Part shown: positions 1 to 63,804 of the stretch, in pieces | Layout of the letters: each line of letters begins with the position of its first letter | Position numbering within the stretch: position 1 is the stretch's first letter | NCBI GenBank assembly: GCA_001920415.1 | Contig: MNJR01000118.1 | Coordinates: 1 to 63,804, forward strand | Source: Acidobacteria bacterium 13_1_20CM_3_53_8 | GTDB taxonomy: Bacteria > Acidobacteriota > Blastocatellia > Pyrinomonadales > Pyrinomonadaceae | Reading direction: 5' to 3' | DNA length: 63,804 nt | Translations under genes and position numbers: made by a program | Notes under the pieces: model-generated | What the model saw: the letters and a program-made list of their open reading frames with translations, nothing else | Told to the model about the DNA's origin: nothing | The model's database searches: none

Positions 1-2430
1 CAATAAAGTAGGCGGCAGACACGCCCACTCTTCTTGAGTTGATGCAGGATTGATCCACACCGCATTGCGTTATCTGAGATGTCCAGTAGGCTAGCCCTCC
101 CGAATCGGGTTCGCGATTGAGGAAATCATGATAGTGCTGGTGTATAAAGGTCTGCGCATCGTCTATGACGTTTGCAGTAGGAGAAGCAAAGTCATCGTCA
201 TTAATGAAGACCGTGGCTGTGTTGGGCGTCCTCAACACGGCTCCTCCCGTAGGATTGCTCAAGGAGATGGAGAACATCTCTGTCCCTTCCATATAGCTGT
301 CTTCATTGATTAAGAAGCTGATTGCCTTGGAAGTCTCCCCTGCCGCAAACGAAATCGTGCCCGAAGCCGTGTTGTAGTCCGAGCGCTCACTGGCTGTAAC
401 GTCGGCGGTAGAATAGTCCACCGTTACTGGAGTTGAAGTGTCGCCCGTGCGCATGACCTTGACTGTGGCCTGCCAGTCACTCTCAAAGATAGCGTAGCTG
501 GACTGGTCGAACTTCAGTGCTGGTGCAGCCGTAGAGACTGTGAATGACTGATTCACGCTAAGAGCCGCATTGTAATTGCTATTGCCTGCTTGAGAGGCTC
601 TGACTGTGACAGTGCCTGTGCCAGTGATGGTTACGGTGTTGCCGCTGATTGTGGCCGGGCCTGACAGGATGCTAAAGCTGACCGGCAGACCTGATGATGC
701 CGAGGCGCTCACAATAAACGGAGGATCGCCAAAGGTCTTGTTCGACAGTGCGCCGAACGTGATCGTCTGGTTAGCTTTATTGATGACGAACAGGTTGGAT
801 GCGACACCCTGATAATTAGCATCATTGATCGTTCCGAATACCGTATAGGTGCCAGCATTGGTAGGAGGTGTCGTAGAGCCGTTGTAAGTGAAAGATACGC
901 TCAGTCCGGCTGGATTAGTCGTAGCCGTGGCGCTCTTCGGACTACCATCATAAGTCTGGCTCAAGTTGCCGAGGTTGACTGAGGCTGTACCCTTGGTAAC
1001 GGTCAGTGTGTTCGAGCCTGTACTCGAATTATAGACTGTGCTTGCGGCATAGCTGGCTGAGACTCCGCTGTTAGTTCCCGCATTGTACGTGCCAACATTG
1101 ATTCCGGCTAAGCTAACGTTGCTGAGTGTGGCATTGCCGATAGAGTTTGTCGTAGCCGAGCCTACGCTCGCGCCGTTGAGAGTGAAGTTGATGGTCTGAT
1201 TAGCTATGCCAGCGACACCGTTAGCGCTTAGTGATGCGTTCAGAGTTGTAGTGCCGTTGTAGGGGCCGGTGGCCGAAGAAACGGATAAAGTCGTTGGCGT
1301 ACAGGCCGATTGTGCCTCGAAAGCACCAATGTCCGTGTTGTCGCCGCCTGTGGCCGCAGGAATAGATGAATTATCGAAGGTGCGTGCGAGTCCGCGTTGA
1401 TCTGTCGCCAGGGAACTACTGTTAATGCCTGTATCAATGGCCGGACTGGCGCAGCGTAGAGCGATAGTTTGAGTTGGCCCTCCATTGTTTCTGAGGAGCG
1501 GCTTAGTTGGATTGGCAGTGTCCATCTCCAGCAGTGGATCAACATTGAATTGATCTCCGGTGGTCGCAGTAATGAATGCGCCGCTCGTATCTTTGACGAT
1601 GTTGTAGCCCTTCGAGTCTATTGCCCCGGAGACATCGGGGCTAGATGAGGCAGTGTTGAGAGCAATAATACTGCTTTTGATCTGGACAGGGCTTACGCTG
1701 TGATTGGAAATGGCTCCGCCTTGAGAAGCAGAGTTGCCGCTGAGTGTGCTGTTACTGATACTAACTGGACCTATGTTGTTGAAAATGGCTCCGCCCTGAG
1801 TGGCAGAGTTGCCGCTGAGTGTGCTGTTACTGATATTTACTGAGACTGCGTTGTTGAAAACGCCTCCGCCTTGAGAAGCAGAGTTACCGCTGAGTGTGCT
1901 GCTCAGAAACTTCAACGTACCGGCATTGGTAATCGCGCCGCCAGAACTATTAGAAGCGCCGTTGCTTAGCGTCAGATTATAGATTGTTGCTGTAGCGCCC
2001 GCGCTGATATTGAAGATGCGACTCGCATTGTTGCCGCTAACAATCACGCCTGAAATGGACGGGCCGTTGATGACCAGGTCGCCAGTGAGAACCAGTTCAG
2101 TTCCTGAGAGCGTGATGGTGTACCTGTTAGTATTTGAGTTGTAGCCGGAATCAGTTGCAGGAATGTTGAAGACAATCGCGTTCGCTTGTAGTCCATTGCT
2201 GCTCGCCGCAGCGATGGCCTCGCGCAAGCTACAGTCAGCATCACATACGGAGTCATTCGTGTCAGCGGTCTTCGTAACCGTAAGCACGCCAGCGCCGTAT
2301 TCAAAAGCCCCTATGTCAATAATGGCAGTACTGTTGCCATCACCATCTATGGAACGGGGAGCGCCGCGCTGGTCTGTGGTGAGCGTGCTCGACGGATCAC
2401 CTTTATCAATGGCCGGACTACCTGAGAGCA
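1..2430 (-). CDS. C-terminal part of beta-helix/MBG/Calx-beta/DUF4214 exoprotein (3' end outside window)
   Basis: This minus-strand frame is open from about 2430 to the left edge of the window, so the gene is incomplete. Reading downstream I see the typical end of a first choice-of-anchor unit (SGSPAIDKGD, then IDIGAFEY), a second CSLREA-type motif (CSLREAI near 2220), and beta-helix repeats of about 25 residues built on NSTLSGNSASQGG. After these come Ig/MBG-like modules (for example SQTYDGSPKS near 960), a Calx-beta-type domain (300-530) and the start of a DUF4214 domain (FLNREPDSGGLAYW near position 80). The reading frame is shifted by one relative to the upstream ORF 2347-4101, which clearly encodes the N-terminus of the same protein. 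The family is secreted or surface-exposed with unknown ligands. No separate start codon is convincing, so I read it as the displaced 3' portion of one gene. Confidence 0.7.
1712..1935 (-). repeat. 75-bp tandem coding repeats (beta-helix rungs)
   Basis: Three near-identical units begin at about 1712, 1787 and 1862, each 75 bp and so 25 residues. Each encodes one rung (NSTLSGNSAxQGGAxxN) of the beta-helix in the exoprotein. High nucleotide identity suggests recent unit amplification. Confidence 0.75.
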
Positions 2431-4101
2431 GCGGTTGATAGGTACGGCAGAAGTGCCAACCTGATCGCCTGTAGCACTAAAGCCCGAACTGCCACTCGCG
2501 TTGCCGACGATGTTGTAGCCCTGCGAACTGTAAGTGCCGGACACGTCCGGCTGATTCCCGCTTCCGTTACCGGCGATGATGCTGTTTCTGACGTTGATCG
2601 TCCCACCATTGTGAATTCCCTGACCGGGTTCGAAGGATAAGTTATTGCTCAAGTTCCCCGTAATGGTGCAGTTCGTCAGCGTCAGCGCGTTGCCGATGTT
2701 ATAGATGCCGCCAGCCCTACCCCGATCCAGATCAGTGCGATTGCCGCTGACTGTGCAATTGGTCATCGTCAATATATTGTTATTGAAAATCCCACCACCA
2801 AGGCTTCCGCCGCCAGCGCTTGGCCCTTTAGTGCTGTTACCGTTGATGGTGCAACCGATCATGGTCATCGGGCCGTTATTATCTATGCCGCCGCCCCAGC
2901 CGCCCTCTCCAGACAGTCCGCTGCCACCATGTCCGGCGCTGTTGTTACTGATGCTGCTATTCGTTAACGTCGTCTTCACGCCGGGGTAGGTGATGATGCC
3001 GCCGCCCAAGCCGCCAGTGCCGCCATTGTTGTTAGCGTCGCCAGCTGTGTTGCCGCTGATGGTGATGTTTGTAAGATTCACAGTGCCAGCGACGATGTTT
3101 AGTCCACCCCCGTCACCGCCACTGCCGCCAGCAGAACCGCCAGTACCGTTGAGAGCATTGCCAGCGGTGTTGCCGGTTATGAAGCAATTAATCATTGTGA
3201 GCGAGCTACCGTTGAAATTGATGCCGCCGCCGCGCCCGCCAGAGCCACCGTAGAACCCAACGCCACCATTGCCATTAGTATTGTTGCTCACGACTACGTT
3301 TGTCATCGAGAGCGTGCCAGCTGTGATTGAAATGCCGCCGCCTGACCCACCTAACCCGCCCGAGCTGCTGCCGCCCGCGCCGCCATTGCCGGTGCTGTTT
3401 CCCGTCACCACCACATCCGTTAATGTCAGATCGCCTGCACAAAGTATGCCTCCACCATCTCCGCCGTAGCCGCCAGAGGTGTCGCTAGGAATGCCGTCCG
3501 GCACCCTGCCATTCGTGATTGTTAATCCCGAAATGCTGGCGACCACTCCGTTGATGGAAAAGATGCGGTAGTTGCCGCCCGTGTCCCTACGCACCGTCAG
3601 CAGACCAGAGCCTGTCCCGTTAATCGTAATATTGCTGGTGTTAATCTCTGGCAGCGCTCCCGTCAGGTTGATCGTTTTCGAGCCTGCTCCAGCGCCAAAA
3701 ACGGTCGCGTCAAAGCCGATTATGTTGTCTCTGCTTCCTGCCGCGCATTCACCCACGACATTGCCCGATGCCGTACGTGTATTGGATGCCGTGATCGCTT
3801 CGCGCAGCGTACACTTGCCGTCGCTTGAATTGACCACATCATCCGTGCTGTTGATTGTGATGATTGAGGCGTTGACGACCACAGGAGCATTCGTCTCAAC
3901 GGTGGTCTGCGAGGTTCGAGTATGGATATTGCTTGCGCTCAAAACCGCAGTCGTTCGGCGCGCTAACCCTTTGACTGAAGCCATAAATGTTACTATAGCC
4001 AGCATCAGACAGCATGCAATCAATAGACGGTTCCTGATCAGTCGGCTGAGGATGGAGTTGGCTTGTAGTAAAGTATGAGTGTAGGGACGCGAGGTAAACA
4101 T
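2347..4101 (-). CDS. N-terminal part of CSLREA-type parallel beta-helix exoprotein, frameshifted
   Basis: The ATG at 4101 opens a 584-residue ORF with a hydrophobic export segment (residues about 26-46), a CTLREAI motif (97-103) and then many Gly/Asn-rich repeats such as LTNCTITGN and GGGIxxNG typical of right-handed parallel beta-helices. The last roughly 35 residues, after GTSAVPIN, are out of frame. The expected continuation (LLSGSPAIDKGD) is encoded in the adjacent frame, so the natural stop at 2347 is an artefact of a shift near 2430. Homologues of this class usually carry an NNGGPTQT-like stretch between these two points, which is absent, so the lesion is probably a deletion of about 40 bp (3n+1) rather than one lost base. 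Function is unknown; adhesion or a cell-surface role is an inference. Confidence 0.75.
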   Translation of the reverse strand: MFTSRPYTHTLLQANSILSRLIRNRLLIACCLMLAIVTFMASVKGLARRTTAVLSASNIHTRTSQTTVETNAPVVVNASIITINSTDDVVNSSDGKCTLREAITASNTRTASGNVVGECAAGSRDNIIGFDATVFGAGAGSKTINLTGALPEINTSNITINGTGSGLLTVRRDTGGNYRIFSINGVVASISGLTITNGRVPDGIPSDTSGGYGGDGGGILCAGDLTLTDVVVTGNSTGNGGAGGSSSGGLGGSGGGISITAGTLSMTNVVVSNNTNGNGGVGFYGGSGGRGGGINFNGSSLTMINCFITGNTAGNALNGTGGSAGGSGGDGGGLNIVAGTVNLTNITISGNTAGDANNNGGTGGLGGGIITYPGVKTTLTNSSISNNSAGHGGSGLSGEGGWGGGIDNNGPMTMIGCTINGNSTKGPSAGGGSLGGGIFNNNILTMTNCTVSGNRTDLDRGRAGGIYNIGNALTLTNCTITGNLSNNLSFEPGQGIHNGGTINVRNSIIAGNGSGNQPDVSGTYSSQGYNIVGNASGSSGFSATGDQVGTSAVPINRCSQVVRPLIKVIRRARSPQTSAALPVP

Positions 4102-4538
4102 TGAAACTCCTTCTGGGAAATGTACTGCGTCAAAAGTAGGCAGTACACAGCGCTTTGGTGATCTCGTAAATTGCCAACGGCATTAAGTATCACAGACCTC
4201 TCTATGATAAAATTATAGAGTCTCGAACTTCTATCAAGTCAGTGACCTGCGTCACTAAGCTTTATGCAACCTGTCACAGTCCAAGCTAGGGTGCTATCAG
4301 GATTTTTATAAAGAGGGCTGAGCGAGAGAGATGCGGGAAAGCGCAACACTCCGAGGCCAGCCATTTGATGCTACGAAACCAGTTCTGGATGTTCTGCTAT
4401 CTCGGTCAAGGTGAGAAAAAAGTGCAGAAGCCGGGCAATGCGGCGAAATAATAGCATGAGCTTTATTGAGCAACAAGCGGCCACCTTAAGAGGTTTAAGG
4501 GAATCACTACACGCATTCTACTTGAGGAGTATAAAGGG
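4102..4538. other. Divergent intergenic region
   Basis: There are no ORFs of substance in these 437 bp. They separate the leftward exoprotein gene from the rightward HTH gene. An AT-rich spot near 4200-4220 forms a short hairpin (CTCTAT/ATAGAG) that overlaps the candidate promoter listed separately. Confidence 0.5.
4212..4239 (-). promoter_or_regulatory. Candidate sigma-70-type promoter of the exoprotein gene
   Basis: Read leftward, TATAAT (complement of 4212-4217) lies 16 bp after ACTTGA (complement of 4234-4239), about 110 bp upstream of the ATG at 4101. The -10 is consensus and the -35 is weak. A 6-bp inverted repeat surrounds the -10. Confidence 0.35.
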
Positions 4539-4814
4539 TTGAGGAGTAGAGACCTAGAACAACCCCCTGCTGACATGCGCGAAGAGTATCTGACTTCGCG
4601 ACAACTGGCGCAGATTCTTCAGGTGAGCGAATCCACCGTTCGCCGCCTGGCGCACGCAGGGCGCATCCCCTCAATCCGTCTCAGCCCGCGCATCATACGC
4701 TTTCATCTTCCGGCAGTGCGCGAAGCCCTGGACGGCGCGACACGCCACGCGCGTTCCCGCCGCAACGATCAAGATGAAAACGGCGCGCAGCTTTCATTCA
4801 CAGACTTGCTCTAG
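4539..4814 (+). CDS. Small helix-turn-helix (excisionase/MerR-type) DNA-binding protein
   Basis: This 91-residue protein carries a HTH_17-like segment: EYLTSRQLAQILQVSESTV followed by RRLAHAGRIPSIRLSPRIIR, the pattern of excisionase-family winged HTH domains (residues 13-55). The C-terminal 35 residues are polar and probably flexible. The TTG at 4539 has GAGGAG 9 bp upstream. An in-frame ATG at 4575 has no ribosome-binding site, so TTG is preferred with caution. The gene stands alone between an exoprotein and convergent minus-strand genes, and no integrase lies beside it. A regulatory rather than recombination role is therefore as likely. Confidence 0.75.
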   Translation: MRSRDLEQPPADMREEYLTSRQLAQILQVSESTVRRLAHAGRIPSIRLSPRIIRFHLPAVREALDGATRHARSRRNDQDENGAQLSFTDLL

Positions 4815-4832
4815 CCTCTCTTCAAACACAAA

Positions 4833-5396
4833 TCACTGCTGTCGAGCATTGCGGCGCATCTGGTTGGCAAGCGCAGTGATGTCAACCCAGCGACCGTCGC
4901 GCTTCACAAAAACGCGAGGCTGGCGTATGGGAAATTTTCGGGCGAAATTGGGATTCTCGTTCAAAAGTCGCTGCACTGTAGAGCGCTCGCCCGTTGCAAC
5001 GCGCCACGTCCCCTGCTCGCGCACTAGATACTGTTGGGCAACTATCTTGCCTTCGCTCTCTTCAGGCTGAAGGATGCGCCCGTACATCACTGTGTCAACG
5101 ACCGCTAGATTGCCGGAAACGCGCACAGCGCCTATCTCAATTCGGTCAAGTTCGTATCGGTCACGCGTGCGCTGCAAAGAACTGACGAACCGCTCGCGCG
5201 TAACGCGGCTCTGCGACGCGCTGGGAAGACGGTCGTAAAGCGAGTCGTAATCGCCGTTCTTCAAACTCTGGAAGACCTCGCGCACAACGGCGCGCACGTC
5301 CGATTCATCCGACGCGGCGCGTGCTTGCGCAAACGGCGCGCTTGCGAAAAGAAGCGCGAGCGATATGAGGAAAAATTTCCTGAATTCAATTCTCAT
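4833..5396 (-). CDS. Secreted NTF2/SnoaL-like hypothetical protein
   Basis: The product is 187 residues with a clear signal peptide (MRIEFRKFFLISLALLFASA, cleavage after AQA). It is followed by an alpha-beta domain whose layout (DVRAVVREVFQSLKNGDYDSLYDRL, then strands) resembles NTF2-like proteins. The exact family is not recognised. I chose the start at 5396 because GGAG sits 7 bp upstream; an ATG at 5417 would prepend seven residues. The start overlaps the 3' end of the upstream 70-residue membrane protein by 11 bp, which suggests translational coupling. Confidence 0.75.
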   Translation of the reverse strand: MRIEFRKFFLISLALLFASAPFAQARAASDESDVRAVVREVFQSLKNGDYDSLYDRLPSASQSRVTRERFVSSLQRTRDRYELDRIEIGAVRVSGNLAVVDTVMYGRILQPEESEGKIVAQQYLVREQGTWRVATGERSTVQRLLNENPNFARKFPIRQPRVFVKRDGRWVDITALANQMRRNARQQ

Positions 5397-5598
5397 CTGT
5401 TTCTCCAGAAACATCATCTTCGGTCAGGTGATCGTCGTCTGTGCGTATGGATTTCTTGAGACGCGAGCGCAGATTCAGAAACCATGCGAGCACACCAAGC
5501 GTGGCTGTGACGAACGCAGCATCGGTCGCGCCAACGAGCAGGCACACGCCCGCCGCACATAGAAAAATCACAGCAACAACCATCCACCAGCGTTCCAC
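5386..5598 (-). CDS. Small two-helix membrane protein
   Basis: This 70-residue protein has two closely spaced hydrophobic segments (residues 4-22 and 26-42), then a basic stretch (RSRLKKSIR) and an acidic tail. The predicted topology is a hairpin in the membrane with a cytoplasmic charged tail. It starts at a GTG with GAGG 8-9 bp upstream. It overlaps the secreted NTF2-like gene downstream, so the two are probably co-transcribed. No family is recognised. Confidence 0.6.
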   Translation of the reverse strand: MERWWMVVAVIFLCAAGVCLLVGATDAAFVTATLGVLAWFLNLRSRLKKSIRTDDDHLTEDDVSGETDEN

Positions 5599-5663
5599 AA
5601 AAACCGCCTCTCACAGTAGCGACGAAACCTCTTTGATGCTACGGCGCGAAAATTAGTTTGGTT

Positions 5664-6227
5664 TCATTTGACCGTGACCGGAAGCGAGAAATCAACTGCG
5701 CCCGGCGGATAGCATTTGCTGTCGTCGCACGCCTGCACACGCAGTCTGCCCGTTAAAGTAGTGGGAATTTTTTGGGCGTTTGCGCCAGCGCGCAAAGGAA
5801 TTTTTATCCGCGTCGTGCCTTCATAAACGGCTAGCGGCTGCTGCTCGAATGAGAATTTCTTGGTCACGGGTTTGGGATAAACGGGCTTACCCGGTGTGAT
5901 GTTGTTGGCTGGCTCTATTTCGACCTCGGTCGCTTTCAAGTAGGAGAAGGTCGGCGGGTTCGCGTTGACATGAAAGCCGCTCGCCACCTCAATATCTATG
6001 GACGCCTCGCCAGCACCGCCCGCGTTAATCTCAACGGCTGTGGCGTTGACTTTGACGACTTCGGCGGAAGATCGGTTGACAGTTCTTTGGGAATTAGCCG
6101 ACGACGCGGCGGGCTGGGCTGCGTTTGAAGCGTTCGATTGAGTTGCTTGCTCACTGGTTCTGTTAGCAGCGCACGCTGCCAACAGAACCAGTGAGCAGAG
6201 AAGTGAAGCTGTAAATTTTATTTTCAT
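5664..6227 (-). CDS. Lipoprotein with DsbD N-terminal (alpha)-like domain
   Basis: This 187-residue protein starts with a lipoprotein signal (LLCSLVLLAACA, lipobox LAAC, Cys19). An Asn/Ala/Ser linker to residue about 55 leads into an immunoglobulin-like domain resembling DsbD-alpha (GFHVNANPPT, LRVQACDDSKCYPPG). The CDDSKC pair matches the redox cysteine region of that family. A role in passing reductant to periplasmic or outer-leaflet partners is likely by family. No transmembrane DsbD-beta is adjacent. The start codon lies inside the left target duplication of the non-coding element at 6230-6488, and the only Shine-Dalgarno (AAGGTGAG) is supplied by the element's end. Confidence 0.75.
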   Translation of the reverse strand: MKIKFTASLLCSLVLLAACAANRTSEQATQSNASNAAQPAASSANSQRTVNRSSAEVVKVNATAVEINAGGAGEASIDIEVASGFHVNANPPTFSYLKATEVEIEPANNITPGKPVYPKPVTKKFSFEQQPLAVYEGTTRIKIPLRAGANAQKIPTTLTGRLRVQACDDSKCYPPGAVDFSLPVTVK

Positions 6228-6229
6228 AA

Positions 6230-6488
6230 CTCACCTTACGCAAGATTGGATTTCAGCCCGCGCAAGCGGGCGACCGTCTAAAGCCCGGTGCGTGAGCGCC
6301 GGGTTAGAGTGGAAAGAATGTAGTTAGAGCTATCGAAGATAGCGACAGCCCTTTGATTATCAATAAGCTGTCGCCCGCTCTCGCGGGCTTGATGATCTTT
6401 TACCCAACACTAACCCAGCACTTACGTGCTTGGCTTTATGCTGTCGCCGTCTAAAGACGGCTGAAAACTTTTGGCTGCGTAACATGAG
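6230..6488. mobile_element. MITE-like multi-hairpin element, copy 1
   Basis: This 259-bp non-coding element has inverted termini CTCACCTTACGCA and TGCGTAACATGAG (11 of 13 paired) and is flanked by the direct repeat TTCATAA at 6223-6229 and 6489-6495. Inside are small hairpins: GCCCGC-GCAA-GCGGGC, CCCGGTGC-GTGA-GCGCCGGG, CTATC-GAA-GATAG, GCCCGC-TCTC-GCGGGC and GCCGTC-TAAA-GACGGC. It shares architecture and termini with the elements at 19324 and 51677, although its hairpin sequences differ. There is no ORF, so any transposition would need a transposase in trans. Confidence 0.7.
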
Positions 6489-6505
6489 TTCATAATACTC
6501 TATCT

Positions 6506-7552
6506 TTATCTTGAATCCGCAAGCGGCTCTTCACGCGCCAATTGCTCTGCCAGTCGCACACGCCGCGCTCGTCGTATCATGTAGCGCAAGATTAATCCGA
6601 CCGGCAGAAAGATAAAGATTACAACCGGCAGCAGCGCCAGAACAACGCGAATTAAAAAGAGCACAATCGCGCCCGCCGCGTCAACGCCGTCGCCGAACGC
6701 GCGCTTCAAACTGTAGAGGAAGCCTGTCGTGTTGACCATAGCCGTTGGCGTCTGAAGGTTTATGGTGATGTGCGACAGGCTGGATTGATTTTCCAGAAAA
6801 CGTTTTCGGCCTTCAAGCTTTTCAATCTCAGTTCGCACGTCCGCCAACTGGCTCTGAACTTCCAGCGCATCAGAAACTCTGGTCGCCTGCTTCATGATTT
6901 CAAGAAACTGTGCTTCCAGCGCCTTCTGAGTTTTGATTCGCGCTTCCAGGTCAATGAACTCTTCTGTCACGTCCTGACCCGTAACCTTCTCCTGAAGAAT
7001 ACGGCTGCCATTACCAGTTGCGACGCCGCGAATCTCTTCTATGACTTTGCCGAACTCCTGCGCGGGCACGCGCACTTCAACCGTCACCATCTGCAAAGGC
7101 TGCGACTGGTCGTCGCCAGCGCGCTGACGGGCGTCGGAAGTCACAACGAAGCCACCATGATTTTCCGCGATTGATTCAATCTTTCGCTGAGCCTCGGCTG
7201 GCGTATTTAGCTCTATGCCGATCTCCGCGTTGCGAATTATCTTGCGGTCTATGATGCCCGACTGCGCCTGCGCGGAATCGGCTTGACCTAGCGAAACTTT
7301 CTGCGCGACAGCATTTTGAAAGCTAGCGTGCTGGCCGGAGCTAACAGGTTTGGCTGTGCTCGCCTGTTCGCTCGGAGCTACTCCGGTTGTTGTGGTCGAA
7401 GTCGGGCCGCCCGCCGATGCCTGTGTTTCAGTATTGTAAGTTTGAGTTCTGGGTGCAGCGGATTCCCCAGCCCGATTAGCGCGCTCGCTCTTCGCACAGC
7501 CGCCTAGAGACAGAAGGGAAATCACAAGAAGAAAAGCAATGGAAAATCGCAT
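6506..7552 (-). CDS. DUF4349 domain-containing lipoprotein
   Basis: The 348-residue product has a lipoprotein signal (LLVISLLSLGGCAKS, Cys19), a low-complexity linker to about 100, and then the DUF4349 domain (IIRNAEIGIELNTPAEAQ through LSHITINLQTP). That domain contains a coiled coil (EARIKTQKALEAQFLEIMKQ). A C-terminal membrane segment (about 300-325) is followed by a basic tail. Members are anchored envelope proteins of unknown function. The length is normal for the family. Confidence 0.85.
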   Translation of the reverse strand: MRFSIAFLLVISLLSLGGCAKSERANRAGESAAPRTQTYNTETQASAGGPTSTTTTGVAPSEQASTAKPVSSGQHASFQNAVAQKVSLGQADSAQAQSGIIDRKIIRNAEIGIELNTPAEAQRKIESIAENHGGFVVTSDARQRAGDDQSQPLQMVTVEVRVPAQEFGKVIEEIRGVATGNGSRILQEKVTGQDVTEEFIDLEARIKTQKALEAQFLEIMKQATRVSDALEVQSQLADVRTEIEKLEGRKRFLENQSSLSHITINLQTPTAMVNTTGFLYSLKRAFGDGVDAAGAIVLFLIRVVLALLPVVIFIFLPVGLILRYMIRRARRVRLAEQLAREEPLADSR

Positions 7553-7631
7553 GACAAGCCTCCGTCAAACTGAAAAGATAGGTATTGCCTCCCATTGAAC
7601 GTTCTCCCGCGCGAATGCTTGCAAAGAAAGG

Positions 7632-7776
7632 AAAGTCAAAAGGTAAAAGATAAAGGCAAAAGGAAAAAGTAAAAAGGCAAAAGTGTGGACACGCCTTGCA
7701 GGCGTGAATTATAAATTAAAAATGGTTTCCTTCTAACTTTTACCTTTTACCTTTTTCCTTTTGCCTTTCTTTACTC
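7632..7776. repeat. Heptamer inverted repeat H1 (AAAAGGY family)
   Basis: The arms at about 7632-7682 and 7735-7775 are 7-bp-periodic variants of AAAAGGT/AAAAGGC and their complement. The loop (7683-7728) contains a 42-bp sequence repeated at 60618-60659 and 61372-61417. The right arm overlaps the stop codon of the NtrC-type gene. Confidence 0.8.
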
Positions 7777-9114
7777 TTCTTCCTTCCCTCTTTCCGGTCT
7801 CTTGATTCCAAACTTTTCCAGACGGTATTGAAGCGTTCGGAAAGTCAGCCCCAGCAGCTTCGCAGACTTCGTGATGTTGTAATCGGTCTGCTCCATAGCC
7901 TGAATTATCAGGTCGCGCTCCACGTCCTCGAAATTGATTCCTTCGGGCGGCAATTTGAACGCGCCTTCGGCTGTCGGTCGTGCTTCCTGACGGACTTCGA
8001 GCGGTAGGTCTTCGACCGTGATTAGATCGCCTTCGCATAATAGAATCGCGCGCTCGATTGCAGATTCTAGCTGGCGCACGTTGCCGGGCCAACTGTAATC
8101 CATCATCAGACGGCGCGTTTCCGGCGTAAGCCCACGAACCAGGCGCGAGGTATTGCGCGTGTGCTTCTTCAAAAAATAGTCAATCAGAACAGGAATGTCT
8201 TCGCGCCGCTCGCGCAAAGGCGGCACGTCAATCGAGAGAACGTTGATGCGATAGTATAGGTCGTCTCGAAACCTGCCGTCTGCGACCATAGCGCGCAGGT
8301 CGCGGTTGGTAGCCGCGATGACTCGCACATCAACGGGAAGCTCGCGCGTGCCGCCGACGCGCCGAATCTTTCTCTCTTGAAGCGCGCGAAGTAGTTTCGC
8401 CTGCATGCCCACGTCCAATTCAGCAATCTCGTCAAGAAAGAGCGTGCCGCGATCTGCGACTTCAAACAGCCCCTTCTTCTCTGCGTGCGCGCCCGTGAAC
8501 GAGCCTCTCTCATGGCCGAACAACTCGCTCTCCAGAAGATTCTCGTTGATGGCCGCGCAGTTGACGGCCTGGAACATTTCCGTAACTCGCGGACTCTGGT
8601 TGTGAACGGCGCGAGCTATCAACTCTTTGCCCGTGCCGGATTCGCCGCGTATTAGCACGGTCGAATTAGAGCGCGCAACTTTCAAAATCATCTTCTTGAC
8701 AGATTCCATCTTCGGCGAGGCCGAGATGATTTCAACGTCCAACTCGTCCAGCTTCGATAGCGCGCGATTGATTGTTTTCAGCAGCGCCTCGCGGTCGTAA
8801 GGTTTTTGCAGGTAATCGAAGGCGCCGCGCTTCAATGCTTCCTTCGCAGAATCAATCGTGCCATGCGCGGTCAACAGTATGACGATGATTGAAGAATCCT
8901 GAGCGAGCAAGTGTTGTAGAAGCTCTATGCCGTCCATCCCGGTCATCTTCAAATCCGTGAGCGCCAGATCGAACCTGCGCTCTTTGGCAAATTTTAGCGC
9001 AGCCTCGCCAGACGCAGCCGTAGTCACGTCATAGCCTTCCTCAGACAGAATCATCTCCAGAATCTCGCGCTGCGATTTCTCGTCGTCAACAACCAGTATG
9101 CTCTTCCTAGCCAT
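7771..9114 (-). CDS. NtrC-family sigma-54-dependent response regulator
   Basis: The 447-residue protein has three parts. The receiver domain (1-120) has phospho-acceptor Asp54 and Lys104 (YLQKP). The AAA+ domain (135-365) has Walker A GESGTGKE at 157-164 and Walker B TLFLDEIAE. The C-terminal Fis-type HTH contains NITKSAKLLGLTFRTLQYRL. The sigma-54 contact loop reads GSFTGA (204-209) rather than the usual GAFTGA. It lies 129 bp downstream of a histidine kinase gene on the same strand, its probable partner. The target genes cannot be read from the sequence. Confidence 0.95.
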   Translation of the reverse strand: MARKSILVVDDEKSQREILEMILSEEGYDVTTAASGEAALKFAKERRFDLALTDLKMTGMDGIELLQHLLAQDSSIIVILLTAHGTIDSAKEALKRGAFDYLQKPYDREALLKTINRALSKLDELDVEIISASPKMESVKKMILKVARSNSTVLIRGESGTGKELIARAVHNQSPRVTEMFQAVNCAAINENLLESELFGHERGSFTGAHAEKKGLFEVADRGTLFLDEIAELDVGMQAKLLRALQERKIRRVGGTRELPVDVRVIAATNRDLRAMVADGRFRDDLYYRINVLSIDVPPLRERREDIPVLIDYFLKKHTRNTSRLVRGLTPETRRLMMDYSWPGNVRQLESAIERAILLCEGDLITVEDLPLEVRQEARPTAEGAFKLPPEGINFEDVERDLIIQAMEQTDYNITKSAKLLGLTFRTLQYRLEKFGIKRPERGKEEE

Positions 9115-9132
9115 TCTTTAAGCTCCTAAGAG

Positions 9133-9257
9133 AGTAAGTGATAAGTGATAAGTGATAAGTGATAAGAAAGAAGAAGAGCGAAAAGCTTTTTACTGAAAAC
9201 TGAAAACTAAAAACTGTAAACTGCTCTTATCACTTATCACTCATCACTTATCACTTG
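9133..9257. repeat. Heptamer inverted repeat H2 (GATAAGT family) with a solo CAGTTTT-type arm
   Basis: The left arm (about 9133-9166, GATAAGT units) pairs with the right arm (about 9225-9255). A single array of complementary CAGTTTT-type units (9192-9222) sits in the loop without its own partner arm. The right arm overlaps the last codons of the kinase gene. Confidence 0.75.
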
Positions 9258-10806
9258 CAGTTGGCAATGTAATCGTAAATGTCGTCCCGCTGCCTTGCTT
9301 GGATTTTACAGTAATTGTGCCGTCGTGGTCGTCAATTACTTTTTTGACGATTGCTAGGCCCAAACCTGTGCCGGTCTCTTTTGTAGAAAAGTACGGCTCG
9401 AAAACCTGTGAAATATTTTCTGGGGCGATGCCGCGTCCAGTGTCTGTTATCTCTATCTGCGCGCGTCGGCCTTCGTCTTTCGATGATAGAGTAACTGTCA
9501 GGCTTCCGCCTCCGCCGTCAATCGCCTGCATACCGTTGATGATTAAATTTGTGAAGGCGGAGCGCAGAGCTTCTTCATCGCCCATGACTTCGGGCACGTC
9601 CTCATCCGCTTCGACCTCTAACTTTATGTTGTTCTCTTCGGCCTGAACTTCGACCATACGCAGAGCGTCTTCTGCGGCTGCGCGCAAGTTTAGCGGCGCG
9701 AGTTCGAGCCTTGCAGGTCTGGTGTAGTTCAAGAATTCAGAGATGTGACGGTTGATGCGCGCGACCTCTGCTTTCAATTGAACGGCCAAGCGCTCGAACG
9801 TCTCGCGCTTCTTTCTATCTTCGGGCGCGAGCGAAGTGCGCAGGTGGTCTAAGGTTAGATTGATGTAGTTGAGCGGGTTGCGAATCTCGTGGGCTATGGC
9901 CGAAGCGAGTCGGCCAACGACAGCCGATTGCTCTGCCTGATGAAGTTTTATCTCAAGCTCGCGCGTGCGTCCAAGGTTAGCGATCATTTCGTTGAAGACT
10001 CGCGCCAGTTCGCCCATCTCGTCGCTGCGCGTGGCGGCGGGAACGCGGAAATCGAAATCGCCGCGCGCAACCCGACGCGCAGCCTCAGACAAACCTTCAA
10101 TCGGTCTTGTGAAACGCCAGACCAGGATTGTTGCGAAGAGAATTGCTACAACAAGGACGGCGAACGTAGGGAGCAAAGGTCGCAGCGGGCTACGAAGTCT
10201 GGTCTGGGCGTGCCCCAGAACCACTATGACGTACCACCGACCGCTATCCGTATCAATCGGGAAAGGGAACGCGCGCGGCCCTACGGCCTGCGACTCGGTT
10301 GGCGGGCTTAGAGCCTGCGGTGGCAGTTGCACGTTGTCGTCTAGCAGCAGGTTCGCATTTACTAACGGCGGAAGCGTTGTCACGTCGCGCAGATAAAAGT
10401 AACGGTATGTACCGTCATCATTCTTTACAGGGAAGTAGCGTGGGTCTAAGCTATCGTTGACTCGTTGCTTGTCATCAATGACCAGAATGTCCGTGATGCG
10501 TCCGGCCTGTGGGGCTAACAGCGGCTCATGTGCGCTCTCGCGCAGTTCCACAAGGCGCGGTATGCTTGAGACGCTTTTGACGCCGAGCGCCACACCAGCC
10601 GCGAGCGCTTGCTCCTGTTCGGCTATGACGCGCGCATTATTTCGCGCGGCGAGCAGGTTCAAGTAATATTGAACGCCCAGCGTCAATACCAGCAGCGCGG
10701 CCAGCACCAGAAGCAGGCGAGCGCGAAAACTGGAAAACAGATCGAACACTTTCGTCACCCAAAGGGTTTCAGGTATCGGGTGCCGGGTGTCAGACTGGGC
10801 CAGCAT
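9244..10806 (-). CDS. Membrane sensor histidine kinase (NtrB-like partner)
   Basis: The domain order is a first membrane helix (about 30-50), an extracytoplasmic sensor region (50-205), a second helix (212-232), HAMP (233-285), HisKA with SAIAHEIRNPLN (phospho-acceptor His306), and HATPase_c with N-box NLIINGMQAI, DTGRGI and GTGLGLAI. It pairs with the NtrC-type regulator just downstream. The first 16-19 residues from the ATG at 10806 are encoded by a heptamer inverted repeat (CCCGGCA-type units). A GTG at 10758 or 10749 is therefore a plausible true start, and neither has a strong ribosome-binding site. Confidence 0.92.
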   Translation of the reverse strand: MLAQSDTRHPIPETLWVTKVFDLFSSFRARLLLVLAALLVLTLGVQYYLNLLAARNNARVIAEQEQALAAGVALGVKSVSSIPRLVELRESAHEPLLAPQAGRITDILVIDDKQRVNDSLDPRYFPVKNDDGTYRYFYLRDVTTLPPLVNANLLLDDNVQLPPQALSPPTESQAVGPRAFPFPIDTDSGRWYVIVVLGHAQTRLRSPLRPLLPTFAVLVVAILFATILVWRFTRPIEGLSEAARRVARGDFDFRVPAATRSDEMGELARVFNEMIANLGRTRELEIKLHQAEQSAVVGRLASAIAHEIRNPLNYINLTLDHLRTSLAPEDRKKRETFERLAVQLKAEVARINRHISEFLNYTRPARLELAPLNLRAAAEDALRMVEVQAEENNIKLEVEADEDVPEVMGDEEALRSAFTNLIINGMQAIDGGGGSLTVTLSSKDEGRRAQIEITDTGRGIAPENISQVFEPYFSTKETGTGLGLAIVKKVIDDHDGTITVKSKQGSGTTFTITLPTASDK

Positions 10807-10840
10807 TTAATCCGGCACCTGAAACCCGAACCCCGACGCC
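10766..10840. repeat. Heptamer inverted repeat H3 (CCCGGCA/CCTGAAA family)
   Basis: The left arm (CAGGTAT CGGGTGC CGGGTGT) and right arm (CCGGCAC CTGAAAC CCGAACC) share a 7-bp period and are roughly complementary. The repeat overlaps the annotated 5' end of the kinase gene. Confidence 0.6.
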
Positions 10841-11172
10841 AATTTTTAGTTGCCGCTCAAACTACTGAGATGTTATAGTTGCGACGGTCTCGATTGCAAC
10901 ACTCCCCAGAGGCCGCACTTTTGGGAACTCTCCCTCCTCATTGTGACAAACGAAGGTTGAAGTTGAAGGCTCATGAGCAGCCGTTGGAGAAAAGTTTTGC
11001 AGACTCTAAGGACTTCTAACTCTATCTGTACACAAACGTCACGCGCACAAAAATGGCGCGGACAAGTTCCCTTGTGCCGTCTCGCGCAATGTTGGCTCAT
11101 CCGGGCCGCTATCATAACAAAGAGAAACGAAAACCCCTTCTGAAGTTTACGAAGAGAGGAAATTTAGAGCTG
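10807..11172. other. Divergent intergenic region
   Basis: Beyond the right arm of repeat H3 I see no convincing gene, RNA or hairpin in these 366 bp. The region should hold promoters for the kinase (leftward) and the transpeptidase-domain protein (rightward). An ATG at 11053 is in frame with the latter but would place 40 non-secretory residues before its signal peptide. Confidence 0.4.
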
Positions 11173-12876
11173 ATGACCCCTGCTAGCCGTTCCCTGAAAT
11201 TTGTTCGCACATTCCTCAACCTATCTTTAATTCTGCTTGCTCTGTCCATGAGCGGCGCTGTCTGGGCCAAAGGAAGGCCGAAAGCTTCGGCACGTCCTTC
11301 GGCGCGAGCAGCGCGAGGAGGCCGCTCGTCTGCCAGAGAGTCGCGCGGCAGGAATGCGCGTGAAGAGCGAACGGCGCGTGGCCGCGACAACAGGCGATTG
11401 AGCGCGCGTGAGCAGCGCGCAGCCCGCAGGGAAGAGCGTAATTCCAGAAGGGAGACGGCCAGAGAGCGCAGAAACGACGCGCGCCGCGACACGCGCCATA
11501 TGTCCAGACGCGAACGCCTTCTGGAATCTCGCCGTCAGGCAGCAGAGCGCCGACGCGAAATTGAAGAAGCACGCCGCCGCGCAGAACTTGCACGCCTTGC
11601 GGCCATTGCTCGCCAGCGCGCGGCGGATCAGGCGCTGCGCGATGAAGCTCACGCCAATATTGCAAACGACAGCACAGTTGGCGAAGACATGGACGTGCGC
11701 CGTGCGGCTGTTGAGGCTCTGGGCGATCACGCGGGCACAGTCGTAGTGATGAACCCAAGCAGTGGAAGAGTTTATACGGTCGTCAATCAGGAGTGGGCCA
11801 TACGCAAAGGCTTCAAGCCGTGCTCGACTATAAAGCTGATTACGGGCGTTGCAGGCTTGTGCGACCGCGTGATTGATCCACAGCAGACCATAAACGTTTC
11901 GGACGGAAACGCTAATATTGATTTAACGGATTCTCTGGCCTATTCCAACAACGGCTATTTCCAGTCCGTAGGCGGTCGCGTAGGATTCGAGCACATGATG
12001 CAGACTGCGCGCGAGCTTGGGCTTGGCGAGAGAACCGGCATCAACTATGCGAACGAGTATCAGGGAAGACTTCCCGTTTTCAAGACAGGATACGCGGTCA
12101 ACCACATGTGCTCGCACGGCGACGACATAGAAGTTACGCCGATTCAGTTGGCCTCGCTAGTTTCGGCCATAGCAAACGGCGGAGACCTGCTTGTTCCGCA
12201 TCTGCCGCGCACGCCCGAAGAAGATATTCAGTTTCATAAACAGACGCGGCGCAAGGTAAAAGTTTCGGAAGACATACTGCGCCGCATGGTGCCGGGCATG
12301 ATAGGCGCTGTGAACTACGGCACTGCGCGACTCGCTTACGACCCGCGCCAGACCATAGCCGGAAAGACAGGCACGTGCATAGGGCAGGGTAGCTGGCTCG
12401 GCCTCTTCACTTCATTCGCGCCCGTTAGTAATCCGCAACTCGCTGTGGTGGTAATCACGCGCGGGAGCGGCGAGCGCGGTCGAGTCGCCGCTGGAATCGC
12501 AGGAAAAATCTATCGCGCTTTGAGCGGAAGATTCGGCACGCCCGCGAACATGCCTATTGCTAACGCGCCCGTGCCCGTGCCTCATCCTAGGATTAGCGGA
12601 AGGGCTGCGGCTGCTATAAGCGACGAGGAGCAGGGCGACGAAGAAGATACGAACGGCGATGCTGCCACGACTTCAACCACAACGACCACAGGCGCGACGA
12701 CAGGCGCGACGACAGGCGCACAAGCTACTCCGCGCAATCAGGGGGGCACGGTTCAGAGAGTGTTGATGCCTGTGCAGTCCAGACCTAATCAGACGCCCGC
12801 AAGCCCGCAGCGCTCGACGGTCATACCTGCTCCGACCACGCAGCCAGAGAGCCGCCCGCGCAGGGTTCAGCCGTAA
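11173..12876 (+). CDS. Secreted penicillin-binding-type transpeptidase with Arg/Ala-rich N-terminus
   Basis: From the ATG at 11173 the protein has 567 residues. A signal peptide (to about 32) is followed by an extreme Arg/Ala-rich, probably helical stretch (34-150). The penicillin-binding transpeptidase domain then shows STIK (218-221, nucleophile Ser218), SNN (258-260) and KTGT (398-401). A Thr/Ala/Gly and Pro/Gln-rich tail ends the protein. It lacks the pedestal domain of full class B PBPs, and the catalytic triad motifs are complete, so D,D-transpeptidase or carboxypeptidase activity is likely. I chose the start because the signal peptide begins there and AGAGG lies upstream. Confidence 0.85.
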   Translation: MTPASRSLKFVRTFLNLSLILLALSMSGAVWAKGRPKASARPSARAARGGRSSARESRGRNAREERTARGRDNRRLSAREQRAARREERNSRRETARERRNDARRDTRHMSRRERLLESRRQAAERRREIEEARRRAELARLAAIARQRAADQALRDEAHANIANDSTVGEDMDVRRAAVEALGDHAGTVVVMNPSSGRVYTVVNQEWAIRKGFKPCSTIKLITGVAGLCDRVIDPQQTINVSDGNANIDLTDSLAYSNNGYFQSVGGRVGFEHMMQTARELGLGERTGINYANEYQGRLPVFKTGYAVNHMCSHGDDIEVTPIQLASLVSAIANGGDLLVPHLPRTPEEDIQFHKQTRRKVKVSEDILRRMVPGMIGAVNYGTARLAYDPRQTIAGKTGTCIGQGSWLGLFTSFAPVSNPQLAVVVITRGSGERGRVAAGIAGKIYRALSGRFGTPANMPIANAPVPVPHPRISGRAAAAISDEEQGDEEDTNGDAATTSTTTTTGATTGATTGAQATPRNQGGTVQRVLMPVQSRPNQTPASPQRSTVIPAPTTQPESRPRRVQP

Positions 12877-12879
12877 ACA

Positions 12880-12966
12880 AGTCAAAAGTAAAAAGGTAAA
12901 AGGCAAAAGTTAGGAAGGGAATGAACCTTCTTCACTTTTGCCTTTTTACTTTTACCTTTTGACTTT
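12880..12966. repeat. Heptamer inverted repeat H4 (AAAAGGY family)
   Basis: The arms at 12881-12910 and 12936-12965 consist of AAAAGGT/AAAAGGC/AAAAGTA units and their complement, starting four bases after the transpeptidase stop. It could act as a transcript 3' end in addition to being a repeat. Confidence 0.8.
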
Positions 12967-13233
12967 ACTTGACATGAGAGTGGATATTGCAGGATTATTG
13001 CGCCTCGCGTCACCCGGTTTATCTCTGAACTCCCCGCGCCGCAAAGGAAAACGCTTCTTCTGGAAGCAACAGGCGCCGAGCATCCTCTGCGACGCCGCTG
13101 TTGACGGCAACTTGCATGCGCGATTTAGCATCTGAGTGACCGCGACGCTTTTTAATTAAGCCCGCTTGCAGGACAACCCCCGAAGAGAATTTTTGAGGAT
13201 TAGAACCGATACCGCCTGGAGGGAATGTTACCA

Positions 13234-14496
13234 ATGAAAACGTTGATTCGATCATTAATCTTCGCTGCGCTCGTCGCCACCTTCACGCTGCCAACGCTTG
13301 CGGCTATAAGGCTCATGGCCGACGGCGGCACAGCTACGCAGGAACAGCAGGATCAGGCGAAGGCTGACCTATACAAGAAGTTCACAGATAACAGAAACAC
13401 AAATCCGCAGGTCGCATACGACGCAGGCAAGGAATACCTTACCAAGTACGGTAGTGATAACGATCAGTATGTGGCTTATATCAAGAAGTGGGTAGCCAAG
13501 TACGAGGCGGTTATGCGCATGCAGACGCTTGCGCAGAACATACAGCAGAGCAAGTTCGCGGATGCATTCACGCTCGCAAAGCAGATTCTAGCAGACGACC
13601 CGAATAATCTGACGGCGTTGTGGAGTTCCGCGATAGCCGGACTGAACCTTGTAACGACTGGGCAGGGCACAGACGCCATCAATACAGAAGGCGCGGCCAA
13701 TGCGCGCCACGCAATTGACCTGATTAATCAGGGCGGGACTTTCGTGGCGAACACTCCGCTCAGCGCTGATGATAGAGACAAAACTCTGGGCTTGCTCAAC
13801 TACGCGCTAGGCATCTTCAATTACAAGAACGCGCCCGCAGATGCCATCAAATACTTCATAGAAGTGACCAAGCACAACATTCCGCAGAAGACCGAGCCGC
13901 AGACCTTCTTCTTGCTGGCTAGCGCCTACGAGAACGCTTACTACAAGCGCATGGCTCAGGAGTATCAAACAAAATTCCCTACGGTCGGAGCCGAGCAGAC
14001 GCCCGAAGGCCAGCTTGCGAAAGCTAATCTGAATGAGGTGATTAATCGCGTCATTGATGCCTACGCGCGCGCCATCAATCTGGCCGGCAACAATCCTAAG
14101 TACGCGCAGCAGAAGCCAGCATGGCTTCAGACTTTGACGGGTTATTACAAGTATGCACACAACGATTCGGACGCCGGTCTCAACGATATGATCTCCAGCA
14201 TTCAGTCGAAGCCGCTGCCGCCAGCCTACACGCCGCTGACCAGCTTGCCTGTGAACGCGACGACGCCCGCAACACCTGCGACAGGCGGCACTACGCCCGC
14301 GACCGGGGGCACTACGCCTTCGACCACTCCGAGCGGAACGACTCCGGCGCAGCCCGCTAACCGGACGAACACCAACACCAATACCAACACGACGCCGCCG
14401 AACACGAACACTAACTCGAACACTAGCAGGCCACCGTCAACAACCAGCAGCAACTCGTCAAGAACGACGACCAACAGCCGTCGTCCCAGGCGATAA
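13234..14496 (+). CDS. Secreted TPR-like repeat protein with Thr/Asn-rich tail
   Basis: The 420-residue product has a signal peptide (MKTLIRSLIFAALVATFTLP, cleavage near LAA). A helical repeat region to about 320 contains several TPR-like pairs (FADAFTLAKQILADDPNNLTALW, YALGIFNYKNAPADAIKYF). A low-complexity tail of TPATGG and NTNTNT follows. GGAGGG at 13218-13223 lies 10 bp before the ATG at 13234 but only 1 bp before the ATG at 13225, so the former is the start. It is probably an envelope scaffold or protein-interaction factor; no specific family is recognised. Confidence 0.8.
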   Translation: MKTLIRSLIFAALVATFTLPTLAAIRLMADGGTATQEQQDQAKADLYKKFTDNRNTNPQVAYDAGKEYLTKYGSDNDQYVAYIKKWVAKYEAVMRMQTLAQNIQQSKFADAFTLAKQILADDPNNLTALWSSAIAGLNLVTTGQGTDAINTEGAANARHAIDLINQGGTFVANTPLSADDRDKTLGLLNYALGIFNYKNAPADAIKYFIEVTKHNIPQKTEPQTFFLLASAYENAYYKRMAQEYQTKFPTVGAEQTPEGQLAKANLNEVINRVIDAYARAINLAGNNPKYAQQKPAWLQTLTGYYKYAHNDSDAGLNDMISSIQSKPLPPAYTPLTSLPVNATTPATPATGGTTPATGGTTPSTTPSGTTPAQPANRTNTNTNTNTTPPNTNTNSNTSRPPSTTSSNSSRTTTNSRRPRR

Positions 14497-14519
14497 TCGG
14501 TTTTCACTTCGGGGGGCGC

Positions 14520-14560
14520 GGCGGGCGCGAAGTTTTTCAGCTTCGCGCCCGCCGTTTTTT
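14520..14560 (+). terminator. Rho-independent terminator
   Basis: A 12-13 bp GC-rich stem (GCGGGCGCGAAG / CTTCGCGCCCGC) with an 8-nt loop is followed by GTTTTTTG, just after the TPR protein gene. Confidence 0.85.
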
Positions 14561-14579
14561 GTTACAATCTGCGGCCAGA

Positions 14580-15335
14580 GTGAATAAAGAAGAGTCAAAC
14601 GGAATAGATTTCGATGGGCTGGAAGCGAGTCTGGCGTACCGCTTCAATGACCGAGCGTTGCTCGAACGTGCGCTCACGCATCGCTCTTGGGCGCATGAGC
14701 AGGTTGCGCCCGGCGCGGAATCGGACGCGCGCCGCCTGCACAACGAGGCTTTCGAGTTCGTAGGCGATAGCGTTCTGGGGCTGATAATCGCAGACTATCT
14801 TTTTCGCTCCTATCCGCATGTTACCGAAGGCGAGCTTTCTAGAATGAAGCACAGGCTGGTGAGCGCTCCTACGCTAGCAAGAGCCGCGCGCCGTTTGCAG
14901 TTGGGCGAATTCCTGCGCGTAGGACGCGGCGAGGAGAAGAGCGGCGGGCGCTCGAAACGCGCCATCCTAGCAGATGCTATGGAGGCAGTGATAGCGGCTA
15001 TCTTTCTGGACGGCGGGCTGTATGCGGCTGAAGCTTTCGTGCGACTAGCGCTCGGTGAAGAGCTTGAGGGCACAGACCCGGAGGCCGCAGCCGCAGCCGA
15101 TTACAAGACCATGCTTCAGGAGACGCTTCAAGCCGCGCGCCGCTCCGGGCCGCACTACAACGTGGTCGAGACGGATGGCCCACCGCACCACCGCACGTTC
15201 CATGTCGAAGTCAGTTGGGATGGCGGCCATGTTCGCGCCGAAGGGCACACAATCAAAGCAGCCGAGACGGCAGCCGCACGCCTCGCGCTCGAAGCGATGA
15301 AATCGGAAGAGGAAGTTGAGGAAACTGCTGATTGA
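14580..15335 (+). CDS. rnc: Ribonuclease III
   Basis: The protein has a double-strand RNA endonuclease domain (about 15-145) with the signature region NEAFEFVGDSVLG and the second acidic cluster ILADAMEAVIAAIFLDGG, and a C-terminal dsRNA-binding domain (165-245). It processes rRNA precursors and structured RNAs. The signature departs slightly from the common ERLEFLGD form, but the catalytic acidic residues are kept. GTG 14580 is the likely start; TTG 14559 is in frame but sits in the U-tract of the preceding terminator. TACAAT at 14563-14568 could be a -10, giving a very short leader. lepB follows 197 bp downstream. Confidence 0.93.
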   Translation: MNKEESNGIDFDGLEASLAYRFNDRALLERALTHRSWAHEQVAPGAESDARRLHNEAFEFVGDSVLGLIIADYLFRSYPHVTEGELSRMKHRLVSAPTLARAARRLQLGEFLRVGRGEEKSGGRSKRAILADAMEAVIAAIFLDGGLYAAEAFVRLALGEELEGTDPEAAAAADYKTMLQETLQAARRSGPHYNVVETDGPPHHRTFHVEVSWDGGHVRAEGHTIKAAETAAARLALEAMKSEEEVEETAD

Positions 15336-15349
15336 AGAGCAAGGATAAA

Positions 15350-15476
15350 AACGACGCGGGAAAAAGAGACGCGGAGACGCGGGGACACGGAGACGCGGCG
15401 AAAAAGATAAAAGTCGTTTGTTTTTATCGCCGCGTCCCCGCGTCTCCCCCTCGCCGCGTCTCTTTTCCCGCGTCCT
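15350..15476. repeat. Octamer inverted repeat H5 (GACGCGGA family)
   Basis: The left arm has GAGACGCG/GGGACACG units with an 8-bp period (15358-15405) and the right arm is complementary (15428-15475). The same family recurs at 53897-54012. It lies between rnc and lepB. Confidence 0.8.
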
Positions 15477-15532
15477 TCCTCTTTGAAACCGCGCTTGACC
15501 CTCGTGCGTACCTCCTCTAGGATATTTTCTAT

Positions 15533-16429
15533 ATGAGTGATGAGACGAACACAGGTGTTGTTGAGCGAACAGGTGAAGAGACGGCACCACGCTCGGATTT
15601 CAAAGCTAAGAAGATGAACCCCAACGGCGATGAAGGGCGTGAGGCGGAGGCGAAGCCTATGGGGCCGCCAAAGACCGTTTGGCGAGAGTATTTTGAATCG
15701 CTCGTGGTGACGGTCATAATGGCGCTCTTCGGCATGACTTTCATTGTTCAAGCAGTGAAAGTTCCGACCGGCTCCATGCAGAACACAATCACTATAGGCG
15801 ACCACTTGCTCGTCAACAAATTCATCTTCGCGCCGGGCGCGTCGCTCCCTTTCCTTCCGCAGCGCCCCATAGAGCGCGGCGACATAATAGTCTTCAAGTA
15901 TCCGGGCAATCAGAACAACCCCGCAGACCCACGCGACCGCGACCCGAACAACCTGCCGTACAAGACTAATTACGTTAAGCGCGTGGTAGGTCTGCCGGGC
16001 GATCACATTGAGTTGCGCGAAAGAACTGTCTTAGTGAACGGCCAGCCGCTGCCTGAGCACCAGATAGCCGCTCACGATTATTCCGAGGGCGAAGACCCAG
16101 AAGACCCGCGCAACAAGATGCCGCTCCGGGTAGAGAACAATCCGCCGCGCACGCCCGGCCAATCCTACGACGTTTACTACAGCACCAACCGCAGCCTGGA
16201 CACGAATCGAAACTTCGTCGTGCCCGAAGGCAATTACATGGTGATGGGCGACAATCGCAACAACAGCGCAGACAGCCGCGTCTGGGGCTTCGTCCCGCGC
16301 GACCTGATAATTGGCCGCGCCATGTTCGTCTACTGGTCTTATGACGAAAGCCTGCCTTCTAGCGGCAACCCCATTATTGATTTCTTCCACAACACCCGCT
16401 GGCGTCGTACAGGCACGATGGTCAAATAA
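15533..16429 (+). CDS. lepB: Signal peptidase I
   Basis: The 298-residue protein has a cytoplasmic N-terminus of about 50 residues, one membrane helix (55-78), and the S26 catalytic motifs PTGSM (Ser nucleophile), YVKRVVGLPGD (general-base Lys) and MGDNRNNSADSR. It cleaves Sec and Tat signal peptides on the outer face of the inner membrane, which fits the many exported proteins nearby. The insert between the Lys and GDN boxes is longer than in minimal enzymes but normal for this group. It probably follows rnc in one transcript, interrupted by an octamer hairpin. Confidence 0.95.
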   Translation: MSDETNTGVVERTGEETAPRSDFKAKKMNPNGDEGREAEAKPMGPPKTVWREYFESLVVTVIMALFGMTFIVQAVKVPTGSMQNTITIGDHLLVNKFIFAPGASLPFLPQRPIERGDIIVFKYPGNQNNPADPRDRDPNNLPYKTNYVKRVVGLPGDHIELRERTVLVNGQPLPEHQIAAHDYSEGEDPEDPRNKMPLRVENNPPRTPGQSYDVYYSTNRSLDTNRNFVVPEGNYMVMGDNRNNSADSRVWGFVPRDLIIGRAMFVYWSYDESLPSSGNPIIDFFHNTRWRRTGTMVK

Positions 16430-16430
16430 G

Positions 16431-16522
16431 AAGAAGGCAAAAGGTAAAAGTAAAAAGGCAAAAGTGAAGAAGGTTGAACTCCTTCCGCACTTTTGCCTTT
16501 TACCTTTTTACTTTTGACTTTA
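16431..16522. repeat. Heptamer inverted repeat H6 (AAAAGGY family)
   Basis: The arms at 16434-16466 and 16490-16520 have a 7-bp period and are complementary. The repeat begins directly after the lepB stop codon. Confidence 0.8.
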
Positions 16523-16643
16523 TATCAACTTTCCTGCGCGCGAAACGCCGCCTCGTGTTAAGATTCGCCTTCCAAGTTCTCAAAAATTTTCGCGCATCTT
16601 TAAGCTTTAGCGCTCTTTCACTAGAAAGGTCTGCGCTTTTGGG

Positions 16644-18197
16644 ATGAGTTTCTGGCAGAGTGTACAGGCGGCTTCTTGGCCGGTGGGTTATTATCACTGG
16701 CTCGCGCTCTCGTTCGTCGTGGCGGCGTTTGCGCTCGCTGCGCTCGTGCCGCAGGAGCGCGTGCGTATACGCCGCTCCGTTCTGCTCTTTGCGCTCTCAT
16801 TCGTAGGGCTACTCATAGCAGGCGCGCTCTATTTGCCCGGATTCGATTATGCACATCAGAATGCGGGCTATCGTTGGGTTGATTGGGTTGCTCTCTTTAT
16901 AGAAGCAGTAGCAATCACAACGGTCGCAAGCGTGCTGCTATTTGACGTGATGCTCGGCGCGATTCATCTGACGCCGCCGCGAATCTTGCGCGACCTGCTC
17001 ATAGCCTTAGCCTACATCATCATAGCCATTTCGCTGCTATCGCGCAGCGGCGTTGACCTGACAGGCATCGTCGCTACCTCAGCCGTCATTACCGCCGTCA
17101 TAGGTTTCTCTCTTCAAGACACGCTCGGCAATATCATGGGCGGCATGGCGCTTCAAATGGAGCGCACGATTGGCGTTGGCGATTGGGTGCGAATAGGAGA
17201 TATGGAGGGACAGGTCAAAGAGATTCGCTGGCGGCAGACTTCAATAGAGACGCGCGACTGGGACACTGTGGTCATACCGAACAGCGTGTTGATGAAAGGG
17301 CAGGTCACTCTGCTTGGTCGTCGTGAAGGGATGCCGCGACAGCATCGCATGTGGGTCTATTTCAACGTGGACTTTCGCTACTCGCCCACGACCGTGATTG
17401 ACCTTGTTGAGACGGCTCTGCGCGCAGAACCTATCCCGGACGTAGCCAATGAGCCTGCGCCGCAGTGTATCACTGTTGACTTTAAAGATAGCTACACGAC
17501 ATATGCTGCGCGCTACTGGCTGACAGAACTCGCGCTCACAGACCCTACGAACTCAATCGTGCGCACGCGCATCTACGCCGCTTTACGTCGTGCAGGAATT
17601 CAACTCTCAATACCCGCGCGCACGCTCTTCATCACTGAGGAGGACGAAACACGCAGGGCGCGCAAAGCTGGCGAAGAGATAAGTCGGCGCGTTGAAGCTT
17701 TGCGCCACGTAGAGCTTTTCCACACGTTGATGGAAGATGAACTGCGCGAGCTTGCTCCACACCTGAGCGTCGCGCCGTTCGTGCGCGGCGAGGCCATGAC
17801 AAGACAGGGAGCGCAGGCGCACTGGCTTTACATCATGACGAAAGGCGAGGCCGAAGTGCGCATAGCGGTTGACGGCAGCCAGATGAGCAAGAAAGTGGCG
17901 GAGCTTAACAAGGGCGATTTTTTTGGCGAGATGGGATTGATGACGGGCGAGCCGCGCACGGCTACAGTCGTAGCGCGCACAGATGTTGAGTGTTATCGTC
18001 TGGATAAAGAAGCTTTCAACGACATACTGCGTCGCCGCCCCGAAATCGCAGAGGACATCTCGCACGTGCTGGCGCGCCGCCGCGTGGAGCTTGATGCCGT
18101 GCGCGAGAATTTGAACGAAGAGGCCAAGCGCCGTCGTATGCGCCGCGCGCAGGGCGATTTCCTGCAACGCATACGCAGCTTCTTCACGCTATCGTGA
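16644..18197 (+). CDS. MscS-type mechanosensitive channel fused to a cyclic-nucleotide-binding domain
   Basis: The 517-residue protein begins with about four membrane helices (18-160). The MscS pore/beta region follows (VITAVIGFSLQDTLGNIMGG, then GVGDWVRIGDMEGQVKEIRWRQ), and then the cytoplasmic domain to about 330. A cNMP-binding domain comes next (about 355-470: GEAMTRQGAQAHWLYIMTKG, GDFFGEMGLMTGEPRTATV). The C-terminus is basic. MscS channels release solutes under tension, and the fused domain suggests gating by a nucleotide or another small ligand. GEMGLMTGEPRTA matches the phosphate-binding cassette consensus, so ligand binding is plausible. Confidence 0.92.
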   Translation: MSFWQSVQAASWPVGYYHWLALSFVVAAFALAALVPQERVRIRRSVLLFALSFVGLLIAGALYLPGFDYAHQNAGYRWVDWVALFIEAVAITTVASVLLFDVMLGAIHLTPPRILRDLLIALAYIIIAISLLSRSGVDLTGIVATSAVITAVIGFSLQDTLGNIMGGMALQMERTIGVGDWVRIGDMEGQVKEIRWRQTSIETRDWDTVVIPNSVLMKGQVTLLGRREGMPRQHRMWVYFNVDFRYSPTTVIDLVETALRAEPIPDVANEPAPQCITVDFKDSYTTYAARYWLTELALTDPTNSIVRTRIYAALRRAGIQLSIPARTLFITEEDETRRARKAGEEISRRVEALRHVELFHTLMEDELRELAPHLSVAPFVRGEAMTRQGAQAHWLYIMTKGEAEVRIAVDGSQMSKKVAELNKGDFFGEMGLMTGEPRTATVVARTDVECYRLDKEAFNDILRRRPEIAEDISHVLARRRVELDAVRENLNEEAKRRRMRRAQGDFLQRIRSFFTLS

Positions 18198-18198
18198 A

Positions 18199-18363
18199 AG
18201 AAGTAGACAGTAGATAGTAGGTAGTAGTTAGTTGTTAGTAGATAGTGGTTAGTAGTTAGCATGATGCGGTTGAGAGGCTTGCTGTCTTGAGTTTACCTCT
18301 CAACACAGAATGCTCTATAAATCTACTACCTACTAACAACTAACTACTACCTACTATCTACTA
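18199..18363. repeat. Heptamer inverted repeat H7 (AGTAGTT/AGTAGAT family)
   Basis: About eight 7-bp units (18203-18258: AGTAGAC, AGTAGAT, AGTAGGT, AGTAGTT and others) face a complementary array (18323-18362) across a loop of about 65 bp. The right arm ends 10 bp before the next start codon. Confidence 0.8.
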
Positions 18364-18373
18364 AGGGGAAGTT

Positions 18374-19312
18374 ATGGCTTCGTTATGGGCATTAGGTGGG
18401 TTGACGTGGTGGGGGCTGGCAAAGCGCGTCTGGTCGGAGATAAACAAGGACGATGTGTGGGGGCGTGCGGCGCAACTCTCTTACTATTTTCTGCTGGCGC
18501 TGATTCCGCTTCTGCTCTTCTTAACATCTTTAATAGGCATGATGATCGGATCGGGCACGGGGCTTCGTCAAGCGCTCTTTCGTTATCTTGCCGAAGTGAT
18601 GCCGCCATCTGCGTCACAGTTGGTTGAGCAAACAATGGGCGAGGTGAGCACCGCTAGCAGCGGCGGCAAGCTTTCGTTCGGACTCTTAGCGGCGCTCTGG
18701 GCGGCGTCGAACGGCATGGGCGCTATCACGGATGCGCTCAACGCGGCTTACAATGTGAAGGAGACGCGATCCTGGTGGAAGCAGCGGCTTGTGGCAATTG
18801 GTTTGACGCTGGCTCTTGCCGTGCTGATTATCTCTGCGCTTGTGCTAGTGCTCTACGGCGCGAACATAGCGGAGAAAGTTGCAACGAGTTACGGATTCGG
18901 CGACGCCTTCACTGCAACGTGGAAGATTCTTCAATGGCCTATAGTGGTTGCATTCATACTGCTCGCGTTCGCGCTCATATACTTTTTCTCGCCAGACCTG
19001 CGCGATCAGGAATGGACATGGGTTACGCCCGGCTCTGTGATAGGCGCGACGCTCTGGCTTCTTGTCTCCTTCGGCTTCCGCCTTTACCTGCACTTCTTCG
19101 ATTCATACAGCAAGACCTACGGCTCGCTCGGCGCGGTTATCATCCTGATGCTCTGGCTCTACCTGACCGGCGCGGCTGTGCTGGTTGGCGGCGAGGTCAA
19201 TTCCGAGATAGAGAACGCGGCGGCTGAGCGAGGCGAACCTGAAGCGAAAGAGAAAGGCGAGAAAAGTTCTGACGAGAAGAAGAAGAAGGGGAGAACAAAG
19301 AAAGGCCGTTGA
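18374..19312 (+). CDS. YihY/BrkB-family integral membrane protein
   Basis: The 312-residue protein has six predicted membrane helices and YihY family signatures (RAAQLSYYFLLALIPLLLFL, LWAASNGMGAITDALNAAYN, GSLGAVIILMLWLYLTGAAVLVGGEVNSE). It has a charged Lys/Glu-rich cytoplasmic tail. Members were once named RNase BN but are now regarded as membrane proteins of uncertain role. GGGGAAG lies 5-6 bp before the ATG. Confidence 0.92.
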   Translation: MASLWALGGLTWWGLAKRVWSEINKDDVWGRAAQLSYYFLLALIPLLLFLTSLIGMMIGSGTGLRQALFRYLAEVMPPSASQLVEQTMGEVSTASSGGKLSFGLLAALWAASNGMGAITDALNAAYNVKETRSWWKQRLVAIGLTLALAVLIISALVLVLYGANIAEKVATSYGFGDAFTATWKILQWPIVVAFILLAFALIYFFSPDLRDQEWTWVTPGSVIGATLWLLVSFGFRLYLHFFDSYSKTYGSLGAVIILMLWLYLTGAAVLVGGEVNSEIENAAAERGEPEAKEKGEKSSDEKKKKGRTKKGR

Positions 19313-19323
19313 AGATTTGATAA

Positions 19324-19626
19324 CGGATGTTACGCAATTGAAATATTTGAAAGAAAGCGCTCAATGAGTCTGCGCGAGCAGACGATTAGAGTAAAGCCCC
19401 TGACGAAGCCGCAGGCGTAGTCTGGGGTATAGGTTGAGAAAAATAGTTAGAGTCTGCGCGAGCAGACTGTCATCTCGCGCCTCTGCCGTCTGCTCTCGCA
19501 GACTCTCTTGATATGTGATGAGTAACCCCAGACTACGCTTTCGCTTCGTCAGGGGCTACACTATTCCGCCTGCTAGCGCAGGCTCATTCGGGCGACTTCG
19601 ATAAAGTTACTGATGCGTAACATCAG
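19324..19626. mobile_element. MITE-like multi-hairpin element, copy 2
   Basis: This 303-bp non-coding element has inverted termini CGGATGTTACGCA and TGCGTAACATCAG (12 of 13 paired) between direct repeats TTGATAA at 19317-19323 and 19627-19633. The two halves are imperfect inverted copies of each other. Each carries a 6-bp hairpin (GTCTGC/GCAGAC or GCCTGC/GCAGGC), a longer hairpin of the form CCCC..GAC...GTCTGGGG, and another GTCTGC/GCAGAC hairpin. It is closely related in inverted orientation to 51677-52008. Confidence 0.8.
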
Positions 19627-19787
19627 TTGATAATTTGAAATTTTGAATTGAAATTTATTGAGTCGTTCCTGTGGGACTAAACGAACACTGCAATTACTCG
19701 CAGCAATAAATAGATTTTCATCTGACCCCTTACGGTATTCAATTCGCGCTATCTGATTTTCCTTAACTTCGGGAGGAATCTCGCGTC

Positions 19788-22151
19788 ATGCTAAAAATTA
19801 ACCGTCTACGTGCACTCGCGCTGCTGCCTTTCGTGCTGGGCATGCTGCTGTCTCTGTTCATAACGAACGCGAAGCTAGCCGAACAACAGCAGGCTCGCCC
19901 TTATGACACTGGCCTCTTCAAAGCTCTAAAGTGGCGCAGCATTGGCCCGTATCGCGGCGGTCGCTCAGCAGCCGTGACGGGTGTCGCGTCGCAGCCCTAC
20001 GTCTTCTACTTCGGCGCGACGGGCGGAGGCGTGTGGAAGACTACGGACGGCGGCGCTAACTGGGAGGTCGTCAGCGATAATTCTGTTTTCGGCACAGGCT
20101 CTGTAGGCGCAATCGGTTTGAGCGACGCAGACCCTAACACAATCTACGTGGGCATGGGCGAATCAACCGTGCGCGGCAACGTCTCGCACGGCGACGGCAT
20201 GTACAAATCAATTGATGCCGGCAAGACCTGGAAGAAGATTGGGCTTGAAGACACTCGCCAGATAATGCGAGTGCGTGTGCATCCAAAAAATCCAGACATA
20301 GTTTACGTCGCGGCGCTTGGGCATCTCTTCGCGCCAAACGAAGAGCGCGGCATCTTCCGCTCGCGCGATGGCGGACGTACATGGCAGAAGATTCTTTATA
20401 GAGATAACAGGACGGGCGCGTGCGATCTGATTCTTGATCCGACGAACCCTAACATACTCTATGCAGCGTTCTGGCAGGTGGTGCGCAAGCCCTGGACTTT
20501 CGAGAGCGGCGGCCCCGGCGGCGCTATATTCAAATCAATTGACGGCGGCGACACATGGACTGAGATAACGCGCAACGACGGACTGCCAAAAGGGACGATC
20601 GGAAATATCGGTATAACGGTCTCGCCCGCGAACCCTGATCGCGTTTGGGCCATAGTCGAAGCCGAAGACGGTGGCGTGTTTCGCTCCGATAACGCCGGGA
20701 AGACCTGGACGAAAGTTAACGAAGAGAGAAAGCTACGCCAGCGCGCGTGGTACTACTCGCGCATCTACGCGGACACGCAGAACGCAGAGAGCGTTTACGT
20801 GCTCAACGTTGGATTCTATAAATCGAACGACGGAGGTCACACTTTCAATCCTATCTCTGTGCCGCACGGCGACAATCACGACCTATGGATTGCGCCCAAT
20901 GATGCCAACCGAATGATTGAAGCCAATGATGGCGGCGCGAACGTTTCTTTCAACGGCGGGCGAACGTGGACTGAAGAAGACCAACCAACGGCGCAGTTTT
21001 ATAGAGTCTCACTCGATAACGATTTCCCTTATCACGTCTACGGCGCGCAGCAGGACAATTCCACTGTTCGTATAGCAAGCCGCTCAAACAATTTTGGAAT
21101 CACGCGCGAGGACTGGTATGACGTTGGCGGCGGCGAATCCGGCTGGATTGCGCCCTATCCGCGCGATTCCGAAATCGTCTTCGCAGGCTCTTACGGTGGA
21201 TTGATTACGCGCTACGATCATCACACGGGGCAACTCCGTCAGGTTGACCCCTGGCCTGACAATCCTATGGGGCATGGCGCAGTTGATCTGAAATACCGCT
21301 TCCAGTGGAATTTCCCGATTCTATTTTCGCCGCATGACCCGGAAACATTGTACGCGGGCGCTAACGTGCTTTTCCGTTCAACGAATCAGGGACAGAGTTG
21401 GGAAGTCATCAGCCCGGATTTGACGCGCAATGATCCCACAAAGCAAGCCCCTGCGGGTGGGCCAATCACGCGCGACAACACAAGCATAGAATACTACTGC
21501 ACGATCTTCACTGTGATGGAGTCGCCCGTTCAAAAGGGCGTGATATGGACTGGGAGCGATGACGGGTTAGTGTATGTGACGCGCGACGCAGGTGGACACT
21601 GGGACAACGTGACTCCGAGAGGAATGCCCGAATGGATTCAGATTAATTCCATTGATGCATCTCAGTTTGACGCTGGCACGGCTTACGTAGCCGCGACCAT
21701 GTACAAGTCTGACGACTTCAAACCTTATCTTTACAAGACGAACGATTACGGCCACACATGGCAGAAGATTACGAACGGAATTCCAGACGGCGCATTCACG
21801 CGTGTCGTACGCGAAGACCCGAATCGTCGCGGTCTTCTCTACGCGGGAACGGAAACGGGCATGTACGTTTCGTTCGACGACGGCGCGAACTGGCAATCGC
21901 TCCAACTGAATCTTCCAGTCACACCTATAACCGATCTGGTTGTTCACAAAGGGCAGCAGGATTTGATTGCTGCGACGCAAGGCCGCGCGTTCTGGATTCT
22001 TGACGACCTTCCCGTGCTCTACCAAATGCAGAACGCCGCGAGCGCGCAGACTGCTTTTCTATACAAACCGGAAGAGACTTATAGAATGCAGGCGGGCCGC
22101 AGTGGTCTATTACTACTTGAAGACAAAACCGTCTCAACCCATTACGCTTGA
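19788..22151 (+). pseudogene. Sortilin-like BNR/VPS10 beta-propeller exoprotein, N-terminal part (frameshifted)
   Basis: The ATG at 19788 has GGGAGG upstream and encodes a signal peptide (to about 35) followed by the family opening [20 protein letters not shown]. Many BNR-type blades follow, such as [33 protein letters not shown] and [20 protein letters not shown]. After about residue 765 the frame runs into unrelated sequence and stops at 22151. The expected continuation ([20 protein letters not shown]) is in the +1 frame from about 22095. The intact protein would be near 1100 residues. Such proteins are annotated as glycosyl-hydrolase-like or sortilin-like exoproteins; the substrate is unknown. 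Confidence 0.8.
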
Positions 22152-23085
22152 GTTTCTGGATTCATCCGGCAAGCTCATCAGAAAATTTACCAGTCGAGGT
22201 CAGGAGCGAGCTTCTGTGCGTGCCGACGTGATGCCGTCGCCATCGCCTTCTCCAAGCGCGCAAGCATCACCTTCACCCAATGCTTCGCCAACACCATCGC
22301 CGGGTGTTCCCGGCACTGGCGCTCCTACACAAACGCCGCCAGAACAGCCGCAAGCTCCTTCGGGCGAAGAGGTGCAGGCGGCGGGTCAGGCAGCGCAGGA
22401 GCGAGTTCCTGCCGATGCTGGACTCAATCGCTTCGTATGGAATCTTCGTTACCCGGACGCCACTAGATTTCCGGGACTCATACTCTGGGCAGGCGATCTA
22501 AATGGGCCGAAGGTCGTGCCCGGCACTTATCAAGTGCGGCTAACGGTCGGCGGCGAAACGTTCACGCAAAGTTTTGAAGTCAGGCGCGACCCGCGCCTCG
22601 TGACAACGCAGGATGATTTCGCCAAACAGTTCGATTTGCTGATGAAGATAAGAGATGAGCTGACAGAAACGCACAACGCAATTCTTCAAATCAGAGACGT
22701 GCGCCGCCAGGTTGACGATCTGGTGAAGCGCATTACAGGGCAACCGAACTCTCAACCGATTATCAACGCGGCGAAGAGTTTGAATACTAAACTGACTGCA
22801 ATCGAAGAGGAGCTTTACCAGACCAAGAATCAATCGAGTCAAGACCCGCTCAACTATCCGATTCGCTTGAACAACAGGTTGGCCGCTCTCGCTGGCGTTG
22901 TTGAGAGCGCAGACACAGCGCCGACCGAGCAGTCATACTCCGTCTACGAACTACTCGTCACGCAGATCAACGCGCAACTGCAAAGGATGAATCAGGTGAT
23001 GACGACAGACCTGCCAGCCTTCAATCAACTTGTGCGAGATACGAGCGTCCCGGCAGTGATTGTTAAGCCGCCGAGCAATCAATAA
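22095..23085 (+). pseudogene. Sortilin-like BNR exoprotein, C-terminal part in shifted frame
   Basis: The open frame continues the upstream protein: a small beta domain ([20 protein letters not shown]), a Pro/Ser/Ala linker with [10 protein letters not shown] units, another beta domain ([19 protein letters not shown]) and a helical C-terminus. The frame begins upstream at 21967, but only sequence after about 22095 matches the family. It is related to the first part by a +1 shift, so either one extra base is present or two (3n+2) are missing. Confidence 0.75.
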
Positions 23086-23088
23086 ATA

Positions 23089-23200
23089 AGGTGAAAAGGG
23101 TAAAAGGGGAAGAGGGGAAACGGTAGAAGAAAACTGAGCAACCCCGAACAAGATTTTTCTTGCCCCTTTTACCCATTTGCCCCTTTCCCCTTTCCCCAAA
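23089..23200. repeat. Heptamer inverted repeat H8 (AAAAGGG/GGGGAAA family)
   Basis: The purine-rich left arm (23091-23125) and pyrimidine-rich right arm (23162-23199) have an approximate 7-bp period and are complementary. The right arm ends 9 bp before the psuG start. Confidence 0.7.
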
Positions 23201-23208
23201 ATCTTTAC

Positions 23209-24117
23209 ATGCCCAACAGCAATCTTTTCATCGTCCACCCGGAAATCGAATCAGCGCTCGCGGAAGGGCGTGCAGTCGTTGCGCTTGAATCAACTGTGAT
23301 AGCGCACGGGTTGCCGCGCCCGCAGAATCTTGAGACGGCGCTCAGGCTTGAGCAGATTGTGCGCGAGGCGGGAGCAGTGCCCGCGACAATCGCAATCATT
23401 GAAGGAAAGCTTCACGTAGGGTTAACGCGCAATCAGGTTGAGCGCATAGCGATGAGCGACCGCGTTCATAAAATCAGCCGACGCGATCTGGCCGTCGCCA
23501 TTGCGCAAAGGTGGGACGGCGCGACGACCGTTGCGGGAACGATGTGGGTGGCGCACCGCGCTCGCGTTGAACTCTTCGCAACGGGCGGGATAGGCGGCGT
23601 GCATCGCGGCTCATTGCCTGATGTATCGGCTGACCTGACGGAGTTGGCCCAAACTCCAATGACTGTCGTGTGCTCCGGCGCGAAGATAGTTTTAGACCTT
23701 GAGGCTACACGCGAATGGCTTGAAACCTACGGCATAACGGTCATAGGCTACGGCTGCGACGAGATGCCAGCTTTCTATTCGCGTAAGAGCGGGCTGATGG
23801 TGGACGCGCGCGCGGACTCGGCTGAAGAGGTTGCGAAGATAATAGGAGCGAGCCGCGAGCTTCAGATGAATGTAGCAACTCTAGTGACCGTGCCGGTGCC
23901 GGAAGAGGTTGAGGTGCCTGCGATTGAGTTACAGAACGTCCTGGACGAAGCTCTGGCTGAAGCAGAGCGCATGAGCATAAAGGGGCGCGACCTCACTCCT
24001 TTCCTTCTCTCGCGCATGGCCGAACAGAGCGGCGGTGCTACGCTCAGAGCCAACATAGCGCTTCTGGAAAACAACGCACGCGTCGCCGCAGAGATAGCAG
24101 TTCATATTGCGGAATGA
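23209..24117 (+). CDS. psuG: Pseudouridine-5'-phosphate glycosidase
   Basis: The 302-residue protein matches the PsuG family end to end: VALESTVIAHGLPRPQNLET at the start, AGTMWVAHRA, the FATGGIGGVHRG loop, VVCSGAKIVLDL and TPFLLSRM..GG.TLRANIALL near the end. It reversibly cleaves pseudouridine 5'-phosphate to uracil and ribose 5-phosphate, part of pseudouridine salvage. No PsuK-type kinase is adjacent. No strong ribosome-binding site is visible because the start abuts a heptamer repeat arm. Confidence 0.95.
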   Translation: MPNSNLFIVHPEIESALAEGRAVVALESTVIAHGLPRPQNLETALRLEQIVREAGAVPATIAIIEGKLHVGLTRNQVERIAMSDRVHKISRRDLAVAIAQRWDGATTVAGTMWVAHRARVELFATGGIGGVHRGSLPDVSADLTELAQTPMTVVCSGAKIVLDLEATREWLETYGITVIGYGCDEMPAFYSRKSGLMVDARADSAEEVAKIIGASRELQMNVATLVTVPVPEEVEVPAIELQNVLDEALAEAERMSIKGRDLTPFLLSRMAEQSGGATLRANIALLENNARVAAEIAVHIAE

Positions 24118-24203
24118 AAGAATTGATAGATTGATTCATTTATTCATTGATTCAATGAACCGATGAGTAAATGAACCAATGGATCAATTCTTTCATTCCG
24201 CAA
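24113..24203. repeat. Octamer inverted repeat H9 (ATTGATTC family)
   Basis: Arms of ATTGATAG/ATTGATTC units (24117-24158) face complementary AATGAACC-type units (24150-24192), and the outer ends GAATGAAAGAATTGAT also pair. It starts at the psuG stop codon. A related array lies inside repeat H12. Confidence 0.7.
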
Positions 24204-24362
24204 TTACCTCTGTGCCGTTTATATAAGCAGGTGGGTTGCTAGACTTTGCGTCTCTATTATAGCCTCGTTAAAGCGCAATCAGGCCGCAAGATTTCAATGA
24301 ATATCTCCTCTCCCCTGATCGGCACGATGGTTGCTGACTCACGAAAAACATGGAGGGTTGAT

Positions 24363-24974
24363 ATGAGAACATTACATAGCAAGATCGGGGGAATGTTACT
24401 GGGATTTGCCGTTATATTCGGCATTGCAGCCGCGTCGAGCGCGACTGCGCAGGCCCAGTACCAGCAGTATCCGGGTCAGTATCCCAACGGACAGTATGAC
24501 CCAAATCGTCGAGACCGTGAACGAGAACGTGAGGATCGCTACAGGCGTCATCGCCACCACGATCAGGACAATGACGGCGACAATGACGACCGCTATCGCA
24601 ACGGCGGCTATCGCAATGACCGCTATCGAAACGGTCGTTACCGCAACGACGGTGGTTACGGCAACAATGGCGGCTATGGCAATGGCGGCTACAACAACAT
24701 CTATCAGGTAGCACAGCAGCAAGGCTATCAGGATGGATTGAACACAGGAGCAAACGATGCTCAGCGTGGACAGTCGTATGATCCGCAGCGTTCTCACTAT
24801 TACAGGAATGCCAACTCAGGCTATGGCAACCGAGGCGCTTATCAGCAAGCTTATCGCAACGGATTCCTTCAAGGTTACGATCAAGGTTACCGCCAGTATG
24901 GCGGATACAATAACCGAGGCTATCGTCGTAATCGGGCAGGTAACATTCTCGGCGGCATCTTTGGCCGTCCTTAA
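24363..24974 (+). CDS. Secreted Tyr/Gly/Asn/Arg-rich repeat protein
   Basis: The start at 24363 has GGAGG 8 bp upstream and begins a signal peptide (MRTLHSKIGGMLLGFAVIFG, cleavage near AQA). The mature protein is low complexity: an Arg/Asp-rich charged stretch, YRNDRYRNGRYRNDGGYGN repeats, and then a region with the pattern QQGYQDGLNTGANDAQRG seen in other small acidobacterial exported proteins. I do not recognise a function. An upstream in-frame start at 24246 would bury the signal peptide and is rejected. Confidence 0.75.
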   Translation: MRTLHSKIGGMLLGFAVIFGIAAASSATAQAQYQQYPGQYPNGQYDPNRRDREREREDRYRRHRHHDQDNDGDNDDRYRNGGYRNDRYRNGRYRNDGGYGNNGGYGNGGYNNIYQVAQQQGYQDGLNTGANDAQRGQSYDPQRSHYYRNANSGYGNRGAYQQAYRNGFLQGYDQGYRQYGGYNNRGYRRNRAGNILGGIFGRP

Positions 24975-25006
24975 CAGGCCGAAGGACAGAACAACAACTA
25001 TTCAAT

Positions 25007-25045
25007 AAAGAAATGGCGCGACTTATAAGTCGCGCCATTTCTTTT
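25007..25045 (+). terminator. Strong bidirectional terminator hairpin
   Basis: A perfect 18-bp stem (AAAGAAATGGCGCGACTT / AAGTCGCGCCATTTCTTT) has a loop of about 3 nt and T-rich edges on both strands. It lies between the secreted protein gene and the convergent Uma2 gene. Confidence 0.9.
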
Positions 25046-25066
25046 GAAGCTTTTAGATGACGATGC

Positions 25067-25621
25067 CTATCCAAGAACAGCGTCTACGCTAAGGACAAGG
25101 GTTGAAATCGTATGCGAGGCTATACTGTCGCCGCGCCTCAATTCTTGAGAATTCTGATATATGCCATGTGTAGGACTTGAGAATATCTCAACCCTTTCAT
25201 CAGGCAAATTAATCAACCATATCTCCGGTATTAAAGATTCCGCATAAAGAGGCAGCTTTACGACGCGATCAAACTCGGTGGAGGACTCTGCAACTTCAAT
25301 GACGAGCATTACGTCAGAAGGCGTCGGATGCCCCTGAGCATAAAAGTCTGTGCGCAACTGAAGCAACGTAATATCAGGCTGCGGCTCTGAGAAATCGTCA
25401 AGGCGGATAGGATTCTGCACCCGCACGATAACGTCTTCCAGCCTATTCAAAAGCTTATTGAGTCGGTCAACACATGCCGCATGGCGGCTACCAATCGGAC
25501 TCATCTCGATAACCTCGCCGTCAATAAGCTCAACACGATCCGACTCTGAGAGAATACCGGCGTCCATCATCCGGTAGTATTCAGTAGCATTAAAATGTCG
25601 CCGTGCGATTTGAACAGACAT
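25067..25621 (-). CDS. Uma2-family (DUF820) putative endonuclease
   Basis: The 184-residue protein has the PD-(D/E)XK-like layout of the Uma2 family: RVELIDGEVIEMSPIGSRH, PQPDITLLQ (catalytic Asp) and VMLVIEVAESSTEFDRVVKL (Glu and Lys). The family is very common as scattered single genes in cyanobacteria, Chloroflexi and Acidobacteriota, and its biological role is unsettled. A second member sits inside the sdh operon at 46262. Confidence 0.9.
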   Translation of the reverse strand: MSVQIARRHFNATEYYRMMDAGILSESDRVELIDGEVIEMSPIGSRHAACVDRLNKLLNRLEDVIVRVQNPIRLDDFSEPQPDITLLQLRTDFYAQGHPTPSDVMLVIEVAESSTEFDRVVKLPLYAESLIPEIWLINLPDERVEIFSSPTHGIYQNSQELRRGDSIASHTISTLVLSVDAVLG

Positions 25622-25809
25622 AAATTCTCACTAATTGAGCACTTAATGTTGATTAATGATAACACTATTTCGCCAGAGATTAGTCATGGCAACTGCTGCG
25701 GTTTGCCTTGCTTTCTCCAAGACGTGGAATAATCTTCCTGCTGAATTATCTGTCTTAACAGGCATGGCTGCTCCTTATAGCCTGTATTTCCTTAAAGGAG
25801 AATTAAAAT

Positions 25810-25882
25810 GCACCCGGAAAGACTCGAACTTTCGGCCTTCTGATTCGAAGTCAGACGCTCTATCCAACTGAGCTACGGGTGC
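25810..25882 (-). tRNA. tRNA-Arg (anticodon TCG)
   Basis: Reading the complement, the acceptor stem GCACCCG pairs with CGGGTGC, the D arm contains AGCTCAGTTGGATAGAGC, the anticodon stem-loop is TCTGA-CTTCGAA-TCAGA, and the T loop has GTTCGAGTC. CCA is not encoded. The tRNA reads CGA codons. Confidence 0.95.
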
Positions 25883-25922
25883 GTGACTGTTACTTTACAT
25901 AACGGGGCGCGACGCGCGCAAG

Positions 25923-26390
25923 CTAGTGGCTGGCGTTGCGTGTGGCGGGCGTAGAGTTTGCATTTGATTGCGCGCCGGTTGCGCCCTGCTGGAATTCGTG
26001 GCGAATGAAGCGAACGAGTTCGTTTATCTCGTCGGGTTTGAGTTTGTCTGCGAAGGCTGGCATGCCGTCGCCGCCCTTAGTAATTTGGCGTACAAACTGT
26101 TCGTCCGTGTGATGCAGAGCGTGCCCTACTTTTAGGCTGGGAACTTTGAGCGTCAAGCCTTGAATCTTGACAGTGCCGCCGTCGGCATGAGCGCCGTGAC
26201 ACTGCTCGCAGTGCTGTGCGAAGTTTGCGCGTGCGCGTGCGAACTCGTCCGTTGGCGCGGGGCTTGGCGTTTCGGGCGCGGGCGAAGGCTTAGCGGTGTT
26301 GGCCGTCTGATTGGTATTCGTTGAATTGGCGCAGGCCATTATGAATAGCGATAGAGCAGCCAATACGATTGCGATTTTGAACAGTTTCAT
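25923..26390 (-). CDS. Lipoprotein c-type cytochrome
   Basis: The 155-residue protein has a lipoprotein signal (LAALSLFIMAC, Cys20), a Pro/Thr-rich linker, and one cytochrome c domain (50-135) with heme motif CEQCH and distal Met in GDGMPAFADKL. It is the last gene of the Rieske/cytochrome b/cytochrome c cluster and probably carries electrons away from that complex on the outer face of the membrane. Confidence 0.9.
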   Translation of the reverse strand: MKLFKIAIVLAALSLFIMACANSTNTNQTANTAKPSPAPETPSPAPTDEFARARANFAQHCEQCHGAHADGGTVKIQGLTLKVPSLKVGHALHHTDEQFVRQITKGGDGMPAFADKLKPDEINELVRFIRHEFQQGATGAQSNANSTPATRNASH

Positions 26391-26458
26391 CCCGATGTTC
26401 GTCTCCGATTAATCTCTTCAAATTTCAGCTTCGGTTTAAAAGATCACGACGAGTATAG

Positions 26459-26592
26459 GAAGTCTGGAGTCTGGAGTCTAGAGGCAGATTGATTTTGGAT
26501 TTTAGATTTTGGATTTTCGATTTAAAAGCTTTTCGCTTCTTCCAATCTAAAATCCAAAATCTAAAATCCAAAATTCTTCCGGCTCCAGACTT
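26459..26592. repeat. Nested heptamer inverted repeats H10 (AGTCTGG outside, GATTTTG inside)
   Basis: The outer arms are AGTCTGG units (26462-26481) and GGCTCCAGACTT (26580-26591). The inner arms are GATTTTG/GATTTTA units (26490-26527) facing complementary AAAATCC units (26542-26573). Two families occupy one intergenic gap, one inside the loop of the other. Confidence 0.8.
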
Positions 26593-26594
26593 TT

Positions 26595-26978
26595 TTATCT
26601 TCTTCCGCTCTGCGGCTTCTTCAGCGTCTCGACCCATTCGGCGATTTCGCGCGCTTCTGTGTCTGAGAGTTTGCCTGCGAATGATTTCATGGGTGGTTTT
26701 AGTCCGTAGGCTTCTGGGTTGTTCATGATTGCGATTAAATCTTCAACTGTTCGATTCGGTTTCGCTGAGACGCCAGTGAGCTTGGGATAAGGGAAGAAAC
26801 CCTGCCCGCGCGAGCCGTGACAGCTTGAACAGTTTTTAGTGTAGGCGGCGGGCGGTGTTGATGACGAAACCGATGAGGTCTGCGAGTTGGAGTTTCCTGA
26901 ACCATTGAAGTTACCCGAAGCACTCGCCGCGTCCCCGTGTCGCCCACTCGCCGCGTCCTGTTCTTCGGTCACACCCAT
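26595..26978 (-). CDS. c-type cytochrome without visible signal peptide
   Basis: The 127-residue ORF carries one cytochrome c domain (about 45-125) with heme motif CSSCHG and distal Met in PPMKSFAGKLSD. It begins 2 bp after the cytochrome b stop. The N-terminal 45 residues are Ser/Asn/Gly-rich, with the first 20 encoded by GACGCGGCGAGT-type repeat sequence, and contain no hydrophobic export segment. It may once have been the C-terminal extension of cytochrome b, as in fused bc subunits, or the start may be mis-set by a lesion. Confidence 0.85.
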   Translation of the reverse strand: MGVTEEQDAASGRHGDAASASGNFNGSGNSNSQTSSVSSSTPPAAYTKNCSSCHGSRGQGFFPYPKLTGVSAKPNRTVEDLIAIMNNPEAYGLKPPMKSFAGKLSDTEAREIAEWVETLKKPQSGRR

Positions 26979-26980
26979 TC

Positions 26981-28036
26981 TTAGCGGCTCGAACGGTTCA
27001 TTGAGAAAAGCCTGTTCGTCTGCGTGAAGAAGAGGGCGAGCATGGTGGCGAAGACCGCCCGGCCTATCAGCCTGCGCGGGCGGCCAGTTATTTCACGCAA
27101 AGACGCTAAGCTGAGAAATGGCAGAGCGATTAAAGTCATGAAGATTATGAGAAGCAGTATTGCTGCCGCAGCTAATGCCAAGCGTCCGGGGAGATATTTC
27201 AATAGTTGAAAGAGCCATAGGAACTGCGCGCCGGGACGCGGCAGGTAGCCGGGCAAAAGCTCCGTCGCAGGCGGGCCGAGCGGCGCGTGAATGCGCGTTG
27301 CGAAAAGTGCCAGCGCGAAGAAGACTACGCTCGCTGACGTTGCGTTACGCACAAACTGATTTCTAACCCACGCTCGTCTCATCTCTTCACCAGAAATTTC
27401 GCGGAAGATGAAGAGGCGCGCGATTACCACCAGAAGAATGATAAAGGGTACGACCAGCACGTGAAGCGCGAAGAGGCGCACCAGTGTAAGCGGCGAGATT
27501 TCCGTTCCGCCCAGAAGCCATCGTCGCGCCGTCTCGCCTAGAAGGGGAAGCCCGCTCGCCATCCCTTCTCCAATGCGCGTGCTGAAAAAAGCGCTGGCAT
27601 CCCAAGGAAGCGAATAGCCCGTTGCGCCGCTCGCCATCACGAATGCCAGAAGCAGAACAGTTGCAATCCATGCAACAGGTTTTCGGGCGTAAGCTCGCCG
27701 CCAGAATTTTTGGGCCAGATGCAGAACAAGAAAGAGCGTGAGCAGTTGCGAGCCGTAATGATGAAGCGAACGAAACCAGTAGCCCGCGCTTGCTACCTTT
27801 TCGATATATGCGACTGTGGTGTGCGCTCCTTCCGTAGAGGGAAGATAATAAAAGCTCAGCAGCGCGCCCGTTACGAACTGAAGCGCGAGCAGCATGGCTA
27901 CGATGCCCGCAGTGGTTCTAGCCCACGCGCTGAAGCCTTCGGTCGGTTCATCAACGAGGACGCGCAGCACTTCATCAAATGCTGTAGAGCGCGCAAGCCA
28001 CACGGCAGCGCCTTTTCGGTCAACTTCTTCTGCCAT
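26981..28036 (-). CDS. Cytochrome b subunit of a Rieske/cytochrome b complex
   Basis: The 351-residue protein has eight or so membrane helices. It carries the b-heme histidines (SLHHYGSQLL, VLHLAQKFW, LFALHVLVVP) and the cytochrome b loop motifs (GATGYSLPWD, PARGAQFLW-like PRPGAQFLWLFQLLKYLPG). It is the quinol-oxidising core of a bc/b6f-type complex. ATG 28036 overlaps the Rieske stop codon (TGATG), so the two genes are translationally coupled. A GTG one codon upstream is also in frame. Confidence 0.93.
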   Translation of the reverse strand: MAEEVDRKGAAVWLARSTAFDEVLRVLVDEPTEGFSAWARTTAGIVAMLLALQFVTGALLSFYYLPSTEGAHTTVAYIEKVASAGYWFRSLHHYGSQLLTLFLVLHLAQKFWRRAYARKPVAWIATVLLLAFVMASGATGYSLPWDASAFFSTRIGEGMASGLPLLGETARRWLLGGTEISPLTLVRLFALHVLVVPFIILLVVIARLFIFREISGEEMRRAWVRNQFVRNATSASVVFFALALFATRIHAPLGPPATELLPGYLPRPGAQFLWLFQLLKYLPGRLALAAAAILLLIIFMTLIALPFLSLASLREITGRPRRLIGRAVFATMLALFFTQTNRLFSMNRSSR

Positions 28037-28566
28037 CACCCGCGCACCACTCGCTCGCTCGTGTTGTTCACGAAAGATTGGTACTTAACTTTAAGCGTGC
28101 CGTTCTCAGTTTGCGACGGAAGCGGGTCAAGCCCGCGCCGCGCCGGGCCGCTCAAGCGCGAGCCATCGGCTGCGAACGAACTGTCGTGGCAAGGACAGAA
28201 GAAGTTTCTATCTTCGTCGCGCCAGATCACGTTGCAGCCCTCGTGCGGGCACGCAGCCGAAAGCACCTGATAATTTTTATCTGGAAGGACGAAAACGAAA
28301 TGTTCTTCGACCATGTTGGCCCAACCGGCTGCGCGCTCTGTCTCAAGGCTTCGCATGATGGGTCGCGCGCCCGTGAATTGAGAGAGTGGGCCAATGTCAG
28401 TCCATACTGCTTCTCCAAAAATCCTTGTCGGGCGCAGGTATCGAAAAGCTGCTGCGGCAATCGTCGCGGCCATGCTGGCGAAGAGAGCTAAGGGAATGAG
28501 TAACAGAAAGTCTCTTCGGCTCTTCGTTTCATTGTTATCGTCGTGTTGAGTAGAAGCTTCCGCCAT
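28036..28566 (-). CDS. Rieske 2Fe-2S protein with Tat-type signal
   Basis: The 176-residue protein starts with a cytoplasmic stretch and SRRDFLLLIPLAL, a twin-arginine signal anchor (to about 42). The Rieske fold has cluster boxes CPHEGC and CPCHDSSF (two Cys and two His). It transfers electrons from quinol to cytochrome c in the bc-type complex encoded immediately downstream. It is the first gene of that operon and is divergent from the hemQ-like gene across about 160 bp. Confidence 0.95.
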   Translation of the reverse strand: MAEASTQHDDNNETKSRRDFLLLIPLALFASMAATIAAAAFRYLRPTRIFGEAVWTDIGPLSQFTGARPIMRSLETERAAGWANMVEEHFVFVLPDKNYQVLSAACPHEGCNVIWRDEDRNFFCPCHDSSFAADGSRLSGPARRGLDPLPSQTENGTLKVKYQSFVNNTSERVVRG

Positions 28567-28727
28567 CTTCTAAAAGTCCATCAAGCGGCGAGACAGAGTC
28601 TAGCCTACGCAGTTGCAATATCGCTGTGAATAGTCGCAGAATACACGAAGTTTCGCGCACATTCTATCTTACAGAGTCTGTCGTGCGTGCGAGCAGCAAC
28701 AGAAGCAATTTTTTGAGGTTGAACGCC

Positions 28728-29432
28728 ATGAGCACTGATGAGGAAAACCCACAGAACGCAAACCGCACAAGCTTGCGGCTAGCCCCACACACAAATGTTG
28801 ACGAGACGTTCAGGAACAAGCTCCCCATCACGCGGCAGTTCGTTAACTTCACTTTCTATCGTGCGACCTCTGCATGGCGCGCGCTCGAAGAAGAAGAGAA
28901 GCGCGTCGCGAAAGAAGAGTTTGTGAAAGCTTATGAAGAGTTTCGGCGTGAACTTCTGATGCACACCTACTCGCTCGTTGGCTTGCGCCCGAACGCAGAC
29001 TTCATGATCTGGCGCATAGGCTACGCGCTCGAACCGCTTCAGGAGATGACGGCCATGCTCAACGGGACGCGCATGGCTCGCTACCTGGAAGTCTCGCAAT
29101 CATTCCTTTCTATGACGAAGCGCTCTATGTACATAGATCAGGACAACCCCGAACATGTCGAAGACAGGCTTCACATCGTTCCCGGAAAATCCAAGTTTCT
29201 CTTCGTCTACCCGTTCGTCAAGACGCGCGAGTGGTACTCGCGCCCCTACGAGCAGCGACAGGAGATGATGGACGAGCACATACGCATAGGCTCAAAATAC
29301 CGCTCGGTCAGGCTGCACACAACTTACTCGTTCGGACTCGAATCGAAAGCCAGCGCCTTCACCTTGCGAGACACTCCCATGTTCACCTGCCGCCAGCGCA
29401 CGCTCTCGGAATGTATTGATGCGTTAGGTTAA
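28728..29432 (+). CDS. hemQ: HemQ/chlorite dismutase-family coproheme decarboxylase, internally deleted
   Basis: The 234-residue protein matches the HemQ family: VNFTFYRATSAWRALEEEEK, LMIWRIGY-like region, KSKFLFVYPFVKTREWYSRP (catalytic Tyr region), EHIRIGSKYRSV and TTYSFGL. FGL is followed at once by ESKASAFTLRDTPMFTC, whereas homologues have about 25 residues (DDQEFVVAFET...) between. I therefore infer an in-frame deletion of about 75 bp near 29345, removing a core strand and helix, and activity is doubtful. The start at 28728 has GAGG 9 bp upstream; a GTG at 28626 adds an unlikely leader. Its position beside the cytochrome genes fits heme supply. Confidence 0.85.
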   Translation: MSTDEENPQNANRTSLRLAPHTNVDETFRNKLPITRQFVNFTFYRATSAWRALEEEEKRVAKEEFVKAYEEFRRELLMHTYSLVGLRPNADFMIWRIGYALEPLQEMTAMLNGTRMARYLEVSQSFLSMTKRSMYIDQDNPEHVEDRLHIVPGKSKFLFVYPFVKTREWYSRPYEQRQEMMDEHIRIGSKYRSVRLHTTYSFGLESKASAFTLRDTPMFTCRQRTLSECIDALG

Positions 29433-29444
29433 AGCACTCTTCGT

Positions 29445-32267
29445 GTGAGTTCGCACGAACATTCTGGCATGATTAAAGAAAATGTTGATGCGCGGCGACG
29501 CAGTTCATCTAGCTTGCGTGCCGCGCGTTTCATTCTCTGCACATTAATCTTCACTACTTTTTTCGTTACCTCATTCAACTCGCCAGATTTTGCTCAAACA
29601 AATTCTGTCTTCCCACATCACTACGAATATCTCTGGTATGAAGCGGAGAACATGCGCGGTTTTTCGACTAACGAGCGGCACGAGCCTGTTGCGAATCCTT
29701 CGTGGATGAATCCGCAGCGTGCCGAAGCTCCGGGCTGGGGAATGAACGGGCCGGGCACTAGCGCGGAATGGTCGCAGGGAGGCGAGAGCGAGTGGAATGC
29801 TGCGGCAGCTAGCGCGGACGAAACACGCGCCGTGATATTTCAGGACGTAGAAATTCCGCGCGCTGGTGAATACAGGGTCTGGATGAGATACGCGGACTGG
29901 GCCGGAAAGACTGAAAACTTTCGTGTTCGTATCACAGAGCAGGGCAGGGAAATGTTCAGCCACGAATTTGGCGCACGTGATGTAGTTGACCAGCACGACG
30001 AAGTGAGCATGTACTGGGGCTGGGCATTCACATGGGATGGCGCGACGACCATTCTTGCGAAAGGTGACGCGCGAATCTCTATTGAAATTGAGAAAGCATC
30101 TGAAGCGCGCCGCCACGTTGATTGCGTGCTGGTGACAAACGACCTCGCGTTCGTTCCTCAAGGAAGGCAGAGACCGCCTTTCGCAGGCATGCGTCTTCTA
30201 GAAAATTGGGCCAACACTCGCGCGCCACTCGCGCCGCTTTTTGAATCACGCGTGAACGCAGAAATCCCGGCCTCATGGCGTCCCGCTAAGATTGCGGGGC
30301 ACGACTTCCTTATGCCCTGGAACATTGCAAGAGAATTCTGGCCGCTGTTGGATCAACCTACGTCGGAGCGCCCTCTTTATCCTTTCAACGCCGAACCTAT
30401 CGAAGAGTTTATTAAAAAATACAAGGGCGCGACCGCCGTTCCAATCTTCTCGTCGAAGCTGGTCGTGCCCGTCATATACATCAACGATCTTCCGGCGTAT
30501 CTGACGGAAGGAAGTCCGTTTCTTCGTTACCTGCGCGAGACCCATGTGCCGTTCGCTGTGCTCATAAACTACGGCGCGGCGCAGATGGACGAAGCGCAGG
30601 GGCAGGCCGTTTGGAAACTACTTAACAATGAACTGCGCGGGCAATTCCTAGGCTGGATTTCGGGCGAGAGCGTTGGATACGTCTGGGAGCAAGCTCCGGC
30701 GTATCTGAAAATTTCACCTGAAATGTCGCGCCGCGAACTGTTGGAAGCTCACAGAGTCTTCTACACGCAGGCGCTTGAGAGAAAGTGGGCTGGCCTGTTT
30801 CACACGCAAACGGGCGCGATGTGGGACAGTCTCATCCCTGCGCAGTCAACTTCGAGCACTAGTTTCGCGCACGCGCTCGAAGAGTGGGGCGTACGGCTTC
30901 TGGGAATTGAGACTGCTGCTGTTCAGCCCGGCTTCGCCATGCGCGTAGCTTTCACGCGCGGAGCAGCGCGCCAGTACGGCGGAAATTTTCTCTATTATCA
31001 CGCGCCGAACTTCGGCGACACGGCGACCGCCTTCACGCGTGCACAGAATTTTGCAGGGCCGGATTTCTTTTATCATTCGCGTTACGGCGCGACGATGGGG
31101 CCGTCGCTCACCTGGTATCGCAAGTGCTACTACTTTTATTACATGGCTGGCGCGTCCGCAATCTATCTTGAACAGGGCTTCGATCAGTTCTTCAAGCCCG
31201 GGCCGGGCGAGCATACATTTCAACTGAACCCGCTTGGTCGAATCACGGACGAGTTCATTCATTTCGCCGAAAAACATACGGCGCGCGGCGTGCCCTTTAC
31301 GCCCGTAGCTTTCCTGCTAGACCCTGCACACGGCTGGGAGATGACTGATTACCCGCAATGGCCTTTCGGTGTTTCTCAAATAAACAGGAGCGACCGTGCG
31401 CTGCGCGAACTGTTCGGCGCGGCCTATTATCCTTTGACTGTTGTTGAAGGCGAACCCGCGACGGGCGACCGTCAGGCTTTCGTGAGCGGCAAGTTCGGGG
31501 ACATCTTCGACGTGCTCGTTGCGTCTGAAACGCACGCGGCTGCGATTGATTCTTATCGCGCAGTTGTAGTTGGAGGGCGAATTGACTGGAGCGCCGTATG
31601 GGCCAAAAAACTTGAGGATTACGTGAGGAATGGAGGCGTGGTCGTACTCAACTCCGCTCAGGCCAAAGGGCTTTCGGAAGATTTTTCGGGCGTACATGTG
31701 ACAGGCGCGAGCGCGGAAGCAGACGATGCGCGATGTTTGATTGCGCAGGAATCTGGCATGGATTTGAGCGGACAGCTTTTCCGTTATGAACGCATAGAGC
31801 GGCGCGCGGGAACGCAAGTGTTGATGCAGACTCCTTCGGGCGACGCGCTGGTGACAAGTCGCGCGTTGGGGCGCGGTCGAGTTATCTTCTGTGCGTTGCC
31901 GGATTTTCTGGGCGAAGATGAAAGAATCACTCCTTTCGCTGCGCACATGCTCGCACATCTCTTTTCGAACGCAACGCCGTTGCGCGTAAGCGGCGATGTG
32001 GAGTATCTAATCAATCGAACACAGCACGGGTGGGTCGTCACGCTCTTCAACAATCGCGGCGTTCTCAAACCACAGCAAGGACTGGCGCAGGTTGATCGCA
32101 GCGCACGCGTAGACGCTACGATTAGCTTGAGCGGCGGGCGCGTTACGGAAGCGCGCGATTGGATAAGCGATAGCGTCGTTGAAGTCAAACGCGAGAATGG
32201 TCAGGAGCAAGTCAGAGTAAACCTGCCTGCCGGAGGCATCAGCATAGTTGAGTTTGTAGAGCGATGA
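29445..32267 (+). CDS. Large secreted protein, CBM-like N-terminus and glycoside-hydrolase-like architecture, function unknown
   Basis: The 940-residue protein has a membrane or signal segment (about 28-50). A beta-sandwich-like region follows (YEAENMRGFSTNERHEPVAN, WMRYADWAG; 60-245) with the look of a carbohydrate-binding module. A long central domain (265-640) contains WISGESVGYVWEQAP, and a Rossmann-like segment at 690-800 (IDSYRAVVVGGRIDW, NGGVVVLNSAQAKG, ALGRGRVIFCALPDF) recalls trimerisation/glutaminase-like domains of GH42-type enzymes. A small beta domain ends it. I do not recognise a named family. GTG 29445 or ATG 29469 may be the start, and neither has a clear ribosome-binding site. 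It follows hemQ by 12 bp. Confidence 0.75.
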   Translation: MSSHEHSGMIKENVDARRRSSSSLRAARFILCTLIFTTFFVTSFNSPDFAQTNSVFPHHYEYLWYEAENMRGFSTNERHEPVANPSWMNPQRAEAPGWGMNGPGTSAEWSQGGESEWNAAAASADETRAVIFQDVEIPRAGEYRVWMRYADWAGKTENFRVRITEQGREMFSHEFGARDVVDQHDEVSMYWGWAFTWDGATTILAKGDARISIEIEKASEARRHVDCVLVTNDLAFVPQGRQRPPFAGMRLLENWANTRAPLAPLFESRVNAEIPASWRPAKIAGHDFLMPWNIAREFWPLLDQPTSERPLYPFNAEPIEEFIKKYKGATAVPIFSSKLVVPVIYINDLPAYLTEGSPFLRYLRETHVPFAVLINYGAAQMDEAQGQAVWKLLNNELRGQFLGWISGESVGYVWEQAPAYLKISPEMSRRELLEAHRVFYTQALERKWAGLFHTQTGAMWDSLIPAQSTSSTSFAHALEEWGVRLLGIETAAVQPGFAMRVAFTRGAARQYGGNFLYYHAPNFGDTATAFTRAQNFAGPDFFYHSRYGATMGPSLTWYRKCYYFYYMAGASAIYLEQGFDQFFKPGPGEHTFQLNPLGRITDEFIHFAEKHTARGVPFTPVAFLLDPAHGWEMTDYPQWPFGVSQINRSDRALRELFGAAYYPLTVVEGEPATGDRQAFVSGKFGDIFDVLVASETHAAAIDSYRAVVVGGRIDWSAVWAKKLEDYVRNGGVVVLNSAQAKGLSEDFSGVHVTGASAEADDARCLIAQESGMDLSGQLFRYERIERRAGTQVLMQTPSGDALVTSRALGRGRVIFCALPDFLGEDERITPFAAHMLAHLFSNATPLRVSGDVEYLINRTQHGWVVTLFNNRGVLKPQQGLAQVDRSARVDATISLSGGRVTEARDWISDSVVEVKRENGQEQVRVNLPAGGISIVEFVER

Positions 32268-32372
32268 AAGAAGAAGGGGAAAGGGGAAGAGGGAAAGAGG
32301 GGAAAAGGAAAATACTGAACAGCCTTCTCCTTTTTACCTTTTTACCTTTCCCCATTTCCCCCTTCTTCTTTC
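32268..32372. repeat. Heptamer inverted repeat H11 (GGGGAAA/AAAGGGG family)
   Basis: The purine-rich left arm (32268-32312) is complementary to the pyrimidine-rich right arm (32327-32371). The outer ends AAGAAGAAGGGG and CCCCTTCTTCTT pair almost perfectly. It starts at the stop codon of the upstream gene. Confidence 0.75.
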
Positions 32373-32447
32373 ATCCTTTCCTTTCGTCCGCGCTCTAGAA
32401 TCTGAGATAATGTTTCCTGTTGCTGAAGGAGGATTTTTTGTAAGGCT

Positions 32448-32858
32448 ATGAAGTTTGCAATCACACTAATCTTGATCCAACTTCTTTTTGCTCCGAACGT
32501 TCTCTCTTTAGGCTCAAACAGGAAGCGTGTGCAGGAAGGCGCGTGGGGCGGTCAGCACATAGGTATGAAGGTCACACGAAGCGGCGCGACCATACAGTAT
32601 GACTGCGCTAGCGGCACGATTGATGAACCTCTTGTGCTTGATAGGAGTGGGCGGTTCACCGCAAGGGGAAAGCATATTCACCGCCACCCCGGGCCAATCA
32701 GAGTGAACGAGCCTGATGCCTCCGCCCCCGCAATTTATACGGGAAGGGTCGTAGGCAATCACATGACATTGACTGTGACGCTAGCGGGTTCCCGGCAGAC
32801 TGTGGGCACATTCGAGCTTGGCTTGGGGCAGGACGCAAGAGTCGTAAGATGCCTTTGA
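32448..32858 (+). CDS. Small secreted hypothetical protein
   Basis: The 136-residue protein has a signal peptide (MKFAITLILIQLLFAPNVLS). The compact beta-rich body contains EGAWGGQHIGMKVTRSGATI, QYDCASGTIDEPLVLDRSG, TGRVVGNHMTLTVTL and a C-terminal Cys, probably disulphide-linked to the first Cys. This body plan recurs in acidobacterial hypothetical proteins; no function is known to me. The start has AAGGAGG about 15 bp upstream. Confidence 0.75.
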   Translation: MKFAITLILIQLLFAPNVLSLGSNRKRVQEGAWGGQHIGMKVTRSGATIQYDCASGTIDEPLVLDRSGRFTARGKHIHRHPGPIRVNEPDASAPAIYTGRVVGNHMTLTVTLAGSRQTVGTFELGLGQDARVVRCL

Positions 32859-32859
32859 A

Positions 32860-32995
32860 GGGATGAGGGCGGAGGGATGAGGGATGAAATAGGCATTGAT
32901 AGATTGATTCATTGATTCATTGATTCAATGAGCCAATGAAGCAATGAATCAACCCATCTTATTCACCCCTCATCCCTCCGCCCTCATCCCTTATT
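32860..32995. repeat. Nested inverted repeats H12 (GATGAGG heptamer outside, ATTGATTC octamer inside)
   Basis: The outer arms are GATGAGG/GCGGAGG units (32860-32888) and the complement CCTCATC/CCTCCGC (32966-32992). The inner octamer arms are ATTGATTC (32899-32929) and AATGAAGC/AATGAATC (32930-32953). This is a second case of one family inside another's loop. Confidence 0.8.
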
Positions 32996-33009
32996 TTTGG
33001 CGGTCGTAG

Positions 33010-33285
33010 ATGAGAGTGGCTAGAAAATTTTTGATGGATGGCGATGTGCAGGGCGTGGGCTTTCGCTTCTTTGCGCAACGAGCGGCGGCGCGGCATCAGG
33101 TAACTGGCTACGTGCGCAACCTCGCCGATGGCAGAGTCGAGGCGCTTGCAGAGGGCGACGCTGCAAGCGTTGAAGCTTTCAAGCACGACCTCGCCGCAGG
33201 CCCATCATACGCCCGCGTCCAACATCTGGAAGAAATCAACCTTGAGCCAACAGGCTCGTACTCTTCATTCCGAATCGAAAGGTGA
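33010..33285 (+). CDS. acyP: Acylphosphatase
   Basis: The 91-residue protein has the acylphosphatase fold with GDVQGVGFRFFAQRAA (phosphate loop and catalytic Arg19) and GYVRNLADGRVEALAEG (catalytic Asn). It hydrolyses acyl phosphates. The length is canonical. The ATG follows the right arm of repeat H12 closely, with no clear Shine-Dalgarno. Confidence 0.95.
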   Translation: MRVARKFLMDGDVQGVGFRFFAQRAAARHQVTGYVRNLADGRVEALAEGDAASVEAFKHDLAAGPSYARVQHLEEINLEPTGSYSSFRIER

Positions 33286-33286
33286 A

Positions 33287-33377
33287 AAAACAGTTTTCAG
33301 TTTTTAGTTTTCAGTTTTAAGTTAAAAGCGTCTCTCTTCTTTCTGAAAACTAAAAACTGAAAACTGAAAACTGTTCT
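33287..33377. repeat. Heptamer inverted repeat H13 (CAGTTTT family)
   Basis: The left arm has CAGTTTT/TAGTTTT units (33292-33322) and the right arm the complement (33341-33373). It fills the acyP-apt gap and ends two to five bases before the apt ATG. Confidence 0.85.
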
Positions 33378-33378
33378 C

Positions 33379-33900
33379 ATGGATGATCTGAAAACATTGA
33401 TTCGTGAAGTGCCAGATTTTCCGAAGCCGGGGATTAATTTCTATGACATCACTACGCTGCTCAAACATCCCGAAGGTTTGCGTAAGGTAGTGGACGCTAT
33501 GGCCGAGAAGTTCAAAGATGAGAAGGTCGAAGCGGTCATAGGCATAGAAGCGCGCGGCTTCATCTTCGCTCCCGCACTCGCCTACCACATAGGCGCTGGC
33601 TTCGTGCCCGTGCGCAAGCCCAGCAAGCTGCCAGCCGAATGCGCTTCCGTCTCTTACGATCTTGAATACGGCAAGGACACGCTTGAAATTCATCGCGACG
33701 CAGTTGCCGAGGGGCATCGCGTAATAATCTGCGACGATGTGCTTGCGACCGGAGGAACTGCGAAAGCCGTTGTGAATCTGGTCGAGAGTCTGGGCGGCGA
33801 GGTCGTCGGCCTTGGCTTCGTCGTAGAGCTTGAATTTCTGCCGGGACGCAAGAAACTTGAAGGCTACGACGTGCGCTCGTTGATTAAATATCAGTCGTGA
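33379..33900 (+). CDS. apt: Adenine phosphoribosyltransferase
   Basis: The 173-residue protein begins with the canonical [20 protein letters not shown] and contains the PRPP-binding loop [17 protein letters not shown] and the ARGF box ([11 protein letters not shown]). It converts adenine and PRPP to AMP. The start fits the family exactly. Because the heptamer repeat ends just before it, there is no recognisable Shine-Dalgarno, so coupling or structure-based initiation should be considered. Confidence 0.96.
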
Positions 33901-33930
33901 ACGGAATCGGGATAGCCTTAAGGAAAGATT

Positions 33931-34002
33931 GAGCCTGGCAGGACTTGAACCTGCAACCTACGCCTTAGGAGGGCGTCGCTCTATCCGTTGAGCTACAGGC
34001 CC
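33931..34002 (-). tRNA. tRNA-Arg (anticodon CCT)
   Basis: On the complement, the acceptor GGGCCTG pairs with CAGGCTC (one G-U), the D arm is AGCTCAACGGATAGAGC, the anticodon stem-loop is ACGCC-CTCCTAA-GGCGT and the T arm contains GTTCAAGTCC. It reads AGG. CCA is not encoded. Confidence 0.95.
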
Positions 34003-34594
34003 AGATGAACCAATTATGGCAAAGGTTTGAAGGATGTGACAAGTCACTACAATACTGACCTGCTACTCAATTAAGTGTAATGCACTGATTTCTATTTTTG
34101 TATTACAGAAAACATTTTAATTAGCTTCTTCATCCTCAGGTAGTTAGGCTTCTTGCCAGAAAGTCTATAGCATTAACATTCACCATTACCCAAAAGAGTA
34201 GCAGATCAGCCTGAATCTGTACCTCTATAGCATCTTATTGTCAGCGCGTAGGCGCAATGAAACGTTTTGCCTGACTCCTTCATAATAGTTGGAGAAAGGG
34301 AACAGAAATTTTCTCTCTGGCTAGTAGAGTTCGATTACTTCTGTATATTAATTCGGCTCATTGTTAAGCGAATTATTTTCTTGACGGTGGAAACTCTTAG
34401 GATTAGAGTTTCCGTGCCCGTAACCTCAAGCGCCGATTCTTTGCTATCTCTTCGGCGTATCACTCCTCGATTACATATAGTGATGAGGTGTGGCAGTTCT
34501 TTATCGCTTCTTAGCAGCATTTATTCTCTAGGCAGAAGCTCCACTGGTCTGTCTCACCACAACGCTCAAAAGCCCTTTCGAAAGGAGTCTAGTC
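34003..34594. other. 592-bp AT-rich intergenic region
   Basis: I see no credible gene here. An ORF at 34267-34602 has no family resemblance and overlaps the next gene. The region holds a candidate promoter and palindrome at 34381-34413 (listed separately) and presumably the leader of the membrane protein gene at 34595. Confidence 0.45.
34381..34413 (+). promoter_or_regulatory. Candidate promoter overlapped by a 9-bp inverted repeat
   Basis: TTGACG (34381-34386) and TAGAGT (34404-34409) are 17 bp apart. The perfect inverted repeat GGAAACTCT-N7-AGAGTTTCC (34389-34397, 34405-34413) covers the spacer and -10, which would suit an operator. The regulator is not identified. Confidence 0.35.
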
Positions 34595-35659
34595 ATGGCT
34601 GAAGACCCGAACAAAATTCCACAACCTCCTGCTCCTCCGCCTCCTGCTGCGCCCCCAACTCCTCCTGTCAGGCCAGCCGATGACGCATGGTACGGTTGGT
34701 TCACGTCAACTCCTTTTCGACGCCACATGTGGACGGCTATCGCCATCATCCTGCTTACTATCTTAACTGGCGCGATAGCCTCTTGGTATGCGGAGTATCT
34801 GGCGAATGATTGGGCTAAAGGTCTGCCCTTCAACGATGATGTTACCGCTCAGCCTGCGACGTCTAATCAGAATTCCAATACAAATTCCAACACCCAAAAC
34901 GCGAATGCACAGAACGCCAGCCCTTCTCCCTCTGCCAGCGGGAATCAAAACGGCCAAAGCTCCGCAGAAGGTTGCAATTGTGCGCCGCAGGTGCGATTCA
35001 GCAAATCCCTGCCTTCAGTAACTGATGAGCAAAAGGCGCGGCTGATAGATCAATATAGGACCATAGGAAATCGGGCGAGCCATCACCTGAAGCTAATGAA
35101 ATATTTCTTCGCCAAATATTACGGGGCAATCTCTGTTCTACTCATCATTGGATTGATAGCCGCCATCGCGCTGCTATTCATAAGCAAGGAGGGCTGGTCA
35201 GGTGTTAATCCTCTGGTCATCACAATCTTTATCACTTCGACCAGCATGGTAGCCTTATACGGCGCTTTCCCGGCCGTCTTTAAGTATGAAGATACCGTCA
35301 ACAACAACAAGAACCTCTATCTGGCCTACACTTCGCTGGCCGAAGAGGTGTTGAGTTACGCCGCGACAGGCAAGGTCGCTAAGGGCGGAGATACAATGAC
35401 TCCAGACGACTTTATACACTACGTGGATGAGAAGATGTCACCGCTCAATTTAATCGCCATAGGTTTTGACTACAGCAGCGTTCCAAACTACAGGAACATC
35501 TTCGAGACCAAGCCCACTCCATCACCCACTACTCCATCACCCACCACTTCGCCTTCTCCACCCGTCACTTCAAACGCTAATACTAAACCGAAGCCGCCTG
35601 TGACAAATCCGGCGGGGACTCAAAACTCGAATCAGCCAAGCCCGACGCCTACACCTTAG
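34595..35659 (+). CDS. Three-helix membrane protein with Pro- and Asn/Ser-rich linkers
   Basis: The 354-residue protein has a Pro-rich N-terminus (IPQPPAPPPPAAPPTPPVRP), a membrane helix (about 48-68) and an Asn/Ser/Gln linker. A conserved-looking block follows (CNCAPQVRFSKSLPSVTDEQ, NRASHHLKLMKYFFAKYYG), with two further helices (175-196, 204-225), a helical region and a Thr/Pro/Ser tail. GAAAGGAG lies about 9 bp before the ATG. The middle region recalls bacterial SLATT-like two-helix proteins, but I am not confident of that. Confidence 0.7.
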   Translation: MAEDPNKIPQPPAPPPPAAPPTPPVRPADDAWYGWFTSTPFRRHMWTAIAIILLTILTGAIASWYAEYLANDWAKGLPFNDDVTAQPATSNQNSNTNSNTQNANAQNASPSPSASGNQNGQSSAEGCNCAPQVRFSKSLPSVTDEQKARLIDQYRTIGNRASHHLKLMKYFFAKYYGAISVLLIIGLIAAIALLFISKEGWSGVNPLVITIFITSTSMVALYGAFPAVFKYEDTVNNNKNLYLAYTSLAEEVLSYAATGKVAKGGDTMTPDDFIHYVDEKMSPLNLIAIGFDYSSVPNYRNIFETKPTPSPTTPSPTTSPSPPVTSNANTKPKPPVTNPAGTQNSNQPSPTPTP

Positions 35660-35698
35660 CCAGTAAATCTGCTAAGGCCGGATTGGCTGTAAACATCT

Positions 35699-35729
35699 GA
35701 AGGCAGACCGAGCGCTCGGCCTGCCTTCA
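35699..35729. terminator. Hairpin between convergent genes
   Basis: The inverted repeat GAAGGCAG / CTGCCTTC encloses CCGAGCGCTCGG, giving a long GC-rich stem after a 354-residue membrane protein gene and before the convergent Smr gene. There is no U-tract, so Rho-independent function is uncertain. Confidence 0.5.
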
Positions 35730-35732
35730 TGC

Positions 35733-36167
35733 TCAATCGCCTTCACGCGCAAGACGCGCGATGGTTGCGCCCCAGCCTCCGGCTTCGGGCGGGGCGTCTG
35801 TGAAGCTTAGGACGAAGGAAGTGCGGGATAGAATTTTCCGAACGGTCTCGCGCTGGACGCCTATGCCTTTGCCGTGAATGATGCGGACGCTGCTGAAGCC
35901 TGCGGCGCGGGCTTCGCGCAAATACTCTTCGACAACCCGTTTCACGTCGCGCGGCGCGATTGAATGAAGGTCGAAGACATCTTCGATCTCAATCGTAATC
36001 GCATCTGGGAAAGGATTGAATGGGTCAACGTCCTGTTCACAAGCTTCCAATCCATCTTCGCCAGCGCGCTCCTCGTCTTCGCTCAGACCGCTTTCGCGCG
36101 CTGCGCTCTCACGGCGGCCGCGCAACCATGCTCTTAGTTTTCTGACGAGCCAGTTGTTATAAATCAT
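35733..36167 (-). CDS. Smr-domain protein
   Basis: The roughly 144-residue protein has an N-terminal basic/acidic linker and a C-terminal Smr domain: VFDLHSIAPRDVKRVVEEYL, VRIIHGKGIGVQRETVRKIL and GGWGATIARL. The DLH and HGKG motifs are the family's hallmark. Smr domains act as nucleases or DNA/RNA-binding modules, including in MutS2, and single-domain forms are linked to ribosome rescue or recombination control. The ATG at 36167 (MIYNN) is preferred to the ATG at 36203. Confidence 0.85.
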   Translation of the reverse strand: MIYNNWLVRKLRAWLRGRRESAARESGLSEDEERAGEDGLEACEQDVDPFNPFPDAITIEIEDVFDLHSIAPRDVKRVVEEYLREARAAGFSSVRIIHGKGIGVQRETVRKILSRTSFVLSFTDAPPEAGGWGATIARLAREGD

Positions 36168-36410
36168 ATCTGCTAAAGGAATCCAATCGCAGCCGCGCCT
36201 CAAGCTTCGCTGGTTTTCATGGTTTGCTTATCTTGACACTCGCGCGTGCAGATTAGTACACTCGCGCTCTTTCATAAACAGGAAAAATCTTGCAAGCGAA
36301 CAGTGAATTTCGGCAAGGTTTGCTGTGTCAGAAATCTCCAGGTTTAATTTTGAAATCCAGATTGAGTTTAAGCATTTTGCGCGGCTTCATTTTAATTGAA
36401 AGGGAAGAAG

Positions 36411-37280
36411 ATGATGGGAAGGCGAAATAAGATTACTGTGGTGGGCGCGGGCAACGTGGGCGCGACCGCTGCGCTGTGGATTGCCAGCAAGGAGCTTGGC
36501 GACGTTGCTCTGGTTGATATAGTTGAAGGCGTGCCGCAGGGCAAGGCGCTGGATATGGCGCAGACTGCGCCCGTGGAGGGTTACGACGTTCGGCTTCTTG
36601 GCGCGAACAGTTACGAGAACACAAGCGGGTCGGACGTAGTCATTATCACCGCCGGGCTGCCAAGAAAGCCTGTGCGCTATTCGCCGGATTCGATTCTGAT
36701 TATCGTCTCGAATCCGTTGGACGCTATGTGTCAGGTCGCGCTTCGTCGTTCGGGTTTCCCGAAGCATCGCGTCATTGGCATGGCTGGCGTGCTGGATTCT
36801 GCGCGAATGCGTTGCTTCCTTGCAGAAGCACTGGACGTTTCTGTCGAGAATATTACCGCGTTCGTACTGGGCGGGCACGGCGATACGATGGTTCCTCTGC
36901 CGCGCTACTCTACTTGCGCGGGGATTCCTGTCACAGAGCTTCTGCCGAAAGATCAAATAGACGCGATTGTGAAGCGCACTGCGAACGGTGGCGCGGAAAT
37001 AGTAGGGCTGTTGAAAACGGGTTCTGCTTATTACGCGCCCTCAGCCGCTGCCGTAGAGATGGCTGAATCAATTCTGAAGGACAAGAAGAAGATTCTGCCC
37101 TGCGCAGCATATCTGGAAGGCGAGTACGGCATCAACGGTCTTTACGTAGGCGTGCCTTGCAAACTGGGCGCGCGCGGGCTTGAACAGATCATAGAGATAA
37201 ACCTGACAGCAGAAGAGCGCATAGCGCTTCAGAAGAGCGCTGCGTCAGTACAGGAACTTGTTAACGTGCTAGGAATCTGA
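36411..37280 (+). CDS. mdh: Malate dehydrogenase, internally deleted
   Basis: The roughly 289-residue protein has the NAD site [10 protein letters not shown], the opening of the active-site loop (ITAGLPRKP), the catalytic LDSAR and [10 protein letters not shown] motifs, and a normal C-terminus. Homologues read PRKPGMSRDDLL.TN..I before YSPDS. Here PRKPV is followed directly by RYSPDS, so about 20 residues including a substrate-binding Arg are missing. The enzyme family averages about 310 residues. The deletion is in frame at about 36676, and activity as written is doubtful. AAGGG lies 6-7 bp before ATG 36411. Confidence 0.9.
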
Positions 37281-37350
37281 AACAGAGTTTCAAGTTTCAG
37301 GTTAAAGAAGCTCTTCTAATTTGAAACCTGAAACTTGAAACTTGAAACTA
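37281..37350. repeat. Heptamer inverted repeat H14 (GAAACTT family)
   Basis: The left arm TTTCAAG TTTCAGG (37287-37304) faces the right arm GAAACCT GAAACTT GAAACTT (37322-37349). It begins one base after the mdh stop and ends 3-10 bp before the next start. Confidence 0.8.
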
Positions 37351-37352
37351 AT

Positions 37353-37556
37353 ATGAATATGAAGAAGAGAGGTTTGACTATTCCAGAGATAGCACTCATT
37401 GGCGGCACGCGCGCTGCGCTGGGCGCTGGAATTGGGCTGTTGTTATCCGCCAGGCTGAATAAGGATCAGCGCAGAGCCATCGGCTGGACGCTCTTTCTGG
37501 TCGGAGCAATAAGCACGATTCCTCTGGCAATCAATGTGCTCGCGAAAAGCGACTAA
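37353..37556 (+). CDS. Small two-helix membrane protein
   Basis: The 67-residue protein has two helices: a Gly/Ala-rich first helix (IALIGGTRAALGAGIGLLLS) and GWTLFLVGAISTIPLAINVL. A basic loop (ARLNKDQRRA) lies between them. The short GGTRAALGAGIGLL pattern recurs in acidobacterial small proteins downstream of metabolic genes; the function is unknown. ATG 37353 or 37359 is the start. A TTG at 37335 lies inside the repeat arm and is rejected. Confidence 0.6.
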   Translation: MNMKKRGLTIPEIALIGGTRAALGAGIGLLLSARLNKDQRRAIGWTLFLVGAISTIPLAINVLAKSD

Positions 37557-37560
37557 CCTA

Positions 37561-37654
37561 AAAGCAGTTTTCAGTTTTTAGTTTTCAGTTTTCAGAAGGA
37601 AGAGCAGGAAGCTTCTTCTGAAAACTGAAAACTAAAAACTGAAAACTGTTTTCA
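37561..37654. repeat. Heptamer inverted repeat H15 (CAGTTTT family)
   Basis: The left arm has CAGTTTT/TAGTTTT units (37565-37596) and the right arm the complement (37617-37650). The right arm runs into the stop codon of the minus-strand hybrid kinase. Confidence 0.85.
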
Positions 37655-38839
37655 CGCGTTAACGGTTAGCAATTCGGAGATGATGCGTTGAAGTTCGTCG
37701 CGCATGATTGGTTTGACGAGGAATCGGTCGCAGCCTACCGATTGTGCTTGAGTGCGTTCGTGGTCTGTGTCGTGTCCTGTTAGTACGATTGTTGGAATGT
37801 GTCGCAGACTATCGTCCGCTTTCATCGCGGCTATCAACTCGCCGCCGTTCATTACGGGCATAGCCCAGTCTGTCATCAGAAGGTCAACCGGCTTCTCTCG
37901 CAAAATCTCCAAAGCCTCGCCAGCACCCTGAGCAATCTCAACCTGAAAACCCATGCGCTCGACCAGCTTTCGCAGCAGCAGTAGAAGATCAGGCGCGTCT
38001 TCTACAATCAGAATGCGCGAGCCGCCTTGAACAACTTTTGCTTGCGCCGCAGGCAGAATGAGCGAGTAGGTCGTCCCCACCCTCGGCTGACTTCGCACTG
38101 CTACGTTACCGCCGTGCGCCGCAGCCACACGCTTGGCGATTGCAAGGCCAACACCGCTCGTCTCGCAGCCGTGCGAATCCCTTGACGCGTGGAATGGGTC
38201 AAAGACGAATGGCAACTCTTCGGGCGCGATGCCTCCGCCGGAATCCGTCACGTTGATGAGCACGAAAGATCGCCCATCATCGCTGGCGCGAGTTCCGCGC
38301 AACATTTGAGCCTCTACGCGAACCGTACGTCCGTCCGGCGTTGCAGATAGCGCGCAACTCAAAAGGTATTGGAGCGCGCGGCGTGTCTCTCGCACGTCAA
38401 CGCGCAGACGCAAAGAGCGAGAGCTTGACTGAACATCCATCTCAACGCCGCGCAGCGCCGCTTCCGCGCGCAGAGGCTCTGCAACCTCTTCAATCAACCG
38501 GAGCGCATCCACATCTTCAAGATTAAGAGAGAGCGGGCGCTCGCTGCTCTGCGCAACTTCAAGATGCTCGTCCAGCACACGGCGCATTCGGTCGCCGCTT
38601 TCAATCGCAAGGCTGAGCAGTTGGCGGTCTTCCGCATCGAAAGGCTCGCGCGCCTGCAACTTGCTCTCGAAAAGCTCAAGAAGACCAAGCACGCTTGTTA
38701 GCGGCAAGCGTACGTCGCGCACAAGCGTCTTCACGAAGCTGCTCTTCAGACGCTCAATCTCGCGCCTGGTATCGCCCGGAATTTCCGGTCGCTCGGAAGC
38801 CACACGCCTCTCCGAGCCGTCAAATTTTTCTTCATTCAT
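37652..38839 (-). CDS. Degenerate hybrid histidine kinase-response regulator
   Basis: The 395-residue protein is cytoplasmic. A HisKA-like helix pair (30-95) carries SFVKTLVRDVRLPLTSVLGL, where the phospho-acceptor His position is Arg41. The HATPase domain (105-265) keeps DSGGGI (199-204) and GVGLAI, but the N-box Asn is Cys162 (LLSCALSATP). The receiver domain (275-392) has intact Asp324, Thr354 and Lys376. Autophosphorylation is unlikely. The receiver could be phosphorylated by another kinase, making this a sensor-scaffold or a dephosphorylating partner. Confidence 0.88.
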   Translation of the reverse strand: MNEEKFDGSERRVASERPEIPGDTRREIERLKSSFVKTLVRDVRLPLTSVLGLLELFESKLQAREPFDAEDRQLLSLAIESGDRMRRVLDEHLEVAQSSERPLSLNLEDVDALRLIEEVAEPLRAEAALRGVEMDVQSSSRSLRLRVDVRETRRALQYLLSCALSATPDGRTVRVEAQMLRGTRASDDGRSFVLINVTDSGGGIAPEELPFVFDPFHASRDSHGCETSGVGLAIAKRVAAAHGGNVAVRSQPRVGTTYSLILPAAQAKVVQGGSRILIVEDAPDLLLLLRKLVERMGFQVEIAQGAGEALEILREKPVDLLMTDWAMPVMNGGELIAAMKADDSLRHIPTIVLTGHDTDHERTQAQSVGCDRFLVKPIMRDELQRIISELLTVNA

Positions 38840-39293
38840 CTAAAGTGAAAAGCTCCTGCGGAAGTAGTTAAGAGCTTGGATTGGGAAGAGGAGCAGAATG
38901 TGGCGGGCCTGCTCTTCATTGAAGTTAATACAGCTTGACCTTTGATGGCAAGTGTAATTTAGAGTGGTGGGTCATTTTAATATTGGACAAAGATAGGAGA
39001 TTTTGGTTATGTGTGGTAGCGTACAGACGTATACTCTTCCGGGTTATTAACTCATCGCTGAATTTAGAAGTCCGACATCCGGCGAGAACGACTTCCTTCT
39101 CCCGTGTCACACGTTAAAGGAGTCTGCATATCTTTATTGGTCGGCATTGGAATGATCTAATATCAATTCGCCGGTAAGCATTGACAAAATGTTTTGATAG
39201 AAATATCGCGGACGCATCTTCTCGCTTACAACTACCCACCTTTGCGAGTAATACCCTTCAATGCTTAGGGCCTTCCCTAAAGGAGATTAAGTT
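38840..39293. other. Divergent intergenic region
   Basis: No gene or repeat family is visible in these 454 bp apart from a candidate promoter near 39181. Short ORFs here are AT-rich and unlike proteins. Confidence 0.4.
39181..39209 (+). promoter_or_regulatory. Candidate sigma-70-type promoter
   Basis: TTGACA (39181-39186) is a consensus -35. TATCGC lies 17 bp downstream (39204-39209) as a weak -10, about 85 bp before the ATG at 39294. Confidence 0.35.
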
Positions 39294-40307
39294 ATGAACT
39301 CTAAATTTTTATCCCCGGCAGTAACAGCCTTTCTAATACTCCTTCTTGTCATGCTCTATCCTGAAAAGATTATGACGCAGAAGAAGAACCCTATGTCGCT
39401 TGCGGGCTTGCGCAGGGCAGCTCCCTCGCAGGTCGCCATGCAGGGGCGCTTCCGCGTCACCTTAACCGGATTCACCGTCAATAAAGCAACTACTGAAAGC
39501 GTTCTATCAACTGATGGAGCAGGCGATGAGGTTTATGCGATGGTTAATTTTGCGGAACTCTGGTCGTCGAACAACATTTTTGGGGCATTGCAAAGGCGTC
39601 AGAGCTTAGTCTATGGCGACATTTCAGGACACCGAGCGCAGGTCGCCGTGACAGGGATTCCACTGAATCATCCGGCGCAACCTTGGGTGGTCAGAGCCGG
39701 CAGCGCCAGCCCGTCAGGCGGCTTGGTTTCCGGCGATTCTTTCCCTGTACCCGGTGAAGACGCTACGATTCGCTCGGAAGGACAGTTGCCGAATGCGAAC
39801 ACGAACACGCGCTTGATTCCAATGATTCTATGGGAAGGAGAGTTGCGACAAGGCGGGCCGCATCCGAACTCTGTGGTAATCATTCCGACGATCTGGGAGA
39901 ACGACAATGTTCAAGACGTGCTAAATGTTTGGAGCCGCCAAGCGGACGCCTTTCTAAGACGTTTTGCGGCTAACAGTTCGCGCTTCATCATGGGCACGGC
40001 GAGGCGTCCGCTCGTAGAGCAAGTTGATACAGTTCTCAGCACAGTTCCGCAACGCAACGATTTTGACCGCCCCATAGGAATGGACGGCGGTGCTTTCAAT
40101 CCTTTATCTGCCACTCCTGATCCCGCCACATTCATCCCAGCCGTGATGCTTCTTACCTTTAATTCAGCGCAAGAAGCAGCCTCCTCAACTTCCAACAGCA
40201 GCATGCACGGTCGCGGCGTCGTTGAGATCAGATACAGAGATGGTCAAAGCTATGGGCCAGGCGACTACACCATCTTCCTACTTGTGGAACATTTGCCTGA
40301 TCATTGA
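39294..40307 (+). CDS. Secreted hypothetical protein
   Basis: The 337-residue protein has a signal peptide (MNSKFLSPAVTAFLILLLVM) and a beta-rich body: RFRVTLTGFTVNKATTESVL, DGAGDEVYAMVNFAELWSSN, LIPMILWEGELRQGG, VVIIPTIWENDN and a C-terminal GDYTIFLLVEHLPDH. No family is recognised, although similar sequences are seen among predicted exported proteins with a calcium-dependent look. AAAGGAG lies about 10 bp before the ATG. It stands as a single gene. Confidence 0.75.
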   Translation: MNSKFLSPAVTAFLILLLVMLYPEKIMTQKKNPMSLAGLRRAAPSQVAMQGRFRVTLTGFTVNKATTESVLSTDGAGDEVYAMVNFAELWSSNNIFGALQRRQSLVYGDISGHRAQVAVTGIPLNHPAQPWVVRAGSASPSGGLVSGDSFPVPGEDATIRSEGQLPNANTNTRLIPMILWEGELRQGGPHPNSVVIIPTIWENDNVQDVLNVWSRQADAFLRRFAANSSRFIMGTARRPLVEQVDTVLSTVPQRNDFDRPIGMDGGAFNPLSATPDPATFIPAVMLLTFNSAQEAASSTSNSSMHGRGVVEIRYRDGQSYGPGDYTIFLLVEHLPDH

Positions 40308-40350
40308 TGTAAAATAACGTGAGTTTGACGTAAGAGAGAAAAAGCCGAAT

Positions 40351-40979
40351 TCACTGCGCGAGGCCTACGCGACGAACCATGTCCGTGTATCTTGGATCGT
40401 TGCGTATGGGTTCAAGTGGCGGCCAGATTTTTATCCACCTGAGCCATTCGTCATGCTCCTGAAATGCTCTTTCGAGAAGTTGGAAAGCTTGCTCTCTTTC
40501 GCCAGCCCGCGCCGCTTCGCCTGCTACAAAGAATGGCGAAGTATACTTCTTTTTCAAGATAGTCAGTTCAAATTCGAGCGCCTTTTGCCTATAACCTTTC
40601 GCGCCCGATTGTTCGTAGCCCTGCTTCACTGCTTGATAAAAAGCGACATCATCAGGGTCGTTCGGGTCCAGCACTTTCTGTTGTTCGGCAAGCGCTTCAT
40701 CAAACATTCCCTTATGTTCGTAAAATTCTATAAGCCGTAGGTGAACGGGCGAAAGTTAGAGTCTATCTCCAGACTCTTTTTATACTGCTGAAGCGCTGCA
40801 TCTTCATCGCCCTTGAAGAAGAGTGTTCTACCATAATTCGTATTGATGATGAGCGAAAGAGGATCAAGCTCAAGATTCAGCCTCGTATCATCCGCAAGAT
40901 AAACCTCGCCCATCCCGCCCTCGCCCAGTTTGGAGCGGATTTCGTAGCGACCGAAACGTGTGCCCGCAGCTACAGACAT
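40351..40979 (-). pseudogene. Remnant of a Ser/Thr protein kinase-TPR protein
   Basis: The 5' piece (40979-40728) begins with the protein-kinase glycine loop ([21 protein letters not shown]) but passes after only 30 residues into a TPR ([20 protein letters not shown]), so the kinase catalytic core and most of the body are missing. A second piece (40707-40351) in another frame continues the TPR end (MFDEALAEQQKVLDPNDPDD, ..DPRYTDMVRRVGL). The frames join near 40733 with a one-base shift. Intact relatives are typically well over 800 residues. This is a clear relic. Confidence 0.85.
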
Positions 40980-41194
40980 ATGAAAGCTTTTGTCTCTAAA
41001 AACGTGCGAGAGCTTATCATCGGATTGCTTAAATTTCTATTTTTAAGTTGAGAGGCAAAGGGATGAACGCAGTAAGCCCCAACTATTCATCACGTTTCTT
41101 CATTCTATTTCTGAAATCCTTGTCCTAAAAGTTTTTTGAGGTTAAAGTCTCGAATCAGTCCGAAGCGATTACCGAAACGCCGTAGACTCTCACT

Positions 41195-44100
41195 ATGAAA
41201 GAACTCACCATTCAACACATCCCAGCAAGCAAACAGACTGGCGCTCGTGTGCGAATCAGTTATCGCCCGCAAGAAGGTGCGCAGCAGCAGGAGCGAGAAA
41301 CCGACTTCGGGTTCGATGTCACAGAGAAACAGCGCCGTGATATTCAATGGTATCTGGAAGAATATCTGACTTACCCCTGGGGTGAGTTTCGCACTCGTGC
41401 CGAGCAGGTTGAAGGCATGATGGAGCAACTGGGCATAGAATTGTTCGATGCAGTGTTCGGAAGCCGTGAAACGGGCGCGCTCTACACTCATGTCGCAGAC
41501 GATCTTGCGAACACGCGCATAGTCATACACGCCAGCGATCCAGAAGGCATAGCGCTGCCATGGGAGTTAATACGTGATTCCGCGCGCGGAGCGTTCGGTG
41601 ACCTAGCGCGCCTTGCTCATGCCTTTGTGCGCAGTCAACCTAATTTGATTTTTCAACCGCCACCCGTGCCGACGGGTGACGAAAAATTTAATATTCTGAT
41701 GGTCATCTGTCGCCCTGGCGGGCCGGAAGGCGACGTTCCGTTTCAATCCGTAGCTCGTCCGCTGCTTGAGTTGTTCCGACCGCACCGCGACCGCATACGC
41801 TTAGATATTCTTCGTCCTCCAACGTTCGAAAAACTCACGAGCGTACTTAGTGAGAAGCCAAACTTCTATCATGTCCTGCACTTTGACGGGCACGGAGTGT
41901 TTCCGCAGGGCGCGGGCACGCACGGGCTGCTGGAATTCGAGGGTGAGGACGACAAGCCGCGTCGGCTGGTGATGGGCGAGGAACTGGGTGGACTGCTGGC
42001 AGGCAAGGGGCTGCCCGTTGTGTTGCTCAACGCCTGTCAATCTGGAATGACGCATCCAGAAGCAATCTATCCATCTATCGGGAATGAGTTGCTTAAAGCA
42101 GGAACGCGCGGCGTTGTGGCTATGGCCTATTCGGTTTATGTACAGTCCGCCGTGCGATTCATGGCGCGGCTTTACGAGAGCTTGATTAAAGGCGAAGAGT
42201 TAGCGCGTGCAGTCGCAATCGCGCGCGAGGATTTAAGGGCGAACCCGCAGCGCCTCTCGCCTATTGGCGAAATTAAGCTACGCGATTGGGTCGTACCTGT
42301 TCTGTTCGAGGCCGCGCCTGTTCGTGCTACATCGAAATCGCTAGGCGAACTGCGTCTTGATCCGAATATCGTGAAAGACGCGCAGGCGAAAGTGGACGCG
42401 GAAATAGATTTGCCAGAGCCGCCCGCGTTCGGTTTCGTAGGGCGCGACGGCGTGACGCTCGATCTGGAGCGAGCCTTTCGCACGGAGACCATAGTGCTGC
42501 TAGAAGGCATGGCGGGCGTAGGCAAGACAGAGATGGCTGCGGGGTTCGCGCGTTGGTGGGCAGAGACGGGCGCGCTCGACGGGCCAATCTTCTTCTTCCG
42601 CTTCGAGCACTACCTTCCACTTGCACAAGTCTGCGACCGCGTGGGGCAAGTCTTCGGCGCGGCGATTAAGCAGCAGTTGAATGTTGAGTGGCAATTACTG
42701 AATGCAGACAAACGCCGTCAGATTGCGCTCTCGGTATTGAAGCAAGTTCCCTGCATGTTGATATGGGACAACTTTGAACCCGTCGCAGGTTTTCCGAAGG
42801 GAACGGAGTCGGCGTGGAAACCTGAAGAGCAGAAGGAACTGCGCGACTTTCTCAGCGCCTTGCGCGGCGGTGAAACAAAGGTGCTCATCACCAGCCGCCG
42901 CAATGAATCGTGGCTCGGAAACATTTATCGCTCGGTGGAATTGGGCGGACTAAAATTGAGCGAGGCGCAGGAACTGGCAGTTCGTATATTGAAGCGCGCG
43001 GGACTGAACCCGCAGCAAATCAAGGCGCTGCCGCAATACAACACTCTGCTCAAATATCTTCGTGGCAATCCGCTTGCAATTCAAGCCATCCTGCCCGAAC
43101 TGAAACGAACAAAGCCGGACGCTCTGCTCCATGCGCTGCAAGCGGGCGAAGTTAAGTTGAGCGAGGACGACCCCGAACAGGGACGCGAACGCTCGCTCTC
43201 CGCCTCGCTGACCTATCGCCTGGATGCGCTCGACACCACACTCCGCCAGCGTCTCGGCCTGTTAGCGCTGTTTCAGGGATTCGTAGATGCAGATGTGTTG
43301 GCAGGCATGTGCAAGGTTGATAATACGCCTGACGCGATTAAAGGTCTGGGACGCGACGGATGGATACAAATACTGAACGCCGCGACAGAGGTGGGACTGC
43401 TGCGAAGTATGGGTGAAGGCTATTACACCGTGCACCCCGCGCTGCCGTGGTTCTTTTACGATCTCCTGCGCGACGCATTCCCCGACCATCTCGATTGGTT
43501 GGAGAAAGCCTTCTCTACAGTTTATGGCGGGTATGGACATTGGTTATTTCAACTATTCGAAACCAACGCGGAATTCGTCATGTCGCTGCTTCGCGCTGAG
43601 GAGAGCAACCTGCTTTATGCCTTGCATCTTGCACGTCGTCATGAGCTTTGGGATGTTATGACGGGAACATTAGACGGATTGAACATACTATTCACTACAC
43701 AAGGGCGCTGGGTCGAATGGAGACGGCTGGTAAATGAGATTGGAGCTGAAGTTACAAGTGAAGGCAGTGAGCCTTTGGAGTGGCGATCTGATTTATGGAT
43801 AGTGTTGCTAGGGTATCAAGGAGAAATTGCTGATTATCGCCGTGATTTCAATACCGGAGAAGCCATATATCTACGTCTCAAAGATCATTATGAGAGTCTA
43901 GGCAATGATAGCAGTCTAGCTGCTACTCTGCATCATTTAGGGATAATTGCAGAAGAGCGTTGGCAGTTCGGTGAGGCGGAGCGCTATTATCGGGAGAGTC
44001 TTGGTATCAGCGAGCGCATCTCTAACGAGTACATACAAGCCGGTGCGCTTTACCAATTAGGAAGCATTGCAGAAAAACGACGACAGTTTGATGAAGCAGA

Positions 44101-44560
44101 GCAAAAGTATCGGAAGAGTCTTGAAATTGTGAAACGCATCGGCAATGAGAATAAACAGGCTGGCATCATTCACCAATTAGGAGTTATTGCGCAGGAGCGG
44201 CAGCAACTCGGCGAAGCAGAGGGTTGGTATAAACAAAGTCTTGAAATCCAAGAGCGCATCGGCGATGAGTATGAACAGGCTGGTACGCTTCACCAGTTAG
44301 GAAGGATTGCAGAGGAGCGGCAGCAGTTCGATAAGGCCGAGGGCTACTATCGGCGGAGTCTTGCTATCAGAGAACGCATCGGCGATGAGCATGGACAGGC
44401 CAGCACGCTTCATCAGTTAGGAAGGATTGCAGAGAAGCGGGGCAACGCACCAGAAGCAATTCGGTTTTATGAGCATGCAGAGGCGCTCGTTACTCACCTC
44501 GACGACCCTTACCTTTTAGAGATAGTACGTTCTTCGCTCGAACGGGTGCGGGAAAAATAA
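41195..44560 (+). CDS. CHAT protease-STAND NTPase-TPR protein (NLR-like)
   Basis: The 1121-residue protein has a CHAT caspase-like protease (about 90-370) with His233 in HFDGHG and Cys281 in LLNACQSG forming the dyad. A STAND/NB-ARC ATPase follows (about 412-640) with EGMAGVGKT (P-loop, Lys444), MLIWDNFE (Walker B), VLITSRR (sensor) and GNPLAI (GLPL). A winged-helix/helical arm precedes C-terminal 40-residue TPRs (about 905-1110). By analogy with bacterial CHAT-NLR and Avs-type proteins it may be an intracellular sensor that oligomerises and activates proteolysis, and so a candidate phage-defence factor. No cognate gasdermin or other partner is adjacent. Confidence 0.9.
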   Translation: MKELTIQHIPASKQTGARVRISYRPQEGAQQQERETDFGFDVTEKQRRDIQWYLEEYLTYPWGEFRTRAEQVEGMMEQLGIELFDAVFGSRETGALYTHVADDLANTRIVIHASDPEGIALPWELIRDSARGAFGDLARLAHAFVRSQPNLIFQPPPVPTGDEKFNILMVICRPGGPEGDVPFQSVARPLLELFRPHRDRIRLDILRPPTFEKLTSVLSEKPNFYHVLHFDGHGVFPQGAGTHGLLEFEGEDDKPRRLVMGEELGGLLAGKGLPVVLLNACQSGMTHPEAIYPSIGNELLKAGTRGVVAMAYSVYVQSAVRFMARLYESLIKGEELARAVAIAREDLRANPQRLSPIGEIKLRDWVVPVLFEAAPVRATSKSLGELRLDPNIVKDAQAKVDAEIDLPEPPAFGFVGRDGVTLDLERAFRTETIVLLEGMAGVGKTEMAAGFARWWAETGALDGPIFFFRFEHYLPLAQVCDRVGQVFGAAIKQQLNVEWQLLNADKRRQIALSVLKQVPCMLIWDNFEPVAGFPKGTESAWKPEEQKELRDFLSALRGGETKVLITSRRNESWLGNIYRSVELGGLKLSEAQELAVRILKRAGLNPQQIKALPQYNTLLKYLRGNPLAIQAILPELKRTKPDALLHALQAGEVKLSEDDPEQGRERSLSASLTYRLDALDTTLRQRLGLLALFQGFVDADVLAGMCKVDNTPDAIKGLGRDGWIQILNAATEVGLLRSMGEGYYTVHPALPWFFYDLLRDAFPDHLDWLEKAFSTVYGGYGHWLFQLFETNAEFVMSLLRAEESNLLYALHLARRHELWDVMTGTLDGLNILFTTQGRWVEWRRLVNEIGAEVTSEGSEPLEWRSDLWIVLLGYQGEIADYRRDFNTGEAIYLRLKDHYESLGNDSSLAATLHHLGIIAEERWQFGEAERYYRESLGISERISNEYIQAGALYQLGSIAEKRRQFDEAEQKYRKSLEIVKRIGNENKQAGIIHQLGVIAQERQQLGEAEGWYKQSLEIQERIGDEYEQAGTLHQLGRIAEERQQFDKAEGYYRRSLAIRERIGDEHGQASTLHQLGRIAEKRGNAPEAIRFYEHAEALVTHLDDPYLLEIVRSSLERVREK
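43921..44460 (+). repeat. 120-bp tandem coding repeats (TPR units)
   Basis: Units begin near 43921, 44041, 44161, 44281 and 44401 at an exact 120-bp period. Each encodes a 40-residue TPR-like unit (LHQLGxIAEERxQFxEAExYY). Identity between adjacent units is high at nucleotide level, suggesting recent expansion of the sensor domain. Confidence 0.85.
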
Positions 44561-44561
44561 A

Positions 44562-44667
44562 GGTAAAAGTAAAAAGGTAAAAGGCAAAAGTCAGGCAGAA
44601 GCCTTTTTTATTAAAAAGCTTTTCGCCTTATCCCTTTTGCCTTTTACCTTCTTACTTTTACCTTTAT
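44562..44667. repeat. Heptamer inverted repeat H16 (AAAAGGY family)
   Basis: The left arm (44562-44592) and right arm (44632-44665) are AAAAGGT/AAAAGGC arrays and their complement, starting right after the CHAT gene stop. Confidence 0.85.
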
Positions 44668-44672
44668 TAGTT

Positions 44673-44802
44673 CTATCTTTTCAACCAGCCGAACAATCCG
44701 TAGATGACAGTCTCGCGGTTCTCTTCGTAGATGGCTTTCGTTAAGGGAATTGACATGGGGCAGACTTTGACGCAGTTCTGTGCGTTGCCGCAGTTGGTTA
44801 TG
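44673..44802 (-). pseudogene. Duplicated 3' end of sdhB
   Basis: The complement encodes EDITNCGNAQNCVKVCPMSI and continues to GLFGWLK plus a stop: the last 42 or so residues of a succinate dehydrogenase iron-sulfur subunit. An 80-bp or longer stretch is identical to the 3' end of the complete sdhB (45465-45594), while the flanks differ. It lies in direct orientation to sdhB, with the retropepsin module between the two copies. It has no start codon and is not a functional gene. Confidence 0.85.
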
Positions 44803-44806
44803 TCCT

Positions 44807-45178
44807 CTACTTGTCAATTATGACGGTGTGGCGTGCGTAATCAATAGTGAGTCGAGCGCCGTCAAGCAGCGCTGTGCCCAGCAAGTAGTCATCTTTGAGA
44901 ATCACGTCAACGCTGCGTACTTCGCCAAGCCACCGGACTTTCGCCAGCGCAACATCAGCACTGTCCTGTAAATCACCAACCATGAAAATTATTTCGTGGC
45001 TGATAATAGCTAAACCCAGTCGCTCGATAATCTCGCCCGGCAATACCAGAGCGCCGTCGAAGCCAGTGTCCACAATGCATTCGACCTCAAGCTCGCCTCC
45101 CAGCTTGTCTGTGAGATGTAGTGCGACACGCGCTTCGAGCGCCTCGTTGACTCTACCTGTTACGGATGGCATGCCCAC
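44807..45178 (-). CDS. Retropepsin-like (clan AA) aspartic protease
   Basis: The 123-residue protein has the aspartic protease core ECIVDTGFDGALVLPGEIIE (catalytic DTG) and a C-terminal LGTALLDGARLTIDYARHTV, consistent with a single-domain, dimer-forming retropepsin. Its start overlaps the upstream 92-residue gene by 26 bp, indicating a coupled two-gene module. Such pairs are scattered as accessory cassettes; the substrate is unknown. It is bracketed by the sdhB 3'-end direct repeat. Confidence 0.85.
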   Translation of the reverse strand: MGMPSVTGRVNEALEARVALHLTDKLGGELEVECIVDTGFDGALVLPGEIIERLGLAIISHEIIFMVGDLQDSADVALAKVRWLGEVRSVDVILKDDYLLGTALLDGARLTIDYARHTVIIDK

Positions 45179-45431
45179 CTATCGTGTGTGCAGTCCTATA
45201 GCCAATGCGCAGCAGATAAAAACGGCTCTCCGGCAGAGCATCGTGGGCGGCACTCAGCGCTTCGGCACTCGTGTCGCCAAGAAAGTAACGTCCGGTTTCA
45301 GGATCAATTGCAGCGTAGCGACCAAAGTGCTCATGCTCCAGAACAGTTCTTAATCTTTCTTCATAGATAAGCTGACCGCGCGCAATCACGGCTTCTCTGA
45401 TCGCTGCAAGATCAGTTTGATCAGTGCTCAC
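45153..45431 (-). CDS. Partner protein of retropepsin module, unknown function
   Basis: The 92-residue protein has a helical N-terminus (LAAIREAVIARGQLIYEERL) and a beta-rich half (YAAIDPETGRYFLGDTSAEA, SRFYLLRIGYRTAHTIGGHA). The pattern RG..IYEE.....GRY.AIDPETG resembles small proteins often encoded directly upstream of single-domain aspartic proteases. The overlap with the protease gene fits an antitoxin-toxin-like or substrate-protease arrangement, which is only an inference. Confidence 0.75.
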   Translation of the reverse strand: MSTDQTDLAAIREAVIARGQLIYEERLRTVLEHEHFGRYAAIDPETGRYFLGDTSAEALSAAHDALPESRFYLLRIGYRTAHTIGGHAIRNR

Positions 45432-45464
45432 AGGTGTCCTCCAATCTTCTCATGGCATTCGAGG

Positions 45465-46256
45465 CTACCACTTCAGCCAGCCGAACAGTCCGTGTACGAC
45501 GGTCTCGCGGTTCTCTTCGTAGATGGCTTTCGTTAAGGGAATTGACATGGGGCAGACTTTGACGCAGTTCTGTGCGTTGCCGCAAGCTGTGATGCCGTCG
45601 TCGCCCATGATTGCTTCCAATCTTTCGTCGCGCGTCATTTTTCCGCTAGGGTGCATGTTCATCAAACGAACCTGCGCGATGGCCTGCGGGCCAATGTACT
45701 GGTCTTCGTAATACTGCGGGCAGGCTTCCAGACAGCAGCCGCAGGTCATGCAGCGAGAGTAGGCGTAGCGCTCTGCGACATCTTCCTGATCCATGCGCGG
45801 GCCTGGGCCAAGATCGTAGGAGCCGTCAATCTCAATCCATGCGTGCACGCGCCTCAGATGCTCGAACATGCGAGAGCGGTCAACTATTAGGTCGCGCACG
45901 TTCGGGAATTTCGTCATAGGCTCAAGCGTGATAGGTTGATCCAGTTGGTCAACGAGAGCAGAGCAGCTTTGCCTGACACGACCGTTGATGACCATAGTGC
46001 ATATGCCGCAGACCTGTTCCAGACAGTTCATGTCCCACGCTGGCGGCGTCGTGGGCTTTCCTTCTCGCGTCACTGGATTTTTGCGAATCTCCATCAGGCA
46101 CGAGATGATGTTCAGGTTCGGGCGATAGGGAATCTCGAACTCCTCCCAACGCTGCTCTGCGCCCGGTTTGTCTCGCCTGCGAATGCGAATCACAACAGAC
46201 TTAGGCGCGTCACTTCGCACCTGTGGTTCTGTCAAACTTTGCTCTTGTGTGCTCAT
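45465..46256 (-). CDS. sdhB: Succinate dehydrogenase/fumarate reductase iron-sulfur subunit
   Basis: The 263-residue protein has the 2Fe-2S region (MNCLEQVCGICTMVING, then SCSALV), a 4Fe-4S cluster (CMTCGCCLEACP) and the second C-terminal set (CGNAQNCVKVCP). It relays electrons between the flavoprotein and membrane subunit. It is the last core gene of the operon sdhC-(protease)-sdhA-(Uma2)-sdhB. The stop lies next to the accessory module, and a partial copy of its 3' end lies beyond that module. Confidence 0.95.
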   Translation of the reverse strand: MSTQEQSLTEPQVRSDAPKSVVIRIRRRDKPGAEQRWEEFEIPYRPNLNIISCLMEIRKNPVTREGKPTTPPAWDMNCLEQVCGICTMVINGRVRQSCSALVDQLDQPITLEPMTKFPNVRDLIVDRSRMFEHLRRVHAWIEIDGSYDLGPGPRMDQEDVAERYAYSRCMTCGCCLEACPQYYEDQYIGPQAIAQVRLMNMHPSGKMTRDERLEAIMGDDGITACGNAQNCVKVCPMSIPLTKAIYEENRETVVHGLFGWLKW

Positions 46257-46261
46257 AAGCC

Positions 46262-46828
46262 TCAGCTTGTCTTATCGTAAACTGCCTTTAGCCGCAGCGT
46301 ACATTCAATTGAAGGCAAGTCAAGAGAACTTTCCATTCCAACCGCAGCGATGTATGTCCACTTCTCCTTTGTCTGCCTTATGAATTGCTCTATGACCTGG
46401 CTATCCTGTGAAATCAGGATGTATTCCTTCAAAGACTCAAGTTGCCGGTAAGACTGAAATTTCAATCCTCGATCAAATGCCGCTGTGCTCTCAGAGAGAA
46501 CTTCAATGATTAAATCGGGGTTGAGAATAATATCGGTGCGGTCGTCGTGAAACTGAGGCTCGCCGCAGACAACGGAGATGTCAGGATAGAAAAACTTTCT
46601 TGAATCCGGCATGCGCTCCTTCATATCACTCGGCAGTACGCGATATGGTCGGCCTCTGAGTTGCAGTCCAAGTTCAGCAACCACATTGGCGACAATAGTA
46701 TTGTGATTCAGGCTCGCGCCCGACATCGCGTACATGACGCCGTCAACGTACTCGCTCTTGTACTCTGCACGTCGCTCAATCGCCAGATACTCTTCCGGCG
46801 TTAAGTAAGTTTGAGGTTGAGATGCCAT
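46262..46828 (-). CDS. Uma2-family (DUF820) putative endonuclease inside the sdh operon
   Basis: The 188-residue protein has LTPEEYLAIERRAEYKSEYV, GVMYAMSGASLNHN, YPDISVVCGEP and PDLIIEVLSESTAAFDRGLK, the acidic and Lys residues expected of this PD-(D/E)XK-like family. It sits between sdhA and sdhB on the same strand with gaps of 23 bp and 5 bp, so it must be co-transcribed with them. No functional link to succinate oxidation is known. Confidence 0.9.
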   Translation of the reverse strand: MASQPQTYLTPEEYLAIERRAEYKSEYVDGVMYAMSGASLNHNTIVANVVAELGLQLRGRPYRVLPSDMKERMPDSRKFFYPDISVVCGEPQFHDDRTDIILNPDLIIEVLSESTAAFDRGLKFQSYRQLESLKEYILISQDSQVIEQFIRQTKEKWTYIAAVGMESSLDLPSIECTLRLKAVYDKTS

Positions 46829-46851
46829 AAATTATAGAACTGAGAGGGCGC

Positions 46852-48870
46852 TCATAGCTTGTCAGATTTCCCTCCCGCATCCTCAATTGATTTATCCTGC
46901 TCGCGCCTTGTTTCCGTTTGCCCGTGCATCACGTCTCTTACTTCTTCCTTGTTCTGATCCCAAACGGCAGCGCCTGTCAAATCACGCGGTTTCGTCTCTG
47001 AGTCCTCAGTCGGAACTTGCGCCGCACCCTCTTTCGGGGGCAAGCCGGAAGCGTTCGCACTTGCAGAAGCCTTCGCAGCGTCCTGCTTCTTGCCCTTGCT
47101 GTAGTCGCGCTTGCGCGGCTCGATCAGCGAGACATCAACAGACTCGTATGAGAGCACAGGCCCTTCGCCCGAATATTCAGCGATGGTCGTCTTCATCCAG
47201 TTCTCATCGTCGCGGTTCGGAAAGTCTGGCTTGTAATGTGCGCCGCGCGATTCGTTGCGATTCAACGCGCCCAACGTGATGACGCGCGCAAGCTGAAGCA
47301 TGTTGAAGAGTTGACGCGCGTGCGGAAGCGCGTGCGTTGCCCAAAGGTTCGAGTCGTTGATCGAGATGTGGCCGTAGCGGTCAATCAATTCTAAGAGCTT
47401 GTCATCAGTCTCTTTCAAACGGTCGTTGTAGCGCACGACCGTTACGTTGTCCGTCATCCACTTGCCCATCTCTTCATGAATTTTGTACTGGTTCTCCGTG
47501 CCCGATTGACGGATTAGCTGGTCGTTAATCTCCTGCTGCCTTCCAACTTCCTCGTCGTAAATGCCCGAACCATCAACGCCGTTGCGCTCAATGTTCTTCG
47601 CATACTCAATCGCTGCGGGCGCTGCTATGAAGCCGCCATAGACGCAACTCACCAGAGAGTTTGCGCCCAGACGATTCGCGCCGTGAATCGAGTAATCGCA
47701 CTCGCCCGCAGCCAACAGCCCGGGAATGTTCGTGCGCTGGTTGTAGTCAACCCACAATCCGCCCATTGAATAATGTACGCCCGGAAAGATTCGCATGGGC
47801 ACGTGGCGCGGATCGTCGCCTACGAACATCTCGTAGATTTCCAAAATAGCGCCGAGCTTTTTGTCTAAAGTTTCGGCAGGGATGTGCGTGAGATCAAGGT
47901 AGACTTGGTTCTGGCCGCCTATGCCGTAGCCGTCCATGCAGACTTGAAAAATTTCGCGCGTTGCTATGTCGCGCGGGACAAGATTTCCATAAGCCGGATA
48001 TTTCTCTTCAAGAAAATACCAGCGCTCGCTTTCAGGAATGGAAGAAGCGGGGCGCGTGTCGCCTTTTTCCTTTGGAACCCAGACGCGACCACCTTCGCCG
48101 CGCGCAGATTCCGACATCAAGCGCAGCTTGTCTTCGCCCGGAATCGAAGTTGGGTGAACCTGTATGAACTCGCCGTTGGCATAGCGCGCGCCCTGTTGAT
48201 AGCAGGCAGAGACGGCTGAGCCTGTGCAGACCATTGAGTTGGTTGATTTCCCAAAAATAAGCCCAGGCCCACCCGTCGCAATGATGACAGCATCTGCGGG
48301 GAAGGCTTTTAATTCGAGCGTCTGCAAGTTCATAGCAACCAGCCCGCGCGCAACTTGATGATCGTCCAGCACTAGCGACATCATCTCCCAGCCCTCATAT
48401 TTTTTCACTTTCCCGCCGACCTCATGGCGGCGCACCTGTTCGTCCAACGCGTAGAGAAGTTGTTGACCCGTAGAAGCGCCAGCGAATGCAGCGCGGTGAT
48501 GAAGCGTTCCGCCGAAGCGACGGAAATCCAGCAAACCTTCCGTAGTGCGCGAGAAGGGAACGCCCATTCGGTCGAAGAGATAGATAATCGAGGGAGCCAT
48601 CTCGCACATTGCTTTTACGGGCGGTTGGTTCGCCAAAAAATCTCCGCCGTAGACTGTGTCGTCGAAATGCTTCCAGGGCGAATCGCCCTCGCCTTTGGTG
48701 TTCACAGCGCCATTGATTCCGCCCTGCGCGCAGACCGAATGCGAGCGCTTCACGGGCACAACGGAGAAGAGGTCAACCGCGTGACCCTCTTCGGCAATCT
48801 TCATCGCTGCCGCCAATCCTGCGAGTCCGCCGCCTACGATTGCTATTCTGATTCCGTTCGTGGTTGCCAT
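46852..48870 (-). CDS. sdhA: Succinate dehydrogenase/fumarate reductase flavoprotein subunit
   Basis: The 672-residue protein has the FAD site IAIVGGGLAGLAAAMKIAEE, the flavinylation region SVCAQGGINGAVN, active-site segments (GEFIQVHPTSIPG, HYSMGGLWVDYN) and the GANRLGANSLVSC motif. It resembles the Bacillus-type SdhA. A C-terminal extension of about 65 Ala/Ser/Glu/Lys-rich residues (after RDYSKGKK) is unusual and probably disordered. It forms a complex with SdhB and SdhC. Confidence 0.95.
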   Translation of the reverse strand: MATTNGIRIAIVGGGLAGLAAAMKIAEEGHAVDLFSVVPVKRSHSVCAQGGINGAVNTKGEGDSPWKHFDDTVYGGDFLANQPPVKAMCEMAPSIIYLFDRMGVPFSRTTEGLLDFRRFGGTLHHRAAFAGASTGQQLLYALDEQVRRHEVGGKVKKYEGWEMMSLVLDDHQVARGLVAMNLQTLELKAFPADAVIIATGGPGLIFGKSTNSMVCTGSAVSACYQQGARYANGEFIQVHPTSIPGEDKLRLMSESARGEGGRVWVPKEKGDTRPASSIPESERWYFLEEKYPAYGNLVPRDIATREIFQVCMDGYGIGGQNQVYLDLTHIPAETLDKKLGAILEIYEMFVGDDPRHVPMRIFPGVHYSMGGLWVDYNQRTNIPGLLAAGECDYSIHGANRLGANSLVSCVYGGFIAAPAAIEYAKNIERNGVDGSGIYDEEVGRQQEINDQLIRQSGTENQYKIHEEMGKWMTDNVTVVRYNDRLKETDDKLLELIDRYGHISINDSNLWATHALPHARQLFNMLQLARVITLGALNRNESRGAHYKPDFPNRDDENWMKTTIAEYSGEGPVLSYESVDVSLIEPRKRDYSKGKKQDAAKASASANASGLPPKEGAAQVPTEDSETKPRDLTGAAVWDQNKEEVRDVMHGQTETRREQDKSIEDAGGKSDKL

Positions 48871-48884
48871 TTATGCAGCTTCTC

Positions 48885-49298
48885 CTACTTAACTTTTGTC
48901 ACAGGCTGATCGGGATGAGCCGGATTCGGCATGACTCGCCCGTTGTTACAATCCACGATCAAATCCAGTTTCCCCAACACGGTCTGCCCGATCAAAACTT
49001 CATCGCCGAGAATCAGCGCCTCTTCCAAAGTATCTCGTCCATCAATGTTAATAATAACAGGGCCTGTAACGCCGACTGCTTCTTTACGCCCATCCGCATA
49101 CTCAGCCATGCGCTGGCCTCGTATGCCAAGCCCTAGTTGTTGAGTTACGTGCGTAGGTATCACACTGCGCACAGCACCGCTATCAACAAGAGCATCAGCT
49201 TCATACTTTCGTATTTGATCTGAAGCGAGTTGTCCGCTCTGCGCCATAGCTTCATCAATGGCGTTTATAAGCAGAGCTTTTACGCGAGTTTCACCCAT
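48885..49298 (-). CDS. Retropepsin-like (clan AA) aspartic protease between sdhC and sdhA
   Basis: The 137-residue protein has ADALVDSGAVRSVIPTHVTQ (catalytic D-S-G), the flap-like GRDTLEEALILGDEVLIGQ and the second psi loop VLGKLDLIVDCNNGRVMPNP. Proteins very like this one are scattered through cyanobacteria and other phyla. It starts 1 bp after the sdhC stop and ends 14 bp before sdhA, so it is embedded in the operon. It is only distantly similar to the 44807 protease, and no 92-residue partner is present here. Confidence 0.88.
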   Translation of the reverse strand: MGETRVKALLINAIDEAMAQSGQLASDQIRKYEADALVDSGAVRSVIPTHVTQQLGLGIRGQRMAEYADGRKEAVGVTGPVIINIDGRDTLEEALILGDEVLIGQTVLGKLDLIVDCNNGRVMPNPAHPDQPVTKVK

Positions 49299-49299
49299 A

Positions 49300-50082
49300 T
49301 CAGTATAGGAAGCCTCCCCAAATTCCTCCGGGATGAAGGAACGCTGCTTCGGCGTTGATGCCTACGGCCAAGAGTACAAGGCCGACTGCTATGCAGGCAT
49401 AGCCAGTCAAACGTTGCGCGCGTGCGCCGATTGCTATACCCCAGTCAACTAAAAAGAGCCAGATGCCATTAGCCAGATGCCACACTGTCGCCGTGATGCC
49501 TATTAGATAAACGATGAAGACCCATGTTTGAGCGAATTCTACGGCCACGATGTGATATGCGTTCGCAGGATTATGCGCGACGGGCGTTCCGTAAGTAGGG
49601 AGATAGGGAATCACCCCGAAGCGAAAGTTGAGGACGTGAAACGCTATGAAGACGAAGAGAATTATCCCTGTGATGCGCTGAATGGTGTAGAACCAGTTGC
49701 GCGGATACGGATAGGCCAAGTTGTTCGGTCTCCACTCGAACGTAATGACCAGACCGTAGAACGCGTGATAGAGGAGAGGTATGAAAATCCCGAAAGTCTC
49801 CACGAGCAAAATGTACGGAATGGCCTGTAAATCTGCTACTGCTTGGTTAAAGTCCATAGGCCCTGTGTGCGGATGGACAGCCTTCGAGTTGGTGTAAAAA
49901 TGTTCGAGCAAGAAGACACCCAGAGGCACTATGCCGGAAAGCTGGTGCAGCTTGCGTAAGATAAAAGTTCTACTCAAACGAATAGCCATAGGTGTGACCA
50001 CACTCCTTCGCGCCCCCTGCTGGCCGGTGAGCCTTGCGCGGAAAGCTTTTCTAGCGGGTTTGATTGATGATTCATCTAACAT
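49300..50082 (-). CDS. sdhC: Succinate dehydrogenase cytochrome b subunit
   Basis: The 260-residue protein is the single five-helix, diheme type of Bacillus-like enzymes: RKLHQLSGIVPLGVFLLEHF, LLYHAFYGLVITFEW, RITGIILFVFIAFHVL and ATVWHLANGIWLFLVDWG supply the heme histidines. It anchors SdhAB and passes electrons to quinone. The first 30 residues are a cytoplasmic basic extension. It is the first gene of the operon, divergent from the amidase gene across repeat H17. Confidence 0.93.
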   Translation of the reverse strand: MLDESSIKPARKAFRARLTGQQGARRSVVTPMAIRLSRTFILRKLHQLSGIVPLGVFLLEHFYTNSKAVHPHTGPMDFNQAVADLQAIPYILLVETFGIFIPLLYHAFYGLVITFEWRPNNLAYPYPRNWFYTIQRITGIILFVFIAFHVLNFRFGVIPYLPTYGTPVAHNPANAYHIVAVEFAQTWVFIVYLIGITATVWHLANGIWLFLVDWGIAIGARAQRLTGYACIAVGLVLLAVGINAEAAFLHPGGIWGGFLY

Positions 50083-50099
50083 TGAAATTATATCAAGAA

Positions 50100-50232
50100 C
50101 AGTGACAAGTGACGAGCAAGAAACAGTTTTCAGTTTTTAGTTTTCAGTTTTCAGCAAGAGGCGAACTGCTTTTTACTGAAAACTGAAAACTAAAAACTGA
50201 AAACTCTTCTTGTCACCCGTCACTTGTCACTG
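50100..50232. repeat. Nested heptamer inverted repeats H17 (AGTGACA outside, CAGTTTT inside)
   Basis: The outer arms are AGTGACA AGTGACG (50100-50119) and CTTGTCA CCCGTCA CTTGTCA (50208-50231). The inner CAGTTTT arms are at 50124-50155 and 50176-50207. It fills the whole gap between the divergent sdhC and amidase genes, where promoters would be expected. Confidence 0.85.
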
Positions 50233-50245
50233 TATTTTTCAGGTG

Positions 50246-51667
50246 ATGCGTAATGAATTGCTCACGATGTCACTGGCAGAAGTTGCTCGTCTCGTGCGAG
50301 AGCGAAGTGTCTCGCCCGTCGAATTGATGAAATCATACCTGCGACGGATTGAAGAGTTGAACCCCAGGCTCAATGCCATTGTGACGCTCGCGCCGGATGC
50401 GCTTGATCTAGCGCTGGAAGCTGGAAAGAGAATTGCGCGAGGTGCAAACGTTGGCACGCTCGAAGGCATTCCTTTCACTGTGAAGGACACGATTGAGACG
50501 AAAGATTTACGAACGACGAGCGGTTCGCTCATGCGTGCTGAGCACGTGCCGAAAAGAGACGCAACCGCAGTCGCTCGTCTCAAACGCGCGGGCGCGATAC
50601 TGTTGGGGAAGACGAACGTGGCCGAGATGGCTATGCATTATGATTCGTCGAATCCTGTCTTCGGTCGTACGAACAACCCGCACGATCTTGCGCGCACACC
50701 GGGCGGTTCTAGCGGCGGCGAGGCCGCAGCCGTTTCAGCATGCCTTTCTCCGGCAGGATTGGGTAGCGACCTTGCAGGCTCTGTTCGCATCCCCGCGCAC
50801 TTCTGCGGCGTCGTGGGGCTTAAACCGACAGCAGGAAGCGTGCCCGGCAGAGGACAATTCCCGCCAGCCGAAGGCCCGTATTCGCTCGGCGCGAGTATTG
50901 GCCCAATCGCACGCCGCGTTGAAGACCTTGCTCTGCTCTTCGCTGTAATCTCAGAACCTGATGGTTCGACACGAGCGACAAATAAGTTAAGCGGATTTCA
51001 AAATGATGTAGAGCGCTTGCGCGAGCATCGCGTGGCATATTACACGGACGACGGCGTTGTTCCTGTTACGGACGAAACTAAAGAAGCGCTCGCCCATGCA
51101 GCACGTGCGCTGGAAGATGCGGGGCTGGTTGTAGAGCAAGTGAGGCCGCCGTGTGTGGAGCGCGGCGCGGAGCTTTGGCCTGCGCTCTTTTCGCGCATGT
51201 CAATAAAACTATTGCAAGAGTTGTACGAAGAGGCGGAAGAGAAAGCCGGTGAGTTCGTTCGCGCAATGCTGAAAGTTTCGGCGCGCACGGCGCAAGCTTC
51301 CGATGATGAGTTGATTGACGCATGGCTTGAGCGAGACAGCTTGCGACGGCAGTTAATCGAATGGATGGCGGAAAAGCCTCTCATACTTGCGCCCGTCGGA
51401 GCAGTCGCTGCTTTTGAACATGGCGCGAGAAAAGTTGAAGTCAAGGGCGAAGAGATAGGAATCTTTCGCGCTTTCAGCTACTCGCAAACTTATAACGTCT
51501 TTGACCTGCCTTCCGCTTCTGTTCCTGCGGGGCGCACACGCGAGGGTCTGCCCATTGGCGTTCAGATAATCGGAAAGCCGTTCGCTGAAAAGATGGTGCT
51601 CGCCGCCGCTTCAATCATCGAGAAGAGTTTGGGCGGCTGGGTTGAGCCAAAGGATTTCGGCATTTGA
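50246..51667 (+). CDS. Amidase-signature family hydrolase
   Basis: The roughly 473-residue protein has the amidase Ser-cisSer-Lys triad: TVKDTIETKD (Lys), ARTPGGSSGGEAAAV and GSDLAGSVRIPAHFCGVVGL (nucleophile Ser in AGS). It resembles aspartyl/glutamyl-tRNA amidotransferase GatA-like paralogues, but with no gatB or gatC nearby it is more likely a stand-alone amidase. ATG 50246 is the first plausible start outside repeat H17, with AGG directly upstream; ATG 50267 is an alternative. Confidence 0.9.
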   Translation: MRNELLTMSLAEVARLVRERSVSPVELMKSYLRRIEELNPRLNAIVTLAPDALDLALEAGKRIARGANVGTLEGIPFTVKDTIETKDLRTTSGSLMRAEHVPKRDATAVARLKRAGAILLGKTNVAEMAMHYDSSNPVFGRTNNPHDLARTPGGSSGGEAAAVSACLSPAGLGSDLAGSVRIPAHFCGVVGLKPTAGSVPGRGQFPPAEGPYSLGASIGPIARRVEDLALLFAVISEPDGSTRATNKLSGFQNDVERLREHRVAYYTDDGVVPVTDETKEALAHAARALEDAGLVVEQVRPPCVERGAELWPALFSRMSIKLLQELYEEAEEKAGEFVRAMLKVSARTAQASDDELIDAWLERDSLRRQLIEWMAEKPLILAPVGAVAAFEHGARKVEVKGEEIGIFRAFSYSQTYNVFDLPSASVPAGRTREGLPIGVQIIGKPFAEKMVLAAASIIEKSLGGWVEPKDFGI

Positions 51668-51676
51668 TTCACGTAT

Positions 51677-52008
51677 CTGATGTTAAGCATCAATAGCTTT
51701 ATCGAAGCCGCACGAATGAGCCTGCGCCAGCAGGCGGCCAGATTGTAGCCCCAGACGAAGCCGCAGGCGTAGTCTGGGGAAACATCCATCACAAGAAATA
51801 GAGTCTGCTTTAGCAGACGGCAGACGTTCGATGCTCTTAGCAAATTCTGTATTTTGCATCTATCGTCTGCTAAAGCAGACTCTAACTATTTTTCTCATCC
51901 CTTACCCCAGACTGCGCCTGCGGCTTCGTCTGGGGCTTTACTCTAATCGTCTGCTAGCGCAGACTCGTTGAGCGCTTTCTTTCAAACATTTCAACTGCGT
52001 ATCATGAG
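51677..52008. mobile_element. MITE-like multi-hairpin element, copy 3
   Basis: This 332-bp element has termini CTGATGTTAAGCA and TGCGTATCATGAG (10 of 13 paired). It is the inverse orientation of the 19324 copy, with the same order of hairpins: GCCTGC/GCAGGC, CCCCAGAC...GTCTGGGG, GTCTGC-TTTA-GCAGAC, then the mirrored set. I see no clear target duplication here. It begins 10 bp after the amidase stop codon and contains no ORF. Confidence 0.75.
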
Positions 52009-52142
52009 TAATTAAAAGAAATTCGAGGCGAACTCTTTCATTCAAGATAACTCATCCGGTATAGTTGTGCCGAAAACTCCTCGTGTTGCTGGAAGACAAA
52101 TGCTTCTGCGCTCAAGTTTCCCTTGTTCTATAGGAGGCGAGT

Positions 52143-53165
52143 ATGCCATTGCTAATAATGTTCTTCTTTCTCTTCGTTGGCCTGGCGCTGCTGGTCGTAG
52201 CCGCGAAGACGATTAAGATTGTGCCGCAGTCAACCGTCATGCTGGTCGAGCGACTTGGACGATTCAATTACGCGGCTGCCGGAGGGCTAAACGTAATCTG
52301 GCCGTTCATTGACCGTCCGCGCTCCGTCTACTGGACGAATGCTAGACCCGGACTTACGTTGATTGACCTGCGCGAGCAGTTCATAGACCTGCCGCCGCAG
52401 CCCGTCATCACGCGCGACAACGTTACGATTCACGTTGACTCTGTCGTCTACTGGCAGATAACCGATCCCGTAAAAGCCGTCTACGAAGTCAACGATCTAA
52501 TAGGCGGCATAGTGCAGTTGACCATCACAGGCATGCGAGCCGTGATGGGTGACATGGATTTGGATCACACGCTCTCGCAGCGCGATCAGATAAACGCGAA
52601 GCTTCGCATAATCCTGGACGAAGCGACGGACAAGTGGGGCGTGAAGGTCACGCGCGTTGACGTTAAAAATATAACGCCGCCAGATGACGTGCGCGTGACT
52701 ATGGAGAAGCAGATGACTGCCGAGAGAAATCGTCGCGCGCTAGTGCTGCAAGCCGACGGCGACCGTCAGGCCGCTATCACACGAGCGGAAGGCGAAAAGC
52801 AGGCTGCCGTCACGCGAGCCGAAGGCGAGAAGGAAGCGGCCATACTGCAAGCGGAAGGCGCTGCGCAAGCCAGACTGCGCAATGCTACGGCTGAGGCCGA
52901 AGCCATCGCGCGCATAGCTCAGGCTATAGAAGGTCACGGCAACCCCGCGCAGTATATGTTAACGGTGCGCTACGTTGACTCCTTGCGCGACATGACGCGC
53001 ACCAATAACTCTAAGGTCATCTTCATGCCTGTCGAAGCGTCCAGCATGTTATCCAGCGTAGGATCAATCAAAGAGGTCTTAGCCGCAACCGGAGTGCAGC
53101 CGTCAGACCAGGATAACAAATCGCAGCCGCCCCCTGTGCGACCCAGACAATTGCCCGGAACATAA
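52143..53165 (+). CDS. SPFH/band 7 membrane protein (stomatin/QmcA-like)
   Basis: The 340-residue protein has one N-terminal membrane helix (1-22), the SPFH domain (VPQSTVMLVERLGRFNYAAA, LREQFIDLPPQPVITRDNVT) and a long helical region with RAEGEKQAAVTRAEGEKEAA repeats. A Pro/Gln-rich tail ends it. It forms large oligomeric membrane microdomain scaffolds and often modulates FtsH-type proteases. No NfeD-type partner is adjacent. TAGGAGG lies 6 bp before the ATG. Confidence 0.93.
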   Translation: MPLLIMFFFLFVGLALLVVAAKTIKIVPQSTVMLVERLGRFNYAAAGGLNVIWPFIDRPRSVYWTNARPGLTLIDLREQFIDLPPQPVITRDNVTIHVDSVVYWQITDPVKAVYEVNDLIGGIVQLTITGMRAVMGDMDLDHTLSQRDQINAKLRIILDEATDKWGVKVTRVDVKNITPPDDVRVTMEKQMTAERNRRALVLQADGDRQAAITRAEGEKQAAVTRAEGEKEAAILQAEGAAQARLRNATAEAEAIARIAQAIEGHGNPAQYMLTVRYVDSLRDMTRTNNSKVIFMPVEASSMLSSVGSIKEVLAATGVQPSDQDNKSQPPPVRPRQLPGT

Positions 53166-53172
53166 AGGACAG

Positions 53173-53322
53173 GTCAGTACCGCCTGCGGTAGCGGGCGGG
53201 TCTGTTAGCAAAGTCAAAAGGAAAAAGTAAAAAGTAAAAAGTAAGAAGAAGCCAATCTTTTTTTCCTTTTGCCTTTTTACTTTTGACTTCTTCACCCGCC
53301 CGCTACCGCAGGCGGTACTGAC
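53173..53322. repeat. Nested inverted repeat H18: perfect 29-bp outer arms, AAAAGGY heptamers inside
   Basis: The outer arms 53173-53201 and 53294-53322 are exact complements over 29 bp (core CCGCCTGCGGTAGCGGGCGG). The inner arms are AAAAGTA/AAAAGGA units (53209-53243) and their complement (53259-53289). The right outer arm encodes the last residues (VPPAVAGG) and abuts the stop codon of the RNA phosphodiesterase gene. Confidence 0.85.
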
Positions 53323-53873
53323 TTCAATTGATGTTTTGAAATTTCCGTGTAGCGCGAACCCTGTGGGCCAAGCTCGCTTCGTATAACTAACAGCTCTGAA
53401 ACAGGAAACCTCACAGCTTCGAATCCTGTGTCTTGATGAAGTTGCGCAATCTTTCTTGCTCCCTCTGGTTTTCGCAGCCGCGCGATTGTTAGATGAGGAT
53501 GAAAGGAGCGCTCCTCGCGACGAAAGCCTTCACGCTCGCTTTCAGTTTCTAGCGCGCTTTGAAGCCGCGCGAGGCTTCCCGTTTCGTCTTCAATTCCAAG
53601 CCAGAGGACGCGCGCCAACCCACGCGCAGGGAACACGCCCGCGCCCGTGATTAAGAGAATAAAAGCTTCCACCTCTCGCGCCGCACGCTCAGCCGCACGC
53701 GAGAGAGCTTCGACGCGACTCGCCTCAATATCTCCCAGAAATTTCAGCGTGATGTGCATCTTCTCTGGGCGATCCCAACTCGCACGCACGTCCGGCGCAA
53801 GGTGGCGCAGAGACTCTATGTAACGTGCAACGCTCTCGCGCACATCTTCTGAAAGCGGCACAGCGCAGAACAT
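53292..53873 (-). CDS. thpR: RNA 2',3'-cyclic phosphodiesterase
   Basis: From ATG 53873 (MFCAVPLSEDVRESV) the protein has 193 residues with the two HxTx motifs HITLKFLG and HLTIARLR that define the 2H phosphoesterases. It is a ThpR/LigT-like enzyme acting on RNA 2',3'-cyclic phosphates. The ORF extends upstream to 54191, but that leader encodes octamer-repeat sequence (RGGAETRGRG) and is rejected. The C-terminal nine residues come from the outer arm of repeat H18. Confidence 0.9.
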   Translation of the reverse strand: MFCAVPLSEDVRESVARYIESLRHLAPDVRASWDRPEKMHITLKFLGDIEASRVEALSRAAERAAREVEAFILLITGAGVFPARGLARVLWLGIEDETGSLARLQSALETESEREGFRREERSFHPHLTIARLRKPEGARKIAQLHQDTGFEAVRFPVSELLVIRSELGPQGSRYTEISKHQLKSVPPAVAGG

Positions 53874-53896
53874 ACGAAAGCGCGATTCAGCGCTTT

Positions 53897-54012
53897 CGTG
53901 ACGCGGAGACGCGGGGACGCGGGGACGCGGCGAAGATTCAGGAGCGAATGACTCGTCACGTCTTTCAATCTTTCCCTCGCCGCGTCCCCGCGTCTCCGCG
54001 CCTCCGCGTCTC
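53897..54012. repeat. Octamer inverted repeat H19 (GACGCGGA family)
   Basis: The left arm GACGCGGA/GACGCGGG (53900-53931) and complementary right arm (53972-54012) show the same family as H5. The right arm ends at the stop codon region of the penicillin acylase-type gene. Confidence 0.8.
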
Positions 54013-54013
54013 A

Positions 54014-56464
54014 TTACCTCGCTCCCGGTTCGAGTACGAGCGTTTCTCTCGTAGCGCTCGCAACTGCCTGTTTTGTGAAGGGAAAAACATGAGGCGTGAC
54101 GGCGCGCCAGTCTGCGAGTTGATCGCTCCAGTGCGGACTCGCCGGATTGCCGGATTCTCCAAGGGCTATGCCTTGCTGCGTCCTGTCCCAATCATTGGGG
54201 TCTGCAATCAAACGCATTGAGACTGACGCGCCACGATTGATTGTCGGTAGACTGCCTACAGCGCCGTTCTGCGGAAAGGGCGGAATGATAAACTGTAGGC
54301 CGACGATAGGAGCCTGCGCCAGTGGATGAGGAAATCGCACCTGAGCTTCTCGTCCCCAAGTCCATTTGGTTTCGTCCTCGCCGTAGCTGCGCGTCAATTC
54401 CTGATGCGCATCCCAGAAGCAGGCCATGAAGAGCGCGCCGTAATCCCCAAACTCGTGCGGCAGCCACTCTGCGGCTCTTTCCATTACTACGCGATCAACG
54501 AATGTATCAACGTTTGAATAAGCATAGCCTTGCGCGCTCTCTGGCCCAAGCGCGGCTGTGATGATTCGTTTGCGAAAGTTGGCGCGCATGTGTGCGACGA
54601 GAAGCGCGGCGCGCGAATCCGGCACGACGCGCCCATCCCATGCTTTCAACATCTGGTAATCTTCGCGCAGGTGTTCTACGTGAGAGCCGCCCATAGCAGA
54701 AACAAGTGTCTTGACGAACTCCTGGGCGAACGTTGCGCCAGAGATTGTGAAGGTGTCGCCCTGAATTGCGCGAAAATCTTCAATCGAATGTTTAGGCTTA
54801 GAGTTCAGAAGATCGTAGATTCTGCGAGCGCGATAGGCCGGAGCGGTAACGACCGTCAGCGCGTAAGGATAATCTAATCCGACTACGCGAGTGTTTGCCG
54901 TGACGATGATGCCGTTCGCAGGGTCAACAACGTGCGGGAGCTTATTGAAAGGAATGAAGCCGTGCCACTCGCCCTCGTCTGTAGAGCCGTCGTAAGGAAT
55001 TTTTCCGTCGCCTTTGCGTATGGGAAACTGGCCGACGCCGTAGTAGCCTATGTGCCCACGCGTGTCCGCGTAGACCATGTTGAATGGTGGCCCGTTGTAA
55101 TTCTTGAAAGCGTTGCTGAACTCGTTCCAGTTGTGAGCAGTGTTCATGAGATAAAAGCCTTCAAGAAGATTCGCCGTGGGCGCTAGCGCAGTCCATTGAA
55201 GCGCGTAACGCTTCCCGCTCTGTTCCAGGATGATTGGCCCGTGCCTTGTCACAGTCACATCAAACGGCGTGGTGTCCGTAGCCGTGTCAAGAAATCCTTT
55301 CCGAACCTTTATCTCTTCATGACGAACCTCTGCGTCGCGCCAGCCTGCGGGCGTCATGTAGCGTTGCGGATTTGTGGGATCGAATTTTTCTACATAAAGG
55401 TCTTGCACATCGCCTTCAAGACTGGTCACGCCCCACGCTATTTGATCGTTGTGCCCGATTGCTATGCCGGGCAGTCCGGCCACAGCAACACCTGCTGCGT
55501 GAAAGCCCGGCGCGCTCAGATTAATCATGTACCAGATAGAAGGCGCTGATGCTTGAAGGTGCGGGTCATTGGCGAGCAAGGGTTTGCCCGTCAGAGTATG
55601 TCGCCCGTCAATCACCCAGTTGTTACTCGCCGCGCAGTTCTCTGCGTAAAAGCCTATGCGACCGAGCGAGCGTTCCATAACGGCTGTGTCATCGAGTGCG
55701 GCGCGAACTGTCGCGTCGTCAACAGTGGAAGATGCGTTCTCGTTATGATGAATGAGTGAGACGGTCGTTTTTCTCTTTTTCGGCGGATTATCGCTGCCTA
55801 CGATTATCACGTCTAGGGGCGAGATTTCTGGAAAGAGCGCGTCGTGCTTTGTTTGCGGAAGGTCTGTGAATCGCCCGCGCGTGATGTCTTGATTCCATGA
55901 GGTCGAAAGCGTTTCGTCGAAAAGTTTCGACGTGACAATTGAATCCGCAGCAGTCCATGCGCGCGGCTTCAGTTGCAAAATCTTGAACTCCGGCGGCGTG
56001 TTATTATCATTCAGCGTTGCTATGTAAGCGTTCACGCCGCGCGCGTAATCTTCTAGCGCAGCGCGCAATTTCGGCGGAAGCTGCGCCGCCTGCGCGTCCG
56101 CAAGGCGACCGAAGCCGAGCGTGCGATGACGCTTATCTTCATTAAGCGCGGCCTTACCGAAAATCTCCGCAAGCTCGCCCCGCGCAGTTCGGCGGAAAAG
56201 TTCCATCTGCCACAAACGGTCGCTCGCCGTTGTGTAGCCTTGCGCGAAATATAGATCGGAATCATTCGCCGCCTCTATGTACGGGATGCCGCGCTCGTCG
56301 CGCGAAACGGTCACGCGCTGGCGCAAACCCGGAAGCTGAATCGAGCGCGAGGCAGGCGCGTTTGTCTGCGCTGAAGCTGTCTGAACGGCAGAGACGCGTG
56401 TTAAGGGCAGCGTCGCGTGGAGCAAAGAAAGAGTCAGGTAAAAGACCAGAAAACTTTTTTTCAT
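54014..56464 (-). CDS. Penicillin acylase-family N-terminal nucleophile hydrolase
   Basis: The 816-residue precursor has a signal peptide (MKKSFLVFYLTLSLLHATLP), the alpha-subunit segment (RDERGIPYIEAANDSDLYFA, GYTTASDRLWQMELFRR), a spacer, and the autocatalytic cleavage site before Ser280 in CAASNNWVIDG. The beta subunit follows (NDPHLQASAPSIWYMINLSA, GIAIGHNDQIAWGVT). It is an exported amide hydrolase acting on acylated amines, acyl-homoserine lactones or beta-lactams. The start has GGAGG 8 bp upstream, in sequence that resembles the end of the multi-hairpin element. Confidence 0.93.
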   Translation of the reverse strand: MKKSFLVFYLTLSLLHATLPLTRVSAVQTASAQTNAPASRSIQLPGLRQRVTVSRDERGIPYIEAANDSDLYFAQGYTTASDRLWQMELFRRTARGELAEIFGKAALNEDKRHRTLGFGRLADAQAAQLPPKLRAALEDYARGVNAYIATLNDNNTPPEFKILQLKPRAWTAADSIVTSKLFDETLSTSWNQDITRGRFTDLPQTKHDALFPEISPLDVIIVGSDNPPKKRKTTVSLIHHNENASSTVDDATVRAALDDTAVMERSLGRIGFYAENCAASNNWVIDGRHTLTGKPLLANDPHLQASAPSIWYMINLSAPGFHAAGVAVAGLPGIAIGHNDQIAWGVTSLEGDVQDLYVEKFDPTNPQRYMTPAGWRDAEVRHEEIKVRKGFLDTATDTTPFDVTVTRHGPIILEQSGKRYALQWTALAPTANLLEGFYLMNTAHNWNEFSNAFKNYNGPPFNMVYADTRGHIGYYGVGQFPIRKGDGKIPYDGSTDEGEWHGFIPFNKLPHVVDPANGIIVTANTRVVGLDYPYALTVVTAPAYRARRIYDLLNSKPKHSIEDFRAIQGDTFTISGATFAQEFVKTLVSAMGGSHVEHLREDYQMLKAWDGRVVPDSRAALLVAHMRANFRKRIITAALGPESAQGYAYSNVDTFVDRVVMERAAEWLPHEFGDYGALFMACFWDAHQELTRSYGEDETKWTWGREAQVRFPHPLAQAPIVGLQFIIPPFPQNGAVGSLPTINRGASVSMRLIADPNDWDRTQQGIALGESGNPASPHWSDQLADWRAVTPHVFPFTKQAVASATRETLVLEPGAR

Positions 56465-56515
56465 CTATGCCTCCGCAAGATTTGGATTGTAGCCCGCTTA
56501 CGCGAGCTTAGGTAA
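56465..56515. mobile_element. One-arm remnant of the multi-hairpin element
   Basis: CTATGCCTCCGCAAGATTTG and the following hairpin AGCCCGC-TTAC-GCGAGCT align with the left end of the 6230 element (CTCACCTTACGCAAGATTGG, then AGCCCGC-GCAA-GCGGGC). No right end is found nearby. It abuts the start codon of the penicillin acylase-type gene. Confidence 0.45.
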
Positions 56516-56854
56516 TCTTTACTGCTATCTCTATCCCTGATGAGAGCTAATAGTAGCATAGATGTATTGGGTTAATGGATACTCGGAAAGAATAGGCTTG
56601 CGCCTTTGGTTTCATGTTTGGATTATCTTTTACATATGGCATATCCATCTAAATTTTATTGACTTAATACCAGATTAGTAATAGTTTCTTGCTGTCTTAT
56701 GAAGCAGCCGACTGGTCATAGGTCTTCATTTGTCCCACCCATCTTCTGCCCAGCTTCGTAGATAATGAATCAGGTTTACACGCTACTCGCAAGATTTACT
56801 GATTTTGCCTGAGTCACGCTGACTGCTTGAATCTACAAGAAAAGGAAGAAAACC
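56516..56854. other. AT-rich divergent intergenic region
   Basis: No gene or repeat family is seen in these roughly 340 bp. The region should hold promoters for the rightward exoprotein gene at 56855; TTGACT near 56661 is a possible -35 without a convincing -10. Confidence 0.4.
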
Positions 56855-58732
56855 ATGAAACATCTATTCCCCAGATTCGCATCTCTCTATTCCAGAGTTT
56901 TTACTGCGCTACTATTATTAACCTTTCTGACAATGTCTCTATTGCCCGGCACATCCAGCGCGGCAAACTCTACAAATCTTAAGAAGTCTGCTGCAAGGAA
57001 AAGCAGGATGGCAAATAGAGACGATCTGTTTGTGCCCCGCAAGACGCTCTCTGACGGTCTTGCGCCAGCAAGCTCTGGTGACCCCGGTGTGGTGCGGGAG
57101 ACTGTTTTCTCTAACTCGTCGGCTATAACGATTAACGACAGCGCCTCGAACCCGACCGCAGCCACTCCCTACCCGTCAATCATTAATGTCACAAGTTCCC
57201 CAAACAATATTACCAATCTGACGGTGACAATTACTGGCTTCAGCCACACTAACGCTGCCGACGTTGACATGCTGCTCGTCGGGCCAACGGGCGCGAAGAT
57301 GCTCATTTGGTCGGACGTGGGCGGCGACTCTCCCGGCGGGAACGTCAGCAATCTGACCATTACATTGTCCGACGCGGCTACCCACTTTATGGGACGTCCG
57401 GGTGCCACTGGTGGCGACGCAACCACATTAGCCAGCGGCACCTTCAAGCCGACAAACTGCAACAGCGTTAACCAGTGCGACACTGTAAATAACGGAAGCG
57501 CCAATGATACCTTCCCATCGCCAGCGCCGTCCGGCCCGTATCTCTCCAACAGCCCTCTAGCGAGCGTTGGAACTAGCACCATAGCGAGTATCTTTAACAA
57601 CACAAATCCAGTCGGCCAATGGAAACTCTACGTGTCAGACGACGCTGGCGGTGATGCGGGCAGTATCAGCGGCGGCTGGTCGCTGAACATAACAGCGACC
57701 GGGCCAACGGCCACGAACGGAAGCGTCAGCGGAAAGATAACCGGCAACGACGGCGCATCCGTAAGCGGCGCGGTCGTAAACCTAAACGGGTCGCAATCGC
57801 GCAAGACGATTACAGACGCGAACGGCCAATACCGCTTCGATAATGTAGAGACCAGCGGCTTCTATACAGTCACACCTTCACGAGCGAACTTTACATTCAG
57901 CCCGTCGCAGCGCTCGTTCAGCCAGCTTGGTATCAATACCGATGCAGCATTTACAGGAGCGTCAAACGGTGACGCCGCGAATCCGTTGGAAACATCGGAA
58001 TACTTCGTGCGCCAGCAATATCTGGACTTCTTAGGCCGTGAGCCTGATGAAGGAGGACTTAATTACTGGAGCGCTCGGATAAACGAGTGCGGCGCAGATT
58101 CAGGTTGCATACGCCAGAGAAGAATAGATGTCTCTGCGGCATTTTTCATGAGCGAAGAGTTCCAACAAACAGGCTCATACATCTACCGTCTGTACAAAGC
58201 TGGACTTGGTAGAGAGCTTAACTATCAAGAGTTCACATCAGACCGCTCTCAGGTAGTTGATAACGGCACGCTCAACTCAAGCCGTCAGGCTTTCGCCAAC
58301 TCGTTTGTCGAGCGCGCTGAGTTTGTGCAGAAGTACAACGGGGCGAATACGGCCAGCAGTTTCGTTGACGCTCTAATGCAGACTATCAGGCAGACGGATG
58401 GCGTTGACCTAGCAGGCCAACGTGATGCTTTGATGGCACGGTATCAGACGGGAAGCAGCCAGAATGAGAGCCGCGCTCTTGCCTTAAGAGATGCGATTGA
58501 GGCTGCAAGCTTCAGGCAGGCGGAGTACAACCGCTCGTTCGTGCAGATAGAATACTTCGGCTACTTGAAGAGGGATACGGACAGCGGAGGCTATAACTTC
58601 TGGCTTGATGTGCTGAACAATCGAGTGGCTGGAAACTATCAATCAATGGTCTGCGCTTTCCTGACCAGTTCGGAATACCAGCGCAGGTTCTCTTTCATCG
58701 TCACACGCAGCAACAGCGAGTGCGGGCAGTAA
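56855..58732 (+). CDS. Exoprotein with P-domain-like, carboxypeptidase-regulatory-like and DUF4214 domains
   Basis: The 625-residue protein has a signal peptide (to about 38). A proprotein-convertase P/Homo-B-like beta-sandwich spans about 95-275 (NLTVTITGFSHTNAADVDML, NPVGQWKLYVSDDAGGDAGS). A carboxypeptidase-regulatory-like fold follows at 285-365 (SGKITGNDGASVSGAVVNLN, DANGQYRFDNV). The C-terminal DUF4214 region has FLGREPDEGGLNYW and a second copy FGYLKRDTDSGGYNFW. The DUF4214 part is clearly homologous to the truncated module at the left edge of the window. It is probably surface-associated, with no enzymatic motif. Confidence 0.85.
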   Translation: MKHLFPRFASLYSRVFTALLLLTFLTMSLLPGTSSAANSTNLKKSAARKSRMANRDDLFVPRKTLSDGLAPASSGDPGVVRETVFSNSSAITINDSASNPTAATPYPSIINVTSSPNNITNLTVTITGFSHTNAADVDMLLVGPTGAKMLIWSDVGGDSPGGNVSNLTITLSDAATHFMGRPGATGGDATTLASGTFKPTNCNSVNQCDTVNNGSANDTFPSPAPSGPYLSNSPLASVGTSTIASIFNNTNPVGQWKLYVSDDAGGDAGSISGGWSLNITATGPTATNGSVSGKITGNDGASVSGAVVNLNGSQSRKTITDANGQYRFDNVETSGFYTVTPSRANFTFSPSQRSFSQLGINTDAAFTGASNGDAANPLETSEYFVRQQYLDFLGREPDEGGLNYWSARINECGADSGCIRQRRIDVSAAFFMSEEFQQTGSYIYRLYKAGLGRELNYQEFTSDRSQVVDNGTLNSSRQAFANSFVERAEFVQKYNGANTASSFVDALMQTIRQTDGVDLAGQRDALMARYQTGSSQNESRALALRDAIEAASFRQAEYNRSFVQIEYFGYLKRDTDSGGYNFWLDVLNNRVAGNYQSMVCAFLTSSEYQRRFSFIVTRSNSECGQ

Positions 58733-58760
58733 GTCAGTTGGAAGACAAACCATTGCTAAT

Positions 58761-58797
58761 AGCGGGCGAGTCATATCGTGGCTCGCCCGTTTCTTTT
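58761..58797 (+). terminator. Rho-independent terminator
   Basis: The stem CGGGCGAG / CTCGCCCG (58763-58770, 58782-58789) is followed by TTTCTTTT, just after the exoprotein gene. Confidence 0.75.
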
Positions 58798-58959
58798 GAA
58801 GCACCCGGTTTAGAGCAACATCCGAACGGATTTAAGAAGAAGTTGACCGATTGCGTTGACGCTTTGCCGTGCGAGCCATTACAATCCGCCTGTTGATTCC
58901 AGAAATGCGCGCACGCTTTAATTCGCTGAAGCGATTCGTGGCCGGACGCTGATTTCATA

Positions 58960-59829
58960 ATGCGACCTCTTTCAAACACTCTTTGCGCTCTACTCTTCTG
59001 TTTGCTCTGCGCCGCAGGCACGCAAGCTCAGCAGCGACCGCTTCTCACTGAAGACGTTGACATCATCCCGCCGGGCACTGTGCGCATTGAGGCCGGAGTT
59101 GATTTCGAGCAGAACGCCAGGTTTCCGCTCTCAGGATTAACGGGTGATCTGACGCGCGTCGGCGTCATTGGCGTCAACATTGGCCTTTCGCCTAACGTAG
59201 AAGTTCAGGTTGACGGCGTTTTGCAGAATTATCTGAGCATAAACTCGATGAATGTGCCTTCGCCTATTCCGCTCAACGTAGTGCCGGGCGCAAACTCTAC
59301 TAGCGACTTTGGCGATTTCACGCTCTCTACGAAAATCAAGCTGCGTGCGGAGACAAGGCGCAGTCCATCGCTTGGCTTCCGCTTCGGCGTGCAGTTGCCT
59401 AACTCCAATCAGGCGCGCGGCATTGGCACGAACCAGACGAACGCTTACGGGATGATTCTCGTCGGCAAGAAGTTCGGGCGCAATGGTCGCTTCAACACTT
59501 TCGGCAACTTGGGACTGGGCATCCTCACAGCGCCTACGCAACTCTTCACGCAGAACGATGTGGTGCTCTACGGTCTGGCCGGAATCTTTCGTCTGAACAA
59601 ACAGTTCAATCTGGTCGGCGAGGTGAACGGGCGCGCCAACACAAGGCCGGGCACAGGGCCGCTCGGAACAGAATCGCAGGGCGAGGCGCGCTTGGGTCTG
59701 CAACTGAGGGCTTCGGGCTTGCGCTTCGACATAGCCGGGATAGCAGGGTTGACCCGTTTCAGCCCGCGCTCCGGCGTCACCTTCGGCGTCACCTACGACT
59801 CCCCAAACATTTTCACGCCCGCACGGTAA
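58960..59829 (+). CDS. Outer-membrane beta-barrel protein (transporter-like)
   Basis: The 289-residue protein has a signal peptide (TLCALLFCLLCAAGTQA) followed by PLLTEDVDIIPPGTVRIEAG and alternating amphipathic strands (VEVQVDGVLQNYLSI, LRFDIAGIAGLTRFSPRSG). The strand pattern resembles small barrels annotated as MetA-pathway or transporter-like proteins. The substrate is unknown. It stands between a terminator and repeat H20. Confidence 0.8.
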   Translation: MRPLSNTLCALLFCLLCAAGTQAQQRPLLTEDVDIIPPGTVRIEAGVDFEQNARFPLSGLTGDLTRVGVIGVNIGLSPNVEVQVDGVLQNYLSINSMNVPSPIPLNVVPGANSTSDFGDFTLSTKIKLRAETRRSPSLGFRFGVQLPNSNQARGIGTNQTNAYGMILVGKKFGRNGRFNTFGNLGLGILTAPTQLFTQNDVVLYGLAGIFRLNKQFNLVGEVNGRANTRPGTGPLGTESQGEARLGLQLRASGLRFDIAGIAGLTRFSPRSGVTFGVTYDSPNIFTPAR

Positions 59830-59914
59830 AAAGTCTGGAGTCTGAAGTCTGGAGTCTGGAGTCTGATGGATTGAAGTTTTTGACTCCAGACTCTAGACTC
59901 CAGACTTGAGACTT
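59829..59914. repeat. Heptamer inverted repeat H20 (AGTCTGG family)
   Basis: The left arm AGTCTGG AGTCTGA units (59833-59861) and right arm CCAGACT units (59881-59912). The same family forms the outer arms of H10. It overlaps the upstream stop codon and ends 5 bp before the next ATG. Confidence 0.85.
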
Positions 59915-59919
59915 TTTTT

Positions 59920-60588
59920 ATGTTCGACTGGGTAAGATATGTTGCTCGCTGGCTTGAGCATTATGTTATAGGGATGCCGCTCGTGCTGGCAGCGCCCGCG
60001 ATGATTATCATTGGCGCGCTGGATTCTTCGCTGCTCTCGCTGCCGGAGATTAACGACTACCTGGTGGTTGGCCGTTGCGCCCGCCAGCCTTCGGCGGTCT
60101 TCTTCTTTCCGTTGTTTGCGGCTGTGGGTTCTGTGTTGGGCTGCCTGCTGCTTTACACTATCATGCAGCGCGGCGGTCAGGCCGTATTGCGTCGCCGCTT
60201 CCGCCCGGATCACATAGAGCGTGTGGAGCGCGCTTACGCGCGTTTCGGTTTTCTGGCGCTCGCAGTGCCTGCGCTTCTGCCGCCTCCCATGCCTTTCAAG
60301 ATTTTCGTGGCTACGGCGGGCGCGCTGGAATTCCCGCGCTGGCGCTTCATACTTACAGTGATGATAGCGCGCTCTGTTCGTTACTACGTCGAAGGAACGC
60401 TCGCAGTTTTTTACGGTCGCCGCGTGCTCAGTTTTTTACGAGATAACGGCATGATGATACTCAGCATCGTAGGCGGACTCTGTTTGCTAGCTCTTGCCAT
60501 ATACCTTCTGTCGGGTAGAGGCCGCAGGGCAGTCAAGGAAGGGAAGATCGCTGCGGCGGAAGCAACAGCAGAAGAAAGTCAAAAGTAA
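59920..60588 (+). CDS. VTT/DedA-like membrane protein
   Basis: The 222-residue protein has a VTT/SNARE-associated-type architecture: GALDSSLLSLPEINDYLVVG (re-entrant loop), AAVGSVLGCLLLYTIMQRGG, ALLPPPMPFKIFVATAGALE and a C-terminal helix with a charged tail. Family members are lipid scramblases or transporters. The last three codons and stop (Ser-Gln-Lys-TAA) come from the following heptamer repeat. A tandem paralogue (60738) lies downstream but is broken. Confidence 0.9.
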   Translation: MFDWVRYVARWLEHYVIGMPLVLAAPAMIIIGALDSSLLSLPEINDYLVVGRCARQPSAVFFFPLFAAVGSVLGCLLLYTIMQRGGQAVLRRRFRPDHIERVERAYARFGFLALAVPALLPPPMPFKIFVATAGALEFPRWRFILTVMIARSVRYYVEGTLAVFYGRRVLSFLRDNGMMILSIVGGLCLLALAIYLLSGRGRRAVKEGKIAAAEATAEESQK

Positions 60589-60691
60589 AAAGGTAAAAGG
60601 CAAAAGTTAGGATAAAGCATTTTTAATTTATAATTCACGCCTGCAAGGCGTGTCCACACTTTTTCCTTTTACCTTTTTACTTTTGACTTCC
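60579..60691. repeat. Heptamer inverted repeat H21 (AAAAGGY family) with shared loop
   Basis: The arms are 60579-60608 and 60660-60690. The loop 60618-60659 is the exact reverse complement of the 42-bp loop motif of H1 and H22. Confidence 0.85.
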
Positions 60692-60737
60692 AAAGGCGGT
60701 GCTGACCTGAGTAGATTTTGAAAGGAACTATTTTTGA

Positions 60738-61327
60738 TTGAAGTATCTTTTACATAAGCTCGCCACGACACTTGCGGGAGTTAAAGCATACTTAATAGCT
60801 TTCGGCGCGTTCGGACTCTTCGGCATAGCGCTACTGGATTCTTCGTTCGTGCCGCTGCCGAGCGGGATTGATGCGGCGGTGCGGCGACCGTAGGTTCTAT
60901 CATAGGCACGCTGACTCTCTATTTCATCGCCAGACGCGCGGGGCATCGTGTCCTTGCGCGCTTCTCGCCTCAGAAGCAGGCGCGCGTGCAGGACTTAATT
61001 AACCGCTATGACGTGCTATCGGTTCTGGTAGCATCTTTGTTGCCGCCGCCAGCGCCGTTCAAGCTATTCGTCATCACGTCGGGCGTCGTGCGCGTGAGCG
61101 TGCTGCGATTCACGATTGCAATCACGATTGGCCGCGCCTTCCGTTTCCTGCTAGAAGGTTATCTGGCTGCGCGCTACGGCGAGAACGCAAAGGAATTGCT
61201 CGCGCGCTACTATCCCGCAATCGGTATAGGTCTTGCAGTTTTAATCATAGCTGCATTCGTCGCGCGAAGCCTCATGCACAAGAAACCGGAGGAGAGAACG
61301 CAAGAAATAGAGATAAGCAGTGAGTGA
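60738..61327 (+). pseudogene. Second VTT/DedA-like gene, frameshifted by an internal deletion
   Basis: A TTG at 60738 with AAGGAA upstream encodes LKYLLHKLATTLAGVKAYLI and continues to LDSSFVPLPSGIDAAV, then meets a stop at about 60893. The next frame carries the continuation (AATVGSIIGTLTLYFIARRA to the stop at 61327). Compared with the intact paralogue at 59920, about 25 residues are missing between the two parts. The junction sits in GCGGCG repeats (60881-60892), suggesting slippage or microhomology-mediated deletion. The start ORF, junction and C-terminus together give the range used. Confidence 0.8.
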
Positions 61328-61460
61328 GAAAAGGCAAAGGAAAGGCAAAAGTAAAAAGGTAAAAGGCAAAAGTGTGGACACGCCTTGCAGGCGTGAATTA
61401 TAAATTAAAAATGGTTTCAGCCTTCCTTTTGCCTTTTACCTTTTTACTTTTGACTTCTTA
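61326..61460. repeat. Heptamer inverted repeat H22 (AAAAGGY family) with shared loop
   Basis: The arms are 61330-61371 and 61425-61458. The 42-bp loop motif is at 61372-61413. The right arm supplies the last codons of the exonuclease gene (minus strand), Ser-Gln-Lys-stop. Confidence 0.85.
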
Positions 61461-62256
61461 TTCGTGCTTTGAATCTTTTCGCAGCAGATACGTCGCGCAC
61501 GCCGTGCTCGTCCAATCGTTCAAGCACGCGCAGGAAAATTTCTGCTGTTGCGCGCGCATCATGAGCGGCGCGGTGGCGGTTGGCGAGCGGAATCTGAAAA
61601 TGCTCGGCTATGGTGTGCAGACGGTGATTGGGAAGGTCTGGGAAGACGCTGCGCGCCAGTTGCACTGTGCATAGATGCGGGTTGGACATGCGGCGTCCGG
61701 GGAAGAGGCGCGCTATCTCGTAGTTGATAAAGCGCACGTCGAACGGCGCGTCGTGCGCGACGAGCACAGAGCCTTCCGAGAAATCCAGCCAGTCGTTAAC
61801 TATCTCGGCAAAGAGTGGCGCGTTCTTTACCATCTCATTCGAGATTCCTGTGAGACGAGCTATAAAAGGCGGAATAGAATTTTCGGGGTTTACAAGGGTC
61901 TGAAACTCAGAGACTATAGCGCCGCGATGTACGCGGTACGCGCCAATCTCCATGATGCGTGATGGCGGAATCTTTGCGCCTGTGGTTTCAATGTCAACGA
62001 CAACGAAATCCGCTTCGCGCAAGCTGCGCGCTTCGTCGTTAATCTCGACCGTAGCGCCGTCGCGGATTACCAGCCTGTGATCTCCGCTGATTAAATCCGC
62101 GACGAGCGACGCAGCGAGTTGCGCATCCAGGTCTGGAACATTCAGCACGACGAGCGCAACTTCGGTCGCAGGTGCGCTGCCGCCGCGCGCACGAAGCATC
62201 TCGACAGCTTCTTCTACGAGCGGCACGTCGGGCACTAGATTGCGGTAAGACTTCAT
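61444..62256 (-). CDS. DnaQ-like DEDDh 3'-5' exonuclease with N-terminal winged-helix-like domain
   Basis: The 270-residue protein has an N-terminal domain of about 75 residues (VPLVEEAVEMLRARGGSAPA, HRLVIRDGATVEIND) similar to HARE/winged-helix modules. The exonuclease fold follows with VVVDIETTG (Asp, Glu), VLVAHDAPFDVRF (Asp) and NRHRAAHDARATAEIF (His, Asp). It is related to the DNA polymerase III epsilon exonuclease and may proofread or act in repair. It is divergent from pyrE by about 56 bp. Confidence 0.9.
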   Translation of the reverse strand: MKSYRNLVPDVPLVEEAVEMLRARGGSAPATEVALVVLNVPDLDAQLAASLVADLISGDHRLVIRDGATVEINDEARSLREADFVVVDIETTGAKIPPSRIMEIGAYRVHRGAIVSEFQTLVNPENSIPPFIARLTGISNEMVKNAPLFAEIVNDWLDFSEGSVLVAHDAPFDVRFINYEIARLFPGRRMSNPHLCTVQLARSVFPDLPNHRLHTIAEHFQIPLANRHRAAHDARATAEIFLRVLERLDEHGVRDVSAAKRFKARIRSQK

Positions 62257-62312
62257 ATGGTCTGCATTGTAGCGCGCTGTATGTCTGTTTGAGAAATGAG
62301 GTGGATGAAAGA

Positions 62313-62900
62313 GTGCGTGCGGAAGATGTCATAGAAAGATTCAAGAGGACGGGCGCGCTGCTCGAAGGCCATTTCCAATTGTCCAGCGGCCTGCACAGCA
62401 CAGTCTATTTGCAGTGCGCAATAGTGCTCCAAAAACCTGAGGAAGCAGCAGCGTTCGGTGAAGCATTAGCCCAAAAATTTAGGGGAGAAAAGATTGAGAC
62501 GGTTGCGTCACCGGCCATCGGAGGCTTAATAATCGGCTACGAAGTGGCGCGTCATCTGGGCGCACGTTTCATCTGGACTGAGCGCGAGAATAACCGCATG
62601 ACGCTTCGGCGCGGATTCACTATCAGCCCCAATGAAACCGTGCTGGTCGTTGAAGACGTGATAACAACAGGCGGTTCGACGCGCGAAACGATTGATGTGC
62701 TGCGCGAGGCAGGCGCGGCACTGGTCGGCGCAGCTTCAATCATTGACCGTTCTTCAGGCCAAGCCGACGTAGGCATCCCGCGCGTAGCCCTAGCCACCCT
62801 CAATGTCCCTTCAGTCGCCCCCGAAAACTGCGAACTCTGCGCGCAAGGGCTACCTGCAACAAAACCCGGAAGCAGGAAGAAAAGCAGTTTTCAGTTTTGA
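62313..62900 (+). CDS. pyrE: Orotate phosphoribosyltransferase
   Basis: The roughly 195-residue protein has the phosphoribosyltransferase loop VLVVEDVITTGGSTRETIDV, GLHSTVYLQCA and the flexible-loop Lys/Arg region (WTERENNRMTLRRGF). It makes orotidine 5'-phosphate in pyrimidine synthesis. GTG 62313 (GAGG 11 bp upstream) or GTG 62301 is the likely start; the longer frame to 62172 overlaps the divergent exonuclease gene. The last residues (KKSSFQF-stop) are encoded by the left arm of repeat H23. Confidence 0.92.
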   Translation: MRAEDVIERFKRTGALLEGHFQLSSGLHSTVYLQCAIVLQKPEEAAAFGEALAQKFRGEKIETVASPAIGGLIIGYEVARHLGARFIWTERENNRMTLRRGFTISPNETVLVVEDVITTGGSTRETIDVLREAGAALVGAASIIDRSSGQADVGIPRVALATLNVPSVAPENCELCAQGLPATKPGSRKKSSFQF

Positions 62901-62972
62901 GTTTTCAGTTTTCAGATAAGGAGCGAAAAGCTTTAACTGAAAACTGAAAACTCAAAACTGAAAACTGTTTTT
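62880..62972. repeat. Heptamer inverted repeat H23 (CAGTTTT family)
   Basis: The left arm CAGTTTT/GAGTTTT units (62885-62915) face the right arm (62936-62968). It contains the pyrE stop codon and ends about 6 bp before truA. Confidence 0.85.
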
Positions 62973-62977
62973 ACCTT

Positions 62978-63730
62978 ATGTTTTTCAAGTTAACGATTCA
63001 GTATGACGGCACGGACTTTCACGGCTGGCAGTTGCAGGGCGACGAGCGGACTGTGCAGGGCGAATTGTCGCGCGCGTTGGCGTTGATTGAGGGCAAAGAT
63101 GTCGTGGTGCACGGAGCGGGACGGACGGATGCGGGCGTGCATGCCGAAGGTCAGGTGGCGAGCGTGCGCATGGAGCGAGAGATTGCGCCTGAAAAACTTC
63201 TGGCGGCGATCAATGGAAATATTGCGCGCGATGTGCGCGTCATCGGGTGCGAAGCGGTGAATGATTCGTTTCATGCGCGCTATTCGGCGCTCGAAAAAAG
63301 TTACGTTTACAGGATTGTGAATGCGCCGGTGATGTCGCCGTTCTGGGCGCGTTACGCTCATCACGAGGCGCGCTCTCTTGATATGAATCGCATGCGCCTT
63401 TGTGCCCAACTCTTTACGGGCGAGCATGACTGGACTGCGTTCTCAGCCGCTCAATCGGACGTGAAATCGCGCGTGCGAACAATCACGCGCCTCTGTGTCG
63501 AAGAGCGTTTCGACGAGCGAGCGTGCGCGAAGATGATAGAAATATACGCGAGCGCTGACGGCTTTCTGCGTTACATGGTGCGCTCAATCGTGGGAACGCT
63601 GCTGGCGGTCGGGCGCGGCGAGATGTACGAAGAAGCTATAGCGCGCGCGATTGAGACGGGCGAGCGCTCGCTTGCCGGTCAGACAGCGCCTGCGTGCGGC
63701 CTGACGCTTCTCTCGGTTCGTTACGAATGA
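62978..63730 (+). CDS. truA: tRNA pseudouridine(38-40) synthase
   Basis: The 250-residue protein has the start FKLTIQYDGTDFHGWQLQGD, the catalytic loop GAGRTDAGVHA (nucleophile Asp51), the RYSALEKSYVYRI box and FLRYMVRSIVGTLL near the C-terminus. It modifies U38-U40 in the tRNA anticodon arm. The start fits the family. ACCTT just upstream is not a good ribosome-binding site because repeat H23 occupies the leader. Confidence 0.96.
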   Translation: MFFKLTIQYDGTDFHGWQLQGDERTVQGELSRALALIEGKDVVVHGAGRTDAGVHAEGQVASVRMEREIAPEKLLAAINGNIARDVRVIGCEAVNDSFHARYSALEKSYVYRIVNAPVMSPFWARYAHHEARSLDMNRMRLCAQLFTGEHDWTAFSAAQSDVKSRVRTITRLCVEERFDERACAKMIEIYASADGFLRYMVRSIVGTLLAVGRGEMYEEAIARAIETGERSLAGQTAPACGLTLLSVRYE

Positions 63731-63753
63731 GGCAAGAGGTTTCGCGCGACAAG

Positions 63754-63789
63754 CTAAGGCAAAAGTTAAAAGGTAAAAGTAAAAAGTAA
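63754..63789. repeat. Left arm of a heptamer inverted repeat H24 (AAAAGGY family)
   Basis: AAAAGTT/AAAAGGT/AAAAGTA units follow truA. The partner arm would lie outside the window. Confidence 0.6.
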
Positions 63790-63804
63790 GGCTGCAAACC
63801 AGAT

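Follow-up and report, generated by a model that had tools for sequence, protein, structure and literature searches.

How does a pair of small genes come to lie between an intact sdhB gene and a second copy of that gene's 3' end? This arrangement occurs in a stretch of 63,804 nt (hereafter the window) of contig MNJR01000118.1 (GCA_001920415.1) from Acidobacteria bacterium 13_1_20CM_3_53_8, a 6.1-Mb assembly in 155 contigs that we label G000. On the minus strand the gene order is sdhC, a second clan AA protease gene, sdhA, a Uma2 gene, sdhB, a 92-aa gene (hereafter the partner), a clan AA (retropepsin-like) protease gene and the second sdhB 3' end (Table 1). Both the 92-residue gene and the retropepsin gene do lie between the sdhB ends, as the original prediction had it.

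Table 1. Features of the duplicated sdhB end and the enclosed cassette (positions are those of the window).
Feature	Position	Strand	Evidence
Intact sdhB, 263 aa, iron-sulfur subunit of succinate dehydrogenase; the proximal copy is formed by its 3' end	45465..46256	-	ORF; Pfam Fer2_3, 98 bits
Proximal copy of the 83-bp identical block	45502..45584	-	sequence comparison
3' tail of intact sdhB (encodes VVHGLFGWLKW, then stop); compared with the distal tail, 9 differences in the 34 nt preceding the stop	45465..45501	-	sequence comparison
Proximal junction, 33 nt, from sdhB stop to first cassette gene	45432..45464	-	sequence
92-aa partner gene	45153..45431	-	ORF
123-aa clan AA aspartic protease (retropepsin-like); 26-nt overlap with partner ORF	44807..45178	-	ORF; TIGR03698, 50 bits, cut-off 57.35
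Distal junction, 14 nt, AGGACATAACCAAC, immediately 3' of protease stop	44793..44806	-	sequence
Distal copy of the 83-bp identical block	44710..44792	-	sequence comparison
3' tail of distal copy (encodes VIYGLFGWLKR, then stop); the open frame is of a kind present in relatives	44673..44709	-	sequence

Several other features of the neighborhood caught our attention. The Uma2 gene between sdhA and sdhB (46262-46828) and the second clan AA protease gene between sdhC and sdhA (48885-49298) look like cassettes in the same sdh operon, and self-comparison detected no bracketing repeat around either. The gene for a large CHAT-NACHT-TPR protein (41195-44560) is convergent with the sdh operon and ends just past the distal sdhB copy. 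A dispersed palindromic repeat of the AAAGGTAAAAGTAAAAAGG type is present at 44556-44668 and at other intergenic sites, with tens of matches in the sampled DNA.

A repeat search returned the two sdhB ends as a direct-repeat pair (44673-44807 and 45465-45599; 135 nt, 88% identical, spacing 792), and blastn aligned 113 bp of them at 94.7%. Exact identity extends over 83 bp, for which a simple formula gives a chance expectation of about 2e-41; the repeat is not due to chance. The original prediction had placed an identical block of at least 80 bp at 44673-44802 and 45465-45594. A block of that size is indeed there, but the full 130-bp intervals differ on both of its sides: none of the 83 core sites differs, against nine of the last 34 nt before the stop (Fisher p 6e-6), and the upstream flank is divergent too (AGGACATAACCAAC in the distal copy, GGCATCACAGCT in the intact gene). 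The distal flank resembles the sdhB codons D-ITN, one codon short, where relatives read DGITN. The distal copy begins at the protease stop codon, retains only about the last 43 codons of sdhB and keeps the sdhB frame open to its own stop. Between the two copies in the window there are four synonymous and five nonsynonymous differences.

The copies form a mosaic when set against the relatives. From the 21 relatives compared, the 83-bp core differs at 5 or more of its 83 sites (one of the 21, L021, being misaligned); it is identical between the window copies. The tails of the window copies differ within the between-genera range. The motif NCGN is found in most relatives and in the distal end, and ACGN in the intact sdhB and in the relative G025; likewise, the distal end terminates in LKR, like many relatives, and the intact sdhB in LKW. 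Because it reads NCGN and LKR as relatives do, the distal copy may be the displaced native end of sdhB.

We detected an sdhB match in 48 of 60 relatives searched, mostly metagenome assemblies of Pyrinomonadaceae, Blastocatellia or Acidobacteria. At 29 other sdhB loci, examined with flanks of up to 1.5 kb, a repeated sdhB end was found only in L011 (G025); the other 28 show none, an outcome in favor of the original prediction, which had suggested looking for relatives with an uninterrupted downstream region. A second set comprised 30 of the 32 loci returned (two distant loci were set aside, hardly any downstream sequence is available for L281 and L293, and the genomes overlap with the first set), and here 28 had no second end within up to 2.5 kb. 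Of the two that did, L289 is the same locus as L011, with the same repeat, and L279 (G030) carries a decayed sdhB copy about 1.5 kb downstream, past a repeat protein. In G025 the cargo is HicA and a partner matching DUF7387 (HicB-like by position). The copied part there, unlike that in the window, consists of the last 19 sdhB codons and about 70 bp past the stop, including a terminator-like hairpin, and the coding ends differ at a single, synonymous site. Since cargo and extent of the copy both differ from those in the window, the sdhB end has, to judge from these sequences, been used at least twice, with different cargo and end points.

The original prediction pictured an element that had integrated into the 3' end of sdhB. 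Its geometry holds, with the cassette inside, the gene whole and a spare end on the distal side. A dedicated site at the sdhB 3' end finds no support, because the extent in G025 differs, because 5' ends and a tRNA are targets as well (see below), and because no integrase was noticed by eye in the bracketed stretches with listed ORFs. For the window neighborhood, a profile scan of the eight proteins of 41195-50082 found no integrase, in agreement with what had been predicted.

The same module, and toxin-antitoxin (TA) modules as well, are bracketed by the ends of other genes, an outcome that the original prediction had proposed to look for. Gene names given here for the targets were assigned by eye, except radical SAM, xdh, carboxyltransferase and lpd-like, which come from a family search. 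The copies are 31-181 bp long in the counted cases and derive from 3' ends, 5' ends and one tRNA. Self-comparison of protease loci from other genomes showed brackets in 5 of 25, made of the 3' end of an M55 peptidase gene, reaching the start codon of the next gene (L039), of macB, with a truncated protease (L042), of a radical SAM gene (L052) and of xdh (L055), and of the 5' end of a signal-peptide gene (L047). The partner gene occupies 45 places in 30 of 162 class genomes. Gene ends bracket five of these places, namely the window, three loci of the protease set, and L098, where 181 bp of the dcd 5' end surround the partner. Two more (L115 and L129, both in G065) lie in arrays that look attC-like by eye, and the remaining 38 have no bracket, some of them being near contig ends.

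Among HigB places, 4 of the 30 returned loci are bracketed (L180, L183, L191, L200). The gene ends found around HigBA include carboxyltransferase and lpd-like 3' ends. For HicA across the phylum the count is 5 of 29 (L309, L310, L313, L327, L333), the targets being groEL, an aminotransferase-like gene, a 480-aa gene, the nuoG 5' end and tRNA-Leu; in this last case (L327) hicBA sits between tRNA-Leu(TAA) and a 71-bp copy of the 3' part of the tRNA that is 98.6% identical. A thirtieth HicA locus, L078 of G000, has no repeat and is outside the 29. Also outside the counted sets are 11 HicA loci of G000 and the 25 protease loci of other genomes (three of the five bracketed ones recur in the partner set). 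We excluded from the gene-end brackets the repeats of L192 (AT-rich, several copies), L324 (apparently dispersed), L115, L129 and L329 (attC-like) and L117 (the pair lies just outside the bracket).

Are such brackets more frequent around these genes than elsewhere? Around acetyltransferase genes, used as control places, none of 30 loci was bracketed, against 14 of 104 for the pooled partner, HigB and HicA places (p 0.023). The strictest pooled count, which drops L191 (31 bp in a repeat-rich gene, doubtful), takes L180 and L183 as one event and omits the index case, gave 11 of 103 against 0 of 30 (p 0.053). This enrichment is borderline, and the loci compared are best-scoring matches rather than random ones, some near contig ends; 4 of the 30 acetyltransferase loci start less than 500 bases from a contig end, so that brackets are harder to detect there. 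As an unbiased background we took 60 stretches (1.145 Mb) from nine genomes, which gave 31 repeat rows outside single ORFs, most with further copies and eight with two copies only. The background held one clear gene-end bracket, L160, and it encloses HigBA. By our judgement, two of the other two-copy rows, in L158, are doubtful; the remaining ones we assign to paralogues, a tandem duplication, protein repeats, a dispersed repeat and a short doubtful pair (L076). Against 347 background units of 3.3 kb, a division of the background that is itself approximate, the cassette places are enriched with p 7e-9, 2e-7 or 3e-5, and the strict set with p 6e-7, 1e-5 or 8e-4, when one, three or all eight rows are taken as brackets.

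In 345 kb of other G000 DNA together with the window we saw no second clear gene-end bracket. The repeats found there were dispersed intergenic repeats, a CRISPR-like array, pilin paralogues and protein-internal repeats, as well as two short doubtful pairs, one of 36 bp in L059 between similar genes and one of 40 bp in L076. The CRISPR-like array (L063 11925-12615, contig C3 of G000) has repeats of about 37 bp.

Within the cargo of the window, the partner had no Pfam, NCBIfam or PADLOC match at E <= 0.01; its structural model (mean pLDDT 82.6) consists of a long N-terminal helix and, after it, a small beta-alpha-beta part whose end is poorly predicted, and gave no match with E <= 0.001 against the PDB. 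The protease has no Pfam match and is related to TIGR03698, at a score under the cut-off (Table 1). We predict for the pair a possible role in addiction. A phage or plasmid vehicle was rejected on the basis of the protease relatives, of which there were none in phage records and one in plasmid records (Nostoc, 36%). By eye, no attC-like repeat is present at the window cassette.

Over 13 coding brackets the copies differ mainly at synonymous sites (53 synonymous and 25 nonsynonymous differences, a fraction of 0.679). When a duplication was simulated in which one copy decayed neutrally and the intact one evolved at omega 0.1 (400 runs), the fraction was 0.363 +/- 0.056 with a maximum of 0.526, none of the 400 runs reaching the observed value; two simulated functional copies gave 0.740 +/- 0.051, with 57 of 400 at or below 0.679. 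Parts past indels were omitted from these counts, which hides some decay. Without G029 the counts are 38:25 (p 9e-5 against 0.363), and with three poor copies added (L047 1:5, L279 of G030 5:9, L237 after its gap 2:0) they are 61:39 (p 5e-7 against the same value). The distal copies of G030 and L047 are decayed, and those of L309, L313 and L237 contain indels. Given the synonymous excess over the neutral-decay simulation, the copies are unlike a target that was duplicated and then decayed, and most likely the second gene end came with the cassette from another lineage. For the window alone the synonymous test is uninformative, and it is the mosaic that speaks for alleles in that case.

A hot spot that illustrates the process is the carboxyltransferase gene of genus g3, whose orthologue is present in six of seven genomes. 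It is followed in G029 by HigBA and a 129-bp copy of the gene end, in G151 by HigBA and an eroded copy, in G149 by a DUF5615-like gene (by eye; within 641 bp) and in G152 by a ParE-pair-like gene (by eye; within 1346 bp); downstream of the gene in G002 and G153 neither cassette nor copy was seen. The two 129-nt ends of G029 differ at 15 sites, all synonymous, and encode identical residues. When the changes are polarized by the majority of the five others, six are assigned to the distal end and nine to the intact one, and every one is synonymous. With a neutral synonymous expectation of 0.29, six such distal changes have p 6e-4 and are therefore hard to reconcile with a long-silent copy, which suggests that the distal end was part of a working gene until recently. 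Both G029 ends are about equally distant from the other five species, and, against this suggestion, the similar HigBA in G151 could point to an older, shared insertion.

As the best mechanism we propose, giving it about an even chance of being right, that a horizontally acquired addiction-type cassette entered when a circularized donor fragment of gene end plus cassette underwent one homologous crossover. The fragment would have carried the partner/protease pair and the 3' end of sdhB of a related species, and would have closed into a circle by joining of the cassette's far end inside its own sdhB piece. RecA-type recombination between the sdhB piece of the circle and the resident sdhB would then have inserted the whole circle by a single crossover, leaving an sdhB with a hybrid or donor end, followed by the cassette and then by a further, incomplete sdhB end. 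The 83-bp block of identity, with its divergent flanks, would represent the crossover or a conversion tract. Such a route would need no integrase, could use any gene end at any length, could leave the gene whole and could produce an identical conversion tract. Addiction would explain retention: without it, the repeats would recombine, so that the insert was lost and the gene returned to its original state. Circularization, the single crossover and retention by addiction are what we infer here.

A single-crossover (Campbell) insertion should leave a duplicated arm whose copies are recombinant alleles. The set as a whole and G029 show this pattern and the window shows it by its mosaic only, a pattern that a plain duplication followed by gene conversion could produce as well. 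We found no donor genome with a matching sdhB end and the cassette: of the 70 protease/partner loci, none of the 69 others has sdhB next to the pair. The 38 partner places without a bracket, the two in attC-like arrays and the distal copies with decay or indels also weigh against this reading. A laboratory precedent exists in E. coli, where linear DNA homologous at one end was shortened by trimming, closed by re-ligation and inserted through a single recA-dependent crossover. The duplication product, ascribed to circles, made up 56 of 60 clones, and 14 sequenced clones had lacZ-end duplications of 109-950 bp (PMC3240628). The two cases are alike in that gene end plus cargo gives cargo with a duplicated gene end, in a recA-dependent manner there; they differ in that the E. 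coli case is a laboratory construct under selection, whereas the Acidobacteriota inserts are natural and most of their copies shorter.

The first alternative, which we consider unlikely, is insertion with long target duplication, reportedly the subject of Nobusato et al. in 2000: insertion at a staggered break, with the target copied by fill-in and the distal copy decaying later. The copies are indeed long, direct and variable, an empty single-copy site exists in relatives (the 28 sdhB loci, and the carboxyltransferase ends of G002 and G153), both genes flanking an insert can remain whole under this reading, and 5' and 3' ends are targeted alike. The pattern is reported for restriction-modification genes in Helicobacter pylori (PMC1643837, PMC3031569), and the resemblance lies in a gene block of addiction-type cargo between long variable direct copies of the target. 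The cargo there is restriction-modification, whereas ours is toxin-antitoxin or partner/protease, and here the copies over the set diverge like alleles, as if the insert had brought a homology arm instead of the target being copied. On descent of both copies from one target the evidence is divided: the G025 coding ends and the nearly identical tRNA-Leu copy are compatible with this, whereas the pooled synonymous excess (0.68 against a simulated 0.36), the 15 synonymous sites of G029 and, by its mosaic only, the identical block with divergent sides in the window speak against it. The end-joining protein Ku is present in the bracketed genomes G009, G029, G044 and G052; it is found in 23 of 158 class genomes, with G025, G049, G055 and G056 not among them, and is absent from G000, and we rejected Ku-type end joining as a general need.

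Phages integrate via att sites in icd or tRNA genes, and a cassette whose att site equals the 3' end of the gene could be integrated by a tyrosine recombinase acting in trans. The tRNA-Leu case has this classic geometry, and a gene kept whole by a divergent end is what such integration would give. In G011 a tyrosine recombinase (PF00589) begins directly after the protease stop (L247 2706-3701, contig C234), and decayed or related copies adjoin the pair in G019 and G001. However, no bracket was found around these recombinase-adjacent copies, and the sole match in G000 is a fragment with an internal stop; the recombinase near the pair in these three genomes was therefore rejected as the mobilizer. 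The extents of the copies vary, 5' ends are targeted, the sdhB-end modules of G000 and G025 have no common end points, and, besides the lack of an integrase near the window cassette, there is no fixed att core at one target as an integrase-borne island would have. We hold site-specific integration to be quite improbable.

Distinctly improbable, in our estimation, is insertion by one-sided homology (HFIR), in which linear donor DNA anchored in sdhB would have been closed illegitimately on its other side, inside the resident sdhB. This would explain allelic ends without a circle. It is also proposed for Vibrio T6SS effector-immunity arrays, where a toxin/immunity module would enter by homology on one side and leave a displaced 3' end; the target described there is a homologous effector cluster, unlike the unrelated housekeeping genes here (PMC5361080). 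Against it, HFIR is expected to give deletions in E. coli, and in that study 4 of the 60 clones appeared to be such cases (PMC3240628). Finally, two tandem sdhB genes, one of them decaying, with the cassette a bystander, were rejected as very improbable: the distal copy is still an open frame, but it keeps so few codons, the same picture recurs at unrelated genes, and tandem sdhB genes, the finding named in the original prediction as speaking against an insertion, were seen at none of the relatives' loci.

Small chromosomal TA modules that bring neither transposase nor integrase have, to our knowledge, no established route of movement. The present data suggest that toxin-like genes bracketed by gene ends can move between species by ordinary recombination, without an enzyme of their own. 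Allelic gene-end brackets would then be a readable scar of the event and would point to a recombination route that can be tested, and addiction would give a reason for the survival of such cargo between direct repeats: inserts flanked by repeats can be lost by recombination, addiction modules resist loss, and toxin-like cargo would therefore be what remains. The bracket would also be a simple genome-scan signature for new addiction modules, the 92-aa/clan AA protease pair being one candidate. More tentatively, and with odds well below even in our view, TA and related cassettes might be integrase-free shuttles whose unit is 'cassette plus host gene end': the repeats would free a circle, and homologous recombination would bring it into another species at the corresponding gene end, the gene staying whole while addiction punishes loss; the pair would then be a hitherto unrecognized addiction module.

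Among the matches listed in our literature search, judged by titles and the starts of abstracts, no publication on TA modules bracketed by gene-end copies stood out. Related work includes a comparison of restriction-modification and TA systems for addiction and apparent mobility (PMC2654758) and a survey of small variable segments, of which 10-18% are repeat-flanked, with repeats mostly under 30 bp (PMC2884548). As far as our searches go, three points are new: that TA modules and the partner/protease pair serve as cargo, that a tRNA and 5' ends are used in Acidobacteriota, and the evidence for allelic copies.

Integron gene cassettes offer a further comparison. In G065 the partner gene, and in G000 some HicA genes, lie between repeats that by eye are attC-like, those around HicA being in L081, L082 and L085 and suggesting integron cassettes; the brackets reported here differ in being gene ends, not attC sites. 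Two other HicA loci of G000, L086 and L083, have doubtful repeats. In L079 (contig C76 of G000), a VapBC-like pair sits between two copies of what by eye is a restriction-enzyme C-terminal fragment; a Phd-like gene precedes this group and HicBA follows it, making an array in which one and the same gene end separates the TA modules.
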